From Streptomyces sp. NBC_00162 (lineage in GTDB: Bacteria > Actinomycetota > Actinomycetes > Streptomycetales > Streptomycetaceae): 64,000 nt of DNA. Location of the stretch: contig NZ_CP102509.1 of NCBI RefSeq assembly GCF_024611995.1, positions 1,240,001-1,304,000 of the forward strand, given 5' to 3'. Below the pieces are notes generated by a model. That model ran no database searches. It was not told the DNA's origin and saw nothing but the letters and a program-made list of their open reading frames with translations. Both the position numbers and the translations under genes were made by a program. Below are positions 1-64,000 of this stretch, one piece after another (position 1 is the first letter of the stretch; each line of letters starts with the position of its first letter).

Positions 1-220
1 GACGCGGCTTCCGGCCGACTCTGCGGTGTGATCCCCTCCATAGCCGCTCGGCGGAACCGGAGAAATTACTGCCGGGTAGCATTACCACCGCAGATCTTCC
101 CGCCGGAGCCGGGAAAGCCGGCCGGGACCGAAAAATCATTCGATTCGTTCTATACGAAACTTGTCCTCTGATGTCCGGATAATGGCCAACTGCCCTTGCT
201 GCCCTGGTACTTCTTCGGTC

Positions 221-616
221 ATGAACAAGATCACCCGTCGGCAGGCCTTGGGCACCACTGCCGGCGCACTCACCGTCCTAGGCCTTGCGGGCGCCACAGC
301 GCGCGCCGCCTCCACCGACTCCCGTGCCGCCGCCACCCCAGCCGGCCCGGTCGACGAGGTGTACAAGGGCAGACGCATCCAGATAACCGCCGGCACCGGA
401 GGCGGCCACCACGGCGGACACCACTCCCCCGGTCTGCCCACCGTCCGGATAGACGGCCGCGAACTGCACGTGATGCGGAACGCCGACGGCACCTGGATCA
501 GCGTGGTCAACCACTACGAGACCTATGCCGACCCGACCTCGCTGGCCCGCGCCGCCGTGCGCGAGCTCCAGGGCGCCGTGCTCGCCCCGTTCGCCCCGAT
601 GGGAGGCACGGCATGA
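221..616 (+). CDS. melC1: Tyrosinase copper cofactor MelC1
   Basis: Secreted 'caddie' chaperone that loads copper into tyrosinase and carries it out through the Tat pathway. The N-terminus has a twin-arginine signal (RRQALG then a hydrophobic stretch and an Ala-rich cleavage region). The mature part keeps the family signature [15 protein letters not shown] and VNHYET. An unusual His-rich insert GGHHGGHH (about residues 68-75) could hold copper. The start at 221 places the Tat signal at the very N-terminus. Starts at 161 and 182 are in frame but would add a Cys-rich leader, and no start has a clear ribosome site. It overlaps melC2 by 4 bases (ATGA), so the two are translationally coupled. Confidence 0.9.
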
Positions 617-1461
617 CCGTCCGCAAGAACCAGGCCACGCTCACTGCCGAGGAGAAGCGCGCCTTCACCAACGCGCTGCTGGAGCTGAAGCGCACCGGCC
701 GCTACGACCGCTTCGTCACCACCCACAACGGCTTCATCATGAGCGACACCGACTCGGGCGACCGGGTGGGTCACCGCTCTCCCTCCTTCCTGCCCTGGCA
801 CCGCCGGTTTCTTCTCGAGTTCGAGGCTGCTCTGCAGGCGGTGGACGCGAACGTCTCGCTCCCGTACTGGGACTGGACCGCCGACCGCACCACCCGCTCC
901 TCCCTCTGGGCCGCCGACTTCCTGGGCGGCACCGGCCGGGCCCGCGACGGCCAGGTCCTGGACGGACCCTTCGCCTACGCGACGGGCAAGTGGAACATAG
1001 CCGTACGGGTGGACGGGCGCGCGTACCTGCGCCGGGCGCTGGGCCAGGGCGTGGCCGAGCTGCCGACCAAGGCGGAGGTGGACGCCGTACTCGCCATGCC
1101 GGTGTACGACGCGGCCCCCTGGAACAGCTCCTCCAGCGGCTTCCGCAACAACCTGGAGGGCTGGCGGGGCGCCAACCTGCACAACCGGGTGCACGTGTGG
1201 GTCGGCGGCCAGATGGGCACCGGGGTCTCCCCCAACGACCCGGTGTTCTGGATGCACCACGCCTACGTGGACAAGCTGTGGGCCGACTGGCAGGCCCGCC
1301 ACCCGCAGTCCACCTACCTGCCGGCGGCCGGCACCGCGAACGTCGTGGACCTGGGCGACACGATGCGGCCGTGGAACGACGTGACCCCGGCGGACATGCT
1401 GGACCACCGGAAGTTCTACACCTTCGACACCGAGCCGGTCGCCGCCGCCAGCCAGCGGTAG
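613..1461 (+). CDS. melC2: Tyrosinase MelC2
   Basis: Type-3 copper monooxygenase that oxidises tyrosine to dopaquinone and makes melanin. The protein is 282 aa, the normal Streptomyces length, beginning [11 protein letters not shown] as in the classic MelC2 proteins. CuA ligands are His38, His54 and His63 ([14 protein letters not shown]). CuB ligands lie in NLHNRVHVW and the [12 protein letters not shown] motif. It has no signal peptide of its own and depends on MelC1, whose gene it overlaps. Its 3' end overlaps the tail of the convergent response-regulator gene by 46 bp once that gene's frameshifts are repaired. Confidence 0.95.
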
Positions 1462-2118
1462 TGCAGTTCGGGGCGGCCGACCTGGCCGTACCGGGGGTGC
1501 GGTCCGCGCAGCCGGTGTCCACCAGGTGCTCCAGGTAGCGGCGGGCGGTGATCCGTGAGATCCCGGCCGCCTCGGCCGCCCCGCTGCGGTCAGCCCCTCG
1601 GGGGCCGACCGCAGCAGCGCGGCGACCCGGTCCAGGGTCGGCGCGCTCAGCCCCTTGGGCAGCTCCGCCGGGCGCGGGGCGCGCAGGGCGGCCATCGCCC
1701 GGTCCACGTCGTCCTGGCCGGCCGCCTCGCCCGCCGTCGCGCGGAACTCGGCGTACCGCAGGAGCCGTTCGCGCAGGGTCGGGAAGGCGAAGGGCTTCAG
1801 CACGTACTGGACCACGCCGAGCGAGACGCTCTCGCGGACCACGGCCAGGTCCCGCGCCGAGGTCACCACGATCACGTCGACGGGGTGCCCGGCGGCCCGC
1901 AGCCCGCGTGCGAAACGCAGGCCGTGCCCGTCGGGCAGGGTGAGGTCGAGCAGCAGCAGGTCGGCGCGGGTCCGTTCCAGGGCCCGAGTGGCCTCGGCGA
2001 GCGAGTGCACGGTGCCGACGGCGGTGAAGCCGGGGACCCGGCCGACGTAGAGCGCGTGCGCGGCGGCGGCGACCGGGTCGTCCTCGACGATCAGCACCCG
2101 CACCTCGGGCGCGCTCAT
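1416..2118 (-). CDS. CitB/DcuR-type response regulator (two apparent frameshifts)
   Basis: Response regulator of the CitAB/DcuSR kind. The receiver domain is at the N-terminus (VLIVEDD, LLLLDLTLPDG with the phospho-acceptor Asp, VVTSA, LKPF). A C-terminal helix-turn-helix of the AAGISRITARRYLEHLV type follows, ending RPELHYRW. The HTH is in a second frame and the last 25 residues in a third. The breaks fall at a CCCC run near 1579-1583 and a GGGGG run at 1493-1497. Adding one base at each gives an uninterrupted protein of 234 aa ending at 1416, the family's usual length. It overlaps the kinase stop by 4 bases. It probably controls the divergent dicarboxylate carrier. Confidence 0.8.
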
Positions 2119-3724
2119 ACGGGCTCACCCACCGCGGGACGGCCGGGCGCCGGCAGCCGTACGGTGAACTCGGCGCCGCCGGACGGGCCGGAGGCGGCGT
2201 CCGCGGTGCCGCCGTGGCGCTGCGCCACCTGGCGCACGAGGGCCAGGCCCAGGCCGCGGCCCTCCCCTTGCCGGACCAGCCGCGCCGGAACACGTCCACC
2301 CCTTCCGGCAGGCCGGGCCCGCTGTCCGCCACCCGCAGCAGCAGTCCTTCCCCGTCGCAGCGCACGGTGACCGCGATCCGGCCGCCCGGGACGCCGGTGA
2401 GCGCGTCCATGGCGTTGTCCACGAGATTGCCGACCACGGTGACCAGGTCCCGGGCCGGCGGGGTCCCAGGCCCGCCGTCGATGGCCGTGCTGTCGGGGGT
2501 GACCACCAGCTCCACGCCCCGCTCGTGCGCCTGGGCGGCCTTGCCGAGCAGCAGCGCCACGAGCACCGGCTCCCCGACCGCGGTGACCACCTCGTCGGTG
2601 AGGGCCTGCGCCAGCTCCAGTTCCGCGGTGGCGAACTCCACCGCCTCGTCCGCCCGGCCGAGCTCGATGAGCGAGACCACCGTGTGCAGCCGGTTCGCCG
2701 CCTCGTGCGCCTGGGACCGCAGGGCCTGGGTGAACCCGCGTTCGTGATCCAACTCCCCTGCCAGCACCTGGAGTTCGGTGTGGTCGCGCAAGGTGACCAC
2801 GGTGCCCCGGCGGCCGCCGCCCGCGACGGGTGAGCTGTTGACGACGAGCACCCGGTCCGCGGTCAGGTGCACCTCGTCGACCCGGGGCCGGTCGGCGAGC
2901 AGCGCCCCGGTGAGGGGTGCGGGCAGCCGCAGGTCGGCGACGCCGGTGCCGGTCACCACGCCCCGCAGGCCCAGCAGTTCGCGTCCCGCGTCGTTGATCA
3001 GGGTGATCCTGCGCTGGCCGTCGAGCATCAGCAGCCCCTCGCGCACGCCGTGCAGGGCCGCCTGGTGGTAGTCGTACATCCGGCTGAGCTCGGCCGCGTT
3101 CATCCCGTGGGTGTGGCGGCGCAGCCGGGCGTTGACGATGTACGTGCCAGCTCCGCCGAGGGCCAGGGCGGCGGCCGCGACCCAGACGAGGGCGGTGAGC
3201 TGCTCGGCGAGACGCGCGCTGATCGCCCGGACGGTGATCCCGGCGCTGACCATGCCGACCACGCGGCCGTCGTCCGTCAGCGGGGTGACCACGCGGATCG
3301 AGGGCCCGAGGGTGCCGGTGTAGGTCTCGCTGAAGGTCTGGCCGCGCAGGGCGGGGGCGGTGTTCCCCATGAAGGGCTCGCCGATCCGGCGCGGGTCGGG
3401 GTGGGTCCAGCGCCGCCCGGCCGGATCCATGATCGTCACGAAGTCCACGCCCGAGTCGACGCGCACCCGCTCCGCGTACGGCTGGAGCCGGGCCGCGGTA
3501 TCGCCGCCGCGTACGGCCTCGCGTACGGCTTCCAGGACCGACGGGGAGTCGGCGACCGCTCGGGCCACCGCCCCGGCCTGGCGCCGGGCCGCGTCCTCGG
3601 CCTGGCCGCGCGCGGTGGCGTAGGCGAAGACTGCGCACCCGGCCACGACCACGGCGACGAGCAGCACCTGCATGGCGAAGAGCTGGCCGGCGAGGCTGCG
3701 CGGCGGCCGGGGCAAACGGAACAT
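2115..3724 (-). CDS. CitA/DcuS-like sensor histidine kinase (one apparent frameshift)
   Basis: Membrane sensor kinase for dicarboxylate-like ligands. Order of parts: transmembrane helix about residues 9-35, an extracytoplasmic sensor (FVTIMDPAGRRWTHPDP, FSETYTGTLG), a second helix near 180-205, a PAS domain (GLLMLDGQRRITLINDAG), the SpoOB-like phospho-acceptor box SQAHEAANRLHT, and an HATPase with GNLVDNAMDA and DSGPGLP. The last boxes (GLGLALVRQ) are in another frame. The break is at the CCCC run at 2264-2267, and one extra base gives 536 aa. The start at ATG 3724 was chosen because the hydrophobic helix then sits at the N-terminus. It is divergent from the carrier gene at 3831. Confidence 0.82.
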
Positions 3725-3830
3725 GGCGCTCAGTGTGCACCGGCTCGTGAACTCAATGAACGCAAGGGTGACCGGGGTCACAGCGGCGGGCGATGGTCCT
3801 CCCGGGACGTATTCACCACCAGGAGGCATC

Positions 3831-5186
3831 GTGGCCGCCACGCGCGACAGAACGCACTATCTCTACATCGCGGTGATCGCCGCGGTGCTCCTCGGCATCG
3901 CCGTCGGCTTCGCCGCCCCCGGCGTGGCCGTGGAGCTCAAGCCGCTGGGCACCGGCTTCGTGAACCTCATCAAGATGATGATCTCGCCCGTGATCTTCTG
4001 CACGATCGTGCTGGGCATCGGATCGGTCCGCAAGGCCGCCAAGGTGGGGGCGGTGGGCGGGCTCGCCCTCGGCTACTTCATGGTGATGTCCACCGTGGCC
4101 CTCGCCATCGGCCTGCTGGTGGGGAACCTGCTGGACCCGGGCAGCGGGCTCCACCTGACCGAGGCGGCCAAGCACGCCGGAGAGGCGCAGGCCAAGGCGG
4201 GCGGGGCCAAGACCACGCCGGAGTTCCTGCTCGGGATCATCCCGACCACGCTGGTGTCCGCCTTCACCGGCGGCGAGGTGCTCCAGACGCTGCTGGTGGC
4301 GCTGCTGTGCGGGTTCGCGCTCCAGGCCATGGGCACGGCGGGCGAACCCGTGCTGCGCGGGATCGGGCACGTGCAGAAGCTGGTGTTCAGGATCCTGGCG
4401 ATGATCATGTGGGCCGCCCCGGTGGGCGCCTTCGGAGCGATCGCGGCGGTGGTCGGGGCCACCGGCATCGACGCGCTGAAGTCGCTCGCCGTCATCATGA
4501 TCGGCTTCTACGCGACCTGTCTGATCTTCGTGTTCGTGGTGCTGGGCACGCTGCTGCGGGTGTGCACGGGAGTCAGCGTGTTCGCCCTGCTGCGCTACCT
4601 GGGGCGCGAGTTCCTGCTGATCCTGTCCACCTCCTCCTCGGAGTCGGCGCTGCCGCGCCTCATCGCGAAGATGGAGCACCTGGGGGTGTCCCGGCCGGTC
4701 ACCGGCATCACGGTGCCGACCGGGTACTCCTTCAACCTGGACGGGACCGCGATCTACCTGACGATGTCCTCGCTGTTCGTCGCGGAGGCGATGGGCAAGC
4801 CGCTCGCGCTGGGCGAGCAGATCTCGCTGCTGCTGTTCATGATCATCGCCTCGAAGGGCGCGGCCGGTGTGACCGGCGCGGGCCTGGCCACGCTCGCCGG
4901 CGGACTGCAGTCGCACCGGCCGGAACTGGTGGACGGGGTCGGCCTCATCGTCGGCATCGACCGGTTCATGAGCGAGGCACGGGCACTGACGAACTTCGCG
5001 GGGAACGCGGTCGCGACGGTGCTCATCGGCACATGGACCAAGGAGTTCGACCGCGGACGGGCCGACGAGGTCCTGGCCGGACGGCTGCCCTTCGACGAGA
5101 CCACGCTGGTGGACGACGCGCCGCACGAACCGGCGGGCGCCGTCCCGCTCCAGCCGGAAGGCGCCAAGGACGGCGTACCGGTCTAA
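3831..5186 (+). CDS. dctA: C4-dicarboxylate:cation symporter, DctA/GltP family
   Basis: Inner-membrane carrier that takes up C4-dicarboxylates (or acidic amino acids) with protons or sodium. At 451 aa with about eight hydrophobic segments it fits the DAACS family. Diagnostic motifs are the serine-rich re-entrant loop STSSSESALPRL, the TM7 motif TGYSFNLDGTAIY, and the C-terminal GIDRFMSEARALTNFAGN. The start is GTG 3831, preceded by a strong AGGAGG at 3821-3826. The 106-bp gap to the divergent sensor kinase should hold both promoters. The pairing with a CitA-like system suggests induction by the substrate; whether that is succinate, malate or another acid cannot be read here. Confidence 0.9.
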   Translation: MAATRDRTHYLYIAVIAAVLLGIAVGFAAPGVAVELKPLGTGFVNLIKMMISPVIFCTIVLGIGSVRKAAKVGAVGGLALGYFMVMSTVALAIGLLVGNLLDPGSGLHLTEAAKHAGEAQAKAGGAKTTPEFLLGIIPTTLVSAFTGGEVLQTLLVALLCGFALQAMGTAGEPVLRGIGHVQKLVFRILAMIMWAAPVGAFGAIAAVVGATGIDALKSLAVIMIGFYATCLIFVFVVLGTLLRVCTGVSVFALLRYLGREFLLILSTSSSESALPRLIAKMEHLGVSRPVTGITVPTGYSFNLDGTAIYLTMSSLFVAEAMGKPLALGEQISLLLFMIIASKGAAGVTGAGLATLAGGLQSHRPELVDGVGLIVGIDRFMSEARALTNFAGNAVATVLIGTWTKEFDRGRADEVLAGRLPFDETTLVDDAPHEPAGAVPLQPEGAKDGVPV

Positions 5187-5412
5187 CCGGTGGGCCCAGT
5201 CGGGCCGGCCGGGCAGGGCTCGCCCCCACGGTGCCCAGCCCGGTCGGTCCCGACTACTCCCGGTAGGGGCGATTTTCAGCCATGGGCCGGAGAACGCGCG
5301 TGCGGTAAAAGGTACTTCCATATCGGGGCACACGTCTGACATCTTGCGTCCACCACTCGTTTCGTACGGCCCGGTAGGTGTCATCCGCACCACCGGGTCA
5401 TCGGAGGACGCA

Positions 5413-7227
5413 TTGATACCCCACATATCCAGCCGACCTCGACGTACCCTCGTGCTGGCCGCCACACTCGGCGCCGCACTGACCTTCGGGGCTCCCGCCG
5501 CACTCGCCGGCACCGACCCCGTCGCCCCCTCCGGCTCCGCTTCCGCCCCGGCGGCCGCGGCGGCTCCCCAGGCCGCGGCCCCGACTTCCCAGAGTGCGAC
5601 CTGGGTTGCCGGCACCCGCGCCTACTTCGTGATCACCACACCCGGTGACACCTCGGCGGTCCGCGCCGCCGTCGCCTCCAACGGCGGCTCGGTCTTCGCG
5701 TCCTACGACGCGATCGGCGTGATCGTCGCCCACTCGGCCTCCGGCACCTTCGCCACCACCATGCGCGGTGCGAGCGGGGTCCAGCAGGTCGGCGCCACCC
5801 GCACCTCGGACGTGCCGGCGGACGCCTACAACCCGGCGCTGCCCGCCAACCCGGCGCAGTCCACCACCCCGGCGGGCGAGCCGGTCCGCGCCGACATGAC
5901 GCAGATCAAGGCCGACCAGGCCTGGGCCGTCACCACCGGCTCCGCCAGCGTCAAGGTCGGCATCCTGGACACCGGTGTGGACGACCAGCACCAGGACCTG
6001 GCGCCGAACTTCAACGCGGCGGACTCCGCGTCCTGCGCGTACGGCAAGGCGGACACCCGCACCGGGGCCTGGCGGGACGTCGGCACCCACGGCACGCACG
6101 TGGCCGGTACGGTCGCGGCCGCCAAGAACGGCAAGGGCGTCATCGGCGTGGCCCCGGGCGTGAAGATCTCCTCGGTGCGCATCGCCGAGCCCGGCTCCTC
6201 GCTCTTCTTCGCCGAGAACACCGTCTGCGGCTTCATGTGGGCCGGTGACCACGGCTTCAAGGTCACCAACAACAGCTACTACACCGACCCGTGGCAGTTC
6301 AACTGCCCGGACAACGCCGACCAGGCCGCGATCATCGAGGGCGTCAAGCGCGCCCAGGAGTACGCGGAGGGCAAGGGCTCGCTCCAGGTCGCGGCGGCCG
6401 GCAACTCCAACCTGGACCTGGCCAACAAGACGACCGACACCGAGAGCCCGAACGACTCGACCCCGGTCACCCGCACCATCACCAACGCCTGCCTCGACAT
6501 CCCGACCGAACTCCCGGGCGTGGTCACGGTCTCGGCGATGGGCACCACCGCGAAGGCCTCGTACTCCAACTACGGCCTGAACGTCATCGACGTCACGGCC
6601 CCCGGCGGCGACGCGACCGGCATCTACAGCACCCAGCCGGGCGGCAAGTACGGCACCATGAGCGGCACCTCGATGGCCTCCCCGCACGTGACCGGTGTGG
6701 CCGCGCTGCTGGCGAGCACCAACCCGGGCATCACCCCGGCGCAGCTGCGCGACAAGCTGGCCACCCAGGCCAACGACGTGGCCTGCCCGTCGGACAGCCG
6801 GTGCAAGGGCACCACGGCGAAGAACGGCTTCTTCGGCGAGGGCCAGGTCGACGCGCTCAAGGCCGTCGGCAGCACCCCGCCGCCCGGCAAGTACTTCGAG
6901 AACCTCGGTGACTTCGCCATCGGCGACAACACCACCGTGGAGAGCCCGATCACGGTCAGCGGGAAGACCGGCAACGCCCCGGCCACCCTCAAGGTGGGCG
7001 TGAACATCGTGCACAGCTACATCGGTGACCTCAAGGTCGACCTGATCGCCCCGGACGGCACCGCGTACAACCTGCACAACCGGACCGGCTCGAGCACGGA
7101 CAACATCAACCAGACCTACACCGTCAACGCCTCCTCGGAGGTCGCGAACGGCACCTGGAAGCTCCGTGTGAACGACAACGCCGGCGGCGACACCGGCAAG
7201 ATCGACGCCTGGAACCTCACCTTCTAG
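5413..7227 (+). CDS. Secreted subtilisin-like serine protease (S8) with P domain
   Basis: Extracellular endopeptidase of 604 aa. It has a Sec-type signal (basic N-terminus, hydrophobic core, cleavage near APAALAG), an inhibitor-I9-like prodomain (about 65-140) and a peptidase S8 domain. The triad is Asp in VGILDTGVDD, His in GTHGTHVAG and Ser in GTSMASPHV, with the oxyanion Asn in AAAGNSN. A C-terminal proprotein-convertase P domain (about 510-604) starts after a PPPGKYFEN linker. The start is TTG 5413, which has GGAGG at 5403-5407 five bases upstream; an ATG at 5344 would put non-signal residues in front. Monocistronic, ending at a strong hairpin. Confidence 0.92.
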   Translation: MIPHISSRPRRTLVLAATLGAALTFGAPAALAGTDPVAPSGSASAPAAAAAPQAAAPTSQSATWVAGTRAYFVITTPGDTSAVRAAVASNGGSVFASYDAIGVIVAHSASGTFATTMRGASGVQQVGATRTSDVPADAYNPALPANPAQSTTPAGEPVRADMTQIKADQAWAVTTGSASVKVGILDTGVDDQHQDLAPNFNAADSASCAYGKADTRTGAWRDVGTHGTHVAGTVAAAKNGKGVIGVAPGVKISSVRIAEPGSSLFFAENTVCGFMWAGDHGFKVTNNSYYTDPWQFNCPDNADQAAIIEGVKRAQEYAEGKGSLQVAAAGNSNLDLANKTTDTESPNDSTPVTRTITNACLDIPTELPGVVTVSAMGTTAKASYSNYGLNVIDVTAPGGDATGIYSTQPGGKYGTMSGTSMASPHVTGVAALLASTNPGITPAQLRDKLATQANDVACPSDSRCKGTTAKNGFFGEGQVDALKAVGSTPPPGKYFENLGDFAIGDNTTVESPITVSGKTGNAPATLKVGVNIVHSYIGDLKVDLIAPDGTAYNLHNRTGSSTDNINQTYTVNASSEVANGTWKLRVNDNAGGDTGKIDAWNLTF

Positions 7228-7238
7228 TTCCGGCCCGC

Positions 7239-7283
7239 CGCGGGGGCCCCCGGGAGCACGTGCTCCCGAGGGCCCCTGCCGCG
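7239..7283. terminator. Bidirectional hairpin terminator
   Basis: A long GC-rich inverted repeat (left arm GCGGGGGCCC then CCGGGAGCA, right arm TGCTCCCG then GGGCCCCTGCCGC, small bulges) lies between the stop of the protease and the stop of the convergent iron-reductase gene. It has no T-tract on either side, as usual for Streptomyces terminators. Confidence 0.7.
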
Positions 7284-7284
7284 T

Positions 7285-7965
7285 TCACCGGGTCCGCAGC
7301 ACGCAGTCCCCGCAGAAACCGCCGCCGGGCACCCGGTAGTAGAGGCAGCAGCTGCGCCGTACGAAGGCCACCCCGAGCCCTTCCTCGTGGACGAAGGTGC
7401 CGGTACCGGCGAGGGCTCCGTCGTCGGCGAGCAGGGCGGCCGCCAGTTCCGCGGCCGCGGCGCCGGGAATCCGGTCGACCAGCACGCGCAGGGCCCCGAC
7501 CAGCCCCGACGCGGTGTTGCCCCGCAGGACCTTGGGCGACACCCCGAACCGCTCCCGCACGGCGGCGTCGAGCTGCGCCAGATTGCCGAGCACGTTCTCG
7601 CCGAGCTCCCCGGCCGGCAGCTCCCCCGGCTCGGGCAGCCACAGCTCCAGCGATCCCGCACCGGGCAGCCGCCACCACACGCGGTCGGCGGCCAGGTCCG
7701 GCACCCGCCCGGCCAGCGCCGCGCAGCCCAGCCCGATCGACCACAGCCGTGCGGCGATGCCGAACTGGGCGGTCGAAGCGGCCACCCGCCCCGGCCCGCT
7801 GCGGATGCGCCGCCCCACCTCCGCGACGTACGGCGCGAGTTGCTCCCCGTACAGCGCGGTCAACGGCCGGAACCCGGGCCCGGGCGGCGGTTCCTTCCCG
7901 TACGCCACGGTGAAGAAGGGACCCAGGGATCCCAGTTGCCTCAGTACGTCGTCCACGCCGCTCAC
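7285..7965 (-). CDS. FhuF-like (2Fe-2S) ferric-siderophore reductase
   Basis: Probable cytoplasmic reductase that releases iron from ferric siderophores. The 226-aa protein ends with the FhuF iron-sulphur signature: adjacent cysteines in RRSCCLYY followed by FCGDC, giving the C-C-x10-C-x2-C pattern. The rest is weakly conserved, as is normal for this family. It lies 18 bp downstream of a same-strand MFS gene, so the two are likely one transcript and may act together in siderophore handling. No iron-box-like repeat was recognised upstream of the pair, so iron regulation is not shown. Confidence 0.82.
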   Translation of the reverse strand: MSGVDDVLRQLGSLGPFFTVAYGKEPPPGPGFRPLTALYGEQLAPYVAEVGRRIRSGPGRVAASTAQFGIAARLWSIGLGCAALAGRVPDLAADRVWWRLPGAGSLELWLPEPGELPAGELGENVLGNLAQLDAAVRERFGVSPKVLRGNTASGLVGALRVLVDRIPGAAAAELAAALLADDGALAGTGTFVHEEGLGVAFVRRSCCLYYRVPGGGFCGDCVLRTR

Positions 7966-7983
7966 CGTATCCGCCGCCGGGCC

Positions 7984-9243
7984 TCACCCCGGCTGTCCGA
8001 CGGCCCCCGCGGGCCTGGCCTGCCCGGCCTGCCCGGCCTCCTGTCGGACCGGCCCGGCCCGGCGGACCGCAGGGCCCATCCCGTACGAGGCGGCCAGCAG
8101 GATCGCGCCGAGCAGCAGCCATCCCGGGATCCCCCACCCCAGGAGCAGCCAGGTCAGCACCAGCGGACCGACGGTCCTGGCCACCGGGACCCCGGCGGCG
8201 AAGAAGCCCTGGTACTGGCCCATCCGGTCCGCCGGGGCCAGCGAGAAGCCGATCTGCCAGGACCCGGCGGACTGCCGCATCTCGCCGTCCGCCTGGAGCA
8301 CCGCGCCCACCACCAGCAGCGCGGCGGCCGCCCAGGCCGGGCCGGGCAGCGCGGAGAGCGCGAACACCGCGCACGAGACGGCCATGACCAGCCCCGACAC
8401 CCGCACCGCCCGCCGCGCGCTGTCCAGGTCGGTGACCGGCCGGGCCACGCGCACCTGGAACAGCATCACGGCGGCGGTGTTCAGCACGAACAGCGCCGAC
8501 ACCAGCCAGCCGGGGGCGTGGGTGCGCTCCACGATCCACAGCGGGATGGCCAGGCTGAGCAGCGGCATCCGCAGCAGCAGGACCGCGTTCAGCAGGGTGA
8601 CCAGCACGTACGGCCGGTCGCGGAGCACGGCCAGCCGGGGCTCGCCCGCCGCCCGCCCGGTCACGGGTGCCACCGCCGGCAGCCGCAGCAGCACGGCGGC
8701 GCAGACCAGGAAGCCCGCCCCGTCCAGCACGAACACGGCGAGGTAGGCCCGCTCGGTGTCCGCGCCCAGGGCGAGCCCGCCGAGGGCGGCGCCCAGCGCC
8801 AGCCCGCCGTTGAGCACGGACTGGAGGTGGGCCAGTACGCCGGTCCGCTGCTCCGGGGGGACGAGGCCCGCGAGCAGCGCCTGCCGGGAGGCCGCCAGCC
8901 CGCACTGGGCGGTGGCGTACACGACGACGGCGATCAGGAAGGCCCAGAAGGACCGGATGAGGAGGAAGGCGAAGACCGAGGCGGCGGTGGCCACCGCCAG
9001 CGCCGCCGAGGTGCCCCGGGGGCCCCGCCGGTCGGCGAGCGCCCCCAGCGGCACCCCGGCGACGGAGCCGACGGCCCAGGCGACCGTCAGCCCGAGGCCG
9101 ATCTGCGCGGGCGAGAGACCGACCACTCGGGTGAAGTAGAGCGCCGAACACACGTAGTAGGCGCCGTCCCCGACGGAATTGCTCAGCTGGGCGGCGACCA
9201 GTCGGCGCGGTGGGCCGGGCGGAGGCAGGATCCGTATCGTCAC
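7984..9243 (-). CDS. MFS transporter (EntS-like exporter family)
   Basis: Inner-membrane major facilitator of 419 aa with about 12 hydrophobic helices. The loop between helices 2 and 3 reads GVPLGALADRRGPRG, matching the MFS signature. Early residues (QLSNSVGDGAYYVCSALYF) resemble the EntS/DHA3 group of drug and siderophore exporters. Placement directly before a FhuF-type reductase hints at siderophore export, but sequence alone does not fix the substrate. A short, T-less gap of 78 bp separates it from the next upstream gene. Confidence 0.82.
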   Translation of the reverse strand: MTIRILPPPGPPRRLVAAQLSNSVGDGAYYVCSALYFTRVVGLSPAQIGLGLTVAWAVGSVAGVPLGALADRRGPRGTSAALAVATAASVFAFLLIRSFWAFLIAVVVYATAQCGLAASRQALLAGLVPPEQRTGVLAHLQSVLNGGLALGAALGGLALGADTERAYLAVFVLDGAGFLVCAAVLLRLPAVAPVTGRAAGEPRLAVLRDRPYVLVTLLNAVLLLRMPLLSLAIPLWIVERTHAPGWLVSALFVLNTAAVMLFQVRVARPVTDLDSARRAVRVSGLVMAVSCAVFALSALPGPAWAAAALLVVGAVLQADGEMRQSAGSWQIGFSLAPADRMGQYQGFFAAGVPVARTVGPLVLTWLLLGWGIPGWLLLGAILLAASYGMGPAVRRAGPVRQEAGQAGQARPAGAVGQPG

Positions 9244-9321
9244 CGGCCCATTGGATCAGCCGAACGGCCCACTCCACTGGTCCATTGGGGGCCTGGTACA
9301 CCGGTCCACTTCGCCCCTGGG

Positions 9322-10122
9322 TCAGAGGCCGGAGAGGAACTCCAGCAGCACCCGGTTGAAGGCCTCGGGCTGCTCCACGCCCGGCAGGTGCCCGGCCCCC
9401 TCGATCACGGCGAGCACCGAGTGCGGCACCAGCGCGTGCAGGGTCTCGGCCGCCGCGACCGGGGTGTAGACGTCGTCCGCGCCGACGACGACCAGACAGG
9501 GCTCGGCGGTCTCCGCGAGCACGGGCCGGTAGTCGGGGCACTCGGCGCGGCCGCGCAGGGCGGCCGCGGCGCCCTCGGGGTCGGTCGCGCGCATCATGGC
9601 GGACACCCGTGCGGCGGCCCCCGGCATGCCGGTCACGTTGTAGGGCGCCAGCATCTTGTCGATGACGTCTTCGGCGTAGGGCCCCATGCCCTCGGCGAGC
9701 AGCCGGTCGGCGGTCTCGAGGCGGGCCTTGCGGACCTCATCGGTCTCCGGAATCGCGGTCGTGTCGCTGAGCACGAGGGCCCTGACCAGACCCGGGTGGC
9801 GCAGCCGCATCTCCATGGCGATCTGCCCGCCCATGGACACTCCGCCGACGACCACCTGTTCGACACCCAGGCGGGCGAGGAGGGCGGCGAGATCATCGGC
9901 GAAGTCGGCGAGCAGCGTCTTGCCCGGGCGGACCGGGCTCTCCCCGTATCCGCGCAGGTCAGGGGTGATCACCCGGTACCCGGCGGCCGTCAGGGCGGCC
10001 GTCTGGGGGGCCCACATGGTGCGGTTGAACGGATGTCCGTGGATCAGGATTACGGGCTCTCCGCCGCGGGGACCCAAGTCGTCGAAAAAGAGACTCGCGC
10101 CATTGCCAAATTGGGGGTTCAT
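9322..10122 (-). CDS. Alpha/beta-fold hydrolase
   Basis: Cytoplasmic 266-aa hydrolase of the 3-oxoadipate enol-lactonase/esterase type. It has the oxyanion-hole motif HGHPFNRTMW, the nucleophile elbow GGVSMGGQ, the acid in GADDVYTP, and the catalytic His in GAGHLPGVE. There is no signal peptide. The true substrate is unknown, since this fold serves many reactions. ATG 10122 is preceded by AACTCCT on the plus strand (AGGAG on the coding strand), a good ribosome site. It is divergent from the acetyltransferase at 10263. Confidence 0.85.
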   Translation of the reverse strand: MNPQFGNGASLFFDDLGPRGGEPVILIHGHPFNRTMWAPQTAALTAAGYRVITPDLRGYGESPVRPGKTLLADFADDLAALLARLGVEQVVVGGVSMGGQIAMEMRLRHPGLVRALVLSDTTAIPETDEVRKARLETADRLLAEGMGPYAEDVIDKMLAPYNVTGMPGAAARVSAMMRATDPEGAAAALRGRAECPDYRPVLAETAEPCLVVVGADDVYTPVAAAETLHALVPHSVLAVIEGAGHLPGVEQPEAFNRVLLEFLSGL

Positions 10123-10262
10123 GAGAGGAGTTTAAGGAGCTACATTGAGCCACCCGCGTTCACCTGACCGCCTGTTGCCTTTCACCCGTGTTTTGCACTG
10201 GGGGCAACGTCAGAAACGCAGACTGTGCAACCACCCCACCGCCCAGAAGGACCGAAGGCTCC

Positions 10263-10949
10263 GTGCCCGTACCCGTACTCCTCGCCGGCCGCTCCGTGCG
10301 GCTCGAGCCCCTCGCCCCCCACCACACCGAGGCTCTGGCCCTGGCCGGGGCCGAGGATCGTACGACTTACGCCTTCACTCCCGTACCCCACGGCGTGCAG
10401 GCGTCCCACGAGTACATCGACCGTGCCCTCGCCGATCAGGCGGCGGGTCGATCGGTCCCGTTCGCGGTGGTCAGAGCCACCGACGGGCGGGTCGTCGGTT
10501 CGACCCGGTTCCTGGAACTGGACTACTGGCAGGGGCCACTGGTGTGGCCCGCAGTGCCGGGCGTCCCGTTCGGCGATCCGGCGACGGCGATCCCCGATGC
10601 CGCCGAGATCGGCAATACCTGGCTGTCCCCGGGTGCCCAGGGAACCGGCATCAACACCGAGGCGAAGCTGCTCATGCTCCGCCATGCCTTCGAGACCTGG
10701 GGTGTGCGGCGGATCTCGCTGCGGGCGGACGCCCGCAACGGCCGCTCGCGTGCCGCGATGGAACGTCTCGGCTTCACCTGCGAGGGGGTCCGCCGGGCCC
10801 ATTCGCGGGGGCTCGACGGCGCGGTCCGCAGTACGGCCTTCTACTCGATCCTCGACGAGGAGTGGCCGGCCGTGCGGTCGATCATCGAGCTGAGGCTGTC
10901 GGCCGGTGCGCAGCGCAAGCGGCGCCGGCGCACCTTGATCCCCGCGTAG
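10263..10949 (+). CDS. GNAT-family N-acetyltransferase
   Basis: Acetyl-CoA-dependent acetyltransferase of 228 aa, RimJ/RimL-like. N-terminal LAGRSVRLEPLAPHH, central GSTRFLEL and EIGNTWLSPGAQGTGINTEA (the acetyl-CoA binding region), then NGRSRAAMERLGFTCEGVRR are typical of the protein or antibiotic N-acetyltransferase branch. The start is GTG 10263, chosen because homology begins immediately after it. A basic tail (RKRRRRT) follows the domain. The acceptor molecule is not known. It is followed by a convergent gene. Confidence 0.85.
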   Translation: MPVPVLLAGRSVRLEPLAPHHTEALALAGAEDRTTYAFTPVPHGVQASHEYIDRALADQAAGRSVPFAVVRATDGRVVGSTRFLELDYWQGPLVWPAVPGVPFGDPATAIPDAAEIGNTWLSPGAQGTGINTEAKLLMLRHAFETWGVRRISLRADARNGRSRAAMERLGFTCEGVRRAHSRGLDGAVRSTAFYSILDEEWPAVRSIIELRLSAGAQRKRRRRTLIPA

Positions 10950-10981
10950 TCCGCCTGGCGTAACGCTCCTGCGGCGGCCCT

Positions 10982-11022
10982 CCCCGGCCTCCTCCCCCGG
11001 ATTCATCCGAGGAAGGCCGGGG
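10982..11022. terminator. Possible bidirectional terminator hairpin
   Basis: Inverted repeat CCCCGGCCTCCTC against GAGGAAGGCCGGGG (one bulged base) with a 14-nt loop. It sits between the acetyltransferase and the convergent gene and overlaps the last codons of the latter. Confidence 0.45.
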
Positions 11023-12029
11023 CGAGGGCCGACGCCATGAGCCGGGCGGGGGCACCGCTGCCGTCGGCCGGCACCGAGTAGAGATCGGCGCCGAAGTCCC
11101 CCGGCAGGGAGTAGACGACGGTGCGGTCGTCCGTCCACACCACCTGGTCGTCCACGCTCCGCTCCTCGGCCAGCGGGGTCTCCGCTCCGGAGGCCAGGTC
11201 CAGTGCGTAAAGCCGCCACGGCGCCTCGGCCGGCAGGCCCGGCACCCGCTTCTTGAACACCACCCGGGTCCCGTCGGGCGACAGCGAGGGGCACTCGACG
11301 TTCTCGCGCAGCGTGGTCACGGTCCGCTCCGCGAGGTCTCCGCGGACCAGGTGGGTGCGGCCACCGGTGCCCAGCGTGGCGTAGAAGGTCCGCTCGTCGG
11401 CGGTGAAGGTCACTCCCCAGAAGTTCACGTCGGCGCTGCGGTACGGCTTGCCGTCCTTGAGGATCGTGAACTCCTCCAGCGAGGCGTCGAGCCTGCCGGT
11501 GCGCAGGTCGAGCACCGAGGTCCGCGTGGAGAAGTCGGTACCGGCGTACGAGTCCCCGCCGACGAAGACGGTCCAGGCGGCGAGCCTGCCGCCCGGCGAG
11601 ACCCGGGCGCGGGTGGGGATGCCGGTCAGCGCGTGCGCGGAGACCTCCTTCAGGCGGGCGTCGAGGACGACGGCCCGGTAGCGGTCCGGGACCCCGCCCT
11701 TGTCGGCCTGGAGGCAGATCCCGGTCCCCGCGGCCGAGTGGAAACGCAGGCAGGCGACCCCCGAGGCGGTACGGGCCCCTCCGGCGCACCGGCCGGAACG
11801 GTGGCGAGTTCGTCGCGGTGCGGGCCCCAGGCCATGTTCCGGAACACGATCCGCGGGCCGCCCCCGCCGGGTTCAGGGAGACCGCACCCCGGGTGACCTG
11901 CGGGCCCTCGGCCTGCGTCCGGTTCTTCTCGTCGGCACGGGAGGAGGCCCGTACGAGTGCGGTCACGGCCACGGCGGCGAGCAGCACGAAGGCGGTGGCC
12001 AGGATCAGGATCCGGCGCTGGAGGGTCAA
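11003..12029 (-). CDS. Membrane-anchored TolB/WD40-like beta-propeller protein (two apparent frameshifts)
   Basis: N-terminal transmembrane anchor (RRILILATAFVLLAAVAVTALV), then an extracytoplasmic propeller with TolB-like blades, for example SLSPDGTRVVFKK, WRLYALDLASG and DLYSVPADGSG. The reading is spread over three frames. Breaks lie at a CCCCC run at 11861-11865 and at GGGCCCC at 11774-11780, and one added base at each gives a continuous 342 aa. The start is TTG 12029, with GGAGAGGA upstream. Proteins of this kind occur widely in Streptomyces without a fixed function, so no role is assigned. Confidence 0.65.
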
Positions 12030-12280
12030 AAGGGGTCCTCTCCTCTCGCGGGGCGGGGGCACCATACCCATTGACATGCACATGAGCCAGGCCTGTCCGG
12101 CGAACGGCGCGGGAACGCGGCGGGCCTTGCCGGCGCCGGGCAACGGCCTTCCCCAAGAAAATCCCAAGAAAAGGAAAAATGCGGAACCCTGGCATGCTTT
12201 CGTTCATCCTTCGAACGGAAGGATCAAGCCCGCCAGACCACCGCCCCGTCGGGGCAGCACCAGCCGGAGAGCCACCGCAC

Positions 12281-13502
12281 ATGTCGTACGCACCCGAAGG
12301 GCAGCAGTACCAGCCGCCGTACCGGCCGGAGGGGCAGAACCCGCAGCAGCCCTACGGCGACCAGTACGTACAGCAGCAGTACGGGCAGCAGGAGTACGGG
12401 CAGCAGCCTCCCCACGGACACGGACCGTACGAGCCTTACGGGCAGGAGCCGGAGTACGAGCCCCGGCGCAAGTCCAGGGTCCGGCGCTGGGTGATAGCGG
12501 GTGTCGTCGTCCTCGCGCTCGCGGGCATAGCGGCCGGCGTGATGAACCACTACGAGATACCCCCGTTCACCGACAAGGGCTCGGCCGTGTCCTTCGGGAA
12601 GCCGCCCGCCGGCGGCGACGGCAAGAAGGACGCCCCCCAGCAGGCGGCGAACTCCAAGATGCTGATGCCCACCGGGCCGGCCGCCGACTTCAAGAATTCG
12701 ATGACCCTGCCCGACGGGACGCACGTCGCCGTCACCACGCTGGACGGCAAGAAGTCCGGCTTCAAGGGCAAGGTGTGGGTCTGGGCGCCCAAGGAGTACA
12801 ACGACCCCAAGTTCGCCAAGAGCGGCTTCCCGGTCATGATCGCCCTGCCGGGCGGCGCCGGATACCCGAGCAACTACTGGATGGGCACCGACCTCGGTCT
12901 CCAGACCAGCATCGCCAAGTGGTACTCCGAGGGGAAGAGCAAGCCGTTCATCCTGGCCATGCCGGTGCTCAACCCGGGGCCGGACGACAAGGGCGTCTAC
13001 TGGGACGGCTCCGACATCCCCGACCAGCCGAAGATGGGCACATGGCTGACCGAGGACGTGCCGGACCTGATGAAGGCGAACTTCCGGACCGTGAAGTCCC
13101 GTGACGGCTGGGCCTTCATGGGTTCCTCCACCGGCGGGTTCGCGGGCCTGAAGGCCGTGCTGAAGCACCCGGACAAGTTCAAGGCCGTGATCGCCTCGGG
13201 CCCGGACATCGTCCCGGACTCCTCCCTCTGGAAGGGCCACGACAAGGAGAAGGCCGAGAACAACCCGGAGCTGCTGGCGAAGCAGCTCATCGACCGCAAG
13301 GGTCCGGACGTCTACCTCGCCTTCCAGGTCGGCGACAGCGAGAACAACAAGAAGACCCTGCCGGACGTGCAGAAGTTCATCGCCACCTTCGGCAACAAGG
13401 GGCCCGTGCACACCGAGCTGAGGATCATCAAGGGCGGCCAGCACAACGCCAAGACCTACGTCCCGAACATGGGCGAGGGGCCGATCCAGTACATCAGCAA
13501 GG

Positions 13503-13525
<23 letters not shown>
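12281..13525 (+). CDS. Membrane-anchored esterase-family alpha/beta hydrolase
   Basis: The 414-aa protein begins with a cytoplasmic tail rich in Gln, Pro, Tyr and Gly (about residues 1-65, repeated YGQQ-type units). One transmembrane helix follows (VIAGVVVLALAGIAAGV), then an external domain of the putative-esterase/antigen-85-like fold. Seen in it are VMIALPGGAGYPSNYWM, the nucleophile elbow MGSSTGGFAG, and a C-terminal His in KGGQHNAKT. The start at ATG 12281 has GGAGAG nine bases upstream. It probably acts on cell-envelope esters or acts as an acyltransferase; the substrate is not evident. Its 3' end overlaps the convergent carboxylesterase by 23 bp. Confidence 0.82.
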
Positions 13526-15085
<1,560 letters not shown>

Positions 15086-15177
15086 CTAGCAGCCGTGACC
15101 ACCCGGGCCTCCCCGCGTTGTATGCCATGTCAAACGCCGCAGACCTGCGGCACCCCATATCGCATGAGGAGATCTTG

Positions 15178-15465
15178 ATGTCGCGTATCGCGAAGGCATT
15201 CGCCGTCACCGCTGTCGCCGGTAGCGTCGTGGCCGCCGGAGCGGGTCTGGCCGTCGCCGATGCCGGAGCGCACGGTGCGGCGATCGGCTCCCCCGGTGTC
15301 CTGTCGGGCAACCTGCTCCAGGTTCCGGTGCACGTCCCGGTCAACGTCTGCGGCAACACCGTCAACGTGATCGCCCTGCTGAACCCGGCGTTCGGCAACG
15401 TCTGCGTGAACGCGTCGGGCCACGAGGACAAGCACCACACCGAGGGCGGGGACTACGGCCACTGA
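15178..15465 (+). CDS. Short chaplin (secreted hydrophobic surface protein)
   Basis: A 95-aa precursor with a Sec signal (SRIAKAFAVTAVAGSVVAAGAG) and one chaplin domain: GSPGVLSGNLLQVPVHVPVN, then the two conserved Cys (VCGNTVNVI and NVCVN) around LLNPAFGN. Chaplins assemble as amyloid-like fibres on aerial hyphae and lower surface tension. There is no sorting signal, so this is a short, wall-unanchored type; the tail is His/Asp-rich (HEDKHHTEGGDYGH), which is longer and more polar than in typical short chaplins. ATG 15178 follows GAGGAG at 15166-15171. A strong terminator follows. Confidence 0.93.
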   Translation: MSRIAKAFAVTAVAGSVVAAGAGLAVADAGAHGAAIGSPGVLSGNLLQVPVHVPVNVCGNTVNVIALLNPAFGNVCVNASGHEDKHHTEGGDYGH

Positions 15466-15494
15466 TCGTCGGCCGCTGATCGGCTGATCGGCTG

Positions 15495-15524
15495 AAGGGC
15501 CCCCGCCTCCTGGCGGGGGCCCTT
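15495..15524. terminator. Strong bidirectional terminator
   Basis: Perfect 13-bp inverted repeat AAGGGCCCCCGCC / GGCGGGGGCCCTT with a 4-nt TCCT loop, between the chaplin gene and the convergent tyrosinase gene. Confidence 0.9.
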
Positions 15525-15531
15525 TCCCGTG

Positions 15532-16389
15532 TCATTCGTAGCGGTAGATGCCCTGGTGGCCGAACATCTCGCGCGGGGTGACGTCCCACGGCGGCATCGG
15601 CTCGTCGAGGGCGATCACCCGGCCGCGCTGGAGGTCGCCGAGCGCGGGCGGCACGGCGGGCAGGTAGCCGGAGCGCGGGTGCTTCCGCTGCCAGCGGTCC
15701 CAGACCAGGTCCACGAAGGCGTGGTGCAGCCAGAAGGCCGGGTCGTTGGGCGCCGTTCCGCCCGTCATGTGGCCGCCGATCCACTGGTGGACCTTGTTGT
15801 GGTTGCGCCAGCGCTCGCTCTTGGGCGCGGCCCAGCCCTCCAGCTTGTTGCGGAAGCCGTCGACGGCGGAGTTCCAGGGCGAGATGTCGTAGACCGGGTC
15901 GTCGATCGCCCACTGGAGTTCGGCCGGGGTGGGCAGGGCGATCGGGTTCTGCGGCCGGCCGAGGTTGCGGGTGAGGAAGCGGGCTTCCGAGATGCCCACC
16001 GTCACCGTCCAGTTGCCCTTGTCGTGGGCGAACGGCCCGGTCATCACCTGCCGGTCCGAGGCGCGGCCGGTGCCGCCGAGGAAGTCGTCGGCCCAGAGGG
16101 AGGAGACCGGGCTGTTGTCGGTGGTCCAGTCCCAGTAGGGGATGGAGACGTTCGGGTCGACGGCCTGCAGCTGCTTCTCGAAGGCCAGCAGGTAGTACCG
16201 GTGCCACGGGAAGAAGGACGGGGACATGTGCCCGACTCGGAGCTTGCGGTCGCGGTCTGGCACGAAGTACTTGCCGTGGGTGCGCACGAAGGTGTCGTAG
16301 ACGCCGTTTCGCTTGAGCTCCAGCACGGCCGCCGTGAACCGCTTCTTCTGGGCGCTGGTCAGGTTCTTCTGGTTCTGCCGGGTGTACAA
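15532..16389 (-). CDS. Second tyrosinase (MelD2/MelC2-like)
   Basis: A complete second tyrosinase of 285 aa. CuA ligands are His38, His54 and His63 (GHMSPSFFPWHRYY) at the same residue numbers as in the first enzyme. CuB ligands lie in RNHNKVHQWIGG and FWLHHAFVDLVW. The two enzymes differ through most of the sequence, so this is an old paralogue or a separately acquired copy, not a recent duplication. The start is TTG 16389 (giving MYTRQNQ, the usual family N-terminus) with GGAGGAG just upstream. The gene follows its cofactor gene by 17 bp, in the same order as the first operon. Confidence 0.92.
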   Translation of the reverse strand: MYTRQNQKNLTSAQKKRFTAAVLELKRNGVYDTFVRTHGKYFVPDRDRKLRVGHMSPSFFPWHRYYLLAFEKQLQAVDPNVSIPYWDWTTDNSPVSSLWADDFLGGTGRASDRQVMTGPFAHDKGNWTVTVGISEARFLTRNLGRPQNPIALPTPAELQWAIDDPVYDISPWNSAVDGFRNKLEGWAAPKSERWRNHNKVHQWIGGHMTGGTAPNDPAFWLHHAFVDLVWDRWQRKHPRSGYLPAVPPALGDLQRGRVIALDEPMPPWDVTPREMFGHQGIYRYE

Positions 16390-16405
16390 CTCGGGGCTCC
16401 TCCCC

Positions 16406-16771
16406 TCAGCCGTGGTGCGGGGCGGACGCCAGGACCAGCTGGGCCGTGCCCAGTTCGTCGACGGCCGCACGGGCCAGTTCCAGCGGTGTCCCGAAGGACT
16501 CGAAGTGGTTGACCCCGCTCAGGTAGCTGCCGTCGGCCCGGCGCATGACGTGCAGCGGGCGCCCGTCGATGCGGATCCCGGCCTGGTCCACGGCGATGTG
16601 CCGGCCCCGGTACGTCTCCTCCGCGAGCGGGGCCGGGGTGAGGGTCTGCCGGGGGCGGCGGGCACGCAGTACGGGAGCGAGCGCCGCGGCCGTGCCGGCG
16701 AGCACGGCCGCGGTGAAAGCCGTACGGAGAAGGGCGCGGCGGGTGGGAAGTGCGGCGGGTGCTGCGGACAT
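16406..16771 (-). CDS. Second tyrosinase cofactor (MelC1-like)
   Basis: A 121-aa Tat-exported copper chaperone for the tyrosinase that follows. A twin-arginine signal (TRRALLRTAF then a hydrophobic stretch) precedes the conserved mature region GIRIDGRPLHVMRRADG and GVNHFES. It lacks the GGHHGGHH insert seen in the other cofactor, so copper handling may differ. It is followed 17 bp later by the tyrosinase. Confidence 0.88.
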   Translation of the reverse strand: MSAAPAALPTRRALLRTAFTAAVLAGTAAALAPVLRARRPRQTLTPAPLAEETYRGRHIAVDQAGIRIDGRPLHVMRRADGSYLSGVNHFESFGTPLELARAAVDELGTAQLVLASAPHHG

Positions 16772-16799
16772 TCGGTCTCCCTCGCTCGGTGGCCGGCGG

Positions 16800-17519
16800 C
16801 TACGGGTCTAACGCCGCGCGGCGGGCGAGGTCACCCCTGAGGGTGCTTGTAGAAGAGGGTCGTGGGGTGCACGCGGCCGTCTCGTGGTCGAGTCCGGCGA
16901 GGATGAGGATCAGGCCGCCGCGCGCTGGAGGGGGCAGGTGCAGGTCGCGGAAGATCGCCGCCATCCGGAGCGCGAAGACGAGACCGGCCGAGATGACGAT
17001 GTCCAGCGTGTCCGCGGTCCCGGCCCGCTGCAGGCCGAGGTAGGCGGCGGCGCCCGCCAGCGCGGCGGTCGCGTACACCTCCTCGCGCAGCAGCAGCGGA
17101 GGGAACTCCCCGCACAGGACGTCGCGGACGACCTCGCCGGTGACGCCGGTCAGGACGGCGAGGATGAGGACGGCGACGGGCGTGACGTGGGCGTCGATCG
17201 CGGCCCGGGCGCCGATCACGGTCACCACGGCGAGGCCGAGGGCGTCGGCCACCATGAGGGTGCGGTGCGGGAGCTCCTGGCGGCGCAGGTAGAGCATGGT
17301 CGTCACGCCGACGGAGGCGATGAGCACGAGCAGCACCCAGTCGTGCGTCCAGTAGAGCGGGTGCCGGTCGAGGATCAGGTCGCGCAGGGTGCCGCCTGAG
17401 ATGCCGGCGGCGAAGGCGAGGACGAGCCCGCCGAAGGGGTCCATGTTGGCGCGGTGCGCGGCCAGTACGCCGGAGGCGGCGAAGGCGGCGACGCCGAGGA
17501 GGTAGAGGGCGTGCAGCAT
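16800..17519 (-). CDS. TRIC/UPF0126-family membrane protein
   Basis: Inner-membrane protein of 239 aa with two copies of the UPF0126 domain, about six to seven helices. Each half has the glycine-rich motif: GGTLRDLIL in the first and GEVVRDVLCGEFPPLL in the second. Relatives form trimeric cation channels (prokaryotic TRIC) or have been proposed to carry glycine (YicG). ATG 17519 is preceded by GAAGGAGG. It ends 28 bp before the second tyrosinase cofactor on the same strand and may read into it. Confidence 0.85.
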   Translation of the reverse strand: MLHALYLLGVAAFAASGVLAAHRANMDPFGGLVLAFAAGISGGTLRDLILDRHPLYWTHDWVLLVLIASVGVTTMLYLRRQELPHRTLMVADALGLAVVTVIGARAAIDAHVTPVAVLILAVLTGVTGEVVRDVLCGEFPPLLLREEVYATAALAGAAAYLGLQRAGTADTLDIVISAGLVFALRMAAIFRDLHLPPPARGGLILILAGLDHETAACTPRPSSTSTLRGDLARRAALDP

Positions 17520-17687
17520 GGCGCCTCCTTCACTGGGCGGGCGGGTTCTCGGGGGCAACCCGTCGAGGGTGCCGCACCCGGCCCGGCCCGCGCATCGGCC
17601 GTTCGGCCATGCCGCAGCCCCTGCCGGTGGGCGCCGGGCCGCACCCGCCCGAGCACGCCCTCTCCCGGGCCCGCTCCCGGACGCCTC

Positions 17688-18803
17688 CTAGGGGGCCGGG
17701 AGTTCCGCGAAGTCGGCGACCAGGCCGCGGTGGTGGCCCGCCGTGCCGAGGGTCAGGGAGTCGGCCTTGGCCCGCTTGAGGTAGAGGTGGGCCGGGTGTT
17801 CCCAGGTCATGCCGATGCCGCCGTGCAGCTGGACGCACTCCTCGGCGGCCCGGACGGCCACGCCCGAGCAGTAGGCCTGGGCGACGGCAACCGTGAGCGG
17901 TGCGTCGGGGGACGCGGTGGCCAGGGCGTCGGCCGCGGCCCTGGCCGCCGCCCGGGCGGAGGCCACGTCGAGCCAGAGGCGTGCCAGGCGGTGCTTGAGG
18001 GCCTGGAAGGACCCGACGGGCCGGTTGAACTGATGGCGGACCCGGAGGTATCCGACGGTCTCCGTCAGGCACCACTCGGCGATGCCCAGTTGCTCGGAGG
18101 CGAGCAGCCCGGCCCCGGAGAGCAGGGCCCCGGCGACGGCCGCCCGGGCCGTGGCGGGGTCGGCGAGCCGGGTGCCGGCGGCGGCGTCGAGGGTGACGGT
18201 GGCCAGCGGGCGGGTCAGGTCCAGCGGGACCTGCGCGGTGAGCTCGGCCGAGGCGGCGGGGACGGCGTACAGCCCGGTGTCGGCGAGCACCAGCAGCACG
18301 TCGGCGGCCACCGCGTCCGCGACGGAGGTGACCGTACCGGTCAGGGTCCCGCCGCCGGAGTCCCGGACGGCGGCCGGCAGCGGGGCGCCGGGGGCGAGGG
18401 TCAGCGGCACGGCCGGTACGCACACCTGCCGCCCCGAGGCCAGCTCCCGCAGCAGCGGGGCGGCGTCCCCGGTGTCGCAGCCGAGCAGGATCTCGGTGGC
18501 GAGCACAGCGCTCGTCAGGTACGGGACGGGCGCCACGGTCCGGCCCAGCTCCTCCAGGACCACCGCCGCCTCGCGGTGGCTCGCACCCTGGCCGCCGAGC
18601 TTCTCCGGGACGAGGAGCCCGGCCGCGCCGATCCCGGCGGCGAGGGGGCGCCACAGGGCGGGGTCGTGGGGGCGGTCGGTCTCGATCCGGGCGAGGATGC
18701 TCGCGGGTGAGCAGCGGGCCTCGAGGAGCGACCGTACGGCGGCGCGGAGTTCTTCCTCGGCCTCGGAGTAGAGCAGGTCCGTCGGTGTCGTCGGTACCGT
18801 CAT
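17688..18803 (-). CDS. Acyl-CoA dehydrogenase
   Basis: FAD-dependent acyl-CoA dehydrogenase, 371 aa. N-terminal helices carry GLLVPEKLGGQG, the C-terminus QLHGGIGMTWEHPAHLYLKRA binds FAD and CoA. The middle beta domain is short and poorly conserved, as in the non-catalytic-like partner subunits of alpha2beta2 dehydrogenases from actinomycetes. The usual catalytic Glu is not obvious. Its start codon overlaps the stop of the upstream dehydrogenase (ATGA), which fits a heteromeric pair. Confidence 0.88.
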   Translation of the reverse strand: MTVPTTPTDLLYSEAEEELRAAVRSLLEARCSPASILARIETDRPHDPALWRPLAAGIGAAGLLVPEKLGGQGASHREAAVVLEELGRTVAPVPYLTSAVLATEILLGCDTGDAAPLLRELASGRQVCVPAVPLTLAPGAPLPAAVRDSGGGTLTGTVTSVADAVAADVLLVLADTGLYAVPAASAELTAQVPLDLTRPLATVTLDAAAGTRLADPATARAAVAGALLSGAGLLASEQLGIAEWCLTETVGYLRVRHQFNRPVGSFQALKHRLARLWLDVASARAAARAAADALATASPDAPLTVAVAQAYCSGVAVRAAEECVQLHGGIGMTWEHPAHLYLKRAKADSLTLGTAGHHRGLVADFAELPAP

Positions 18804-19993
18804 CGGGTCAGATCCTTCCAGGCCAGGTCCTTGTCGTCGCGCGGTTCGGGAGGCAGGCCCAGCACGCGTTCGGCGACGATGTTGAGGAGGACTTCGCTGG
18901 TGCCGCCCTCGATGCTGTTGCCCTTGGCGCGCAGATAGCGGTAGCCGGCGTCGCGGCCGGTGAAGTCGACCAGTTCGGGACGGCGCATGGTCCAGTCCTC
19001 GTACGACAGGCCCTCCTCCGCGAGGAGTTCGACCTCCAGTGCGCTGATCTCCTGGTTGAGGCGGGCGAAGGTGAGCTTCATCCCGGATCCCTCGGGGCCG
19101 GGCTGGCCGACGGCGAGCTGCTGGCGCAGCCGTTCACCGGTGAGGCGGGCGACCTCGGCCTCCACCCACAGCTCCAGCAGCCGCTGGTGGAGGGCGTGGG
19201 TGCGCAGTTCGGGGCGTTCGCGCCAGGCAGCGGCGACCGGCGCGATCATGCCGCCCTCGCGCGGGATGCGCATGCCGCCGATGGAGACGCGTTCGTTCAT
19301 CAGGGTGGTGCGGGCGACCGCCCAGCCGTCGCCGACGGCGCCGAGCCGGTGGGCGTCGGGGATGCGGACGCCGGTGAGGAAGACCTCGTTGAACTCGGCC
19401 TCGCCGGTGATCTGGCGCAGCGGCCGGACCTCGACGCCGGGGGCGTGCATGTCACAGAGGAAGTACGTGATGCCCCGGTGCTTGGGCTGCGCCGGGTCGG
19501 TGCGGGCGATCAGGATGGCCCAGCGGGCGGTATGGGCGCTGGAGGTCCACACCTTCTGGCCGTCGACCACCCACTCGCCCGACTCCTCGTCCAGGACGGC
19601 GCGGGTGCCGAGCGCGGCGAGGTCGGAGCCGGCGCCGGGCTCGCTGAAGAGCTGGCACCAGACCTCCTCGCCAACCCACAGGGGCCGCAGGAAGCGCTGC
19701 TTCTGCTCCTCGGTGCCGTACGCGAGGATCGTGGGCGCGGCCATGCCGAGGCCGATGCCGATCCGGCGCGGGTCGTTGTCGGGGGCTCCGGCGGCCTCCA
19801 GTTCGGCGTCGACCACGGCTTGGAGGGTGCGGGGGGCGCCGAGGCCGCCCAGGCCCTCGGGGTAGTGCACCCAGGCGAGTCCGGCGTCGAAGCGGGCGCG
19901 CAGGAAGTCCGTACGGGACGTGTCCGCGGGCGGGTGGGCGGCGAGCAGTTCCCGTACGCGTGTGAGCAGGTGCTCGGCGGTGGTGGCGGTCAT
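18800..19993 (-). CDS. Acyl-CoA dehydrogenase (catalytic partner)
   Basis: A 397-aa acyl-CoA dehydrogenase with all standard blocks: CQLFSEPGAGSDLAAL (flavin and substrate), WVVDGQKVWTSSAHTARW, GEAEFNEVFLTGVRIPD, and the C-terminal GNSIEGGTSEVLLNIVAERVLG with the Glu of IEGGTSE. It lies between a quinone oxidoreductase and a second dehydrogenase, each overlapping by 4 bases. Together they look like a catabolic unit for branched, steroid-like or aromatic acyl chains; the exact substrate is inference. Confidence 0.92.
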   Translation of the reverse strand: MTATTAEHLLTRVRELLAAHPPADTSRTDFLRARFDAGLAWVHYPEGLGGLGAPRTLQAVVDAELEAAGAPDNDPRRIGIGLGMAAPTILAYGTEEQKQRFLRPLWVGEEVWCQLFSEPGAGSDLAALGTRAVLDEESGEWVVDGQKVWTSSAHTARWAILIARTDPAQPKHRGITYFLCDMHAPGVEVRPLRQITGEAEFNEVFLTGVRIPDAHRLGAVGDGWAVARTTLMNERVSIGGMRIPREGGMIAPVAAAWRERPELRTHALHQRLLELWVEAEVARLTGERLRQQLAVGQPGPEGSGMKLTFARLNQEISALEVELLAEEGLSYEDWTMRRPELVDFTGRDAGYRYLRAKGNSIEGGTSEVLLNIVAERVLGLPPEPRDDKDLAWKDLTR

Positions 19994-20967
19994 CGGGAGA
20001 CACCCCGGTCCCTGGGCATGACCAGAACCAGCCGGCCGGTGGTGGCGCCGTCGGCGAGGCGCTGCACGGCGTCGGCGACGGCGGGGAGCGCGATGGTTTC
20101 GCTGACCAGGGGCTTGATGGCGCCTTCGGCTGCGAGGCGGGTGAGTTCGGTGTGGCAGGCGGCGATCGAGGCCGGGTCCTTGACGGCGTAGAGCCCCCAG
20201 TGCAGGCCGAGGATCGAGTAGTTCTTGACGAGGGCGTGGTTGAGGGCGGGCGCGGGGACGGTGCCGCTCGCGAAGCCGACGACGACGATCCGGCCCTCGA
20301 AGGCCACGCACTTGGCGGAGGCGGTGTAGGAGTCGCCGCCGACGGGGTCGTACACGACGTCGGCCCCGCGCCCGCCGGTGAACTCCTTCACCCGGGCGAT
20401 CACGTCCTCGGCCGTACGGTCGATCACCAGGTCACAGCCGAGTTCCTCGGCGGTACGCGCCTTGGCCTTGCCGCCGACCACCCCGATGACGGTGGCCCCG
20501 GCGGCCTTGCCGAGCTGGACGGCGGCGCTGCCGACCCCGCCGGCGGCGGCGTGTACGAGCAGGGTCTCGCCCGCCTGGAGGCGGGCCCGGCGGTGCAGGC
20601 CGAACCAGCCGGTCTGATAGCCGATGTGCAGGGCTGCGGCCTGGGCGTCATCAAGGCTCTCGGGGGCCGGAAGCAGGGCCCGTTCGGGTGCGACCACGTA
20701 CTCGGCGAAGCCGCCGTGGGGCAGGCTCGGGTTGGCGATGACGCGGCGGCCGTCGTCGGTCAGGCCGCAGATCTCGACGCCGGGGGTGAAGGGCAGCGGC
20801 GGGCGGATCTGGTACTGGCCGCGTACGAGGAGGGCGTCGGGGAAATTGAGGTTCGCCGCCAGCACCTTCAGCCTCACCTCGCCCTCGCCGGGCACCGGTT
20901 CGGAGATCTCCTCGAGGCGCATGACCTCTCGGGGCTCTCCAGGGGTGTGTACTCGCCATGCCTGCAT
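19990..20967 (-). CDS. NADPH:quinone oxidoreductase-like MDR protein
   Basis: Medium-chain dehydrogenase/reductase of 325 aa without the zinc ligands. The GroES-like half has LKVLAANLNFPDALLVRGQY and the Rossmann half VHAAAGGVGSAAVQLGKAAG. VYDPVGGD and GFASGTVP are typical of the quinone oxidoreductase/enoyl reductase branch. It is the first gene of the operon with the two acyl-CoA dehydrogenases. An inverted repeat AAGCGGTCGCTT 48 bp upstream may be its operator. Confidence 0.9.
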   Translation of the reverse strand: MQAWRVHTPGEPREVMRLEEISEPVPGEGEVRLKVLAANLNFPDALLVRGQYQIRPPLPFTPGVEICGLTDDGRRVIANPSLPHGGFAEYVVAPERALLPAPESLDDAQAAALHIGYQTGWFGLHRRARLQAGETLLVHAAAGGVGSAAVQLGKAAGATVIGVVGGKAKARTAEELGCDLVIDRTAEDVIARVKEFTGGRGADVVYDPVGGDSYTASAKCVAFEGRIVVVGFASGTVPAPALNHALVKNYSILGLHWGLYAVKDPASIAACHTELTRLAAEGAIKPLVSETIALPAVADAVQRLADGATTGRLVLVMPRDRGVSR

Positions 20968-21014
20968 CCGGGGCCTCCAGCCGCCGTCGAGGAACCACGC
21001 TCCGCGGGCATACT

Positions 21015-21026
21015 AAGCGGTCGCTT
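21015..21026. promoter_or_regulatory. Candidate TetR-type operator before the acyl-CoA operon
   Basis: Inverted repeat AAGCG-GT-CGCTT in the context ACTAAGCGGTCGCTTGCC, 48 bp before the first start codon of the oxidoreductase-dehydrogenase operon. Similar AAGCG/CGCTT palindromes are known as TetR-family sites before acyl-CoA genes in actinomycetes; the regulator is not in this window. Confidence 0.5.
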
Positions 21027-21145
21027 GCCCTCCTGTGAACCACGCGGACACGCGGGAAAAGGGGCGGCCCTTCCGGTGGGGCCGGATTAGCATCAACGGG
21101 CAGTTGTCATGGGGCATATGACACGACCATCGGGGGAACCGTCCA

Positions 21146-22297
21146 ATGAACAGAAGCCGTATGAGAGGTACCACGTCCGCCGCGGCGGCCGCCGCCGTCC
21201 TCGCGGGGCTGATCACCGCCGCCGGTCCGGCCGCGGCGGCCGAGCCGGCGTGCGCGCCCGGCATCACCGTCCTGCCCTCGCTGACGGGCGGCCCCGCGGG
21301 GGCGGTCCACGGCTTCGGAGCCGGCGGCCTGGCGGTGGGTTCCAGCGCCGGGCTGCCCGCGTACTGGACCGCGGACCACCGGGTCCACGCGGTGCCGATG
21401 CCGGAGGGCTTCCAGGAGGGCACGGTCACCGCCGTGAACGGCAAGGGCCTGATGGTGGGCACGGTCCGGAGCACCGTGCAGGGCTACCCGGGGGCCGCCT
21501 TCACCTACCAGCTCGGTGCCGGATCGGTCCAGCTGATCACCGCCTCGTCCGGACGCTCCGGCGGGGCGGACGTCAACGACGCGGGCCACGTCGTCGCCCT
21601 GGACGACGGCGTCGCCAAGGAGTGGGTGAACGGCCATGTGGTGCGCGAGCTGCCCGTCCCCGCCGACGCGCACCCGAGTACCGTCATCAGCTCGGTGAAC
21701 GGCATCAACAAGCGCGGCGACATCCTCGGCACCGCGTACACGAACTACTGGGACCAGGACAACGACCAGATCGTCAGCAAGACCTTCCCCGTGGTCTGGC
21801 CCGCCGGCGACTACCCGACCTCGAGCCTCCCGGTATGGAACGACAGCGACTGGACCGTGGGCACCCACGCGACCGGCATCGACAACCGGGGACGGGTCGT
21901 CGGTTACGAGGCCCGCAGCTACCGGGACTGGCAGGAGCGCAAGCCCGCCGTCTGGAAGCGGCCGTACGACGCCCTGCCGGCCGGCCCCGGCCTGGTGGCC
22001 GGATACGAGCACCTCACGCTCGACGCCATCAGCCCGGACACGAACGCGACGGTCGGCACGGCCGTGACCTTCGTCGAGGGCTACGCCAACCACACCCAGG
22101 CCGCCTACTGGCCGGGTGCGGGCCCGGCGAAGGCGCTCCCCTACCCCGCGGGCGCCACGCCGGACGCGCGCAGCGAGGCCCTCGCGGTGTCGGACGACGA
22201 CCGGGTGGGCGGCAGCTACTGGGGCTGGGACGGCGTCGGCTCGGGCGCCGTGATCTGGACCTGCGCGAGCAAGCAGGCTTACACGCCGCAGAGTTGA
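21146..22297 (+). CDS. Secreted HAF-like repeat protein of unknown function
   Basis: 383 aa with a clear Sec signal (basic MNRSRMRG, hydrophobic core, cleavage near AAAAE). The mature part repeats short blocks of the form N-x-x-G-x-x-V/I-G: VNGKGLMVGTV, VNDAGHVVALD, INKRGDILGTA, IDNRGRVVGYE and VSDDDRVGGSY, each followed by an aromatic strand. This resembles the HAF/extracellular propeller repeats of unknown role. Only two cysteines flank the whole domain (residues near 36 and the C-terminus). The function is not known. Confidence 0.75.
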   Translation: MNRSRMRGTTSAAAAAAVLAGLITAAGPAAAAEPACAPGITVLPSLTGGPAGAVHGFGAGGLAVGSSAGLPAYWTADHRVHAVPMPEGFQEGTVTAVNGKGLMVGTVRSTVQGYPGAAFTYQLGAGSVQLITASSGRSGGADVNDAGHVVALDDGVAKEWVNGHVVRELPVPADAHPSTVISSVNGINKRGDILGTAYTNYWDQDNDQIVSKTFPVVWPAGDYPTSSLPVWNDSDWTVGTHATGIDNRGRVVGYEARSYRDWQERKPAVWKRPYDALPAGPGLVAGYEHLTLDAISPDTNATVGTAVTFVEGYANHTQAAYWPGAGPAKALPYPAGATPDARSEALAVSDDDRVGGSYWGWDGVGSGAVIWTCASKQAYTPQS

Positions 22298-22346
22298 TCC
22301 GGTCCGGGGCATGGTGATCTCGGGGCCGGCGCGCTATCGATGCCCC

Positions 22347-23270
22347 ATGACGGACGAGATCCCGCGCGGCCTGCCCGCGCCCCCGCCGCTCGGCGCCGCC
22401 GCCCTGCCCCCCGGTACGTACGCGGGGCAAGTGGTCCTCGTGACGGGCGGCGGCACCGGGCTGGGCAAGGCCATCGCCGCCGAGTTCGCGCGGCTCGGGG
22501 CCGATCTGGTGATCGCGAGCCGCCGGGCCGAGCATCTCGAGGCGGCGCGCAAGGAACTGGCGGCCGTCCCCGGCGCGGGCCGGGTGACGGCCGCGGTCTG
22601 CGACATACGGGACCCCGAGCGGGTCGCGGAGGTCTTCGACGCGGCCCAGGCCACGCTCGGGCTGCCGGACGTCCTGGTCAACAACGCGGCCGCCAACTTC
22701 CCCTCCCCGGCCGAGGACTTGTCGCCGAACGCCTGGCGGGCGGTGGTGGACATCACCCTGACCGGCACCTGGTTCATGACCCGGGAGTTCGGCCGCCGCC
22801 ACCTCGCCGCGGGCACCCCGGGGTCGATCGTGAACATCGGCGCCTCGTACGCCTGGACGGGCGGGCCGGGCTTCGCGCACAGTGCGGCCGCCAAGGCGGG
22901 GGTGAAGAACCTGGTGGAGACCCTCGCCGTCGAGTGGGGCCCGTACGGCATCCAGGTCAACGGCCTCGTGCCGGGGCTCTTCCCGCACGCCGACATGACC
23001 GGGGACATCCGGGACGGCCTGGAGCGCGCCGCGCCCGACGCCAAGGACGGGCGGCAGCCGGCCCTGCGGGTGGGCGCGCCACGAGAGCTGGGCTGGGCCG
23101 CGACCTTCCTGGCCTCGCCGTACGCCCGGTTCGTCACGGGCCACACCCTGGTGGTCGACGGCGCGAACTGGCAGCGCCGGTCGCTGGTCAACCCCGAGGT
23201 CGTGCCGGTGCGCGAGCAGCTGGGGCGCGGGCCCTTCGGCGCGGGCAAGACACCCCCTAGCCTCCCGTGA
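22347..23270 (+). CDS. SDR-family oxidoreductase, 2,4-dienoyl-CoA reductase-like
   Basis: Cytoplasmic NAD(P)H-dependent reductase of 307 aa. The Rossmann motif is VTGGGTGLGKAIA and the strand-4 motif is LVNNAAANF. The classic Tyr-x-x-x-Lys is absent; instead HSAAAKAG supplies the Lys, as in 2,4-dienoyl-CoA reductases, and the C-terminus has VTGHTLVVDGANW. That points to unsaturated fatty-acid beta-oxidation, which fits the nearby enoyl-CoA hydratase. ATG 22347 was chosen because it begins the protein shortly before the fold. It overlaps the convergent hydratase gene by 14 bp. Confidence 0.85.
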   Translation: MTDEIPRGLPAPPPLGAAALPPGTYAGQVVLVTGGGTGLGKAIAAEFARLGADLVIASRRAEHLEAARKELAAVPGAGRVTAAVCDIRDPERVAEVFDAAQATLGLPDVLVNNAAANFPSPAEDLSPNAWRAVVDITLTGTWFMTREFGRRHLAAGTPGSIVNIGASYAWTGGPGFAHSAAAKAGVKNLVETLAVEWGPYGIQVNGLVPGLFPHADMTGDIRDGLERAAPDAKDGRQPALRVGAPRELGWAATFLASPYARFVTGHTLVVDGANWQRRSLVNPEVVPVREQLGRGPFGAGKTPPSLP

Positions 23271-24101
23271 AGTGCGGGGGGCGGCGCGCGGCCTTGGCCC
23301 CGTAGCCCTCGCGGCAGTCGTCCGAGGTGAGGGTGAGGGCGGCCGTCATCGCGACGCGGTCGAGGGCGGCGGGCAGGGCGGCGTCCGCGTAGGCGTCGAC
23401 CGCGCGCTTGATGCCCTGGACCGCGAGGGGGCGTTCGCGGCGATCTCCGCCGCCAGGCCCCGGGCCGCGGAGTCCAGCTCCTCGCCGGGGACGACCAGTT
23501 GGACCAGGTTCAGCCGCTGCGCGGTCGCCGCGTCGATGCGACGTCCGGTCAGGGCCAGGTACTTGGCCCAGCCCGCGCCCGCCTCGCGGGCGATGCGGAG
23601 GTCGCCGCCCGCGTCCACCGCCACGCCCAACCGGGCCTCCGGCAGGGCGAAGACGGCGTCCTCGGCCGCCACCCGGATGTCGGCCATCAGGGCCAGTTCG
23701 AAACCGAAGCCGAGGCAGTAGCCCTGGACGGCGGCCACCACCGGCTGCGGGAGGCGGGCGAGGACCGCGAAGCGCTCGTGGACCCAGCGGATGCCCTCGT
23801 AGTAGTTGCGGGTCCGCTCGGCGGCCGATCCGCCGGTGATCGCGCCGCCGGGAGCGGTCACGTCGATGCCCGCGCAGAAGGCCCGGCCCTCGGCCCGCAG
23901 CAGTACCGCACGGACCGAGGGGTCGAAGCGGATCCGGTCCGCGAGCAGTCCCAGCTGGCGGGTGGACTCCCAGCTCCAGCCGTTGAGCTTGTCGGGGCGG
24001 CACAAGGTGAGGACCGCGAGCCCGTCCGCGGTCTCCAGCCGGATCCGCGCCTCCCCCTCCGCGATCTCCGTGGTGACGGTGTCGATCACTCCGGCCTGCA
24101 C
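23257..24101 (-). CDS. Enoyl-CoA hydratase/isomerase family protein (one apparent frameshift)
   Basis: Crotonase-fold enzyme, 281 aa after repair. Seen: RAEGRAFCAGIDVTAPGG (first oxyanion strand), VVAAVQGYCLGFGFELALMADIRVAAEDAVFALPEARLG region with the second oxyanion Gly, and ARGLAAEIAANAP. The last 60 residues (LAVQGIKRAVDAYADAAL, EGYGAKAARRPPHFTGG) are in another frame. The break is the GGGGG run at 23425-23429; one extra G restores the reading. The start is a GTG at 24101, with a weak ribosome site; a later GTG is possible. Likely a step of fatty-acid or ring-derived acyl-CoA breakdown. Confidence 0.82.
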
Positions 24102-24114
24102 CCCCGCAACATAT

Positions 24115-24129
24115 CTGACGAACCGTCAG
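24115..24129. promoter_or_regulatory. Inverted repeat, candidate TetR operator
   Basis: Perfect repeat CTGACG-AAC-CGTCAG, 14 bp upstream of the enoyl-CoA hydratase start and covering the stop codon of the upstream PIG-L gene on the same strand. Position and symmetry suit a repressor site for the hydratase gene. Confidence 0.5.
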
Positions 24130-24908
24130 CCTAGGGGTGCCCGGTCAGCGGGGAAGACCTCGAACGGCACCGCCGGGCGGCCGCCGAACCGGGCCGCCGC
24201 CTGCTGGGCGTTGCCGGTCAGGAAGGTGCGGACGTACTCCGCCGGGTCCTGGTCCGTGAGCACCTCGATGTACGACTTGTGCTCGAGCAGGGACGTGATC
24301 GACCGCAACAGGCCCGGACCGGCGTCGGCCGCGTGCGTGGGCGTGCTGGAGCCGGACACGGCGACCCAGCGCACTCCGTTCCACGGCTCCAGGCCCTGCT
24401 CGGTGAGGAGTTCGGGGAAGATCCACCGGTTTCCGGCGTCACCGGCCGCGTCCAGGGTGGCCCGGCCGACGGCCTTGTGGTCGGGGGTGTTCCAGTAGCC
24501 GCCACCTTGCGCACCGCCCCACGTGTCACGGTGGTTGAGCGTGATCACCAGCTCCGGGCGGTGCCGGCGGATGGCCGCCGCGATGTCCCGGCGCAGGTCG
24601 AGGCCGTACTCGACCACGCCGTCGCGGTAGTCGAGGAACTCCACCTCGGACACGCCGACGACGGCCGCGCTCGCCCGCTGCTCCGCCTCGCGCAGCGGTG
24701 CGCAGTCGGCGGGGGCGATGGTGTCGATACCCGCTTCACCTCGGGTGGCGAGCAGGTAGACGACCTCGCGGCCCCCGTCGGTCCAGTCCGCGATGGCCGC
24801 CGCGCAGCCGTACTCCAGGTCGTCCGGGTGGGCGACGACGGCGAGGGCGCGCTGCCAGTCGGTGGGCATGGGCTGCAAGGGGGCGGGCTGATCAGGCTGT
24901 TCGGTCAT
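24126..24908 (-). CDS. PIG-L family zinc deacetylase
   Basis: LmbE-like deacetylase of 260 aa. The zinc-binding motif AHPDDLE (residues about 24-30), LLATRGEAG, and the distal metal motif TPDHKAVGRATLDAAGDAG are all present, with LNHRDTWGGAQGGG between. Relatives include MshB and Bca, which remove N-acetyl groups from amino sugars in mycothiol-type metabolism. This one is not in an obvious mycothiol operon, although mscR lies 2 kb upstream. ATG 24908; the substrate is inference. Confidence 0.88.
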   Translation of the reverse strand: MTEQPDQPAPLQPMPTDWQRALAVVAHPDDLEYGCAAAIADWTDGGREVVYLLATRGEAGIDTIAPADCAPLREAEQRASAAVVGVSEVEFLDYRDGVVEYGLDLRRDIAAAIRRHRPELVITLNHRDTWGGAQGGGYWNTPDHKAVGRATLDAAGDAGNRWIFPELLTEQGLEPWNGVRWVAVSGSSTPTHAADAGPGLLRSITSLLEHKSYIEVLTDQDPAEYVRTFLTGNAQQAAARFGGRPAVPFEVFPADRAPLG

Positions 24909-24961
24909 GGGTCGCACCATAAACGAACGGACCGACAACGACGGGTCCCGGCACGGCCCGG

Positions 24962-26272
24962 TCAGGCCTCGCCGCGCACCAGGGCCAACAGCCGGTCCAG
25001 GACGCGCGGGCCGCCCGCGCGGACGCCGTCGTGCTCGAACTCGTCCGTCACCCAGGTCCGCAGGCCCCGTACGGCGCGGGCGGTCTCCAGGGAGTGAGCG
25101 GTGTCCACGTACATGTCGTCGTGGTAGACGGCGGCGGCCACCGGCACCTCGTTGGCCGCGAGCCGGGCCGGGTCGTAGAGGGGTTCCCAGCCGGTACGGG
25201 CGGCCAGCAGTTCGGCGGTCTCGCGCAGCGGGGCGAGGGAGGGGTCCACGGTGAAGTGCCAGGGGTGGATGGTCTCGCCGGTGAAGAGGAGGGGCTCGTC
25301 GCCCGCGAGGGTCTTGGCGGCGTCGAAGCGGGGGTGGCCGGCTCCCACCCGGTCGGCGGCCCAGGCGGTGGGCACGGCCGGGTCCTGGGCGTAGATCGCC
25401 TCGTGGACCAGCGCGTAGAGGGGGTGTCCGGCGAAGGAGAGCAGCGCGTGGGCGCCCTCCAGGAAGGCGTCGGAGAGCGCCGGGCCGGCGGGGGTGCGGA
25501 CGAAGGCGTCCTCCAGCAGGTAGTGCAGCTGGTGGCTGCCGTCTCCGGAGCCGAGAAGCAGGCCGAGGGACCGGAAGGCCTCGACGGTGAGGCGGTAGCC
25601 GCCGGGGAGTTCGGCCGGGCGCTCGGCGAGGTGGGCCGCGATCCGGCGGGCCCGCTCCACGTCCATCGGGTACCGCGCGTAGTGGGCCAGGTTCTTGCGC
25701 TCGATGCGGGGGTACGCGGCCTCGTACACCTCGTCGGCGGTGGCGGTCAGGGACGGGAGTCCGCCGGTGATCAGGGCGGCGCTGAGGCCCTCGGGGGCGG
25801 TGGAGAGGTAGTGGGTCGCGCAGAATCCGCCGAAGCTCTGGCCGAGCACGGTCCACGGGGCGCCGCCGGTCAGGGCGGGGCGGATGGCCTCGGCGTCGCG
25901 CACGATGGAGTCGGAGCGGAAATGGGCGAGGTACTCGGCCTGCTGCGCGGGGGCGCCGCGCAGTGGCAGGGTCTGCCGGTTGACCGGGGTGGAGCGTCCG
26001 GTTCCGCGCTGGTCGAGCAGGAGGACGCGGTAGTCGGCCAGGGCCCGCTCCAGCCACGCCTGCCGGCCGATGAACCGCCGGGCCCCGAAGCCGGGTCCGC
26101 CCTCCAGGTAGAGCAGCCACGGCAGGGTCTGCGGATCCTTGCCGGAGGCGACGACCTCGCGGGCGTACAGCTCGATGTGCTCGCCGTCCGGGCGCGCGTG
26201 GTCCAGCGGGACGGTGAACCGGTGGTCGGTGAGGACCGTTCCGGGCTGGCGGTAGCTGTGCTCGATGGTCAC
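24962..26272 (-). CDS. Proline iminopeptidase-like peptidase (S33)
   Basis: Alpha/beta hydrolase of 436 aa that removes N-terminal proline or similar residues. Seen: LYLEGGPGFGARRFIG (oxyanion region), LLDQRGTGRSTPV, the nucleophile elbow VLGQSFGGFCATHYL, and a late His in EFEHDGVRAGG. Large insert domain, no signal peptide, hence cytoplasmic. GTG 26272 was preferred because family similarity begins there (VTIEHSYRQPG); an in-frame ATG at 26335 would add 21 residues rich in Pro and Gly. Confidence 0.87.
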   Translation of the reverse strand: MTIEHSYRQPGTVLTDHRFTVPLDHARPDGEHIELYAREVVASGKDPQTLPWLLYLEGGPGFGARRFIGRQAWLERALADYRVLLLDQRGTGRSTPVNRQTLPLRGAPAQQAEYLAHFRSDSIVRDAEAIRPALTGGAPWTVLGQSFGGFCATHYLSTAPEGLSAALITGGLPSLTATADEVYEAAYPRIERKNLAHYARYPMDVERARRIAAHLAERPAELPGGYRLTVEAFRSLGLLLGSGDGSHQLHYLLEDAFVRTPAGPALSDAFLEGAHALLSFAGHPLYALVHEAIYAQDPAVPTAWAADRVGAGHPRFDAAKTLAGDEPLLFTGETIHPWHFTVDPSLAPLRETAELLAARTGWEPLYDPARLAANEVPVAAAVYHDDMYVDTAHSLETARAVRGLRTWVTDEFEHDGVRAGGPRVLDRLLALVRGEA

Positions 26273-26386
26273 GGACGGCCCCTGGGGTACGAGGTACGGA
26301 AGACCCGTGCCCCGGCCGGGTCGCGGCAGGGGCACGGGTGTGGCGTTCCGGTGAGTCTAGTACGGGTCCCAGCACGGGCCCGGGGC

Positions 26387-27475
26387 TTACGGGAACTCGA
26401 CCACCGAGCGGAGCACCTCGCCGCGCTCCATCCGGGCGAAGGCGGCTTCGACCCCGTCGAGCGGGATGGTCTCGGAGACGAAGGCGTCCAGGTCGAGCCG
26501 GCCCTGCAGGTAGAGGTCGACGAGCATCGGGAAGTCGCGCTCGGGCAGGCAGTCCCCGTACCAGGAGGACTTCAGCGCCCCGCCGCGGCCGAAGACGTCC
26601 AGCAGCGGGAGTTCGAGCTTCATCTCGGGGGTCGGCACGCCGACCAGGACCACGGTCCCGGCCAGGTCGCGGGCGTAGAAGGCCTGCCGGTAGGTCTCGG
26701 GGCGGCCGACCGCCTCGATCACCACGTCGGCGCCGTTCCCGTCGGTCAGGCCCTGGATTGCCTGGACCACGTCTTCCTTACGGCCGTTGACGGTGTGCGT
26801 GGCGCCCAGGCCGCGCGCCCACTCCAGCTTCCGGTCGTCGAGGTCCACCGCGATGATCTTCGAGGCGCCCGCCAGCCGGGCCCCGGCCACGGCCGCGTTG
26901 CCCACTCCCCCGCAGCCGATGACGGCCACCGAGTCGCCCCGCCCGACGTTGCCGGTGTTCAGGGCGGCGCCGAGGCCGGCCATCACCCCGCAGCCGAGGA
27001 GTCCGGCGGCCGCCGGTGCGGCGGCCGGGTCCACCTTGGTGCACTGGCCGGCCGCGACCAGGGTCTTCTCGGCGAAGGCCCCGATCCCGAGCGCCGGGGA
27101 GAGCGGGGTGCCGTCCTCCAGGGTCATGGGCTGGGTCGCGTTGTGCGTGGCGAAGCAGTACCAGGGGCGTCCGCGCTTGCAAGCCCGGCAGGTCCCGCAC
27201 ACCGCACGCCAGTTGAGGACGACGAAGTCGCCGGGGGCCACGGAGGTGACGTCCGGTCCGACCGATTCCACGATCCCGGCGGCCTCGTGGCCGAGCAGGA
27301 AGGGGAACTCGTCGTTGATGCCGCCCTCGCGGTAGTGCAGGTCGGTGTGGCAGACCCCGCAGGCCTGGACCCGGACGAGCGCCTCGCCGGGTCCGGGGTC
27401 GGGCACGAGGATCGTCGTCGTCTCCACCGGTGCGCCCTTGCTCCGGGCGATGACCCCTCGTACGCGATGCGTCAC
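26387..27475 (-). CDS. mscR: S-(hydroxymethyl)mycothiol dehydrogenase
   Basis: Zinc-dependent, NAD-linked formaldehyde dehydrogenase that uses mycothiol, the actinobacterial thiol. About 362 aa. Catalytic zinc ligands: Cys in ACGVCHTDL, His in GHEAAG and the later Cys. The structural zinc site is [15 protein letters not shown]. MscR landmarks [35 protein letters not shown] and [14 protein letters not shown] are all present, and the Rossmann motif is [16 protein letters not shown] 27475 matches the family's start (V/M-x-x-x-VRGVIAR); ATG 27499 is in frame but adds eight residues. It helps detoxify formaldehyde. Confidence 0.92.
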
Positions 27476-27548
27476 GTCGTAACCCCGTTCTGCTCTCATT
27501 GGTTCCCGCTCAGAACGTACACGGGCGCCGCGCGGTACGGGAGTTGCC

Positions 27549-28480
27549 TCACTCCGGGGCGCCATATCCGGCCAGCTCAGGGGGTACGGACGCGCGCAGG
27601 GCGGCGCCGAACGCGGCCACCGCCGGGTGGGCGCCGGCTCCGCTGCGGAAGGCGAGATTGGTACGGCGCTGCATGCGCAGGCGGGTGAGGCGGACGGCCG
27701 GGCCGGCGGGGCCGGTGACCCCGAGCTGCGGTACGACGGCCACCCCTGCCCGGCCGCGACCAGGGCGAGCACGGTGGCGAACTCGTCGACCTGGTGGCGC
27801 ACCCGCGGGCTGAACCCGGCGGCCTGGCAGGCCCGTACGGTCATGGCGTGGCAGAGGGTGCCGGGGGTTGCGGTGATCCAGGGGTCCTCCGCGTGCGCGC
27901 GCAGGACGGCGTTCTGGTCGTCCCCCGGGGGTGGTTCGGGGAACCCCGCCGCGGGCGCGGCCAGGTACATCGCCTCCCCGTACAGCGGCTCGGTGGCCAG
28001 CCCGGGCTCCTGGGCGGCGGGCACGAAGTCGTAGGCGTGGATCAGGGCCACGTCGAGGTCGCCCGAGCGCAGGGCGTGCGCGACCGCCGCCGGGTCGGTT
28101 TCGCGGACCATCGGCTCGAGTCCCGGGTGGCGCCGGGCGAGGGCGGTCAGGGCGGCCGGGACGATGGCCCGGGTGGCGGTGGGGAAGGCCCCGATGCGCA
28201 GGGCTCCGGCCAGGCCTCCGCGTGCCTCGGCGAGATCGGACTCGGCTTGTTCCAGCCGTTCGAGAACGGCCTCGGCATGTCCCACCAGGTGCTGCCCGGC
28301 CGGGGTGAGGCGCACCCGGCGTCCGGTGCGTTCCAGCAGGGGCAGCCCGGCTTCGCGTTCGAGGACGGCGAGTTGCTGGGATACCGCCGAAGGACTGAAG
28401 GCGAGGGCTTCGGCGACGGCGGCGATGGTCCCGCGGCGGGCCAGTTCGCGCAGCAGTCGCAGGCGTCGTACGTCGAGCAT
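27549..28480 (-). CDS. LysR-family transcriptional regulator (one apparent frameshift)
   Basis: Regulator of 310 aa after repair. The N-terminal winged helix reads [19 protein letters not shown] then [17 protein letters not shown], the LysR recognition pattern. The inducer-binding domain follows ([20 protein letters not shown]). The last 60 residues ([10 protein letters not shown] onward) are in another frame; the break is the CCCC run at 27743-27746. It is divergent from the DapA-like gene at 28552 with a 71-bp gap, which is where a LysR protein would be expected to bind. Confidence 0.85.
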
Positions 28481-28551
28481 CGGCTCAGCTTACGGGTCTG
28501 GTAAGAAATGCGAACTGGATCTGTCGGGTCTGCCGGGCCAGGCTCTACGGC

Positions 28552-29489
28552 ATGGCACAGGACACCACTCAGAACCCGGCTCGGGCCCTCTCGCCCGCCG
28601 CCGCCTCCCTCCACGGGATCCACGTACCGCTCGTCACCCCCTTCGACCGGGCCGGGGAGGTGGCCGCCGAGGCCCTCGAGGGGCTCGCCCACGAGGTGCT
28701 CGACGCGGGCGCCACCGGGATCGTCGCCCTCGGCACGACAGCGGAGAGCGCGGCCCTCGACGAGGCGGAGCGCGACCTCGTCACCGACGTGTGCGCCCGG
28801 GTCTGCCGGGAGCGGGGCGCGACGCTGACCGTCGGCGCCGGGGCGAGCGGGACCCGGGCCGCCGAGGCCTCGCTGGCCCGGCTGACCCGGTGGCCGCAGG
28901 CGCGGGCGGCGCTGGTGACCGTCCCGTCGTTCGTACGGCCCGCGGCGGCGGGGTGCTGGCACACTTCGCGCACCTGGCCGAGGTGAGCCCCGTACCGCTG
29001 ATCGTTTATCACATCCCGTACCGCACGGGGCAGCCGCTCGACGCATCCGCACTGCGGGCGATCGGGGCCATCCCGGGGGTGGCCGGGGTGAAGTACGCGG
29101 GCGGGGGCATCGGCGAGGACACGGTCTCGCTGCTCGGTGACCTGCCGGACGGGTTCGAGGTGCTGGCCGGGGACGACGCGTACCTCTCCCCGATGCTGGC
29201 GCTGGGCGCGGCGGGCGGGATCCTCGCTTCGGCGCATCTGGCGACGGCCCGGTTCGCGGAGCTGGCCGCGGCCTGGCGGTCGGGGGACGTGGCGCGGGCG
29301 CGCACGCTGGGGCACGCGCTGGCCCGGCTGTCCGCGGCGGCCTTCGCCGAGCCCAACCCGACGGTCGTCAAGGGCGCGCTCCACGCGCTGGGGCGGATCC
29401 CGACGCCTGACGTGCGGCTCCCCCTGCTGCCGGCCTCGGAAGCGGCGGTGGCGGTCGCGCTGGAGCGCCTGGCGGAGCTCCAGAGCTGA
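28552..29489 (+). CDS. DapA-family aldolase/lyase (one apparent frameshift)
   Basis: TIM-barrel enzyme of the dihydrodipicolinate synthase/N-acetylneuraminate lyase family, 312 aa after repair. Seen: IHVPLVTPFDRAG, VALGTTAESAAL (pyruvate-binding GTT), the Tyr of IVYHIPYRTGQP, and the Schiff-base Lys of VAGVKYAGGG. The break is the GGGG run at 28950-28953; one extra G joins FVRPAAAG to VLAHFAHLAEV. It may be a secondary, non-lysine member, since a primary dapA is usually near dapB. It is likely controlled by the divergent LysR. Confidence 0.83.
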
Positions 29490-29864
29490 GAATTACGCGC
29501 CGGGAAACATCCGCGATGGGCGATTTACCCCCTACGCGCGAGTCGCCCGAATGAGGCCCCCGGAGAGCCGAGTTGCCCGTATTGGCCGCAGAGCCGCCGG
29601 CCCGTGATGTGAGTCACGCCGGATGCGCCAACATCATTTCCCCCGGGAGGCCGATCCCCTTTTCCCGGAAAGGGAATCGGCTATTGCACAGAGACGCCGA
29701 CAAGGTCATTTACCGGACGTATAGCGGGAAGTCGATCTACCGGTGGAATTGGGCTCTTGTTCCCGCCCGGCGGGCTCGCTTACGGTCACCTCGTTCCTGG
29801 TGGTACGCAGCCGAATCCGGCCCGCCTCCCGGGATCTCCGTCCCCCCACGTGAGGAATTCCGCC
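29490..29864. other. Long intergenic leader with a hairpin, before the LysM transglycosylase
   Basis: 375 bp without a gene. It is clearly less GC-rich than its surroundings. At 29650-29683 there is a hairpin with 12-bp arms (CCGATCCCCTTT against AAAGGGAATCGG, one mismatch). It is not followed by a T-tract, so it could be a terminator for the upstream gene or part of the downstream leader. The c-di-AMP (ydaO) riboswitch, common before such genes in Streptomyces, was looked for; its core blocks were not recognised. Confidence 0.4.
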
Positions 29865-30599
29865 ATGCCCGCAAAGGGAAAGCACCGCCGGCCGAAGCAC
29901 CACCCGATCACCCGCAAGCTGGCACTCGTCGGCACCGGTGGCGCGGCCCTCACACTCCCGCTGATCAGCGCGACCACCGCCGGGGCGGTGGCGACGACCA
30001 CCGCCCCCGCAGCTCACACCGCCGCCCCCGCGGCCCCCACCGCCACTCCCACGACCTATTCCGTGGTCGCCGGCGACACCCTTTCCGAGATCGCCGCGGA
30101 CCATTCCGTGAGCGGCGGCTGGAAGAAGCTCTACGCGGCGAACCGGAGCGTCATCGGCGACAACCCGGCGATCATCCGGCCCGGTATCAAGCTGAACCTC
30201 GGCACCCAGGACGAGACCGCCCGCGCGAGCAGGTCCGCCGCCCGGCCCGCCCTCGCGCCGGCCGCCAAGCCCGCCTACGCGAACAATCTCGACGGATGGA
30301 TCCGCGAGTCCCTCGACGTGATGGCCAAGCACGGAATTCCCGGAACCTACAACGGAATTCACCGCAACGTGATGCGGGAGTCCTCGGGCAACCCCCTCGC
30401 CATCAACAACTGGGACATCAACGCCCAGAACGGGATCCCGTCCAAGGGCCTGCTCCAGGTCATCGACCCGACGTTCCAGGCCTATCACGTGCCCGGCACC
30501 TCGCAGGACTCCTACGACCCGGTCGCGAACATCACGGCAGCCTGCAACTACGCGGCAGCCCGCTACGGTTCGATCGACAACGTCAACGGGGCGTACTAG
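29865..30599 (+). CDS. Secreted LysM peptidoglycan-binding transglycosylase-like protein
   Basis: 244 aa. A Sec signal (KHHPITRKLALVGTGG, hydrophobic core) is followed by an Ala/Thr/Pro linker, one LysM domain (YSVVAGDTLSEIAADHS to PGIKLNLG, about residues 65-112), then a lysozyme-like domain about 140-244. The Glu of RESSGNPLAIN is the expected catalytic acid, and GLLQVIDPTFQAYHVPG and NITAACNYAAARYGSI match the soluble lytic transglycosylase (SLT) fold. It should cleave peptidoglycan outside the cell during growth or germination. ATG 29865 follows a GAGGAA ribosome site. Confidence 0.9.
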   Translation: MPAKGKHRRPKHHPITRKLALVGTGGAALTLPLISATTAGAVATTTAPAAHTAAPAAPTATPTTYSVVAGDTLSEIAADHSVSGGWKKLYAANRSVIGDNPAIIRPGIKLNLGTQDETARASRSAARPALAPAAKPAYANNLDGWIRESLDVMAKHGIPGTYNGIHRNVMRESSGNPLAINNWDINAQNGIPSKGLLQVIDPTFQAYHVPGTSQDSYDPVANITAACNYAAARYGSIDNVNGAY

Positions 30600-30605
30600 A
30601 AACGC

Positions 30606-31211
30606 TCAGAGCCAGCCCTGGCGGCGGGCGGCCCGAACGGCCTCCATGCGGTTGCGGGTGCCGGTCTTGCCGATGGCCGAGGACAGGTAGTTCCTCACCG
30701 TCGACTCCGACAGGTACAGCTTCGCGGCGATGTCGGCGACGGTCGCCCCGTCCACCGCGGCGTTCAGGACGTCCACCTCGCGCCGGGTCAGCGGATTCGG
30801 TCCGGCGCCGAGCGCGGCGGCCGCGAGCGAGGGGTCGATCACGGTCTCCCCGGCGAGCACCCGGCGTATCGCGGCGGCCAGTTCCTCCACCGGCCCGTCC
30901 TTCACCAGGAACCCGGCGGCTCCGGCCTCCATCGCCCGCCGCAGGTAGCCGGGGCGCCCGAAGGTGGTCAGGATCAGCACGCGGCAGCCGGGGCACCGCG
31001 TGCGCAGCTCGGCGGCGGCGTCGAGGCCGCTGCGGCCCGGGAGTTCGATGTCGAGCAGGGCCACGTCGGGCCGGGCCTCCAGCGCGGCGGGCACGATCTC
31101 GTCCCCGGCGGCGACCTGCGCCACGACCTCGATGTCCTCCTCGAGCCCGAGCAGCAGGGCCAGCGCGCCCCGCATCATGCCCTGGTCCTCCGCCAGCAGG
31201 ACCCTGATCAT
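30606..31211 (-). CDS. LuxR/NarL-type response regulator (DesR-like)
   Basis: 201 aa. Receiver: VLLAEDQGMMRG, phospho-acceptor Asp in ALLDIELPG, ILTTFGRPG, and the Lys in LVKDGPVE. The C-terminal LuxR domain has LTRREVDVLNAAVDGATVAD, LYLSESTVRNYLSSAIGKTG. The gene is coupled to the kinase gene by a 4-base overlap and is the last gene of an ABC-transporter/two-component operon, so it probably regulates that operon or the lipids it senses. Confidence 0.93.
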   Translation of the reverse strand: MIRVLLAEDQGMMRGALALLLGLEEDIEVVAQVAAGDEIVPAALEARPDVALLDIELPGRSGLDAAAELRTRCPGCRVLILTTFGRPGYLRRAMEAGAAGFLVKDGPVEELAAAIRRVLAGETVIDPSLAAAALGAGPNPLTRREVDVLNAAVDGATVADIAAKLYLSESTVRNYLSSAIGKTGTRNRMEAVRAARRQGWL

Positions 31212-32374
31212 GCGCGCTCCTCAATCCCTTGTCCGGCCGGCTCCAGCGGCAGTTCCGCGGTGACCCGGAAGCCGCGGCCCGGGACGGGGCCGCTGCGCAG
31301 GGTGCCGCCCGCCACGGCGAGGCGCTCGGTGAGCCCGGTCAGTCCGCTGCCCGGCGCGGTCGAGCCTACGCCGCCCCCGTCGTCCGTGATCACCAGCCGG
31401 ACCTTCTCGGCGGAGCTCCGCAGCTCGATCTCGCACGTGTCGGCGCCACTGTGCCGGACGGCGTTGGTCACGGCCTCGCGGACCACCCAGCCCAGCAGCG
31501 CCGCCGCCTGCGGGGGCAGCGGGGGCCCGGCCTGCCGTACGACGGGCTCGATCCCGGCGGCGGTCAGCGCACCCCGGGCCCGGTCGAGCTCGGCGGCCAG
31601 GCTCGCCTCGCGGTACCCGGTGACGGCCTCACGGATCTCGGTGAGCGCCTGGCGGCCGACGGACTCGATGTCGCGGACCTGCTCCAGGGCCGCGTCCATG
31701 TCGCGCGGAGCGATCCGGCGGGCCGCCTCCGACTTCACGACGATCACCGACAGGGTGTGGCCGAGCAGGTCGTGCAGATCACGGGAGAACCGCAGCCGCT
31801 CCTGGTCCACGGCGGCCCGCGCCAGCTCCTGCCGAGTGTCGCGAAGTTCCTTCACCGTCTCGGACAGGGCCAGGATGGCCGCGGTGACCATGCCGGACAG
31901 GAAGGTCCCGTAGACGATGCCGAGTGCGTCCCAGCCCTGCTGCAGCCCCGCGATCACTCCGGCGAGGGCCGTGACGCCGAACATCACCGGGCCGAGCCGC
32001 CGGCCCCGGACCACCGCGCCGGTGGCGAGGCCCAGCAGCGGGAAGAACAGCAGCCAGTTGTCTCCGTAGGCGATGGCGAGGGCGCAGGTGACCGCGCCCA
32101 GCGCGATCAGGCACCAGCGGGTGCTCCGCGCCTCCCGCGCCGGCTTGTGGAAGGCGCGGAACACCAGGGTGATGTAGAGGGAGTTGAAGACCAGCAGGCC
32201 CAGGCCGCCGATCCAGGGGTTGGGTGTCTCGCCGTGGACGACGTTGGACATCGCTCCCATCCCCAGGAGCAGCCAGGGCAGCAGGGTGAAGGCACTGGGC
32301 GGGCCCACCGGGCCGTGCCCGCGGCCTTGACCGCAGCCTTGACCTTGGCCTTGACCTTGACCTTGATCTTGCAT
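31208..32374 (-). CDS. DesK-like sensor histidine kinase
   Basis: 388 aa. The N-terminus is an unusual Gln/Gly run (QDQGQGQGQGQGCGQGRG). It is followed by about five transmembrane helices, the HisKA_3 box RFSRDLHDLLGHTLSV with the phospho-acceptor His, and an HATPase with REAVTNAVRHSGA, DDGGGV and GSGLTGLTERL. The start at ATG 32374 has GGGGAA six bases before it; ATG 32392, three bases after the permease stop, is in frame and also possible. The Gln/Gly run is encoded by imperfect CAAGGT hexamers. It phosphorylates the downstream regulator. Confidence 0.9.
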   Translation of the reverse strand: MQDQGQGQGQGQGCGQGRGHGPVGPPSAFTLLPWLLLGMGAMSNVVHGETPNPWIGGLGLLVFNSLYITLVFRAFHKPAREARSTRWCLIALGAVTCALAIAYGDNWLLFFPLLGLATGAVVRGRRLGPVMFGVTALAGVIAGLQQGWDALGIVYGTFLSGMVTAAILALSETVKELRDTRQELARAAVDQERLRFSRDLHDLLGHTLSVIVVKSEAARRIAPRDMDAALEQVRDIESVGRQALTEIREAVTGYREASLAAELDRARGALTAAGIEPVVRQAGPPLPPQAAALLGWVVREAVTNAVRHSGADTCEIELRSSAEKVRLVITDDGGGVGSTAPGSGLTGLTERLAVAGGTLRSGPVPGRGFRVTAELPLEPAGQGIEERA

Positions 32375-32395
32375 CCCCGTTCCCCGCTTCATGAG

Positions 32396-33115
32396 TTACG
32401 CCGTCCTCGCGGACCGACGGTACGAGAGCACCGCGTACGAGCCGAACACCAGGGCCCACACCGCGACCACCGCCACCGCGACGGGGCCGGGGGCCGCGCC
32501 GGTGGCGACGGACTGGCCGATCTCGGCGAAGCGGCGGGTCGGGGTGAGTCCGGAGAGGGAGCGCAGCCACTGCGGGAACAGCTCGACGGGGAACCAGAGG
32601 CCCCCGGCCACGGAGAGCGCGAGGCTGCAGCCCACGTTGACGAGCCCGGTGGTCTGGGCGGTGAGCCGGTAGCCGTTGCCCAGGCCGAGCAGGGTGAAGG
32701 GGAACGCGCCGAGCCAGAGCACGAGGATGAGTGCGCCCCACTGCCAGGCCTCCATCCGGACGCCGTTGACGACCGCTCCCGCGGCGAGCACCGCGGCGAT
32801 GGCCGGCAGCACGATCACCGAGCCGGTCAGCGCCCGCCCGGCCACCACCTGACGCGGGGTCATCGGGGTGACCCGCAACTGGCGGAGCCAGCCGACGCCC
32901 TTGTCCTCGGCGACGCCGGTCCCCGTCGACAGGGCCGCACCCAAGGCCCCGTAGGCGGCCATGGCCACCATGGAGGCGGTCCTCCACTCGGTCCCGCTGC
33001 TGCCCAGGTTGGTGAACATCAGGTACATGAGCACCGGCATGCCGATGCCGAAGACGACGAAGGCGGTGTCGCGCAGGGTGCGGCGGACTTCCAGGCGGAC
33101 GTAGGCGGTGATCAT
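32396..33115 (-). CDS. ABC-2 type transporter permease
   Basis: 239 aa with six predicted membrane helices. The N-terminus VRLEVRRTLRDTAFVVFGIGMPV and the ABC2-motif GLTPTRRFAEIGQSVATG are typical of the small two-component exporters of actinomycetes. It overlaps the ATPase stop by 4 bases and is followed three bases later by a possible kinase start. It probably exports a lipid or a hydrophobic drug. Confidence 0.9.
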   Translation of the reverse strand: MITAYVRLEVRRTLRDTAFVVFGIGMPVLMYLMFTNLGSSGTEWRTASMVAMAAYGALGAALSTGTGVAEDKGVGWLRQLRVTPMTPRQVVAGRALTGSVIVLPAIAAVLAAGAVVNGVRMEAWQWGALILVLWLGAFPFTLLGLGNGYRLTAQTTGLVNVGCSLALSVAGGLWFPVELFPQWLRSLSGLTPTRRFAEIGQSVATGAAPGPVAVAVVAVWALVFGSYAVLSYRRSARTA

Positions 33116-34059
33116 CGGGCACTCCCCGCAGCAATGGTGGGGCCGGTGACGCCGGCCTCGGTCAGGGCGAGGAAGGCCTCGTCGAGCGAGGGCGCGGTGA
33201 CCTCGATCCCCCGGACGGCGCCGAGGCCGGCAAGGGCGACGACGGTGGCGTCCGGATCCTGAGTACGCAGCCGGGCCCGGTCTCCCCGTACCTCTACGGA
33301 GACCACCCCGGGCAGCGCGCCGAGGGGCGCGGAGGAGTGCCCGGCCAGGTCGAAGGAGACCAGTGACCCGCCCGCGGCGCGGCGCAGTTGCTCACCCGTG
33401 CCGTCGGCGACGATCCGGCCGCGGTCCACGACCACGATCCGGTCGGCGTGGGCGTCGGCCTCCTCCAGGTAGTGCGTGGAGAACAGGACGGTGTTGCCGC
33501 GCCGGGCATAGCCGCGCATGGACGCCCAGAAGGCCCGGCGGGCTTCCACGTCGAGGGCGGCGGTCGGCTCGTCCAGCACGATCAGCTCCGGGTTGCCGGC
33601 GAGGGCGACGGCGAAGCGGACCCTCTGGGCCTGGCCTCCGGAGAGCCGGTCGATGCGCCGGCCGGCGAGGGCGGTGAGACCGGCGAGTTCCAGCGCCTCG
33701 GCGACGGGCATCGGGGCCGGATAGGTCCGGGTGACGAAGGCTATGAGCTCCCGCACGGTGATCCGCGGGACGGCCCTCCCCTCCTGGAGCATCGCGCCCA
33801 CCCGCCCGGCCCGAACGGCCTGCCCGGGGGTTTCGCCGAAGAGGCGCACGCTGCCCGCGTCGGGCTCGTTCAGGCCGAGCAGCAGGCTGATGGCGGTGGA
33901 CTTGCCGGCGCCGTTGCGGCCCAGCAGGGCCACCGTCTCCCCGCGCCGGATGTCGAGGTCGATGCCCGCGACGGCGTGGACGGGTCCGAAGGATTTGGCG
34001 GCGTGCCGGAACCGGATCGCGGGCCGCTCGCCCGGCGAAGTCTTCGTCGTCTGGGTCAT
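33112..34059 (-). CDS. ABC transporter ATP-binding protein
   Basis: 315 aa, drug-exporter type (CcmA/DrrA). Walker A GRNGAGKST, Q-loop MLQEG, signature LSGGQAQRVRFA, Walker B LIVLDEPTAAL, and the H-loop STHYLEEAD. A C-terminal extension (GALPGVVSVEVRGD to DEAFLALTEAG) is the DrrA-like tail. ATG 34059; two in-frame GTGs just upstream give only three more residues. First gene of an ATPase-permease-kinase-regulator operon. Confidence 0.93.
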   Translation of the reverse strand: MTQTTKTSPGERPAIRFRHAAKSFGPVHAVAGIDLDIRRGETVALLGRNGAGKSTAISLLLGLNEPDAGSVRLFGETPGQAVRAGRVGAMLQEGRAVPRITVRELIAFVTRTYPAPMPVAEALELAGLTALAGRRIDRLSGGQAQRVRFAVALAGNPELIVLDEPTAALDVEARRAFWASMRGYARRGNTVLFSTHYLEEADAHADRIVVVDRGRIVADGTGEQLRRAAGGSLVSFDLAGHSSAPLGALPGVVSVEVRGDRARLRTQDPDATVVALAGLGAVRGIEVTAPSLDEAFLALTEAGVTGPTIAAGSAR

Positions 34060-34072
34060 GTCCACCACGCTA

Positions 34073-34090
34073 GGGAGCGGGGCCGCTCCC
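34073..34090. promoter_or_regulatory. Palindrome before the ABC operon
   Basis: Perfect inverted repeat GGGAGCGG-GG-CCGCTCCC, 13 bp before the ATPase start. It may be an operator, for example for the operon's own response regulator, or an mRNA hairpin over the ribosome site. Direct repeats of GGGGCTAC lie at about 34143-34160 farther upstream. Confidence 0.4.
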
Positions 34091-34154
34091 CCGGCAGATG
34101 CGCGTGTACGGACACCGGCAGTACAAATGTCACCGCTCCCGCGGGGCTACGGGG

Positions 34155-35068
34155 CTACGGGGTGCGGGAGCGCACCCCGGCCCGGGCCCTCAGCAGGGTG
34201 CGCAGGGGGGCCACCAGGCCATAGCCGGTGTCCCGGCGCAGGGCCGTGATGCCCGCGCGCTCCACGGCGGTCAGCTGTTGGGCCATCAGCTCCTTCATCG
34301 TCGCGGTCACGGGACGCAGCCCGGGATCGGCGAGGTCGAGGATGCCGTCGGTGGCCTCGAGGGCGGCCCGGGCACGGCCGGTCTCGGCGGCGAGGAGCGC
34401 CCGCACGGCGGGGGTGTCGCGGGCCTGTTCGAGGTCGGCGCGGGTCACGGAGTGCTCGTCGAGGCGGGCGCGCGGGATGCAGAGACGGCCGTCCGCCAGG
34501 TCCCCGGCGAGGTCCGCGAGGAAGTCGACCCGCTGGGCGGCGTCGACGAACCGCCGCCAGGCCGCGGCCTGTTCGGGGTCCGGCCCGCCCTGGTACTGGA
34601 GGCCGGTGAAGACCAGCACCCCCGGCCAGGCGTAGGCGTCGAGGTAGGCCTGGAACTCCGCCTCGTCGGCGAAGCCGTCGAAACCGGCCTCCGCGGTGGC
34701 GGCGCCTTCGAGGAACCGGGAGACCCAGTGCGCGGGCAGGGCGCGGGAGTCCACGGCGTGCGCGTAGGCGCGCAGCAGGGGTCGGGGCTGTCCCCGGTCT
34801 TCAGGGCGGCTTCGACCCGCTCGGTCAACGCGGCCAGGTTGGCGGCCCGTTGCGCCGGAGTGCCGGTCTCGGCCACGTCGTCGACCAGGTTCATGAAGGC
34901 GAGGCCGGCGGCGAGCCAGGGCACCAGGGGCGGCGCGGCGAGCAGGCGCAGCGCGAGGTACGGGGCGGGTTCGCGGCGGAGTACCCGGCGGGCGGCGTGG
35001 GTGTAGTCCTCCCGCAGCCGGGTGCCGGATATCCCGGCGGCCGTGAGTGTGGTGCGCCAGCTCGGCAT
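34155..35068 (-). CDS. Squalene/phytoene synthase-like protein (one apparent frameshift)
   Basis: 304 aa after repair. The first Asp-rich motif is in FMNLVDDVAETG and the second in RVDFLADLAGDLADGRLCIP, as in head-to-head prenyl synthases; YTHAARRVLRRE also matches the family. The break is the GGGG run at 34778-34781; one extra base joins LKTGDSPDP to LLRAYAHAVDSRALP. No other carotenoid or hopanoid gene is near, so it could be a stand-alone or regulatory member. The gene ends 65 bp before the upstream (divergent-side) palindrome of the ABC operon on the same strand. Confidence 0.8.
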
Positions 35069-35138
35069 GGTGGTCGTGCTCCTCGGAACGGGTACGAAGG
35101 TCAGGATCGCAGACGCCGGGCGGCGGGCAGCGGCCGCC

Positions 35139-36773
35139 TCAGGAGCGGTAGACCTTCCTGACCTTGCCGTCGGTGCCGGCCAGCACGTAGCCGCCCTGCC
35201 CGTACTCGTCGCTGAGGTAGGGCCGCATGGACGGGCTCTGGTCCAGCATCCAGGGCTCGACGATCACGTAGCGGGTGGTCGGGTTCGCCACGCCCAGGTC
35301 CTTCTTGGCCTGCTCCAGGAGGGCGGGCAGGGTGTCCCATTCGACCGTGGCCATGTCGATGAGCGGGGCGCGGTCCTTGACGGTGCCGGCGGGGCCGGTG
35401 CGGGTGACCCCGCCGTCGCGGTACTGCCAGGAGTCGACGGTCTTGGCTCCGGGGGCGGTGGGGACGGATGCTATGACGTAGTCGTCGTAGATCCGCAGGT
35501 TCACGAAGCTGGTGGTGCCGGTCTGCTGCTTCAGGGCCGCCAGCGCGGTCCGGATGCTGGCGGGGGTGAGCAGGCTGCCCTGGGGGGCCTCGCCCTTGCT
35601 CGTGCTCGCCTTGGGGCCGGGGGTCGAGGGGGCCGGGGAAGTTGCGGGGCCGGCGCTGCCGGTGGGGCCGCTGCTGATGCCACCCTTCGCGTCGCCGCCG
35701 GAGGCGGAGCCGTCCGGGAGCCACTTGACGATCCCGACCGTCCCGGCCACGAGGACCGCCGCGAGGGCGGCGCCGAGCAGGACCGGGCGCCTGCGCGGGG
35801 TCGCGTCCGCCGGGAGGGGCGCGGTGACCGCGTACGGGTGGGGCACCGGGCCGAACGGCGGCGGTGTGGGCGGCCCGTACTGCCCCACGACCGGCGGGGC
35901 CGCCTGGCCCGCCGGAGCCGTGGCGAGAGCGGTGCTCGCGTCCCGGAGCAGTTGTTCCAGCTGCTCCGCGTCGGGCCGCGCGGCCGGATCCCGTACGAGC
36001 AGCCGTTCGAGTACGGGCGCCAGCGGGCCGGAGCGTACGGGCGCCGGGATCGGTTCGTCGAGCACGGCCACCACGGTGGCCAGGCTGGTGGCCCGGCGCA
36101 GCGGGTGGACGCCCTCCGCGGCCACGTACAGCAGCATGCCGAGCGACCACAGGTCGGAGGCGGCCAGCCCCTCCTCCCCGCGGACGCGCTCGGGTGCGAT
36201 GTACTCCGGCGAGCCGATCAGCACACCGGTGGAGGTGAGTCCGGTCGAGCCGTGCAGGGCCGCGATGCCGAAGTCGGTGAGCACCGCCGATCCGTCGGGG
36301 CGCAGCAGCACGTTGGCCGGTTTCACATCCCGGTGCAGGACCCCTTCGGCGTGTGCGGCGCGCAGTGCGGACAGGAGGTCGAGGCCGAGCCGGAGCACGT
36401 CAGCCGTCGGCAGTGGGCCGGACGCCAGCCGGTCGTGCAGGGAACCGCCCTTGACCAGTTCCATCACGATCCACGGATGACCGTCCGTGCCGACGGCGGG
36501 CTCGACGATGTGGTGGATCGTGACCACGTGCGGGTGGGCGAGGCGAGCGAGGGCCCGGGCCTCGCGGACGGCCCGTTCGCGCAGCTGGGCGGCGAGACCG
36601 GGCTGGGCGGCGGCGGTCGCCGGGTCCGGCGGGCGCACCTCCTTGAGTGCGACCTCGCGGTGCAGTGCGATGTCGCGGGCGCGCCACACCGTTCCCATGC
36701 CGCCGCTGCCCAGGGGCGCGACCAGCTCGAAGCGCCCGTCGATCGGCTGTCTGCCAGCCTCACTCGTGTCCAT
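35139..36773 (-). CDS. Membrane serine/threonine protein kinase (PknB type)
   Basis: 544 aa. Catalytic domain about residues 14-270: glycine loop LGSGGMGTVW, Lys of VALKEVR, HRDVKPANVLL catalytic loop, DFGIAA, and APERVRG. A proline-rich linker follows, then one transmembrane helix (PVLLGAALAAVLVAGTVGIV, about residue 325) and an external sensor region without PASTA repeats (SLLTPASIRTALAALKQQTG onward). This is the eukaryotic-type kinase architecture used to sense external signals; the ligand is unknown. ATG 36773 begins MDTSEAG. Downstream gene is the prenyl-synthase-like one. Confidence 0.92.
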   Translation of the reverse strand: MDTSEAGRQPIDGRFELVAPLGSGGMGTVWRARDIALHREVALKEVRPPDPATAAAQPGLAAQLRERAVREARALARLAHPHVVTIHHIVEPAVGTDGHPWIVMELVKGGSLHDRLASGPLPTADVLRLGLDLLSALRAAHAEGVLHRDVKPANVLLRPDGSAVLTDFGIAALHGSTGLTSTGVLIGSPEYIAPERVRGEEGLAASDLWSLGMLLYVAAEGVHPLRRATSLATVVAVLDEPIPAPVRSGPLAPVLERLLVRDPAARPDAEQLEQLLRDASTALATAPAGQAAPPVVGQYGPPTPPPFGPVPHPYAVTAPLPADATPRRRPVLLGAALAAVLVAGTVGIVKWLPDGSASGGDAKGGISSGPTGSAGPATSPAPSTPGPKASTSKGEAPQGSLLTPASIRTALAALKQQTGTTSFVNLRIYDDYVIASVPTAPGAKTVDSWQYRDGGVTRTGPAGTVKDRAPLIDMATVEWDTLPALLEQAKKDLGVANPTTRYVIVEPWMLDQSPSMRPYLSDEYGQGGYVLAGTDGKVRKVYRS

Positions 36774-36800
36774 GGCCGGTCATCGTAAGGGTCGCGGACG

Positions 36801-38439
36801 TCAGCAGCGTCGGCGGTCCGCCGTGAGGATGCCCTGCACGGTGGTGACCGTACGGTCGTAGCACCCGCCGGGGGCCTGGGACCCGTACAGGCGGGAGCGG
36901 GCGGAGGTGGTGGCGACCGCGTGCCGCTGGTCGCGCGGGACGTTCGCGGTGTAGGTGGCGTCGCCCGTGTAGCGGTCGTCGAGCCGGGAGATGTCGGTCT
37001 TCCGGCCGCCGCGCAGGGTGGCGGTGTCCGCGCGGTCGCCGAGCGAGAGGACGGTGCGCAGCCGGTCACCGGCGCCGAGGGTGGTCTCGCCGTCCATCGT
37101 GTAGGTGCGGTGGGTGCGGGTGCCGGTGGCCCCCGGGTCACGGTCTCCTCGTCGGTCCAGGTGGCGGTGAGCGCGTCGCGGTTCTCGCCGTCGGTCCAGC
37201 GGTGGACGGAGGTGCCCCGCACGGCGCGGGTGACGGTGGTGGTGACCCGCCCGTGGGAGGTGTCGAGGTGTCCGGCGACGGTCAGCCGGTGACCGCCCTC
37301 GGTGTCGAGGCGGTGTTCGCCGCCGGGTGCGGCGGGGGTCCAGCGGGAGGAGTTGGCCGGGGCGCTCTGCTCGTTCCGGGTCAGGGCGCCGGTGACGACC
37401 TCCCGGGCCTCGTCCTGCCACAGCAGCAGGTTGGTGGGGGTGCTCCAGCCGCTCTGCCCGGCCGGCACCCCGGCCACGGACACCTCGATCCGGTGCGGGC
37501 GGCCGTCGTTGAGGAGCGCGGCGTAGGGGGTCAGGTCGTAGCGGATCGGCTGGACGTCGAAGGCGCGGAGGCCGGGGGTGACGTACCAGAGGAAGGGGTT
37601 GGACCAGCCGCCGGTCCAGACGGTGGGGAAGGGCGCGGCGATGCCGGCGAGCTGTCCGTCCACGGAGACGCGGACCTCGCGGTAGGGGCCGTCGGCGGCC
37701 TTGCAGGAGTACGGGGCCGCGTCCGGGGTGGTCATGTACCAGTACTCCTCGCAGCCGCCGCCCGAGCCGGTGGCGTACACCTCGGCGACGAGGCGCTCCG
37801 TGTTGCGCGGGGTGGTGACGGCCGGGGTGGTGAGGGGGAGGACGCGGTCGGGGGTCTCGGCGGGGCCGGTGCGGCCTTCGGCGGCGTAGAAGGTGAGGGT
37901 GACCTTGACGTCGATGACGCCGGTGTAGGTGTCGTTGACGACGTTGCCGATCAGCATCTCGACGGGCTGCGGGCGGGCGAGGGTGTCGCGGTAGCGCGTG
38001 ACGTCCTTCTCGACGGACCAGGTGATGCCGTCGGGCGAGGGCTGGGGGTGGAGGTCCGCAGGATCTCGACGCCGCCGAGGGAGAGGTGGCCGAGGCGGTC
38101 GTACTGGCGGCCCTTGACTTTGCCGTCGAGGCGGAGCACCACCGCGGCCCAGTGGTCGGCGCCGCAGCCCTGGGGCGGGGCGTAGTTGCCCCGGTAGGGG
38201 GTGAAGTCGCGGAACTGCGCCTCCGCGAGGGTGACTTCGCAGGACCGGGTCCCGGGCCGGGCCACGGGTGGGCCGGCGGTGAGGGGGTCGTGCCAGTCGG
38301 TGCCGAACTCGGCGGGCGGTGTTCCGCCTCCGGGCGCGGGCACGGGGGCGGCGGCGTTCGCGGGTCCCGCGGTGCCGGCCAGGGTGGCCGCGGCGAGGGT
38401 CAGCGCGCCGAGCAGGCCCATGATCCTGTGTCGTCTCAT
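36801..38439 (-). CDS. Secreted PNGase A-like peptide N-glycanase (two apparent frameshifts)
   Basis: 546 aa after repair. A Sec signal (MRRHRIMGLLGALTLAAATLAG to ANAAAP, shown here in parts) precedes the peptide-N4-(N-acetylglucosaminyl)asparagine amidase A domain. Landmarks: CEVTLAEAQFRDFTPYRGNY, GCGADHWAAVVLRLDGKVKG, RQYDRLGHLSLGGVEILRTS, MLIGNVVNDTYTGVIDVKVT. These match the plant/fungal PNGase A family, which removes N-linked glycans. Breaks are GGGGG at 38044-38048 and CCCCC at 37130-37134; one base at each gives a continuous protein. Its start may be at ATG 38421 instead. Confidence 0.75.
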
Positions 38440-38561
38440 GGGCCAGCAGTGAAACCGGACCGTCCGGCCGGCGCCAGGGCTCGCGCCCCGGCCCTGGCCT
38501 GATTTCGCCGGTCAGGCGCCGGTCGGACCGGTCGGACCGGTGGGGCCGGCAGGACGACGAC

Positions 38562-38834
38562 TCAGTCGCGGGAGTTGCCGAAGAGGATCCGGTAGCCGAT
38601 CAGCAGGACCAGCGAGCCCGCGATGGCGGAGCCCCAGGTGGCGACGTCGAAGAACTGGGTCTGGATCGGCCGGTCCAGGAACTTCGCCGAGAGCCAGCCG
38701 CCGATGAAGGCGCCGGCCACGCCGATGAGGGTGGTGCCGATCAGGCCGCCGGGGTCCCGGCCGGGCAGCAGGACCTTGGCTATGCCTCCGGCCAGCAGTC
38801 CCAGGATGATCCAGCCGATGATCCCCATGTCCAT
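38562..38834 (-). CDS. GlsB/YeaQ/YmgE family small membrane protein
   Basis: 90-aa protein with three hydrophobic helices and the family's glycine-rich pattern: GWIILGLLAGGIAKVLLPGR, then GTTLIGVAGAFIGGWLSAK. Annotated in databases as transglycosylase-associated or stress-related; the true function is not settled. It often accompanies general stress genes in actinobacteria. Monocistronic. Confidence 0.9.
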   Translation of the reverse strand: MDMGIIGWIILGLLAGGIAKVLLPGRDPGGLIGTTLIGVAGAFIGGWLSAKFLDRPIQTQFFDVATWGSAIAGSLVLLIGYRILFGNSRD

Positions 38835-38905
38835 GCACTCCGTTTCGGTGTTCCGGTGGTTCTCCAGGGAGGACGCGCCCGGGGCCGAAACGGTTCTCCG
38901 TACGC

Positions 38906-39798
38906 TCAGCGGTGGTGGGCCGGGGTGAGCGCGCCGAGCGGTGCGGCGGGCGACGGGACGGAAGCCGGGACGGGCGGCGGCGCGGGCGGCGTACGCGTCA
39001 GCAGGAGGACCCCGCGCGCCGCGGCCAGGGCTCCGGCCAGGGCCAGCAGCACTCCCGCCGCGCCGCCCTGGAGGCGTTCGCCGAGCAGGACCATGCCGAT
39101 CGCGGCCGCGGCCAGCGGGTTGGCCAGGTTGACCACGGCGAGCGGGGCACCGAGCCCGCCCCGGTAGGCCCGCTGCGACAGCAGCATCCCGCCGACGGCG
39201 AACACCACGACGAGCAGGGCCACGGCGACGACCCGGACGCTGAACAGGGATCCGCCGCGGCCCCCGCCACGGCCACGGTCTGGGTCAGGGCCGAGGCGGC
39301 CGCGGAGGCCAGCCCGGAGGCCGTGGCGTGCCGCAGCCCCGAGCGCGGGTCCTTGGCGGCGGTGAGCAACAGGATCACGGCGGCCGTGGCCCCGGAGACG
39401 GCGAGCGCCTCGGCCAGGGTGAGGGTGTCGTCGGGGGCCGGCCCGGAGGCCGGGAGCAGCAGCAGGCCCAGTCCCGCGACGGTGGCCAGGGTGCCCCGCC
39501 ATTCGGTGGCGGCCACCCGGCGGCCGGATCCGCGCGCCCCCAGCGGGACGGCGGCCACGAGGGTCAGCGCGCCGAGCGGCTGCACCAGTGTGAGCGGTCC
39601 GTACCGCAGGGCCGCCGCGTGCAGCAGGGCCGCGGCGGCGTTGAGTCCGGCCGACCACCACCAGGCACCGTTGCCGAGCAGTGCCTTGGCGCTGCGCGCG
39701 GCTCCGGCGCGGGCGAGCCGCTCCTGGGCGACGGCGGCGGCCGCGTAGGCCACGGCGGAGGCGAGGCAGAGGCCGACGGCGAGGGCGGTGGCGTTCAC
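38906..39798 (-). CDS. DMT/EamA-like membrane transporter (one apparent frameshift)
   Basis: 297 aa after repair, nine to ten hydrophobic helices typical of DMT carriers, e.g. VGLCLASAVAYAAAAVAQE and PLTLVQPLGALTLVAAVPLG in the first half and PLAVVNLANPLAAAAIGMV in the second. The break is the CCCCC run at 39261-39265; one base restores GGRGGSLFSVRVV. The start is GTG 39798, overlapping the stop of the PAP2 gene (GTGA). It probably forms an operon with the PAP2 protein. Confidence 0.8.
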
Positions 39799-40588
39799 CG
39801 CTCGGCCCCCACGGGCACGGCGGCGCGCCGCGGACCCGGCAGCTCGGCCACGGCGGTGCCGATGGGGCCCCGGCGCGGGATGAGCAGCAGGACCACGCCG
39901 AGGAGCAGGGTCGCCACGATCGCGTCGAGCCAGTAGTGGTTGGCGGTGCCGACGACCACGAGCAGGGTCAGCGCGGGGTGCAGCAGCCACAGGGCGCGCC
40001 ACCGGCCGGAGGTGGCGGCGATCATGCCGAGCGCGAGCATCAGCGCCCAGCCGAAGTGCAGGGAGGGCATCGCCGCGAACTGGTTGGCCATGGTGTCGGT
40101 GGCCGGCGCGGCCCCGTAGACGCTGGGTCCGTAGACCTGGCCGGTGTCGATCAGGTGCGCGGCCTCGAGCATCCGCGGGGGCGCGAGGGGAAGGCTAGGT
40201 GCAGGGCGAGGGCGGCTCCGGTGAGCACCGCGAGCACGCGGCGGGCCCACAGGTAGTGGTCGGGCCTGCGCAGGTAGAGCCAGATCAGGAAGAGCGCGGT
40301 CGCCGGGAAGTGGACGGCGGCGTAGTAGGTGTTGGCGGTGTGGACGAGGGTGTCGCCGTGCAGCAGCAGGCGCTGCACCGCTCCCTCGCCGGGCAGGTGC
40401 AGGGCGCGCTCGGCGTCCCAGATCCGCGCGGCGTTGCGGAAGGCCTCCTCGGTGCGTCCGGTCGAGAGCATCCGGCCCGCCTTGTAGACAGTGAACAGCC
40501 CCGCGACGAGCAGCAGCTCGCGTATGAGGCGGCGGCGAGCGGCCCTCCGGGCGGCCGCCGCCCCTGCGGGTGTGATGTGGGAGGTCAT
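39795..40588 (-). CDS. PAP2-superfamily inner-membrane phosphatase-like protein (one apparent frameshift)
   Basis: 264 aa after repair, about six transmembrane helices. PAP2 signature fragments are AAVHFPATALFLIWLYLRRP, AMPSLHFGWALML (the SxxH-type motif) and GTANHYWLDAIVATLLL with the terminal His. Family members act on lipid phosphates or inositol-phospholipids at the membrane. The break is the GGGG run at 40187-40190; adding one base joins LHLAFP to LAPPRMLEAAHLIDTG. Its upstream region holds a phased operator array, and the divergent gene is TetR, so it is probably repressed by it. Confidence 0.82.
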
Positions 40589-40614
40589 CCCCCGGTCTCT
40601 CTTCCTGTTGCGCA

Positions 40615-40690
40615 CAGATCGACACGCCAGTGTATCGATACATCCGCGTATCGATACGATCGTGTAGCGATACGCTCGCGTTCCCGTACA
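40615..40690. promoter_or_regulatory. Phased palindromic operator array between PAP2 and TetR genes
   Basis: Five 12-bp sites start every 16 bp exactly (40615, 40631, 40647, 40663, 40679). The middle three are strong: TGTATCGATACA, CGTATCGATACG, TGTAGCGATACG. The outer two are degenerate: CAGATCGACACG (9 of 12 to YGTATCGATACR) and CGTTCCCGTACA (8 of 12). Such regular spacing of near-identical palindromes in the gap between divergent regulator and target fits cooperative repressor binding by the TetR protein encoded at 40740. Confidence 0.75.
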
Positions 40691-40739
40691 CTCGCACTGG
40701 AAGATGCCGCCGAGGCGCCCCCGAGGAGAGCCGCACCCC

Positions 40740-41366
40740 ATGACGTCGACGCCGACCACCGCGCGCCGCTCCAAGATCACTCCGGAGCGGGAGCAGGAGT
40801 TCTTCGACGCCGTCCTGGAGCAGCTGCGCGAGCACGGCTACGAGGCCCTGACCATGGAGGGCGTCGCCGCGCGGGCCAGCTGCGGCAAGTCCACGCTCTA
40901 CCGGCAGTGGAAGACCAAGCCCCAGCTCGTCGCCGCCGCCCTGCGCGCGAACCGGCAGGGCACGCTCGTCGCGGTGGACACCGGGACACTGGCGGGCGAC
41001 CTGCGCGAGGCAGCCCGGATCGCGGCCTGCACCTCGGGGCGCGACACCCGGCTCACGCAGGCCCTCGGGCACGCGGTGCTCAGCGACGAGGAACTGCAGG
41101 CCGCGCTGCGCGAGGCGCTGGTCGAGCCGGAGCTGGCCGCCTTCGCCGTGATGGTGGAGCGGGCGGTGGCGCGCGGCGAGATCACCGCGGACCACCCGGC
41201 CGTGGAGTTCCTGCCCGCGCAGCTGATGGGTGTGCTGCGCATCCGGCCGGTGCTCGAAGGGCGCTACGCCGACGCCGACTACCTGGTCCGGTTCGTCGAC
41301 GCGGTGATGCTCCCCTCCCTGGGCCTCACACCGCCCGGGACCCCCGGGATCCCCGGGACCCCCTGA
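40740..41366 (+). CDS. TetR-family transcriptional regulator
   Basis: 208 aa. N-terminal helix-turn-helix: ITPEREQEFFDAVLEQLREHG, then TMEGVAARASCGKSTLYRQW. The C-terminal ligand domain is variable, as usual, and ends with a Gly/Pro repeat (GTPGIPGTP). ATG 40740 follows GAGGAGAG. The gene is divergent from the PAP2-DMT pair across the phased palindromes, so it most likely represses both directions. The inducer is unknown. Confidence 0.92.
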   Translation: MTSTPTTARRSKITPEREQEFFDAVLEQLREHGYEALTMEGVAARASCGKSTLYRQWKTKPQLVAAALRANRQGTLVAVDTGTLAGDLREAARIAACTSGRDTRLTQALGHAVLSDEELQAALREALVEPELAAFAVMVERAVARGEITADHPAVEFLPAQLMGVLRIRPVLEGRYADADYLVRFVDAVMLPSLGLTPPGTPGIPGTP

Positions 41367-41520
41367 ACCGGCGGGCCGCCGTCCCGATGACCGGACGGTG
41401 ACCTGCCCGCGCTGCCTCGTGGGGACGGCGGCAGCGCGCCACCCGGACCGGGCGGCGGTCACTCACTCGAGGAGTGACCGCCGTCCGATCTGATGGGCCC
41501 CCGGGCGTATCAGCCCGTCG

Positions 41521-42051
41521 TCAGCGAACTGCGCCCATGGTGCGGGTGAACTCCTCCGGGTCGGCGTCGAAGCCCTGCAGGCGGGCGTCGAGGGACCAGG
41601 ATCCCGAGTCGTCCCGGGTGAACACCGCGACCGTGGCGGCAGTGGCGGACGGGATGGCGTCGAAGTCGCCCTGGGCGAGGTCGGTGTGCCCCTCGCGGAT
41701 CCGGACCCCCGTACCGGCGATGTCGGCAAAGGTCGCGCGCCGCCCACCGGTGTCCTGAATGAGCACCCCGACCACCACGCGGTGCAACTCCGATGCCATC
41801 CGGTCGAGTTCGAGGGTCATCACCTCGTCGAAGCCGAAGCCCTGGCCCGTGTGGCTGTCCCGGTTCAGGGTGATGGTGCCGTCCGGTGACCGGCTGCCGA
41901 AGTGGACCAGGTGGACGGGTACCCCGTGCAGGTCCGCGGCGCCGTACACCGCGGCCACGATGTCGAGGTCGTGCGCGGGCCGTTCGGCGGGACTGGGGTC
42001 CCACCGCAGCGCGACCTCGACCTTGGCCAGACCCTTGCGTACACCGGTCAC
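41521..42051 (-). CDS. TerD-family (tellurium-resistance-like) protein
   Basis: 176 aa. TerD-fold landmarks: KVEVALRWDPSPA, HDLDIVAAVYGA, HFGSRSPDGTITLNRDSHTG and the calcium-binding-like GFDEVMTLELDRM. TerD proteins bind calcium and act in stress or tellurite resistance; single copies are common in Streptomyces and some affect differentiation. GTG 42051 was chosen because VTGVRKGLAKVEV matches the family start and GGGGGAG lies upstream. Confidence 0.9.
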   Translation of the reverse strand: MTGVRKGLAKVEVALRWDPSPAERPAHDLDIVAAVYGAADLHGVPVHLVHFGSRSPDGTITLNRDSHTGQGFGFDEVMTLELDRMASELHRVVVGVLIQDTGGRRATFADIAGTGVRIREGHTDLAQGDFDAIPSATAATVAVFTRDDSGSWSLDARLQGFDADPEEFTRTMGAVR

Positions 42052-42147
42052 CGAACTCCCCCTTCGCTTACGGGTATTGCCCGGCCATGTTCCCACGTGT
42101 CCCCCGCCGCGGTCCGAACGACCGTACGTTCCCGGCCAGTGCGTCGC

Positions 42148-43326
42148 TCATGTGGCGAGGTCGACGCGTACGGTCTCCACCCAGGCCGGGGGCGCGGGCG
42201 GGTTCGCCCCGACCAGCGCGGCGATCAGCCGGCAGGACGGTGTCTCGTCCGGCCACGGCGTGTACCCGTCGGTCAGCACGACGACGACGTTCGGCCGGTC
42301 GGGCAGGGCCAGCGCGGCGCCGATGCCGACCCGCATGTCCGTGCCCCCGCCGCCCGCCAGGGTCACCTCGCCCGCGCTTCTCACCCGGGTCACGGCGTGT
42401 ACGTCGGCGTCGCAGGCCAGTACGGCGACCCGGTTGCCGCCGACCCCCACCTCCCGCAGGACGCCGGTGACTTCGGCCAGCGCGGCCGCGAGGTCGTCCG
42501 GGCCCATCGACCCCGAGGTGTCGATGACGATCGCCACCCGCGGCAGCGGCCTGCGCAGGCTGGGCAGCACCACCCGGCCGCCGAGCGCGGGAGTGCGGCG
42601 CGAGGGGCGGCGGTACGTGTAGTCCACCGCGCCGGCCGCCCAGGCGGCGGCCTCGCGGACCGCTCCGGACAGGGCGCGGCGCCAGTCGACGGTGGGCTCC
42701 AGCAGCTCCTGCGCCCACCGGGCCCAGCCCGCGGGGATGGTGCCCCGGGTGCGCTGCTGGGCCCGTACGGCCTGGGCGGTCTGCCGGCGCAGCGCCTCCG
42801 CCTCCACCGGGCCGACCCGGGCGGGGCCCCCGTCCTCGCCGAGCTCCCAGGGCATGGGGGTGCCGTGCGCGCCGGATCCGCAGTCGACCCCGTGGGGCGT
42901 GGGCGGGATCGCGGGCAGGTAGGCCTCGAACAGGCCGCCGGTGGCCAGGCCGAAGAGCCTGGGCTCCATCCGCCCCTCGGGCAGCGCCAGCCCGTCGGCG
43001 AGCAGGTCGTCGTTGATCTCGCAGTCCTGGGCGATGTTGACCCGGACCGGATCGCGCTGGTCGGCGGCGGGCAGGCGCTCGGCCCGGCCGTGGTGGTCGC
43101 GCAGCAGGTGCGCCACCTCGTGGATCCACACCCCGGCCAGCTCGACGACCGGGGTCGCCTCGACGAAGGCCGGCGAGACGTAGCAGCGCCAGTGCCGGTC
43201 GACGCCCATGGTGCGCACGCCGTCCGAGGGGACGACCGTGAGGGCGTACAGGGCGGAGGCGAGGTACGGGCGGGCTTCGGCGGCCTTGTAGCGGGCTGCC
43301 AGCAGCTTCGCGCGGTCCAGGCTCAC
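42148..43326 (-). CDS. VWA protein with zinc metallopeptidase-like domain (DUF2201 type)
   Basis: 392 aa. The N-terminal half has a zincin-like motif, His69-Glu-Val-Ala-His73 (VWIHEVAHLLRDH), as in putative metallopeptidase domains of the DUF2201 family. The C-terminal half is a VWA-like domain with a MIDAS motif DTSGSMG, GGGGTDM and LTDGYTPWPDE. The start is GTG 43326; it begins 13 bp after the stop of the MoxR gene. In this family the VWA subunit works with a MoxR ATPase in metal insertion, complex assembly or defence; which of these is true here is not known. Confidence 0.85.
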   Translation of the reverse strand: MSLDRAKLLAARYKAAEARPYLASALYALTVVPSDGVRTMGVDRHWRCYVSPAFVEATPVVELAGVWIHEVAHLLRDHHGRAERLPAADQRDPVRVNIAQDCEINDDLLADGLALPEGRMEPRLFGLATGGLFEAYLPAIPPTPHGVDCGSGAHGTPMPWELGEDGGPARVGPVEAEALRRQTAQAVRAQQRTRGTIPAGWARWAQELLEPTVDWRRALSGAVREAAAWAAGAVDYTYRRPSRRTPALGGRVVLPSLRRPLPRVAIVIDTSGSMGPDDLAAALAEVTGVLREVGVGGNRVAVLACDADVHAVTRVRSAGEVTLAGGGGTDMRVGIGAALALPDRPNVVVVLTDGYTPWPDETPSCRLIAALVGANPPAPPAWVETVRVDLAT

Positions 43327-43339
43327 GGCGGGGCCGGGC

Positions 43340-44536
43340 TCAGCCGCCGCCCGGCAGGGAGCCGGACAGCTGGAGCAGTTCCACGAAGGCGTCGATGCCG
43401 GCGGGCACGGGCCAGTCGAGGTCGCGCATCGCGGCGAGGTCGGCGGCGGCGCGGGCGGCCACGTCGGGCACGCCCGCGTCCACGGCCTTGGCCAGGACGG
43501 CCCAGCCCGCCTCCCAGCGGGGGCGGGTGAGCTCGCTCTGCACGGCCGCGACCACGGCGATGAGGAAGGCCAGCTGCCGGTCGCCGCGTTCGGGCAGGGC
43601 GAAGGCGTCCGGGTCGGCCAGCACCCGGTCCGGGTCGGGCAGGTCGAGGTGTTCGAGGTACGAGAGCAGTTCGATCCCGGCGGCTTCGCCCACGGCCCCG
43701 GTGAGCGCCATGGCCAGTGCCTCCCGGCCCGTCGAGGCCGCGTACCCCGTGGCCAGCAGCCGCAGGGCCATCTCCCAGGTGCGCGGGGAGGGCCAGCCGC
43801 GGCCCCGTGCGGCGGCCTCGGCCGGCATGTGGTGGACCAGGCCCGGCCGGGCGGTGAGGAAGCCGGAGACCGCGCCGCGGGCCCGGGCGACAGAGCCGGA
43901 GGCCTTGGCGGGATCGACGGCCGGGATCGCCACCTCGGGCCAGGTGCCGGCCATGCCACGGGCCACGGTGCGCGGGTTGTGCGTCCAGTCGAGGTGGACG
44001 AAGCGGTTGGCGAGCGGCGGGCTGAGGTGCCAGCCGTCGGCCGCGCTGGCGGGCGGATTGGCCGCGGCGACGATCCGTACCGCCGCCGGGAGTTCGTGGC
44101 TGCCGACCCGGCGTTCCAGGACCACGCGCAGCAGGGCCGCCTGCACGGCGGGCGGGGCGGAGGACAACTCGTCGAAGAACAGCAGCCCGTGGCCGGTCCG
44201 GGCGAGGCGCACCGCCCAGTCCGGCGGGGCCATCGGGACACCCGTGGTGGCGGGGTCCTCGCCGACGATGGGCAGCCCGGCGAAGTCGGAGGGCTCGTGG
44301 ACGCTGGCGATGACGGTCTCCAGCTCCACGCCGAGCGCGGTCGCGAGCTGCTGCATGCCGGCGGACTTGCCGATGCCCGGCTCACCCCACAGCAGGACGG
44401 GCTGATTGGCCGTCACGGCCAGGGCCAGTGCCTCGAGTTGGGGGTTGGTGGCGGGTTCGGTGCGGATGGCGCTCAGCCGGGCGCCCAGGGCGTCGGCGGC
44501 GGCCAGGGCCCGGGCGGGCTGCGGCTGGGCACTCAT
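43340..44536 (-). CDS. MoxR-type AAA+ ATPase
   Basis: 398 aa. Walker A GEPGIGKS (residues 51-58), Walker B GLLFFDELSSA, sensor-1 region VRIVAAANPPASAADG and an arginine-finger-like LANRFVHLDW. These are the MoxR-class blocks. It overlaps the ankyrin gene stop by 4 bases and is followed 13 bp later by the VWA gene, giving the classic MoxR-VWA pairing in which the ATPase remodels a target through the VWA partner. Confidence 0.9.
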   Translation of the reverse strand: MSAQPQPARALAAADALGARLSAIRTEPATNPQLEALALAVTANQPVLLWGEPGIGKSAGMQQLATALGVELETVIASVHEPSDFAGLPIVGEDPATTGVPMAPPDWAVRLARTGHGLLFFDELSSAPPAVQAALLRVVLERRVGSHELPAAVRIVAAANPPASAADGWHLSPPLANRFVHLDWTHNPRTVARGMAGTWPEVAIPAVDPAKASGSVARARGAVSGFLTARPGLVHHMPAEAAARGRGWPSPRTWEMALRLLATGYAASTGREALAMALTGAVGEAAGIELLSYLEHLDLPDPDRVLADPDAFALPERGDRQLAFLIAVVAAVQSELTRPRWEAGWAVLAKAVDAGVPDVAARAAADLAAMRDLDWPVPAGIDAFVELLQLSGSLPGGG

Positions 44537-46188
44537 GCGTCCTCGTCCTCTCCCTCGTCCATGTACTCGTCGAACCAGTCGGCGCCGATGCCGGGGAACT
44601 CCTCGTCGACCCGCTGCCGCAGGAAGGTGAGGTCCGTGCGCTTGTAGCGGCGGATCTCCTGGGACAGCGACAGCTCCATCTCGTCGACGACGTCGATCCG
44701 GGAGCCGGCCGCCAGCAGGGCCCTGACCAGATCCGCCGAACCGCCCCAGTGCACCGCGGAGTGCAGCGGGGTGCGCTCGTGCTTGTCCCGCGCCTCCAGG
44801 TCGAGTCCGGCCGCGAGCAGCCGGGGCAGCAGCACTTCGTGGTCGAGCAGGTGGAGTTCGTGCAGCAGTCCGCGTCCGCGGGCGTTCCGGATCCGGGGGT
44901 CCACGCCCGCGTCCAGCAGCGCCACGACCGCCGGGGTGTCCCCGTGCTGGACGCGCAGGAAGAGCTCCCGCTGCTGGGCCCGCAGGGCGCGCGGCAGCCG
45001 CCCCTCGCCCGTGGTCCAGGTCTGCTGCACGGCGAAGCACCCGGAGACCGCGCCGCCGAACGCCCGCATGGCGCGCTCCCGTTGCTGCTCCTCCGGGGTG
45101 TGCGGCACGTCGAGTACGCCGCCCCGCGAGCGGACCTCGTGCCACGCGCCGCGGCAGCGCACCCGTACGGGCTTCCCCGTGTCGGGGCCGGGCGGGCCGA
45201 CGGCCGGTCCGGCGTCGGGGAACAGTGCGGCGGCCACCAGCGGGTGCAGCTCGCGCGGGGTGATCCGGCCGGTCCGCACCAGTTCGAGGTCGGGGAGGCG
45301 TTTCCAGACGTACCTGGGCAGGTACGGGACGGTGAGCGCCTCCTCCGTCTCCATGAAGCGGGCCCGGAGCCGGTCGGGGCCGTCCGGCTCCAGCAGGAGG
45401 TGGGTGCGCCAGTCGGCCGCGATCCGGTACCGGTCCCCCGCGCCGGCCGCCGCGAGCCGCCCCACCTCCGGCACGAGCCGGGTGAGGTCGATCGGCATCC
45501 GCTCGAAGAGGGCCGTGGGGTCCACCGGACGCTGATAGGGCTGTGGGGTGGGCACGGTCAGGTCGCACTCGATGCCCGCGGCCTCGTACGCCGCGGCGAT
45601 GTCCCCCTGCGCGTGGAGCAGCGTGATCCGTTGGGCGCGGCCCTCCGGGTCGCCGAAGCGGGCGCCCAGCTCGGATGCGCGGCGGGCGTCCCAGAACGGC
45701 CGGACCACGGTCCAGTCCTCCGGGACGAAGCCGCGGCCCGTGTACCGGTTCCACTTCATCGGGACGACCGGCTCGCAGTGCAGGCGCAGGCGCTGCGCTC
45801 CCTCGGTCATGACGGGCGTGGTGAGCGACAGGGTCGGGCCGTCGGCGCCACCGTACGAGGCGAGCAGGATCCGCAGGTCGGTGTCGATGGTGGTGCGGCC
45901 GCCCAGGAGCCGGGGCAGGTGCCAGCGCAGCAGGTCCGGGGCGAGGTGGCGGAGGTCGTCCTCGACGGCCTCGGCGACGGAGGCGCCGTAGCGGGCCGCG
46001 ATCTCGGGCAGGTCGAAGCCGATGTCCACGCCGGCGCAGGCGCAGGCCGCCTGCCAGTCCCCGGCCAGGCGGTGCGCGGTGGCCTGTTCGATCATCCAGC
46101 CGGGTACGGCGTACCGGCGGATCCGCTGCCAGGTCGGGACGTCCTCGGGCCGGAGGCCGCCGGGCAGTTCGGCGTGCTCCGGGCTCAC
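44533..46188 (-). CDS. Ankyrin-repeat protein of a MoxR-VWA operon
   Basis: 551 aa. The first 400 residues show no domain I can name: they begin GLRPEDVPTWQRIRRYAVPG and are rich in Arg, Trp and Leu. The C-terminal part (about 430-530) has three ankyrin-like repeats, e.g. FLRVQHGDTPAVVALLDAGVD, HEVLLPRLLAAGLDLEARDK, RTPLHSAVHWGGSADLVRAL. The last residues are acidic (DEYMDEGEDEDA). GTG 46188 overlaps the stop of the upstream leucine-rich-repeat gene, and its stop overlaps the MoxR start. It probably recognises a protein target. Confidence 0.8.
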   Translation of the reverse strand: MSPEHAELPGGLRPEDVPTWQRIRRYAVPGWMIEQATAHRLAGDWQAACACAGVDIGFDLPEIAARYGASVAEAVEDDLRHLAPDLLRWHLPRLLGGRTTIDTDLRILLASYGGADGPTLSLTTPVMTEGAQRLRLHCEPVVPMKWNRYTGRGFVPEDWTVVRPFWDARRASELGARFGDPEGRAQRITLLHAQGDIAAAYEAAGIECDLTVPTPQPYQRPVDPTALFERMPIDLTRLVPEVGRLAAAGAGDRYRIAADWRTHLLLEPDGPDRLRARFMETEEALTVPYLPRYVWKRLPDLELVRTGRITPRELHPLVAAALFPDAGPAVGPPGPDTGKPVRVRCRGAWHEVRSRGGVLDVPHTPEEQQRERAMRAFGGAVSGCFAVQQTWTTGEGRLPRALRAQQRELFLRVQHGDTPAVVALLDAGVDPRIRNARGRGLLHELHLLDHEVLLPRLLAAGLDLEARDKHERTPLHSAVHWGGSADLVRALLAAGSRIDVVDEMELSLSQEIRRYKRTDLTFLRQRVDEEFPGIGADWFDEYMDEGEDEDA

Positions 46189-47321
46189 CGGTACACGCTG
46201 CCGATGGCGCGCAGGTCCGGGTGGGCGGCCCGGGCGGGGCGGAGCCGTTCGGTGAAGGAGCGCTTCACGCGGCGGGGCAGGCCGGGGCCCAGGCCGACGT
46301 ATTCCAGGGGGCTGTCGGCGGGCACCGCGGCGAGCAGGCTCTTCGCGCCGCGGCCGGTGAGGCCGGTGTGGCGCAGCTCCAGCCGGCGCAGGGGGCTGCC
46401 GGAGAGGGCGGCGGCCAGGGCGTACGCCCCTTCGTCGCCGGGGTCGTTGCCGGTGGCTCCGAGGCTCCGCTCGGACATGGTCCGTCCGAGGTCCAGGGCT
46501 TCGATGCGGCCGAGGGCGCCGGCCAGGGAGCGTGCTCCGGCGGCGCCGATGCCGTTGCCGCCGAGCCCGAGGCGGACCGGGCGCGGGGAGTCCGCCGCGG
46601 CGGTGGCGAGGGTCGCGGCGCCCTCGTCGCCGAGGTGGTTGGCCGGGACGTACAGCTCCCGCACCCCGGCCTCCCGGATCAGGGCGGCGAGCAGCGGGGC
46701 GGTGTCGGGGCCGAGGCCGTTGCCGCCGAGGAAGAGCCGCTCCAGGGGCTGCTCGCGTTCCAGCAGGGCATCGAGCAGGAGACGTACGCCGTCGGCGCCG
46801 ATCCCGGTGTTGACCACGTCGAGGGTGCGCAGGGCGGTGTTGCGGCGCAGCAGCGCGGCCAGGGTGCGGGCGCCGTCCTCGAGGAGCGGGTTGCGCTTGA
46901 GCCAGAGGGCCCGGACGGTGCTGTCCTCGGCGAGGGCGCCGGCCAGGGCGCGCACCCCGTCGGGGCCGATCCGGTTGCAGCCGAGGTAGAGGGTGTGCAG
47001 GCCGTGGCCGCCGGTGAGGGTCCCTGCCAGGGTGCGGGCGCCCTCGTCGCCGATGGCGTTGGTGCCGAGCAGCAGGTGGGTGGCGTGCGCGGAGGCGGCC
47101 GCGGCCGGCAGCAGCCGGGCCGCGCCGCCCGGGCCGAGTCCCTGCTTGCAGAGGTCGACGCGGCCGTCCGTGCGCAGGGTGCCGAGCGGAAAGGCCTCGT
47201 CGGTCTCGACCGGCCGGTCCGCCGCGAGCCGGGCGAGCAGCGGGTCGAGTCCGGCCGGGTCGGCCGCGGGCACGTCCGGGTGCTCGATCGCGGGGCACCG
47301 TACGGGTGTCGGCTGTGTCAT
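46185..47321 (-). CDS. Leucine-rich-repeat protein (ribonuclease-inhibitor type)
   Basis: 378 aa, almost entirely repeats of the ribonuclease-inhibitor class, about nine, of the form L-x-L-x-x-N-x-I-G-x-x-G-A-x-x-L-A: for example LHTLYLGCNRIGPDGVRALA and VRLGLGGNGIGAAGARSLAG. A 60-residue N-terminal region precedes them. No signal or membrane segment, so it is cytoplasmic. ATG 47321 has GGAG five bases upstream. It is the first gene of the LRR-ankyrin-MoxR-VWA operon. A tRNA-like gene lies 60 bp upstream on the same strand. Confidence 0.85.
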   Translation of the reverse strand: MTQPTPVRCPAIEHPDVPAADPAGLDPLLARLAADRPVETDEAFPLGTLRTDGRVDLCKQGLGPGGAARLLPAAAASAHATHLLLGTNAIGDEGARTLAGTLTGGHGLHTLYLGCNRIGPDGVRALAGALAEDSTVRALWLKRNPLLEDGARTLAALLRRNTALRTLDVVNTGIGADGVRLLLDALLEREQPLERLFLGGNGLGPDTAPLLAALIREAGVRELYVPANHLGDEGAATLATAAADSPRPVRLGLGGNGIGAAGARSLAGALGRIEALDLGRTMSERSLGATGNDPGDEGAYALAAALSGSPLRRLELRHTGLTGRGAKSLLAAVPADSPLEYVGLGPGLPRRVKRSFTERLRPARAAHPDLRAIGSVYR

Positions 47322-47381
47322 CACCACTCCACCGGTTCCTTCGCCGGTGCCCGGCGTCCATCACGACTTGAGACGAAGACG

Positions 47382-47454
47382 CAAGACCGGTCGGATTCGA
47401 ACCGACGTCCTCCAGCTTGATGCGTGGGCGCGACGACCTCTGCGCTACGGCCTT
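47382..47454 (-). tRNA. tRNA-like gene with an irregular anticodon arm
   Basis: 73 nt. Acceptor stem AAGGCCG/CGGTCTT (one G-U pair), positions 8-9 TA, D stem GCGC/GCGC with a 10-nt loop, T arm GTCGG-TTCGAAT-CCGAC and discriminator G73 are all in place. The anticodon arm does not form a normal 5-bp stem with a 7-nt loop: the best pairing is CCA(C)GC/GCTGG with a bulged C and a 5-nt ATCAA loop. By position the anticodon would be CAA, but the variable loop is too short for tRNA-Leu. No CCA is encoded. It may be a pseudo-tRNA or hold a sequencing error. Confidence 0.5.
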
Positions 47455-47534
47455 GCTGCGGACGATCATACCGACCCAGCGGCCGGAAATCGATCACCAG
47501 TTTGAGGCATCGATTCCCGACTGCCCTGATAGGT

Positions 47535-47995
47535 CTACCAGTTGCCGTCCTGTACGGGTTTGCCCCGCCTCGGGGCGTTTCCCAGCGGCTTGACCTGTGC
47601 GGGGTCCGGCTCCGCCCACGGGGCGTGGTCGTCACCGAGCCACTCCCCCACCGGCTTGACCCCGGTCAGGGCCTCAGAGGGCGCGAGGTCGGCGCCGGAC
47701 TCGTCGTAGCAGTCGAACCACGGCAGCCCGGCCCGGGTGTAGGCGGCCCGGTCCACCGGCGAGGGCGGCTCCTCGCCGGTCACCTGCCCCTCGACGGTGG
47801 CGCCGAGCCCCAGCGGCACGGCGACGAACTGGCGCACCGTCCCGTCGCCCGAGTCGATCCCGTCCACTCCCCCAGTCCCGGCGGCAGTGCGTGCGTGCCC
47901 GATTCGGGCAGCCACAGGGTCCGGATGAAGTGGATTTGCACCCTTTCACCCAGGAGCAGCGCATTCCCATCGACTCGTACCGAACCTGCCCCCAT
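47535..47995 (-). CDS. Hypothetical protein (one apparent frameshift)
   Basis: 153 aa after repair. N-terminal MGAGSVRVDGNALLLGERVQ, C-terminal GVDGIDSGDGTVRQFVAVPL, AGLPWFDCYDESGADLAPSE and VKPLGNAPRRGKPVQDGNW. The break is the CCCCC run at 47869-47873. There is no signal peptide or membrane helix, and it is not recognised. Similar short acidic proteins occur in Streptomyces without known function. Confidence 0.6.
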
Positions 47996-48212
47996 GCCCG
48001 CCCTTTCTCCAGCTCCGGCCCGAACCCGCCACAGAATCTGCGGCCGAACCGGATTGTTATCCTCAAGTTTTGCTCAGATGTAGTGACGCTGCGCCCGTCG
48101 CCTTCCTAGCTTCCTCGTACACGTGTCTCGACGTCCCCCCACGTACCCGCGGTTCCGCGTGCCCCAGCGACCCTGACGGCCGTCCCGCGTTTTTCGAGGA
48201 AAGAGTGCAGCA

Positions 48213-49025
48213 ATGAAGGTTCCCCAGGCCGGCGCGGTCGCCGCAGTGATCGCCCTCGCCCTGACCACCTCCGGGTGCGGCGGTGACGATCAGGCCAAGG
48301 GGACCCTCTCCATCGGCATCAAGTTCGACCAGCCGGGCATCGGCCTTCGCGAGCCCGGCGGGATCTTCTCCGGGTTCGACGTGGACGTGGCCACCTACGT
48401 GGCCAAGCAGCTCGGCTACCCGGCGGACCGGATCGAGTTCAAGCAGGTCTACAGCAACGACCGCGAGCTGCTGCTCCAGTACAACGAGGTGGAGTTCGTC
48501 GCCGCGAGCTACTCGATCAACGAGAAGCGCAAGGAGAAGGTCGACTTCGCCGGGCCGTACTTCGTGGCCCACCAGGACATCCTGGTCCGCGCCGCCGACA
48601 CCTCCATCACCAAGGCGGAGGACCTCAACAACAAAAGGCTCTGCTCGGTCACCGGCTCCACCTCGGCGGAGAACATCAGGAAGGGGCTCGCCCCCAAGGC
48701 GAGCGTGCTGGAGCTCCCCGGCTACTCCGAGTGCCTCGTCGCCCTCCAGGACAACATCGTCGACGCCATGACCACGGACAACTCCATCCTGGCCGGGTAC
48801 GCGGCCAGCAAGGGCAACGAGGGCAAGTTCAAGCTGACGGGCCAGAACCTGAGCAACGAGAGCTACGGCATCGGGGTCAAGAAGGGCGACAAGGAACTCC
48901 AGGTCAAGATCAACGCCGCGCTGAAGAAGATGGTCGAGGACGGCTCCTGGGAAGCGGCCGTGAAGAAGAACTTCGGCCCCGACTACAAGTACGAGCCGGC
49001 CCCGCCGATCACAACGGGCAGCTGA
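48213..49025 (+). CDS. Glutamate-type ABC transporter substrate-binding lipoprotein
   Basis: 270 aa. A lipoprotein signal ends in the lipobox TTSGC (Cys about residue 22). The SBP_bac_3 fold follows: KGTLSIGIKFDQPGIG, GFDVDVATYVAKQLGY, NEKRKEKVDFAGPYFVAHQD, VTGSTSAENIRKG, VGVKKGDKELQ-like tail IGVKKGDKELQVKIN. Similar to GluB of glutamate importers. No permease or ATPase gene is beside it, so it is an orphan that may serve a transporter elsewhere or a signalling role. Its 3' end overlaps the convergent gene by 17 bp. Confidence 0.88.
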   Translation: MKVPQAGAVAAVIALALTTSGCGGDDQAKGTLSIGIKFDQPGIGLREPGGIFSGFDVDVATYVAKQLGYPADRIEFKQVYSNDRELLLQYNEVEFVAASYSINEKRKEKVDFAGPYFVAHQDILVRAADTSITKAEDLNNKRLCSVTGSTSAENIRKGLAPKASVLELPGYSECLVALQDNIVDAMTTDNSILAGYAASKGNEGKFKLTGQNLSNESYGIGVKKGDKELQVKINAALKKMVEDGSWEAAVKKNFGPDYKYEPAPPITTGS

Positions 49026-49986
49026 CGATCGTCGAGGCGGTGGCCGGGTCCGACCAGTCGGCGTCGAAGCGGGCGTTGACCACGTAGAGCCGGTCCCGGT
49101 ACACGGCCGCCGTCGTCGGCTCGTCGAAGCGCGGGTCGGTGATCTGCCGGACGAAGCGGGCCCGGCGGCCGTCCCCGCTCAGGGTGAACACGTCGACGGC
49201 GTAGCTCCAGTTGCGTACGACGTACAGCGTGCGGCCGTGGACCACGAGTCCGTCACCGTTGCCCACCGACCCGCCGTCCAGGACGGTCCGGGTGGCGGCG
49301 CCGGTCCGCGGGTCGACGCGGAAGAGCGCCTGGGCAGTGTCGTGCACCACGAGCAGGGCCCGGCCGTCGGGGGTCCGCTCGATGCCGTTGGCGCCCCAAT
49401 ACGCACCGCCGGGCGGAACCGGGACCCATTCCCCGCCGAGCCCGAGGACGCGCGGGGCGGCGCCCGCGCCGGTGAGCTCGCGCCCGGCGGGCAGGAAGTA
49501 CAGGACGTCGTTGAAGGAGTCGGTGAACCAGGCTCCGCCGCATCCCACGATGACGTCGTTGACGAAGGTGGCGCCGGTCGCGGCCTGGTGGGTGGCCAGC
49601 ATCCGGCCGTCACCGGCGTGGACGACCCGGATCTGACCGCTGGCGCCTCCCGCGACCAGCAGCCTGCCGTACGTGTCGAGCTTGAGCCCGACCGAGGCCG
49701 GCCCCTGCCCCTCGGTGATGATCCGGCCGGTGCCGGTGGCCAGGTCGGCCCGGTAGATGGAGCCGTCGATCAGCGAACCCGTGTAGGCCACGCCCCGGGC
49801 GGAGACGGCTATGCCCTCGGGCTGGAAGCCGGGCGGGGTCGCGAGGGTGTCGGGCCGCCCGGCGGCGGACGGAGCGGCTTCGGCCGGGCGCGCCCGGGCG
49901 ACCGGGGCGAGCGGACCTGCGAGCGCGGCGCCGCCGAGGGCGGCGGCCGCGCCGATGAACCTGCGCCGACCCAGGGGTCCAGTCAC
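49009..49986 (-). CDS. Secreted Tat beta-propeller protein (SMP-30/NHL-like)
   Basis: 325 aa. Twin-arginine signal (GRRRFIGAAAALGGAALAG). The mature part is a beta-propeller with repeated blades: GFQPEGIAVSARGVAYTGS, GQIRVVHAGDGR, GANGIERTPDGRALLVVHD, GDGLVVHGRTLYVVRNWS. It resembles SMP-30/gluconolactonase and NHL lactonases, but the metal-binding acidic residues cannot be confirmed by eye. Function unknown. Confidence 0.8.
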   Translation of the reverse strand: MTGPLGRRRFIGAAAALGGAALAGPLAPVARARPAEAAPSAAGRPDTLATPPGFQPEGIAVSARGVAYTGSLIDGSIYRADLATGTGRIITEGQGPASVGLKLDTYGRLLVAGGASGQIRVVHAGDGRMLATHQAATGATFVNDVIVGCGGAWFTDSFNDVLYFLPAGRELTGAGAAPRVLGLGGEWVPVPPGGAYWGANGIERTPDGRALLVVHDTAQALFRVDPRTGAATRTVLDGGSVGNGDGLVVHGRTLYVVRNWSYAVDVFTLSGDGRRARFVRQITDPRFDEPTTAAVYRDRLYVVNARFDADWSDPATASTIVSCPL

Positions 49987-50136
49987 GGCGGTGTCCTTTC
50001 GACTTCCTTGGCACGAGCGATGGTTGACCCTTCTACCTCAGCACATCGCCCGCGCCCCGTCTGTCCCGGAACCGGCCAGTCCCCCTGCCGTTCGGCCGGG
50101 GACGCACGCGCTCCGCCGCCCCCGGCCGGCCCTCGG

Positions 50137-50702
50137 TCAGGCCACCGGGGCCTTCCCGCGCAGCACCGTCAGGAACTCCCGCATCCAGCGCGAGTGGTCG
50201 GGCCAGGCGCGGGCCGACACGAGCGTGCCGTCGACCACGGTCTCGGAGTCCTCGAACTCGGCGCCTGCCGCCTTCATGTCGAGCTCCAGCGCCGGGTACG
50301 CGGTCACCCGGCGGCCGGCCAGCCCCCGGCCGCGGCCGTGATCAGCGGACCGTGGCAGATCTGGGCGATCGGCTTGTCCGACTCGGCGAACGCGGCCAGG
50401 ATCCGCCGCACCTCGGGGTCGTTGCGCAGGTACTCCGGCGCGCGGCCGCCCGGGACGACCAGGGCCGCGTAGTCCTCGACGACCACGTCGGCGAAGGCCA
50501 CATCGGCCGGCCAGGTGTAGCCGGGCTTCTCGGTGTAGGTGTCGAAGCCGTCCTCGAAGTCGTGGACCACGAAGCGCAGCTTCTTCACCGACGGCGCCGC
50601 GATGTGGACCTCGTACCCCTCCTCGCGCAGGCGCTGGTACGGATACAAGACCTCCAGCGACTCCGCCGCGTCACCGGTCACGATGAGGATCTTCACTGCC
50701 AT
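50137..50702 (-). CDS. DJ-1/PfpI-family protein (one apparent frameshift)
   Basis: 188 aa after repair. Typical order: KILIVTGDAAESLEVLYPYQ, ALVVPGGRAPEYLRND, the nucleophile Cys in IAQICHGPLITAAA, then RRVTAYPALELDMKAAGA and WPDHSRWMREFLTVL. These match the PfpI/YhbO branch of protease- or deglycase-like stress proteins. The tail after AAAGG is in another frame; the break is the CCCCC run at 50323-50327. ATG 50702. Confidence 0.85.
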
Positions 50703-50918
50703 GGGCTGCTCCAGGAAGGGCTGTTCACGGTCGGACCGGCCCCCGCGGGGCCACCGCTACCCTGCCCGCGGCGCGCGGACGGCACACACCAAGCTCCCCG
50801 CTCCGGACACATGGTTTTCACCTGTACGGCACATGACAATGTGACTCTCGCTCTGCCACCTGACACCCCGCCAATTCCCCGGGCGGGGACGGTGCGTGTG
50901 GAGAGGTACCCCCACGTG

Positions 50919-51725
50919 ATGAGAATCTCGCGCCTGACTCCCTGGGCCGCCTGCCTCGCGGCAGCCGCCCTGTTCGCCGTACCGGCCGCCGCCTCCGCCG
51001 GCCAGCAGCGGACCGCGGAACCCCAGTCCGCCGCGGCCGCGGTCGACAGCTACTACGCCCCCGCCGAGGGCAAGACCGGAGCGGCCCTGAAGGCCGCCCT
51101 GCACGACATCATCAAGACCCAGTCCAAGGTGTCCTACGACGGCGTGTGGAACGCCCTCAAGGTGACGGACCAGGACCCGGCGAACCCCGACAACGTCATC
51201 CTCGTCTACTCCGGCCGCTCGCAGTCGAAGTCCACCAACGGCGGCGGGGCCAACGACTGGAACCGCGAGCACGTCTGGGCCAAGAGCCACGGCGACTTCG
51301 GCACCGCGACCGGTCCGGGCACCGACCTGCACCATTTGCGCCCCGAGGACGTCACCGTCAACAGCACCCGGGGCAACAAGGACTTCGACAAGGGCGGCAG
51401 CCCCGTCAGCGAGGCCCCCGGCAGCTTCACCGACGCCGACTCCTTCGAGCCGCGCGACGCGGTCAAGGGCGACGTGGCGCGGATGCTGCTCTACATGGCC
51501 GTGCGCTACGACGGCGGCGACGGCTTCGCGGACCTGGAGATGAACGACAAGGTCAACAACGGCTCGGCCCCCGCCCTGGGCCGGATCAGCGTGCTGAAGC
51601 AGTGGAACCAGATGGACCCGCCGGACGCCTTCGAGCAGCGCCGCAACCAGGTCATATTCGACACCTACCAGCACAACCGGAACCCGTTCATCGACCACCC
51701 GGAGTGGGTCGCCTCCATCTGGTGA
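50919..51725 (+). CDS. Secreted endonuclease I-like nuclease
   Basis: 268 aa with a Sec signal (MRISRLTPWAACLAAAALFA) cleaved near ASAG. The endonuclease I fold is shown by DWNREHVWAKSHGDFG (active-site His), GTDLHHLRPEDVTVNSTRGN and DVARMLLYMAVRYDG. It cuts nucleic acids outside the cell, probably for nutrient phosphate or competition. ATG 50919 is preceded by GGAGAG. Extracellular nucleases of this class are common in Streptomyces. Confidence 0.9.
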   Translation: MRISRLTPWAACLAAAALFAVPAAASAGQQRTAEPQSAAAAVDSYYAPAEGKTGAALKAALHDIIKTQSKVSYDGVWNALKVTDQDPANPDNVILVYSGRSQSKSTNGGGANDWNREHVWAKSHGDFGTATGPGTDLHHLRPEDVTVNSTRGNKDFDKGGSPVSEAPGSFTDADSFEPRDAVKGDVARMLLYMAVRYDGGDGFADLEMNDKVNNGSAPALGRISVLKQWNQMDPPDAFEQRRNQVIFDTYQHNRNPFIDHPEWVASIW

Positions 51726-51750
51726 CCCCACGCGACCCCGGGCCGGGCCC

Positions 51751-52815
51751 CTACAGGGCCGGGTAGTCCGTGTACCCGCGGGCATCTCCGCCGAAGAAGG
51801 TGGAGGTGTCCGGGGTGTTGTACGGGCCCTCCGTGCGCAGCCGCGCCGGGAGGTCGGGGTTGGCCAGGAAGAGGGCCCCGAAGGCGAGCAGGTCGGCGGT
51901 GCCCTCCTCGATCAGGGTGAGCGCCCGGTGGTCGGTGGGGCCCTCGGTCGCCGGGTTCAGCACGAGCGGGCCGCTGAACTGCTTGCGCAGCGCCAGCGTG
52001 GTCTCCCGGGCCTCGGGGCCGTGCTCCAGAATGTGCAGGTAGGCCAGCCCGAGCCCGTCGATCTCCTTGACCAGGGCCTCGTAGGCGGGCTGCGGGTCGG
52101 GCTCGTTGATGCTGTTGTACTGGTTTCCGGGCGAGATCCGCAGCCCGGTGCGCTCGGCGCCGATCGCGGCGGCGACCGCCTTGACCACCTCCACGGCGAA
52201 GCGGATGCGGTTCTCGGTGGTGCCGCCCCACTCGTCGGTGCGCTGATTGGAGCCCGGGGCCAGGAACTGGTGGATCAGGTAGCCGTTGGCACCGTGCAGC
52301 TCGACGCCGTCGAACCCGGCCTCGACCGCGTTGCGCGCGGCCTCGGCGAAGTCGGCGATGGTCGCCCGCACCTCGGAGCCGGTCAGCTCGCGGGGGGTCA
52401 CGAAGTCCTTGAGCCCCTCCCCGGTGAAGACCTGGCCCTCGGCGGCGACCGCGGAGGGTGCCACCGGGATCAGACCGTCGGGCAGCAGACTCGGGTGGCC
52501 GATCCGGCCGGAGTGCATGATCTGCGCGAAGATCCTGCCGCCCGCGGCGTGCACCGAGCCGGTGACCTCGCGCCAGGCCGCGACCTGCTCGGCGCTGTGC
52601 AGGCCGGGGGTGAAGGGGTAGCCCTGCCCGACGGCGGAGGGCTGGATCCCCTCGGTGATGATCAGCCCGGCGGAAGCGCGCTGGGTGTAGTACTCGGCGA
52701 CGAGGCCGGTCGCGATCCCGCCCTCCGCCGCCCGGCTCCGGGTCATGGGAGCCAGTGCGATCCGGTTGGGGAGGAGCCCGCCGGCGATGCGGACGGGTTC
52801 GAATGCGCTGGTCAT
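51751..52815 (-). CDS. Old-yellow-enzyme ene-reductase (NemA-like)
   Basis: FMN-dependent alkene reductase, 354 aa. Landmarks: NRIALAPMTRSRA, GQGYPFTPGLHS, AQIMHSGRIGHPS, GVELHGANGYLIHQFL, SNQRTDEWGGTTENR and the C-terminal ADLLAFGALFLANPDL. These fit the OYE family that reduces electrophilic alkenes or nitro compounds. It is divergent from a MarR gene, with two matching operators in the gap, so it is likely induced by such electrophiles. ATG 52815. Confidence 0.92.
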   Translation of the reverse strand: MTSAFEPVRIAGGLLPNRIALAPMTRSRAAEGGIATGLVAEYYTQRASAGLIITEGIQPSAVGQGYPFTPGLHSAEQVAAWREVTGSVHAAGGRIFAQIMHSGRIGHPSLLPDGLIPVAPSAVAAEGQVFTGEGLKDFVTPRELTGSEVRATIADFAEAARNAVEAGFDGVELHGANGYLIHQFLAPGSNQRTDEWGGTTENRIRFAVEVVKAVAAAIGAERTGLRISPGNQYNSINEPDPQPAYEALVKEIDGLGLAYLHILEHGPEARETTLALRKQFSGPLVLNPATEGPTDHRALTLIEEGTADLLAFGALFLANPDLPARLRTEGPYNTPDTSTFFGGDARGYTDYPAL

Positions 52816-52834
52816 GTCTGCCTCACAGAAATAG

Positions 52835-52846
52835 TTGGTCGGCCAA
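52835..52846. promoter_or_regulatory. MarR operator, copy 1
   Basis: TTGGTCGGCCAA, an imperfect palindrome 20 bp before the ene-reductase start; the second copy at 52879 is its exact reverse complement. Confidence 0.65.
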
Positions 52847-52878
52847 TGAAGGCTGCGGAATGCAGCGTACCCCATTAC

Positions 52879-52890
52879 TTGGCCGACCAA
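52879..52890. promoter_or_regulatory. MarR operator, copy 2
   Basis: TTGGCCGACCAA, reverse complement of copy 1, 44 bp away (four helical turns), in the gap between the divergent MarR and ene-reductase genes. Confidence 0.65.
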
Positions 52891-52948
52891 GGTAAAATCT
52901 GCAGGGCGGGTAGGATCCGCCGCACGAGACGAAATGAGGACCCCTGCC

Positions 52949-53473
52949 ATGACCGCGCAAGCAGCCCGGGAACCGCGCACCGAACCCGCCTGTCCGGCGG
53001 TGCCCGGCGCCGTGCTGGACGGGCCGGTCAGTCACGCCATCAGCCGCGTGGCCCGGCTCCACCGGATCGCCGCGGGCCGCGCCCTGCGGGATCTGGGTCT
53101 GCATCCGGGGCAGGAGTTCCTGATGATGCACCTGTGGGACAGCGGGGCCGTGCGTCAGTCCGAGCTGATCAAAGCGGTGGGCCTCGACCCGTCCACTGTG
53201 ACCAAGATGCTCCAGCGCCTCGAACAGGCCGGACACGTCCGGCGCCGCCCCGACCCGGCCGACCGCCGCGCCTCCCTGGTCGAGGCCACGGACGCCAGCT
53301 GCGGGCTGCTCGTCGAGGTGCGCAGGGCCTGGGGCGAGCTGGAACGCCAGACCCTGAACGACCTGGACGCGTCGGAGCGCGCCGAACTGACCCGCCTGCT
53401 GGGCAAGGTGGAGACCACGCTCTGCACCGAGCTCACCCGGAGCGGCGGCGGGGACTGCGACACGACCTGTTAG
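52949..53473 (+). CDS. MarR-family transcriptional regulator
   Basis: 174 aa. Winged helix: LGLHPGQEFLMMHLWDSGAV, QSELIKAVGLDPSTVTKMLQ, RLEQAGHVRRRPDPADRRAS. A Cys-containing C-terminal tail (GGGDCDTTC) could sense redox stress, but this is a guess. ATG 52949 follows GAGGA. It is divergent from the ene-reductase and probably represses it through the paired operators. Its stop overlaps the convergent hexosaminidase stop by 4 bp. Confidence 0.9.
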   Translation: MTAQAAREPRTEPACPAVPGAVLDGPVSHAISRVARLHRIAAGRALRDLGLHPGQEFLMMHLWDSGAVRQSELIKAVGLDPSTVTKMLQRLEQAGHVRRRPDPADRRASLVEATDASCGLLVEVRRAWGELERQTLNDLDASERAELTRLLGKVETTLCTELTRSGGGDCDTTC

Positions 53474-55137
53474 GGCGGGTCCACGCGGTCGGCGAGGGAC
53501 TGGAAGCCGGTCCACGGCAGAGCCGGGGTGCGGGCGTCCCAGACCTTCTGGGAGAGCGCGGCCAGCGGCATCCGGATGCCGGCCGCCACCTGGGCCTGGG
53601 TCTGGGCACCGGACAGGTCGGCCCATATGGCGAGGCGCCCGCCCAGGATCTGGTCCGCGTACTGCGCCGGGACGGCGGTGGTGCCCCGCAGGACCAGCGG
53701 GGTCCACTGCTCGTAGATGCGCCGGCCGGTGGGGTAGGTGAACTGGTTCGGCTCGCCCAGCACGTAGTACAGGTACTCGTCGTTGAGGTTCACGAGCTTG
53801 CGGCCCTCGCGCAGGTACTCGAGCGGCGGGCGGGCGCCGATCTCCTTGCCGGTCCAGTACTCGACCTGGATGTCCTTGGCCGCGCTCGCGACCCCGCCGC
53901 GGAAGAAGCCGTCGTTCCAGGCCTTCAGCGCCTTGCCCGACGGGCGCACGGTGTCCGCGCGGTCGTTGAGCCAGCCCGTGGCCAGGTCCTGCACCCGTGC
54001 CGCGGCCCCGTACCGCTGCCGGGCCGCGCTCGCGAGCTGCGGGAAGGAGGCCTCGGGGTTGCTGACCACCAGCGCCTGGTACTCGTCGGCGCCCAGGTGC
54101 CAGGCCCCGCCGGGGAACAACGGCCGGTACTCGCGGAGCAGTTCGTCGACGAGCTTCGCGGACGCGGGGTTGGCTATGTCCACCGCCCCCTTCACCGCCC
54201 TGCCCTGTGCGTCGCGCAGCTGGAGCTCGGGGTGGACGCGCAGCACCGCGCCGAGGTGTCCGGGCGAGTCGATCTCCGGGACGACCGTGATGTGCAGGCG
54301 GGCGGCGAGTGCGGTGATGCTTCGCACCTGGGCCTTGGTGAGGTGCGGGGTGGAGACGAACTCGGGGTGGCTGTCGGACTCGATGCGGAAGGCCTGGTCG
54401 TCGGAGAAGTGCAGGCCGAGCTGGTTGAGTTTCAGATCGGCCATCTCGCGCAGCCGGTCCTCGATCCAGACGGGGGTGAAGTGCTTGCGCGCTATGTCGA
54501 GGTTGAGCCCGCGCTGGGGCTTTGCCGGGCCGTCGCGCACGGTGCCCTCGGGGGCCGAACCGGCGCTCCGCACGGCCTGTTTGAGGGTGCGGGTGCCGTA
54601 GAAGACCCCGGCCTCGTCGGGGCCGGTGACGCGGACCCGGCCGTCCTTGACCTCGAGGGTGTAGGACTCGGGCGTGCCGGAGCCCTTGGCGCCCAGGGAC
54701 AGGTGCACGTCGCCGGGCCCCGGCTCCGCCGATTCGGCGTACCCCATGCGCAGTTCACCGGCGAGCAGCCTGCCCTCGTCGGCCAGGGCGGCCTTGTCGC
54801 CCGGGTCGACGACCACGCGGGCCCCGGGGGCGGGCTTCCAGCCGGGGCCCCGGGCGGGCACGTGCTCCCGTACGGCCGGGATGGTGCGCGGGGCGACGGA
54901 CAGGGCGTAGGACGGCGTCGGGGACGGGGACGGGGCGGCCTCGGCGGGCGCCGCAGAAGGGGAAGGGGAAGGGGCCGGCGAGCCGGCCGGGGTACTGGTG
55001 CCGGGAGTCGGCGCGGCCGGGGCGCGGGCCTCGTCGGAGGCGGCCGTGCAGCCCGGGACGGCAAGGGTGACCAGTGCGGCGACCGTGGCCGTCGCTATGA
55101 CGTGGCCTCTCACGTGAAACCTCGGATTTCGCATCAT
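53470..55137 (-). CDS. Secreted lipoprotein beta-N-acetylhexosaminidase (GH20)
   Basis: 555 aa. A lipobox AVPGC follows the signal. A long Ala/Pro/Ser/Thr linker precedes a GH20b-like N-domain (about 90-185) and the GH20 catalytic barrel. Seen: RGLNLDIARKHFTPVWI, LNQLGLHFSDDQAFR, VPEIDSPGHLGAVL, and the catalytic Asp-Glu of WHLGADEY, with EYWTGKEIG and KVWDARTPALPW. It releases GlcNAc or GalNAc from chitin oligomers or glycans. Related secreted glycosidases lie at 36.8 and 62.5 kb. Confidence 0.9.
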   Translation of the reverse strand: MMRNPRFHVRGHVIATATVAALVTLAVPGCTAASDEARAPAAPTPGTSTPAGSPAPSPSPSAAPAEAAPSPSPTPSYALSVAPRTIPAVREHVPARGPGWKPAPGARVVVDPGDKAALADEGRLLAGELRMGYAESAEPGPGDVHLSLGAKGSGTPESYTLEVKDGRVRVTGPDEAGVFYGTRTLKQAVRSAGSAPEGTVRDGPAKPQRGLNLDIARKHFTPVWIEDRLREMADLKLNQLGLHFSDDQAFRIESDSHPEFVSTPHLTKAQVRSITALAARLHITVVPEIDSPGHLGAVLRVHPELQLRDAQGRAVKGAVDIANPASAKLVDELLREYRPLFPGGAWHLGADEYQALVVSNPEASFPQLASAARQRYGAAARVQDLATGWLNDRADTVRPSGKALKAWNDGFFRGGVASAAKDIQVEYWTGKEIGARPPLEYLREGRKLVNLNDEYLYYVLGEPNQFTYPTGRRIYEQWTPLVLRGTTAVPAQYADQILGGRLAIWADLSGAQTQAQVAAGIRMPLAALSQKVWDARTPALPWTGFQSLADRVDPP

Positions 55138-55197
55138 GCGCCCGTGTCCCCCGTACCCAACCTGGCACGGGGGACACGGGCGCGCGACCCGGAGGTC

Positions 55198-55626
55198 TCA
55201 GACCAGGGCGTCGAGCGCGGCGGCGGCGAAGCCATGGTCCTGCTCGGGGGCGCCGCCGCCGACGCCGATGGCGCCGATGAGACGGCCGTCGCGGTGCACG
55301 GGCAGCCCGCCCGCGATGAACAGCAGCGGACGGTCGAGGGCCGTGGGCAGGGTGTGGAAGGGACCGCCGGGCTGGACGGCGGCGACCAGGTCGGCGGTTG
55401 GCGCGTTCAGCTGGAGCGCCGTGAAGGCCTTGCGGGTGCTGGTCTCGCCGGAGATCAGCACGGCGCGGTCGTCGCGGCGGAAGGCGAGCAGGTGGCCGCC
55501 CGCGTCGAGGACGGTGACGCTGACCGTGGCCCCGGCCGCTTCGGCGGCCGCCGTGGCGGCGGCGACGAGCAGCTCGGCGTCCTCGGTGGTCAGCGGGGCG
55601 ACGGCGGTGCGGATGGCGCTGGACAT
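55198..55626 (-). CDS. GlcG/HbpS-family heme-binding-like protein
   Basis: 142 aa without a signal. The GlcG/HbpS fold shows as VTVLDAGGHLLAFRRDDRAVL, STRKAFTALQLNAPT and GRLIGAIGVGGGAPEQDHGF. Streptomyces HbpS is an extracellular heme-degrading sensor partner, but this copy lacks an export signal, so it may be a cytoplasmic relative. It lies 59 bp after the MFS stop on the same strand and may share a transcript. Confidence 0.85.
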   Translation of the reverse strand: MSSAIRTAVAPLTTEDAELLVAAATAAAEAAGATVSVTVLDAGGHLLAFRRDDRAVLISGETSTRKAFTALQLNAPTADLVAAVQPGGPFHTLPTALDRPLLFIAGGLPVHRDGRLIGAIGVGGGAPEQDHGFAAAALDALV

Positions 55627-55684
55627 GCGGGTTTCTCCTAGCGGGGGGTGTTGCGGGGGGTGTGTACGGGGGAACGGGGGCGGG

Positions 55685-56911
55685 TCAGTGGTGGGCGGGT
55701 GCGGCGGCGGCCGCCTCGGGGGCCGCGGACGCGACCACCGTGCCGCCGCGTACCGCATGTCCCGCCGTACGGCGCTCCAGGGCGCCGGAGACCAGGGCGA
55801 GCACCAGGGCGGAGGCGGCCAGCGCCGCGCCGACCCAGTTCGGGGCGGTCCAGCCGAGGCCCGCGGCGATCACGAGGCCACCGAGCCAGGCGGCGAGCGC
55901 GTTGCCCAGGTTGAAGGCGCCGATGTTGACGGCGGAGGCCAGGGTCGGCGCGCCAGCGGCCTGGTCGAGGACCCGCTTCTGGAGCGGGGGCACGGTCGCG
56001 AAGCCGAGGGCACCGATGAGCACGATGGTGACGGCGGCGCCCGCCTTGGTGTGGGCGGTGAGGGTGAAGACGGCCAGGGTGACGGCGAGCGCGCCCAGGG
56101 AGACGTACAGCATCGGCATCAGCGCACGGTCGGCGTACCGGCCGCCCATGAGGTTGCCCACGACCATGCCGAGGCCGAAGAGGACGAGCAGCCAGGTCAC
56201 GGAGGAGTCGGCGAAGCCCGCGACGTCGGTCATCATCGGGGTGATGTAGGTGATCGCGGCGAAGACGCCGCCGAAGCCGAGCACGGTCATCGCCATCGCC
56301 AGCAGCACCTGCACGTTGCGGAAGGCGGCCAGCTCGCTGCGGATCCGTACGCCGCCTTCGGGCCGGGGCAGTTCGGGGACCAGGCGGGCGATGCCGAGCA
56401 GGCCGAGGACTCCGAGCCCGGCGACGATGAGGAAGGTGACGCGCCAGCCGAGGGTCTGGCCGACGAGGGTGCCGAGCGGGACGCCCACCACGTTGGCCAC
56501 GGTCAGGCCGGTGAACATCATGGCGATCGCTCCGGCCTTCTTCTCGGGGGCGACGAGTTCGGCGGCGACGACCGCTCCGATGCCGAAGAAGGCTCCGTGG
56601 GCGAGCGAGGCGACGACACGGCCGGTGAGCATGACCCCGAAGGCGGGGGCGAGCGCGGAGAGCACGTTGCCCGCGATGAACAGGCCCATGAGCAGCATCA
56701 GCATCCGCTTGCGGGGGATGCGGGTGCCGAGGACGGTCATCAGCGGCGCGCCGAGGACCACGCCGAGGGCGTAGCCGGTGACCAGGAAGCCCGCGGTGGG
56801 GATGGAGACGCCGTACTCACCGGCGACCTCGGGCAGCAGGCCCATGATCACGAACTCGGTGGTGCCGATCCCGAAGGCCCCGATGGCGAGGGCGAGGAGG
56901 GCGAAAGGCAT
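55685..56911 (-). CDS. MFS efflux transporter (DHA1 type)
   Basis: 408 aa with 12 helices. N-terminal AIGAFGIGTTEFVIMGLLPE is typical of the DHA1/Cml-type drug exporters, and the loop GAPLMTVLGTRIPRKRML and motif C-like GYALGVVLGAPL are present. It should pump out a drug or small metabolite. It is divergent from a MarR gene that probably represses it; the gap has three direct repeats. Confidence 0.9.
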   Translation of the reverse strand: MPFALLALAIGAFGIGTTEFVIMGLLPEVAGEYGVSIPTAGFLVTGYALGVVLGAPLMTVLGTRIPRKRMLMLLMGLFIAGNVLSALAPAFGVMLTGRVVASLAHGAFFGIGAVVAAELVAPEKKAGAIAMMFTGLTVANVVGVPLGTLVGQTLGWRVTFLIVAGLGVLGLLGIARLVPELPRPEGGVRIRSELAAFRNVQVLLAMAMTVLGFGGVFAAITYITPMMTDVAGFADSSVTWLLVLFGLGMVVGNLMGGRYADRALMPMLYVSLGALAVTLAVFTLTAHTKAGAAVTIVLIGALGFATVPPLQKRVLDQAAGAPTLASAVNIGAFNLGNALAAWLGGLVIAAGLGWTAPNWVGAALAASALVLALVSGALERRTAGHAVRGGTVVASAAPEAAAAAPAHH

Positions 56912-57009
56912 GAGGGGAGGTGTCCTTCACGGGGAGGGGGTGGTGCGGGGGTGGCGGGCGGCCACCGGGACGACACGTTGCTGTCGCCGCTTACGTGCGT
57001 CCACATTAA

Positions 57010-57058
57010 TTGCAGACGCGGGATATTTGCAAGCGCGGGCTATTGCAGAGGTGGCCTA
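57010..57058. promoter_or_regulatory. Three direct repeats in the MFS-MarR gap
   Basis: Three 16-mers start at 57010, 57027 and 57043: TTGCAGACGCGGGATA, TTGCAAGCGCGGGCTA and TTGCAGAGGTGGCCTA. The first two share 13 of 16 positions. The gap of about 200 bp is AT-richer here. They are candidate binding sites for the MarR protein at 57113. Confidence 0.55.
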
Positions 57059-57112
57059 TCCTGGTGGTCACACGCGATGTCACACGCGGTACCCGCTTCG
57101 AAGGAGGAGCCC

Positions 57113-57574
57113 ATGACGGCCACGGACAGCGCGCTCACCGCCCTCTCCCAGGGCTGGTGCGCCCTCTCCCTCCTGCACGGGCGGATCGAGACGCACATCG
57201 AACGGGCGCTCCAGGCGGGGCACGGCCTCAGCGTGCGCGAGTTCTCGCTGCTCGACGTCCTGAGCCGCCAGCACAGCGGGCCGGGCGGGCACCTGCGCAT
57301 GCACCAGGTCGCCGACTCGGTGGTGCTCAGCCAGAGCGCGACGACCCGCCTGGTCAGCAGGCTGGAGGACCGCGGCCTGCTGAGCCGCTACATCTGCGAC
57401 ACCGACCGGCGCGGCATCTACACCGACGTGAGCGAGGCGGGCCTGGCCCTGCTGGCCGCCGCCCGTCCGACGAACGACACCGCCCTGCGCGAGGCACTGG
57501 ACGAGGCCGCGCGCAATCCCCAGCTGGCCGCGCTGGTCGCGGTGGTCGAGAACAGCCGCCCGGCTACCGCCTAG
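57113..57574 (+). CDS. MarR-family transcriptional regulator
   Basis: 153 aa. Winged helix: GLSVREFSLLDVLSRQH, MHQVADSVVLSQSATTRLVS, RLEDRGLLSRYICDTDRRGI. ATG 57113 is preceded by AAGGAGGAG. Likely represses the divergent MFS exporter and itself; the signal is probably a drug. Its tail overlaps the convergent membrane-protein gene by 11 bp. Confidence 0.92.
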   Translation: MTATDSALTALSQGWCALSLLHGRIETHIERALQAGHGLSVREFSLLDVLSRQHSGPGGHLRMHQVADSVVLSQSATTRLVSRLEDRGLLSRYICDTDRRGIYTDVSEAGLALLAAARPTNDTALREALDEAARNPQLAALVAVVENSRPATA

Positions 57575-58004
57575 GGGTGGCCGGCGGCACCGCGGACGGG
57601 CTGGCGGACGGCGCCGAGGAGGCCGAGGGCGGACGCACGCCGGTCGGGACGGGCCTGGCCGACGGCGACACCGAGGCCGAGGCCGAGGACGGCGGCGAGG
57701 GCCGGGGGGATTCGGATTCCGGCGCCGGTCCAGGCGTCGGAAGCTCCGGCGGCGCCGCGGGCGGCACCGGGCGGACCGGTGCGGGGTCCGGGGCGAGCAC
57801 GAGGTAGCCCACCACGGCAGCGGCCGCCGCGGCCAGCCCGGCCAGGGGCAGCCCGAGCCCGCGCAGCCGCAGCAGGGGGAAGCGACGTACGTGCGGCCCC
57901 GGCGGATCGGCGGGCCGCAGCTCGCGGACGGTGATCCCGGCCGCGCGGGCGTCGAGGGCCTGCCGCAGCCGCCGCTCGATCCCGTCGTGCGCCGTGCGCG
58001 TCAT
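57564..58004 (-). CDS. Small membrane protein paired with an ECF sigma factor
   Basis: 146 aa: a cytoplasmic N-terminus (TRTAHDGIERRLRQALDARA), one transmembrane helix (LPLAGLAAAAAAVVGYLVLA) and a Pro/Ser/Ala-rich outside tail. It overlaps the sigma-factor stop by 4 bases. Gene order and topology fit an anti-sigma factor, but no zinc-binding or ASD motif is seen, so this is inference. Confidence 0.7.
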   Translation of the reverse strand: MTRTAHDGIERRLRQALDARAAGITVRELRPADPPGPHVRRFPLLRLRGLGLPLAGLAAAAAAVVGYLVLAPDPAPVRPVPPAAPPELPTPGPAPESESPRPSPPSSASASVSPSARPVPTGVRPPSASSAPSASPSAVPPATPRR

Positions 58005-58651
58005 ATCCGTCCCTCCAGAATCCGTTCCAACGCGTCCAGCCCGCGGCTCGCGTTCGACTTCACCGCTCCCCGGCTGATCCCGAGGGTGCTCGCGATCTCC
58101 GCCTCGCTGAGGTCGGCCCAGTACCGCAGCACCAGCACCTGGCGGCGGCGCGGCGTCAACCGGCCGAGCGCGGCGAGCACTTCGCGGTGCGCCTCGTCGA
58201 TCACCACGTGCGCCTCCGCCGACGGTACGTCGGCCGGCGCGGCGGGTGTCCAGGCCCGGGCGGTCCGCCGTCGGCGCAGGACCGAGCGCGAGGTGTTGAC
58301 CACGGCGGTGCGCAGGTAGCCCAGGGCGTTGTCCACCTCGGTGATGTGCTCCCCGTGGCGGCGGTACAGGGCCGTGAAGGCGTCCTGGACCACGTCCTCG
58401 GCGGTGGCCAGGTCGTCGACGAGGAGCACCGCCAGCCGGACCATGCGCAGCCGGTGCGCGTGGTAGAGCGCGGTGACGGTGGGCGGCGGGTCCTCCCGGC
58501 CGACGAGGTCGTGCGCGTACGAGTCCGCGTACGGGTCCTTGTACGCGGACCCGTACGCGTCCTTGTACGGGCGAGGAGGGACCGGCGGGGCGGAGCGGTC
58601 GCGGCGCAGCAACGACCACAGGCCCCGCCACACCCGGTCGATGACGGGCAT
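58001..58651 (-). CDS. ECF RNA polymerase sigma factor (SigE-like)
   Basis: 216 aa. Region 2: RMVRLAVLLVDDLATAEDVV, QDAFTALYRRHGE; region 4: LTPRRRQVLVLRYWADLSEA, EIASTLGISRGAVKSNASRG. An N-terminal extension carries repeats of YKD/YAD type (YKDAYGSAYKDPYADSYAHD) encoded by GTACG-rich tandem DNA at about 58506-58570. ATG 58651. It probably drives a regulon and is restrained by the next gene's product. Confidence 0.9.
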   Translation of the reverse strand: MPVIDRVWRGLWSLLRRDRSAPPVPPRPYKDAYGSAYKDPYADSYAHDLVGREDPPPTVTALYHAHRLRMVRLAVLLVDDLATAEDVVQDAFTALYRRHGEHITEVDNALGYLRTAVVNTSRSVLRRRRTARAWTPAAPADVPSAEAHVVIDEAHREVLAALGRLTPRRRQVLVLRYWADLSEAEIASTLGISRGAVKSNASRGLDALERILEGRI

Positions 58652-58691
58652 GGCGGGGCCGGCGGTCGGTACGAGGTGGAGCACAGGGTCC

Positions 58692-59111
58692 TCAGCCGTT
58701 GGCGCGGCGCCGCACGGTGTACAGGGTCCCGGCACCGGCGGCGATGAGCACGGCCGCCCCGGCCCCCAGTGCGGCGGTGGTCGCGGAGGAGCCAGTATGC
58801 GCGAGCTCGGGCCCGCCGGGCGAGACGGCCGGTGCGGGCGCGGCACCCGGAGCCGCGGGGGCGGCGCTGGGCCGGGCGCTCGGCTCGACGCTGGAGGCGG
58901 GAGCGGGAGCGGAAACGACGGGCTTGCCCCCGTCGGCCGGTGCGGGGGCGGCGCTGGGCTGCGCGGAGGCAGGAGCAGGAACGGGAGCCGGCGTGGCCGA
59001 GGCGCCGCCGGTGGCGGACGCCGGCCCGGCGAGAGCGACGACCACTCCGGCTGCGGCCGCGGTGACGGCCGCCCGGCAAAGGGTGCGGGGGACTCGCTTG
59101 TGGTTCTTCAC
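58692..59111 (-). CDS. Cell-wall-anchored surface protein with an LAHTG sorting signal
   Basis: 139 aa. A signal peptide (RAAVTAAAAGVVVALAGPAS) is followed by an Ala/Pro/Ser spacer without a fold, then LAHTG, a hydrophobic helix (TTAALGAGAAVLIAAGAG) and a basic tail. LAxTG is the motif of the Streptomyces class-E sortases. The spacer may extend an unknown N-terminal part or simply reach through the wall. Function unknown. It lies upstream of the ECF sigma gene on the same strand. Confidence 0.85.
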   Translation of the reverse strand: MKNHKRVPRTLCRAAVTAAAAGVVVALAGPASATGGASATPAPVPAPASAQPSAAPAPADGGKPVVSAPAPASSVEPSARPSAAPAAPGAAPAPAVSPGGPELAHTGSSATTAALGAGAAVLIAAGAGTLYTVRRRANG

Positions 59112-59153
59112 GGTGGTTCTCCACGGTCGGGTCGAGGGCGCGGGACCGCACCT

Positions 59154-60643
59154 TCACCCCCGCACGACGCGCGACCCCCGCCGAGGTTGCCGCCGATCGC
59201 CGAGAATTTTCCGCAGGGCCGTGCCCAGCGTGGCGACACCCTCCTCGATCTCGCCCGCCGAGCCGGCCGCGTAGCCCAGGATCAGGCCCGGCGGGCCCGG
59301 GGCGAGGCGGTGCCACGACAGCGGGTGGGTCTTGACCCCCAGGGCCAGGGCCGCCGAGGCCAGCGCGGTGTCCTCGAAGTCGGCGCCGTCGAAGGTGACC
59401 ATCAGGTGCAGCCCCGCGGCCGCGCCGTGCACCCGGGCCCCCGGCAGCCGGTCCGCGACGGCCCGGAGCATGGCGTCCCTGCGGCGGCGGTGGCGGCGCC
59501 GGACGAAGCGCAGGTGCCGCTCCAGCTCCCCCGAGTCCATCAGCCGGGCGAGGACCAGCTGGGCGAGGACCGGGTTGCCGAGGTCGGCGTAGCGCTTGGC
59601 GGCGGTCACGGCCTCGCTCAGGCGCGGCGGGACCAGGAGCCAGCCGAGGCGCAGGGCCGGGGCCAGCAGCTTGGAGACGCTCCCGGCGTAGCAGACCCCC
59701 TCGGGCAGCAGGGCGCGCAGAGCGGGGACGGGGGCCCGGTCGTAGCGGTGCTCGGCGTCGTAGTCGTCCTCGATGACCACTCCCCCGTCGGCCGCCCAGC
59801 CGAGCAGTTCCCGGCGGCGCTCGCCGTCGAGCACGACCCCGGTCGGGAACTGGTGCGCCGGCGTGAGCAGGACGGCCCCGGCCCCGCTCGCCCGGAGCCC
59901 GGCCACGTCCAGCCCGAGCTCGTCCACCCGTACCGGAACCGTCTCCAGCCGCCCGTACTCCAGCTGCTGCCGGGCCCCGAGCGAGCCGGGATCCTCCACC
60001 GCGACGCGGCGTACCCCGTCCTCCCGCAGGACCTGCGCCAGCAGCCCCAGGGCCTGGGCGACTCCCGCGACGATCACCACCTCGTCGGGGTCGGCGCGGA
60101 TCCCCCGGTTGCGGGCCAGCCAGCCGACGACCGCCTCGCGCAGTGCGGGCGCGCCCTGCGGGTTGCCGTAGCCGAAGTCGGCCGGGGTGAGTCCGGCGAG
60201 CACCCGGCGCTCGGCCTGGAGCCAGGCGGTACGGGGGAAGGCGGTCAGGTCGGGGACCCCGGGCGAGAGGTCGATCCGGCAGGGCACTGCCCGCAGGGCG
60301 TCGACCAGCCCCCGCGCGCGGGAACGGCCGCGGGCACGGCCACCGGCGGCGGGGCGGCGACCACCACGGTGCCGCCCCGGCCGCGGCCGGACACCTGGCC
60401 GCTCTCCGCGAGCCGTTGGTACGCCTCGGTGACCAGCCCCCGGGAGACGCGGAGTTCGGCGGCGAGTACGCGGCTGGCCGGGAGCCTGCTGCCGACCGGC
60501 AGGGTGCCGTCGGCGATGGCGGCGCGGAGCCGGCCCGCCAGCCAGTCGGTGCGGCCGCCGGGCGGGGCCTGGCCGATGTCGAGCTGGAGGAAGTCCGATC
60601 CGCTTTTGGACCCCTCGCTCGCGCCTTCATTGGACCTGCTCAC
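59154..60643 (-). CDS. MocR/PdxR-type GntR-aminotransferase regulator (one apparent frameshift)
   Basis: 496 aa after repair. An N-terminal GntR helix-turn-helix (WLAGRLRAAIADGTLPVGSR, LAAELRVSRGLVTEAYQRLA) joins an aminotransferase-like PLP domain (VPDLTAFPRTAWLQAERR, VVIEDDYDAEHRYDR, VCYAGSVSKLLAPALRLGWL with the PLP Lys). The break is the CCCCC run at 60309-60313. The start is GTG 60643. MocR proteins sense PLP or amine ligands and often control a neighbour. The divergent DMT carrier is the likely target. Confidence 0.87.
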
Positions 60644-60672
60644 AGGACCATTGTGCAGCGAGGCTGGACGAC

Positions 60673-61623
60673 ATGAAGAGCATGAAAGCCACGAAGGGCG
60701 CGAAGGCCGCACAGACCCCGTCCCCCGCCTTCCGGGACCTGGCACCCGGCATCGCCGGGATGGCGCTGGTGGGCAGCAGCGTCACCGTCTCCCGCTCCCT
60801 CGTCGACGCCCCGCTGTTCGCCGTCCAGGCCGTCCGGTACGCGGCCGCCGCACTGCTGCTGCTCGCCCTCGCCCGGGCCGCCCGGGTGCCCGTCCTGCGG
60901 CCTCGCGGCCGTGAGTGGCTGTGGCTGGCCGGGGTCGCGGCGACCGGGCTGGTGCTGTTCAACGTGGCCGTCGTACGCGGGGTCGCGCATGCCGAACCGG
61001 CCGTCATCGCCGTCGCGGTGGCCTCCGTACCGATTCTGCTGGGGCTGATCGGCCCGTTCCTGGAGGGCAGGCGGCCCAGCCGCCAGGTGCTGATGGCGGC
61101 GCCCGTCGTGGTGGCCGGGGCCGTACTCGTGGAGGGGACGGGCCGGACCGACGCCGCCGGGGTGGCCTGGGCGGCGCTCGCGCTGGCCTGCGAGGCCGGG
61201 TTCACCCTGCTCGCCGTGCCGGTACTGCGCAGGCACGGCCCGTGGGGGGTGTCCGTGCACGCGGTGTGGATGGGTGCGGTGATGCTGGCGGGCCTCGCGA
61301 TGTGTCTCGAGCACCCCGCCGACCTGCTGGAACTCGGCGCGGCCCAGTGGGCGGCCGCCGCGTACCTCGCCGTCCTGGTGACGGCGGTGGCGTTCCTGCT
61401 CTGGTACCGCACGGTGGCCGCCGTGGGCTCCGGCCGGGCCGGACTGCTGACCGGGGTCGCGCCGCTCGCCGCGGCGGGCACCGGGGTCCTCACGGGCGGC
61501 GGGGTCCCGGGACCGGCGGTGTGGCTGGGCCTGGTGGTGGTCATCGCCGGGCTGGCGGCGGGACTCCGGCCGCCACGCCGCGCGGCCGAGCCGCTCCCGC
61601 ACCGCGAGCCCGCTTCCCCTTGA
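60673..61623 (+). CDS. EamA/DMT-family transporter
   Basis: 316 aa with ten helices in two EamA repeats. First half: PGIAGMALVGSSVTVSRSLV and PLFAVQAVRYAAAALLLLAL; second half: GVAWAALALACEAGFTLLAV and GLLTGVAPLAAAGTGVLTGG. It should export or import small metabolites such as amino acids. It is divergent from the MocR regulator, 29 bp away, with overlapping promoters likely. ATG 60673 or 60682. Confidence 0.87.
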   Translation: MKSMKATKGAKAAQTPSPAFRDLAPGIAGMALVGSSVTVSRSLVDAPLFAVQAVRYAAAALLLLALARAARVPVLRPRGREWLWLAGVAATGLVLFNVAVVRGVAHAEPAVIAVAVASVPILLGLIGPFLEGRRPSRQVLMAAPVVVAGAVLVEGTGRTDAAGVAWAALALACEAGFTLLAVPVLRRHGPWGVSVHAVWMGAVMLAGLAMCLEHPADLLELGAAQWAAAAYLAVLVTAVAFLLWYRTVAAVGSGRAGLLTGVAPLAAAGTGVLTGGGVPGPAVWLGLVVVIAGLAAGLRPPRRAAEPLPHREPASP

Positions 61624-61655
61624 GGGCGCCGGGCCTTGTGGATCACAATCCGCAG

Positions 61656-62546
61656 ATGGCGACGCCCTCGTACAGCGGTCCCCCGTACAGCGGTTCCCCG
61701 TACAGCAGCTGGATGCGGTACTTCTCCCCCACCGCCAACCACCGCAGACTCGGCCTGGTCTGCCTCGGGGTGGGGGTGCAGCAGGGCGAACTGCCGGTCG
61801 TGGGACCGCGCTTCCTCGACCACCACGTCGCCGTGGTGGTCACCCGCGGCCGGGGCTGGTTCAGCCACGGCGGCCGGCCGCCCCAGCCGGTGACCGCGCC
61901 CGCGCTGCTGTGGCTGGTCCCGGGGGTGGAGCACCACTACGGGCCCGATCCGCGGACCGGCTGGGACGAGTGCTTCGTCGACTTCACGGGCAGCAGCGTG
62001 GAGGCGTACACCGACCTCGGCTACGTCACCCCGGACCGGCCGCTCGTGCCGCTGAGCGGGACGGCCGGGGTGCAGCACGTGGTCGACGGGATCGTACGGG
62101 CCGCCCGGCGCGGCGGCCCGCTGCTGGAGGTCGAGGCCGCGGCCGCCGTGCACGGACTGCTGGTGGCGCTGCGCTACGCCCGCGCCGAGGTGTCCCGGCA
62201 CGGGGACGCCGTGATGGACACCCTGGCGCGCGACGCCCTGCTGCCGATATCGGTGGCCGAGCACGCCGCCCGGCTCGGGATGCCGCTGCCCCAGCTGCGC
62301 TGGGCGGTGCGGCGCAGTACCGGGGAGGGGGTCAAGGAGTACCTCCTCGGGATCAGGCTGAGCCGGGCGAAGGAGCTGCTCGCCCGCACCGACCTGCCGG
62401 TCGCCGGGGTCGCCCGGCGGGTCGGTTACGAGGATCCGGCCTACTTCAGCCGGCTGTTCAGCCGCCGGGTGGGCATGGCGCCCGTGCGGTTCCGGGCACA
62501 GCAGTCGGCGGGCAGGACACCTCCTACGGCACGTAGCCGACGGTGA
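61656..62546 (+). CDS. AraC-family transcriptional regulator
   Basis: 296 aa. An N-terminal cupin-like sensing domain (RRLGLVCLGVGVQQGELPVV, DHHVAVVVTRGRGWFSHGG) precedes the paired helix-turn-helix: PISVAEHAARLGMPLPQLRW, EYLLGIRLSRAKELLARTDL and YEDPAYFSRLFSRRVGMAPV. The N-terminus has a Tyr-Ser-Gly repeat. ATG 61656 was taken; GTG 61638 is also possible. Targets are unknown. Its 3' end overlaps the convergent glycosidase gene by 23 bp. Confidence 0.9.
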   Translation: MATPSYSGPPYSGSPYSSWMRYFSPTANHRRLGLVCLGVGVQQGELPVVGPRFLDHHVAVVVTRGRGWFSHGGRPPQPVTAPALLWLVPGVEHHYGPDPRTGWDECFVDFTGSSVEAYTDLGYVTPDRPLVPLSGTAGVQHVVDGIVRAARRGGPLLEVEAAAAVHGLLVALRYARAEVSRHGDAVMDTLARDALLPISVAEHAARLGMPLPQLRWAVRRSTGEGVKEYLLGIRLSRAKELLARTDLPVAGVARRVGYEDPAYFSRLFSRRVGMAPVRFRAQQSAGRTPPTARSRR

Positions 62547-64000
62547 GTTCCGCGACCGAGGTCCAAGGGTTGTCCGCCACCTCCCTCGTAGCTTTGAGCT
62601 TCACGTAGCGCGCGGTGCGCGGCGTGAGGGCGACGTCCTGCTGCGACGTCGTGTCGGCGAAGGCCCCGGAAGCCGCCGCCAGCCCCCAGGTGACGCCGTC
62701 GGTGGACGTGAACACCTGGTAGTCGGCGATCCGTCCGTTGCTCTGCGTCTGCCGGGGCAGGTAGTGGAGGGCGGAGACGTTGTAGGAGGCGCCGAGGTCG
62801 AGGGTGATCTCGTGCGGCATGGGCGCGGTGGCGGCGTACCACTGGGTGTGCCAGATGGTGGAGCCGTCGCCGTCCAGGACGTTGGCGGCGCCGCCGTTCT
62901 CGCCGGTGGTCTCCTGGCTGTCGACCGCCTTCACGCTCATCTGGCTCTGCGGTACGAGGAGTTCACCGCCGCCGACCGGGCCGAGGTCGTCGACGGTCAG
63001 GTCGTCGAGGATCAGGTCGGCCTCGTTGTGGGAGTTCTCGGGGGTGACCTTGCGTACGCCGACCCAGGCGTCGGCCCCGGCGGTGAAGGTCTTGGTGAAG
63101 GTGGTGGGGGTACGGGCCTGGTTCAGTGCGGTGGCGGTCTCGGTGGCCCCGGATCCGGTGATGAAATGGTAGTCGCCGCTGAATCCGGTCTCGTAGCGGA
63201 AGGTCACCTTGTAGGAGCGGCCCTGGACCAGCCGCAGGGTCTGCGGCAGGGTGCGGTAGACCAGTCCGGTCCGCTCCTCGTGCGACTTGAGGGAGTTCTG
63301 GCCGCCGATCACGTCGTCCACCAGCTTCCCGCTCCACCCGGCCTGGGTGTAGGGGGCGTTGCGCTGGGCGATGTGGGTGCGGGGGTCGGTGGCCGAGCCG
63401 CCCGCGCCGCCGAAGGCGAAGGGGCCCCAGCCCGCGTCGGCGTTCTCGAAGTCCTCGGCGAACCAGTGCCCGGCGAGCGGGGTGCGGGCGGAGCGGACCA
63501 CGCGGACGTCGTCCAGGTAGACGGTGCCCGGTCCGGCGGCGGCGGACAGTTTGAGGGTGGCGGTGGACTGTCCGGACGGGACGTCGAAGAGCACCTTCAT
63601 GCGCTGCATCTTGGTGCCGTTCTTCTCGCTGCCGCCGAGGTTGTTCGTCAGCGGTGAGGAGTCGGCGTACACCGAGGCGGCGGCGCCGCCGGCGGGGGTC
63701 GCGGTGAGGGTGGCGGCCCGGCCGGCCGGGGTGGAGACCCAGACGGAGGCGGCGTAGGTGCCGGGGGCGAGGCCGGTGAGCTGCTGGGAGACGGCGGGGG
63801 TGGTGCCGGGGGCGAAGGTGAGCTCGCTCTGGCCCTGGGCGTTGCGGGTGACGGCCGCGCCGGTCCCGGTGACGGTCCAGGCGTTCAGATTGCCCGAGTG
63901 GAACGACGGGTCCTTGACCGGGGTGCCCTCGCCCCACTTGGGGTCTGCCGGGGCGGGGACCGCGCCGTTGGTGACCACGTAGGCGGTGCGGGCGGCGGCG
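62524..64000 (-). CDS. C-terminal part of a probable GH101 endo-alpha-N-acetylgalactosaminidase (5' end off the window)
   Basis: About 490 C-terminal residues; the reading continues past the right edge (AAARTAYVVTNGAVP), so ATG 63978 is internal. There are carbohydrate-binding-like beta sandwiches (PSFHSGNLNAWTVTG, GTVYLDDVRVVRS), a region DDVIGGQNSLKSHEERTGLV, YRTLPQTLRLVQGRSYKVTF that resembles the late domains of GH101 enzymes, and a C-terminal F5/8-type (discoidin) domain (GSTIWHTQWYAATAPMPHEI). GH101 cleaves core-1 O-glycans from mucin-type proteins. The catalytic domain would lie beyond the edge, so this call rests on the accessory domains. Confidence 0.6.
   Translation of the reverse strand, partial: AAARTAYVVTNGAVPAPADPKWGEGTPVKDPSFHSGNLNAWTVTGTGAAVTRNAQGQSELTFAPGTTPAVSQQLTGLAPGTYAASVWVSTPAGRAATLTATPAGGAAASVYADSSPLTNNLGGSEKNGTKMQRMKVLFDVPSGQSTATLKLSAAAGPGTVYLDDVRVVRSARTPLAGHWFAEDFENADAGWGPFAFGGAGGSATDPRTHIAQRNAPYTQAGWSGKLVDDVIGGQNSLKSHEERTGLVYRTLPQTLRLVQGRSYKVTFRYETGFSGDYHFITGSGATETATALNQARTPTTFTKTFTAGADAWVGVRKVTPENSHNEADLILDDLTVDDLGPVGGGELLVPQSQMSVKAVDSQETTGENGGAANVLDGDGSTIWHTQWYAATAPMPHEITLDLGASYNVSALHYLPRQTQSNGRIADYQVFTSTDGVTWGLAAASGAFADTTSQQDVALTPRTARYVKLKATREVADNPWTSVAELTVGYVP

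Follow-up and report, generated by a model that had tools for sequence, protein, structure and literature searches.

Four minus-strand genes of Streptomyces sp. NBC_00162 constitute a single operon within the 64,000-nucleotide stretch of DNA that was analysed (hereafter the window), and code, in order of transcription, for a leucine-rich-repeat (LRR) protein, an ankyrin protein that we refer to as X, a MoxR-type ATPase, and a protein with a VWA-like domain (Table 1). The genes are compactly organized, with 4-base overlaps at the LRR-X and X-MoxR junctions and a 13-base gap between MoxR and VWA, just as a preliminary description of this DNA had it. A tRNA-like RNA is located ahead of the operon, with the LRR gene starting 52–53 nt after its end, and is itself preceded by a -10-like box; both lie upstream of position 47321, and the interval originally given for the system, 42148..47321, is thus too short. 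The gene downstream of the operon (41521–42051), which we take to be TerD-like, is excluded from it; a gene of similar size is present there in only a few close relatives. The host genome (9.0 Mb) also holds a second X-MoxR-VWA set and one lone X gene.

Table 1. Features of the operon and of the region ahead of it, in window coordinates
Feature	Coordinates	Strand	Basis
LRR protein gene, 380 aa, ribonuclease-inhibitor-type repeats	46185..47327	-	LRR_6 (Pfam); closest solved structure
X protein gene, 551 aa: N-terminal domain (~1-400) of no known family, C-terminal ankyrin repeats	44533..46188	-	Pfam
Ankyrin repeats of X, residues 410-505	44674..44961	-	Ank_2 and Ank_5 above cut-off
MoxR-type AAA+ ATPase gene, 398 aa	43340..44536	-	AAA_5 above cut-off; Walker motifs
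DUF2201 putative metallopeptidase domain followed by VWA-like domain, 392 aa	42148..43326	-	Pfam and motifs
HEVAH zincin-like motif, residues 69-73 of the DUF2201/VWA protein	43108..43122	-	Sequence; homologues
tRNA-like RNA: tRNA core, 9-bp acceptor stem, non-canonical anticodon arm	47380..47457	-	ARAGORN, Rfam
-10-like box TATGAT, 7 nt before the first base of the tRNA-like RNA	47465..47470	-	TANNNT match; presumed promoter activity

The Pfam matches of the window proteins (LRR_6, Ank_2/Ank_5, AAA_5, DUF2201_N, and DUF2201) are all above the curated cut-offs, and agree with the earlier assignment of the four proteins, including the N-terminus of X as belonging to no family. The profile searches for DUF2201 and MoxR proposed at that time return DUF2201_N (105.7 bits) and DUF2201 (66.6 bits) in the VWA protein, and AAA_5 in the ATPase. 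Residues ~1–400 of X have no Pfam family match at E ≤ 1, and X has no solved-structure relative at E ≤ 0.1. The closest solved structure to the LRR protein is ribonuclease inhibitor (E 3.4e-28), the best solved relatives of MoxR are midasin and PspF, and the VWA protein has a single weak match, to a designed protein (E 0.0017); NCBIfam and PADLOC searches of the operon proteins gave nothing specific.

The HExxH motif, whose glutamate had been correctly placed at residue 70 and whose conservation was to be checked in homologues, is kept in 95 of 97 VWA proteins, with the two misses being short gene models (gene models are from a simple coding-statistics caller). The VWA metal-site motif DTSxS is present in 91 of the 97 homologues, GGGTD/N in 95, and N[IV]AxDxEIN, a candidate third metal ligand located downstream of HExxH, in 85. 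Among 100 MoxR homologues, 98 have Walker A and 99 the Walker B DE. Judged by these motifs, a functional ATPase and peptidase are likely.

Distribution of the protein set

Of 61 Streptomyces genomes searched for X, 56 gave a match, many through the ankyrin part only, and 38 neighbourhoods with matches to the X N-terminal domain were compared with the window (the genus set). A scan of named genomes gave at least 388 X relatives, and 78 loci were kept (the named set), from Streptomyces, Kitasatospora, Nonomuraea, Actinomadura, Planotetraspora, Actinoallomurus, Kibdelosporangium, Catellatospora, Micromonospora, Actinoplanes, Dactylosporangium, Fodinicola, Herbidospora, Nocardiopsis, Catenuloplanes, Virgisporangium, Rhodococcus, and Thermomonospora; the closest named relatives among the matches listed are from Streptomyces. 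The operon, which belongs to soil bacteria and joins an ATP-driven remodelling pair to a probable protease, is conserved across many genera of actinomycetes, and the recurrence of its gene order in so many genomes is more than chance. X is rare across the phylum, with matches in 13 of 396 genomes, two of these short and weak only, and a plasmid search gave nine records with X relatives, all below 60% identity and none covering 80% of the query. The loci include near-duplicates (L026 and L087 are the same contig, and more are possible), so all counts are of loci and not of independent events.

The recurrent core is X-MoxR-VWA, an order found in most of the loci read, and the 115 X clusters of both sets include MoxR in 98, VWA in 95, LRR in 59, and a short-chain dehydrogenase (SDR) in 21. 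Two forms can be recognized. Form A, which in the genus set comprises the window and L025–L030 in the order LRR-X-MoxR-VWA, adds the ribonuclease-inhibitor-type LRR, usually ankyrin repeats on X, and one to four tandem X genes. Form B (31 loci in the genus set, 35 over both) has X, mostly with MoxR and VWA, and never the LRR; some of the genus-set form B loci end at contig edges, and L055 is a lone X. Co-occurrence elsewhere had been set beforehand as a check on the four-gene unit, and all four genes are present in 7/7 LRR-bearing form-A clusters of the genus set (window included) and in 51/52 of the named set, the exception being L099, with LRR and X only. The idea of two repeat scaffolds tied to an ATPase and protease is partly supported: the scaffolds are not a fixed pair, as form B has no LRR and X varies from one to four copies; a machine for recognition plus processing is plausible from the gene content.

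Ankyrin repeats are matched by Pfam in 7 of the 36 X proteins of one alignment (A1), a number equal to that of the form-A operon X proteins in it, the seven being given as a count and not by name; across genera, 43 of 51 selected form-A X proteins have an Ank_2 match. Tandem X genes in form A of the named set, often two to four, are mostly 35–63% identical (81–86% at one locus). At L123 and L132 of the named set an X gene was not found by the gene caller. The genes flanking the operon are mostly not common between loci.

The LRR gene is preceded, in 20 loci, by a gene of one family with which it shares an overlap of 4 or 7 bases; all five members that were scanned code for SDRs. The N-terminus has a Cys-rich motif, with a Pfam DZR_2 match below cut-off only. 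The window operon has no SDR gene. With relatives in 104 of 121 Streptomyces genomes, the SDR is in any case too common to be a specific part of the system.

The tRNA-like RNA

The tRNA-like RNA of the window is called by ARAGORN and matches the Rfam tRNA model at 38.5 bits (cut-off 29), the lowest score of the 73 tRNA matches in its genome. The preliminary description had a tRNA-like gene upstream, correctly but only in passing; it is in fact a conserved component of form A. ARAGORN places one directly ahead of the first recognised operon gene in all 20 form-A loci tested, with differing anticodons, and a pattern search of the window and 116 loci gave 84 copies. In the named set, a copy is present at or in 50/50 LRR-bearing form-A clusters with readable upstream DNA (48 with the copy at most 616 nt upstream, and L140 and L155 with it inside the cluster; L119 and L130 are left out because contig ends cut their upstream DNA), and in the genus set in 7/7. 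In form B, ARAGORN, the pattern, and a model find it in 0/35 operons (0/31 plus 0/4). It is also found in one of seven form-A X-MoxR-VWA clusters without the LRR (L084), in the single X plus SDR cluster, and with orphan X genes at 5 of 12 loci in the named set and 1 of 1 in the genus set. This distribution indicates that the RNA travels with the LRR and some X genes, whereas the ATPase and peptidase of the core occur independently of it. Among the named orphan X loci, L148 gives a weak match to the model, at 35 bits.

The ratio of tRNA-like copies to X genes is 3:3 in L106, 3:4 in L131, 4:3 in L143, and 2:4 in L127, and in L106, L131, and L143 the additional tRNA-likes precede additional X genes; X is multiplied without multiplication of the RNA in L121 and L122 (one copy to three X genes) and in L126 (none to three). 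L107, L108, L124, and L150 have tandem tRNA-likes, with their own -10-like boxes and differing anticodon arms.

An alignment of 59 of the 84 copies (A2), with duplicates and near-duplicates mostly left out, has a cloverleaf with acceptor, D, anticodon, and T stems of 10, 3, 5, and 5 bp; the acceptor is 9 bp in the window copy and 10 bp in most relatives, and the variable loop is 5 nt. This cloverleaf pairs 92.0% of cells (85.3% in shuffles) and includes 13 pairs changed on both sides (8.4 in shuffles), with the acceptor helix 97.8% paired and showing compensatory double changes in 6 of its 10 pairs. A better fit is obtained when two bases of the anticodon stem are left unpaired (helix 77.8% paired, versus 66.2%), an arrangement similar to that in the minimum-energy fold of the window copy (z -2.1; 4 of 200 shuffles equally stable). 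The window copy departs from the canonical anticodon arm (5-bp stem, U33) in having three of five pairs and no T33, and some relatives have the canonical arm.

Variation is centred on the anticodon arm. Pairwise differences are 57% in its inner part, 26% in the acceptor, 9.5% in the T arm, and 4% each in the D arm and variable loop, although the constancy of the D and T arms is inflated, as both ARAGORN and the pattern require features of them; between copies from the same locus, 56% of the positions in the anticodon arm differ and 10.5% of those outside it. The 40 distinct anticodon loops of host tRNAs, taken from the window genome only, equal those of 1 of 48 operon-set arms, and anticodon mimicry as a general rule was rejected for the operon set.

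The three outer acceptor pairs occupy positions 73–75 of a normal tRNA, and some ordinary-looking tRNAs picked by the model in other families also pair over 9–10 bp, the tRNA end with the leader; the long stem was therefore compared with the host's own tRNAs (67 found, 62 placed). Among the 84 tRNA-likes, three extra pairs are present in 68, two in 15 (as in the window copy), and one in 1, whereas the 62 host tRNAs have three in 0, two in 10, one in 25, and none in 27. Thus, 83 of the 84 exceed the canonical 7-bp acceptor by two or three pairs. Positions 74–75 are CC in 68 of the 84, and CCA is present in 18, as in an ordinary tRNA end, and the outer pairs could then reflect pairing of a 3-nt leader with such an end; the 16 copies without CC all retain two or three extra pairs.

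Of the 84 tRNA-likes, 79 are preceded by a TANNNT box whose end is 6 or 7 nt from the first acceptor base, compared with 2 of the 62 host tRNAs, and this fixed position points to the tRNA-like as the place where transcription starts. The distance from the RNA to the start of the first gene is at most ~34 nt in 20 of the 63 clusters measured, and there the two are probably co-transcribed.

The family extends beyond these operons, and further high-scoring copies are found in the genus with model R1. In 20 of their neighbourhoods, some are located before SDR or SDR-LRR genes and many are solitary, often with a tRNA-Trp loop; loops identical to those of the host are found in 4 of 13 SDR-LRR arms and in 6 of 10 arms of solitary copies, and mimicry is kept as a reading for these sister groups. 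Seventeen SDR loci were compared, a non-random choice that includes copies known beforehand (L249, L260, L264, and L265): the RNA is present at 6/6 with the LRR, and of the 11 without it, two have the RNA (L258, L264), two have degenerate matches (L255 and L256; 31.6 and 25.6 bits), and seven have none. At L252, L253, and L254 another tRNA-like is divergent beside a gene pair, which in L254, the sole one scanned, codes for an AAA protein and a protein with DUF2201_N; pairs of this kind may thus have become associated with the RNA more than once. In other actinobacterial families, 29 loci with model matches were examined and 13 placed, most of which were judged to be ordinary tRNAs.

Related systems

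In the sources compared, the MoxR-vWA ternary conflict systems of actinomycetes likewise combine MoxR and VWA genes with a third, conserved component, and here too a MoxR AAA+ gene adjoins a VWA gene with a DxSxS metal site. Their third components include VMAP, iSTAND, FtsH, and beta-propeller proteins (Kaur 2020, PMC7159879), with later versions including TERNS3 (PMC8195603), and their vWA proteins can carry fused peptidase domains, rarely a metallopeptidase (PMC7159879). The operon described here differs in the N-terminal DUF2201_N peptidase, in the ribonuclease-inhibitor-type LRR, and in the tRNA-like RNA, and probably in X, which has no Pfam family besides ankyrin. A search of the text of PMC7159879 gave no occurrence of 'ankyrin' or 'DUF2201', and 'tRNA' in a reference only. 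The VWA protein also has the features of DUF2201 metallopeptidase-VWA proteins, with both Pfam domains above cut-off together with HExxH. The protein set would be of the MoxR-VWA kind, as a variant probably with another third component, and the RNA would be of a new kind if it is functional.

Y RNAs have tRNA-like parts. The RtcR-regulated RNA repair operon with a Ro protein and Y RNA (PMC7790460) is similar as an operon tied to tRNA damage; unlike it, the operon here has no RtcA/B, RtcR, or Ro by Pfam (with no TROVE match among the four proteins), and the RNA heads the operon. A lengthened acceptor domain is shared with tRNASec (8/5, 9/4) and allo-tRNA (8/4, 9/3), which in the part of PMC7609411 compared have a longer variable arm, whereas the tRNA-like has a short variable loop, stems of 10/5 (9/5 for the window copy), and a link to a protein operon. 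The Bacillus cereus pseudo-tRNA tRNAOther is also a tRNA-like RNA with a role outside translation, and its Trp anticodon matches the solitary Streptomyces copies; it differs in being transcribed within a longer RNA, and a MoxR/VWA link was not found in the passages of PMC3399842. Among the open-licence papers listed by the literature searches, a description of this gene set or of the RNA was not found by title, abstract start, or passages.

Possible roles of the operon and its RNA

MoxR rings remodel clients together with VWA partners. The explanation we favour, tentatively and at less than even confidence, is that the operon is an actinobacterial MoxR-VWA ternary system, form A of which has a dedicated tRNA-mimic RNA as bait or sensor that is read by the LRR and X, with MoxR then activating the VWA-peptidase, perhaps in stress or conflict. 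Transcription would probably begin at the 5' end of the tRNA-like, which would form the head of the operon RNA and be either released or retained as a leader. With the tRNA elbow kept but the acceptor over-long and the anticodon arm variable, it is presumably no substrate for translation, and, by analogy with tRNASec, whose 8-bp acceptor is bound ~100-fold more weakly by EF-Tu in the part of PMC7609411 compared, a 9–10-bp acceptor should not serve elongation. The RNA may be a bait or sensor of tRNA-directed events such as cleavage, binding, or modification, with the LRR and X holding or watching it or its attackers; a change in the RNA could cause the MoxR ring to remodel X and the VWA protein, and so free the HExxH peptidase. 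The X-MoxR-VWA order, the retained catalytic motifs, the linkage of the RNA to LRR-bearing operons, its extended acceptor with compensatory changes, the position of the -10-like box, the variability centred on the anticodon arm, and the additional tRNA-likes ahead of additional X genes speak for this explanation. Broken tRNAs that switch on the RNA repair operon provide a precedent (PMC7790460). Against this explanation, the core is without the RNA in form B (0/35), in 6 of 7 LRR-less form-A loci, and at 7 of 12 named orphan X loci, and X is multiplied without it in the three loci noted above; plain anticodon mimicry fails in the operon set, with host-equal loops in just 1 of 48 arms. The CC/CCA ends, and the 9–10-bp pairing of some ordinary-looking tRNAs in other families, also count against it.

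It is possible, though in our view rather unlikely, that the tRNA-like is purely a cis-acting 5' UTR, folding at the mRNA head and controlling translation or stability (e.g. via X, the LRR, a synthetase, or tRNA-processing nucleases) with no separate RNA. The probable transcription start at its first base suits such a leader, as do the 20 clusters with the first gene so close that there is little space for a terminator, and the yjdF riboswitch controls translation through a tRNA-like fold (PMC9142559). The tandem copies, which have separate -10-like boxes and dissimilar anticodon arms, the copies away from such operons in the genus, and the near-invariant tRNA elbow argue against it.

Improbable, by comparison, is that the operon codes for an ordinary MoxR-VWA chaperone, for the assembly or metallation of a partner complex, with the tRNA-like as an incidental neighbour: the NorQ-NorD and RavA-ViaA pairs act so in the sources compared, and form B has no RNA, but an enzyme client is not linked to the operon, and the RNA accompanies all 50 of the readable LRR-bearing form-A clusters. 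We give a similarly small chance to the tRNA-like being charged and used outside translation as an amino-acid donor for a modification involving the linked dehydrogenase. The SDR gene between the tRNA-like and the LRR in many non-Streptomyces loci and the weak EF-Tu binding of the tRNASec acceptor favour a donor, whereas the window operon has no SDR, SDR relatives are widespread in the genus, the anticodons vary, and few copies have CCA. A decaying tRNA pseudogene or integration site, to which the lowest tRNA score in the genome might point, is very improbable, being contradicted by the compensatory changes and core conserved across genera and by the fixed -10-like box.

A bolder form of the bait or sensor explanation, which we regard as doubtful, is an RNA-guarded proteolytic machine, in which a set of tRNA mimics that vary in the anticodon arm, each transcribed from its own promoter with a start at the RNA, would bait anticodon nucleases or other tRNA-targeting invaders; damage read by the LRR and X-ankyrin proteins would unleash an ATP-driven metallopeptidase, and the duplicated tRNA-like/X units would be a recognition repertoire.

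The tRNA-like copies define a conserved tRNA-mimic family whose members current tools file as ordinary or undetermined tRNAs. If functional, the RNA would add a structured RNA to the MoxR-VWA machines, an RNA partner undescribed in the parts of the MoxR-VWA literature compared, and, if the bait explanation is true, the operon would serve bacteria in stress or immunity, with a guarded decoy as its means of sensing damage to tRNA. The unusual tRNA look-alike with which the form-A operon RNA seems to begin hints at a tRNA-mimic system not yet described, perhaps one that senses stress or attack.

Neighborhood and relatives of the operon in the window's genome

Directly 3' of the VWA gene lies a gene that, by its appearance, may encode a TerD-type stress protein; a similar-sized gene follows VWA only in a few close relatives (L028, L082-L085). 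Elsewhere in the genome, the third DUF2201-MoxR pair is of a more distant type, with a VWA protein of 604 aa, and no tRNA-like was found beside it within the stretch read. The lone form-A X gene has its own tRNA-like 47 nt upstream.

Coordinates of related features (L-numbers are fetched loci, with positions counted within each)
Feature	Locus	Position	Strand
Gene directly 3' of VWA	window	41521-42051	-
Third DUF2201-MoxR pair, window's genome	L248	6554-9426	-
SDR relative split over two reading frames, window's genome	L214	6099-7483	-
Lone form-A X gene, window's genome	L023	7857-9467	+
Divergent DUF2201_N-AAA protein pair beside tRNA-like, adjoining SDR-LRR locus	L254	6732-9941	-

tRNA-like RNAs and a motif upstream of some

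At L194-L196, L198-L202, L205, L206 and L213 the tRNA-likes stand alone, with a long acceptor and an anticodon loop resembling that of tRNA-Trp; X, LRR and SDR genes are distant within the stretches read. Upstream of the tRNA-likes of L101, L103, L127, L129 and L131, a TGTCGG motif lies ~10-13 nt 5' of the -10-like box; it is repeated among several non-Streptomyces loci, and is perhaps a site for a regulator or sigma factor.

SDR loci and the DUF2201_N-AAA pair

Within L249-L265, tRNA-likes head Streptomyces SDR and SDR-LRR loci, at some places in tandem runs of 2-4, and are mostly absent or degenerate at those loci without LRR. Pairs resembling the DUF2201_N-AAA pair of L254 are also seen in L252 and L253. 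The L254 pair is possibly a second lineage tied to the tRNA-like RNA.
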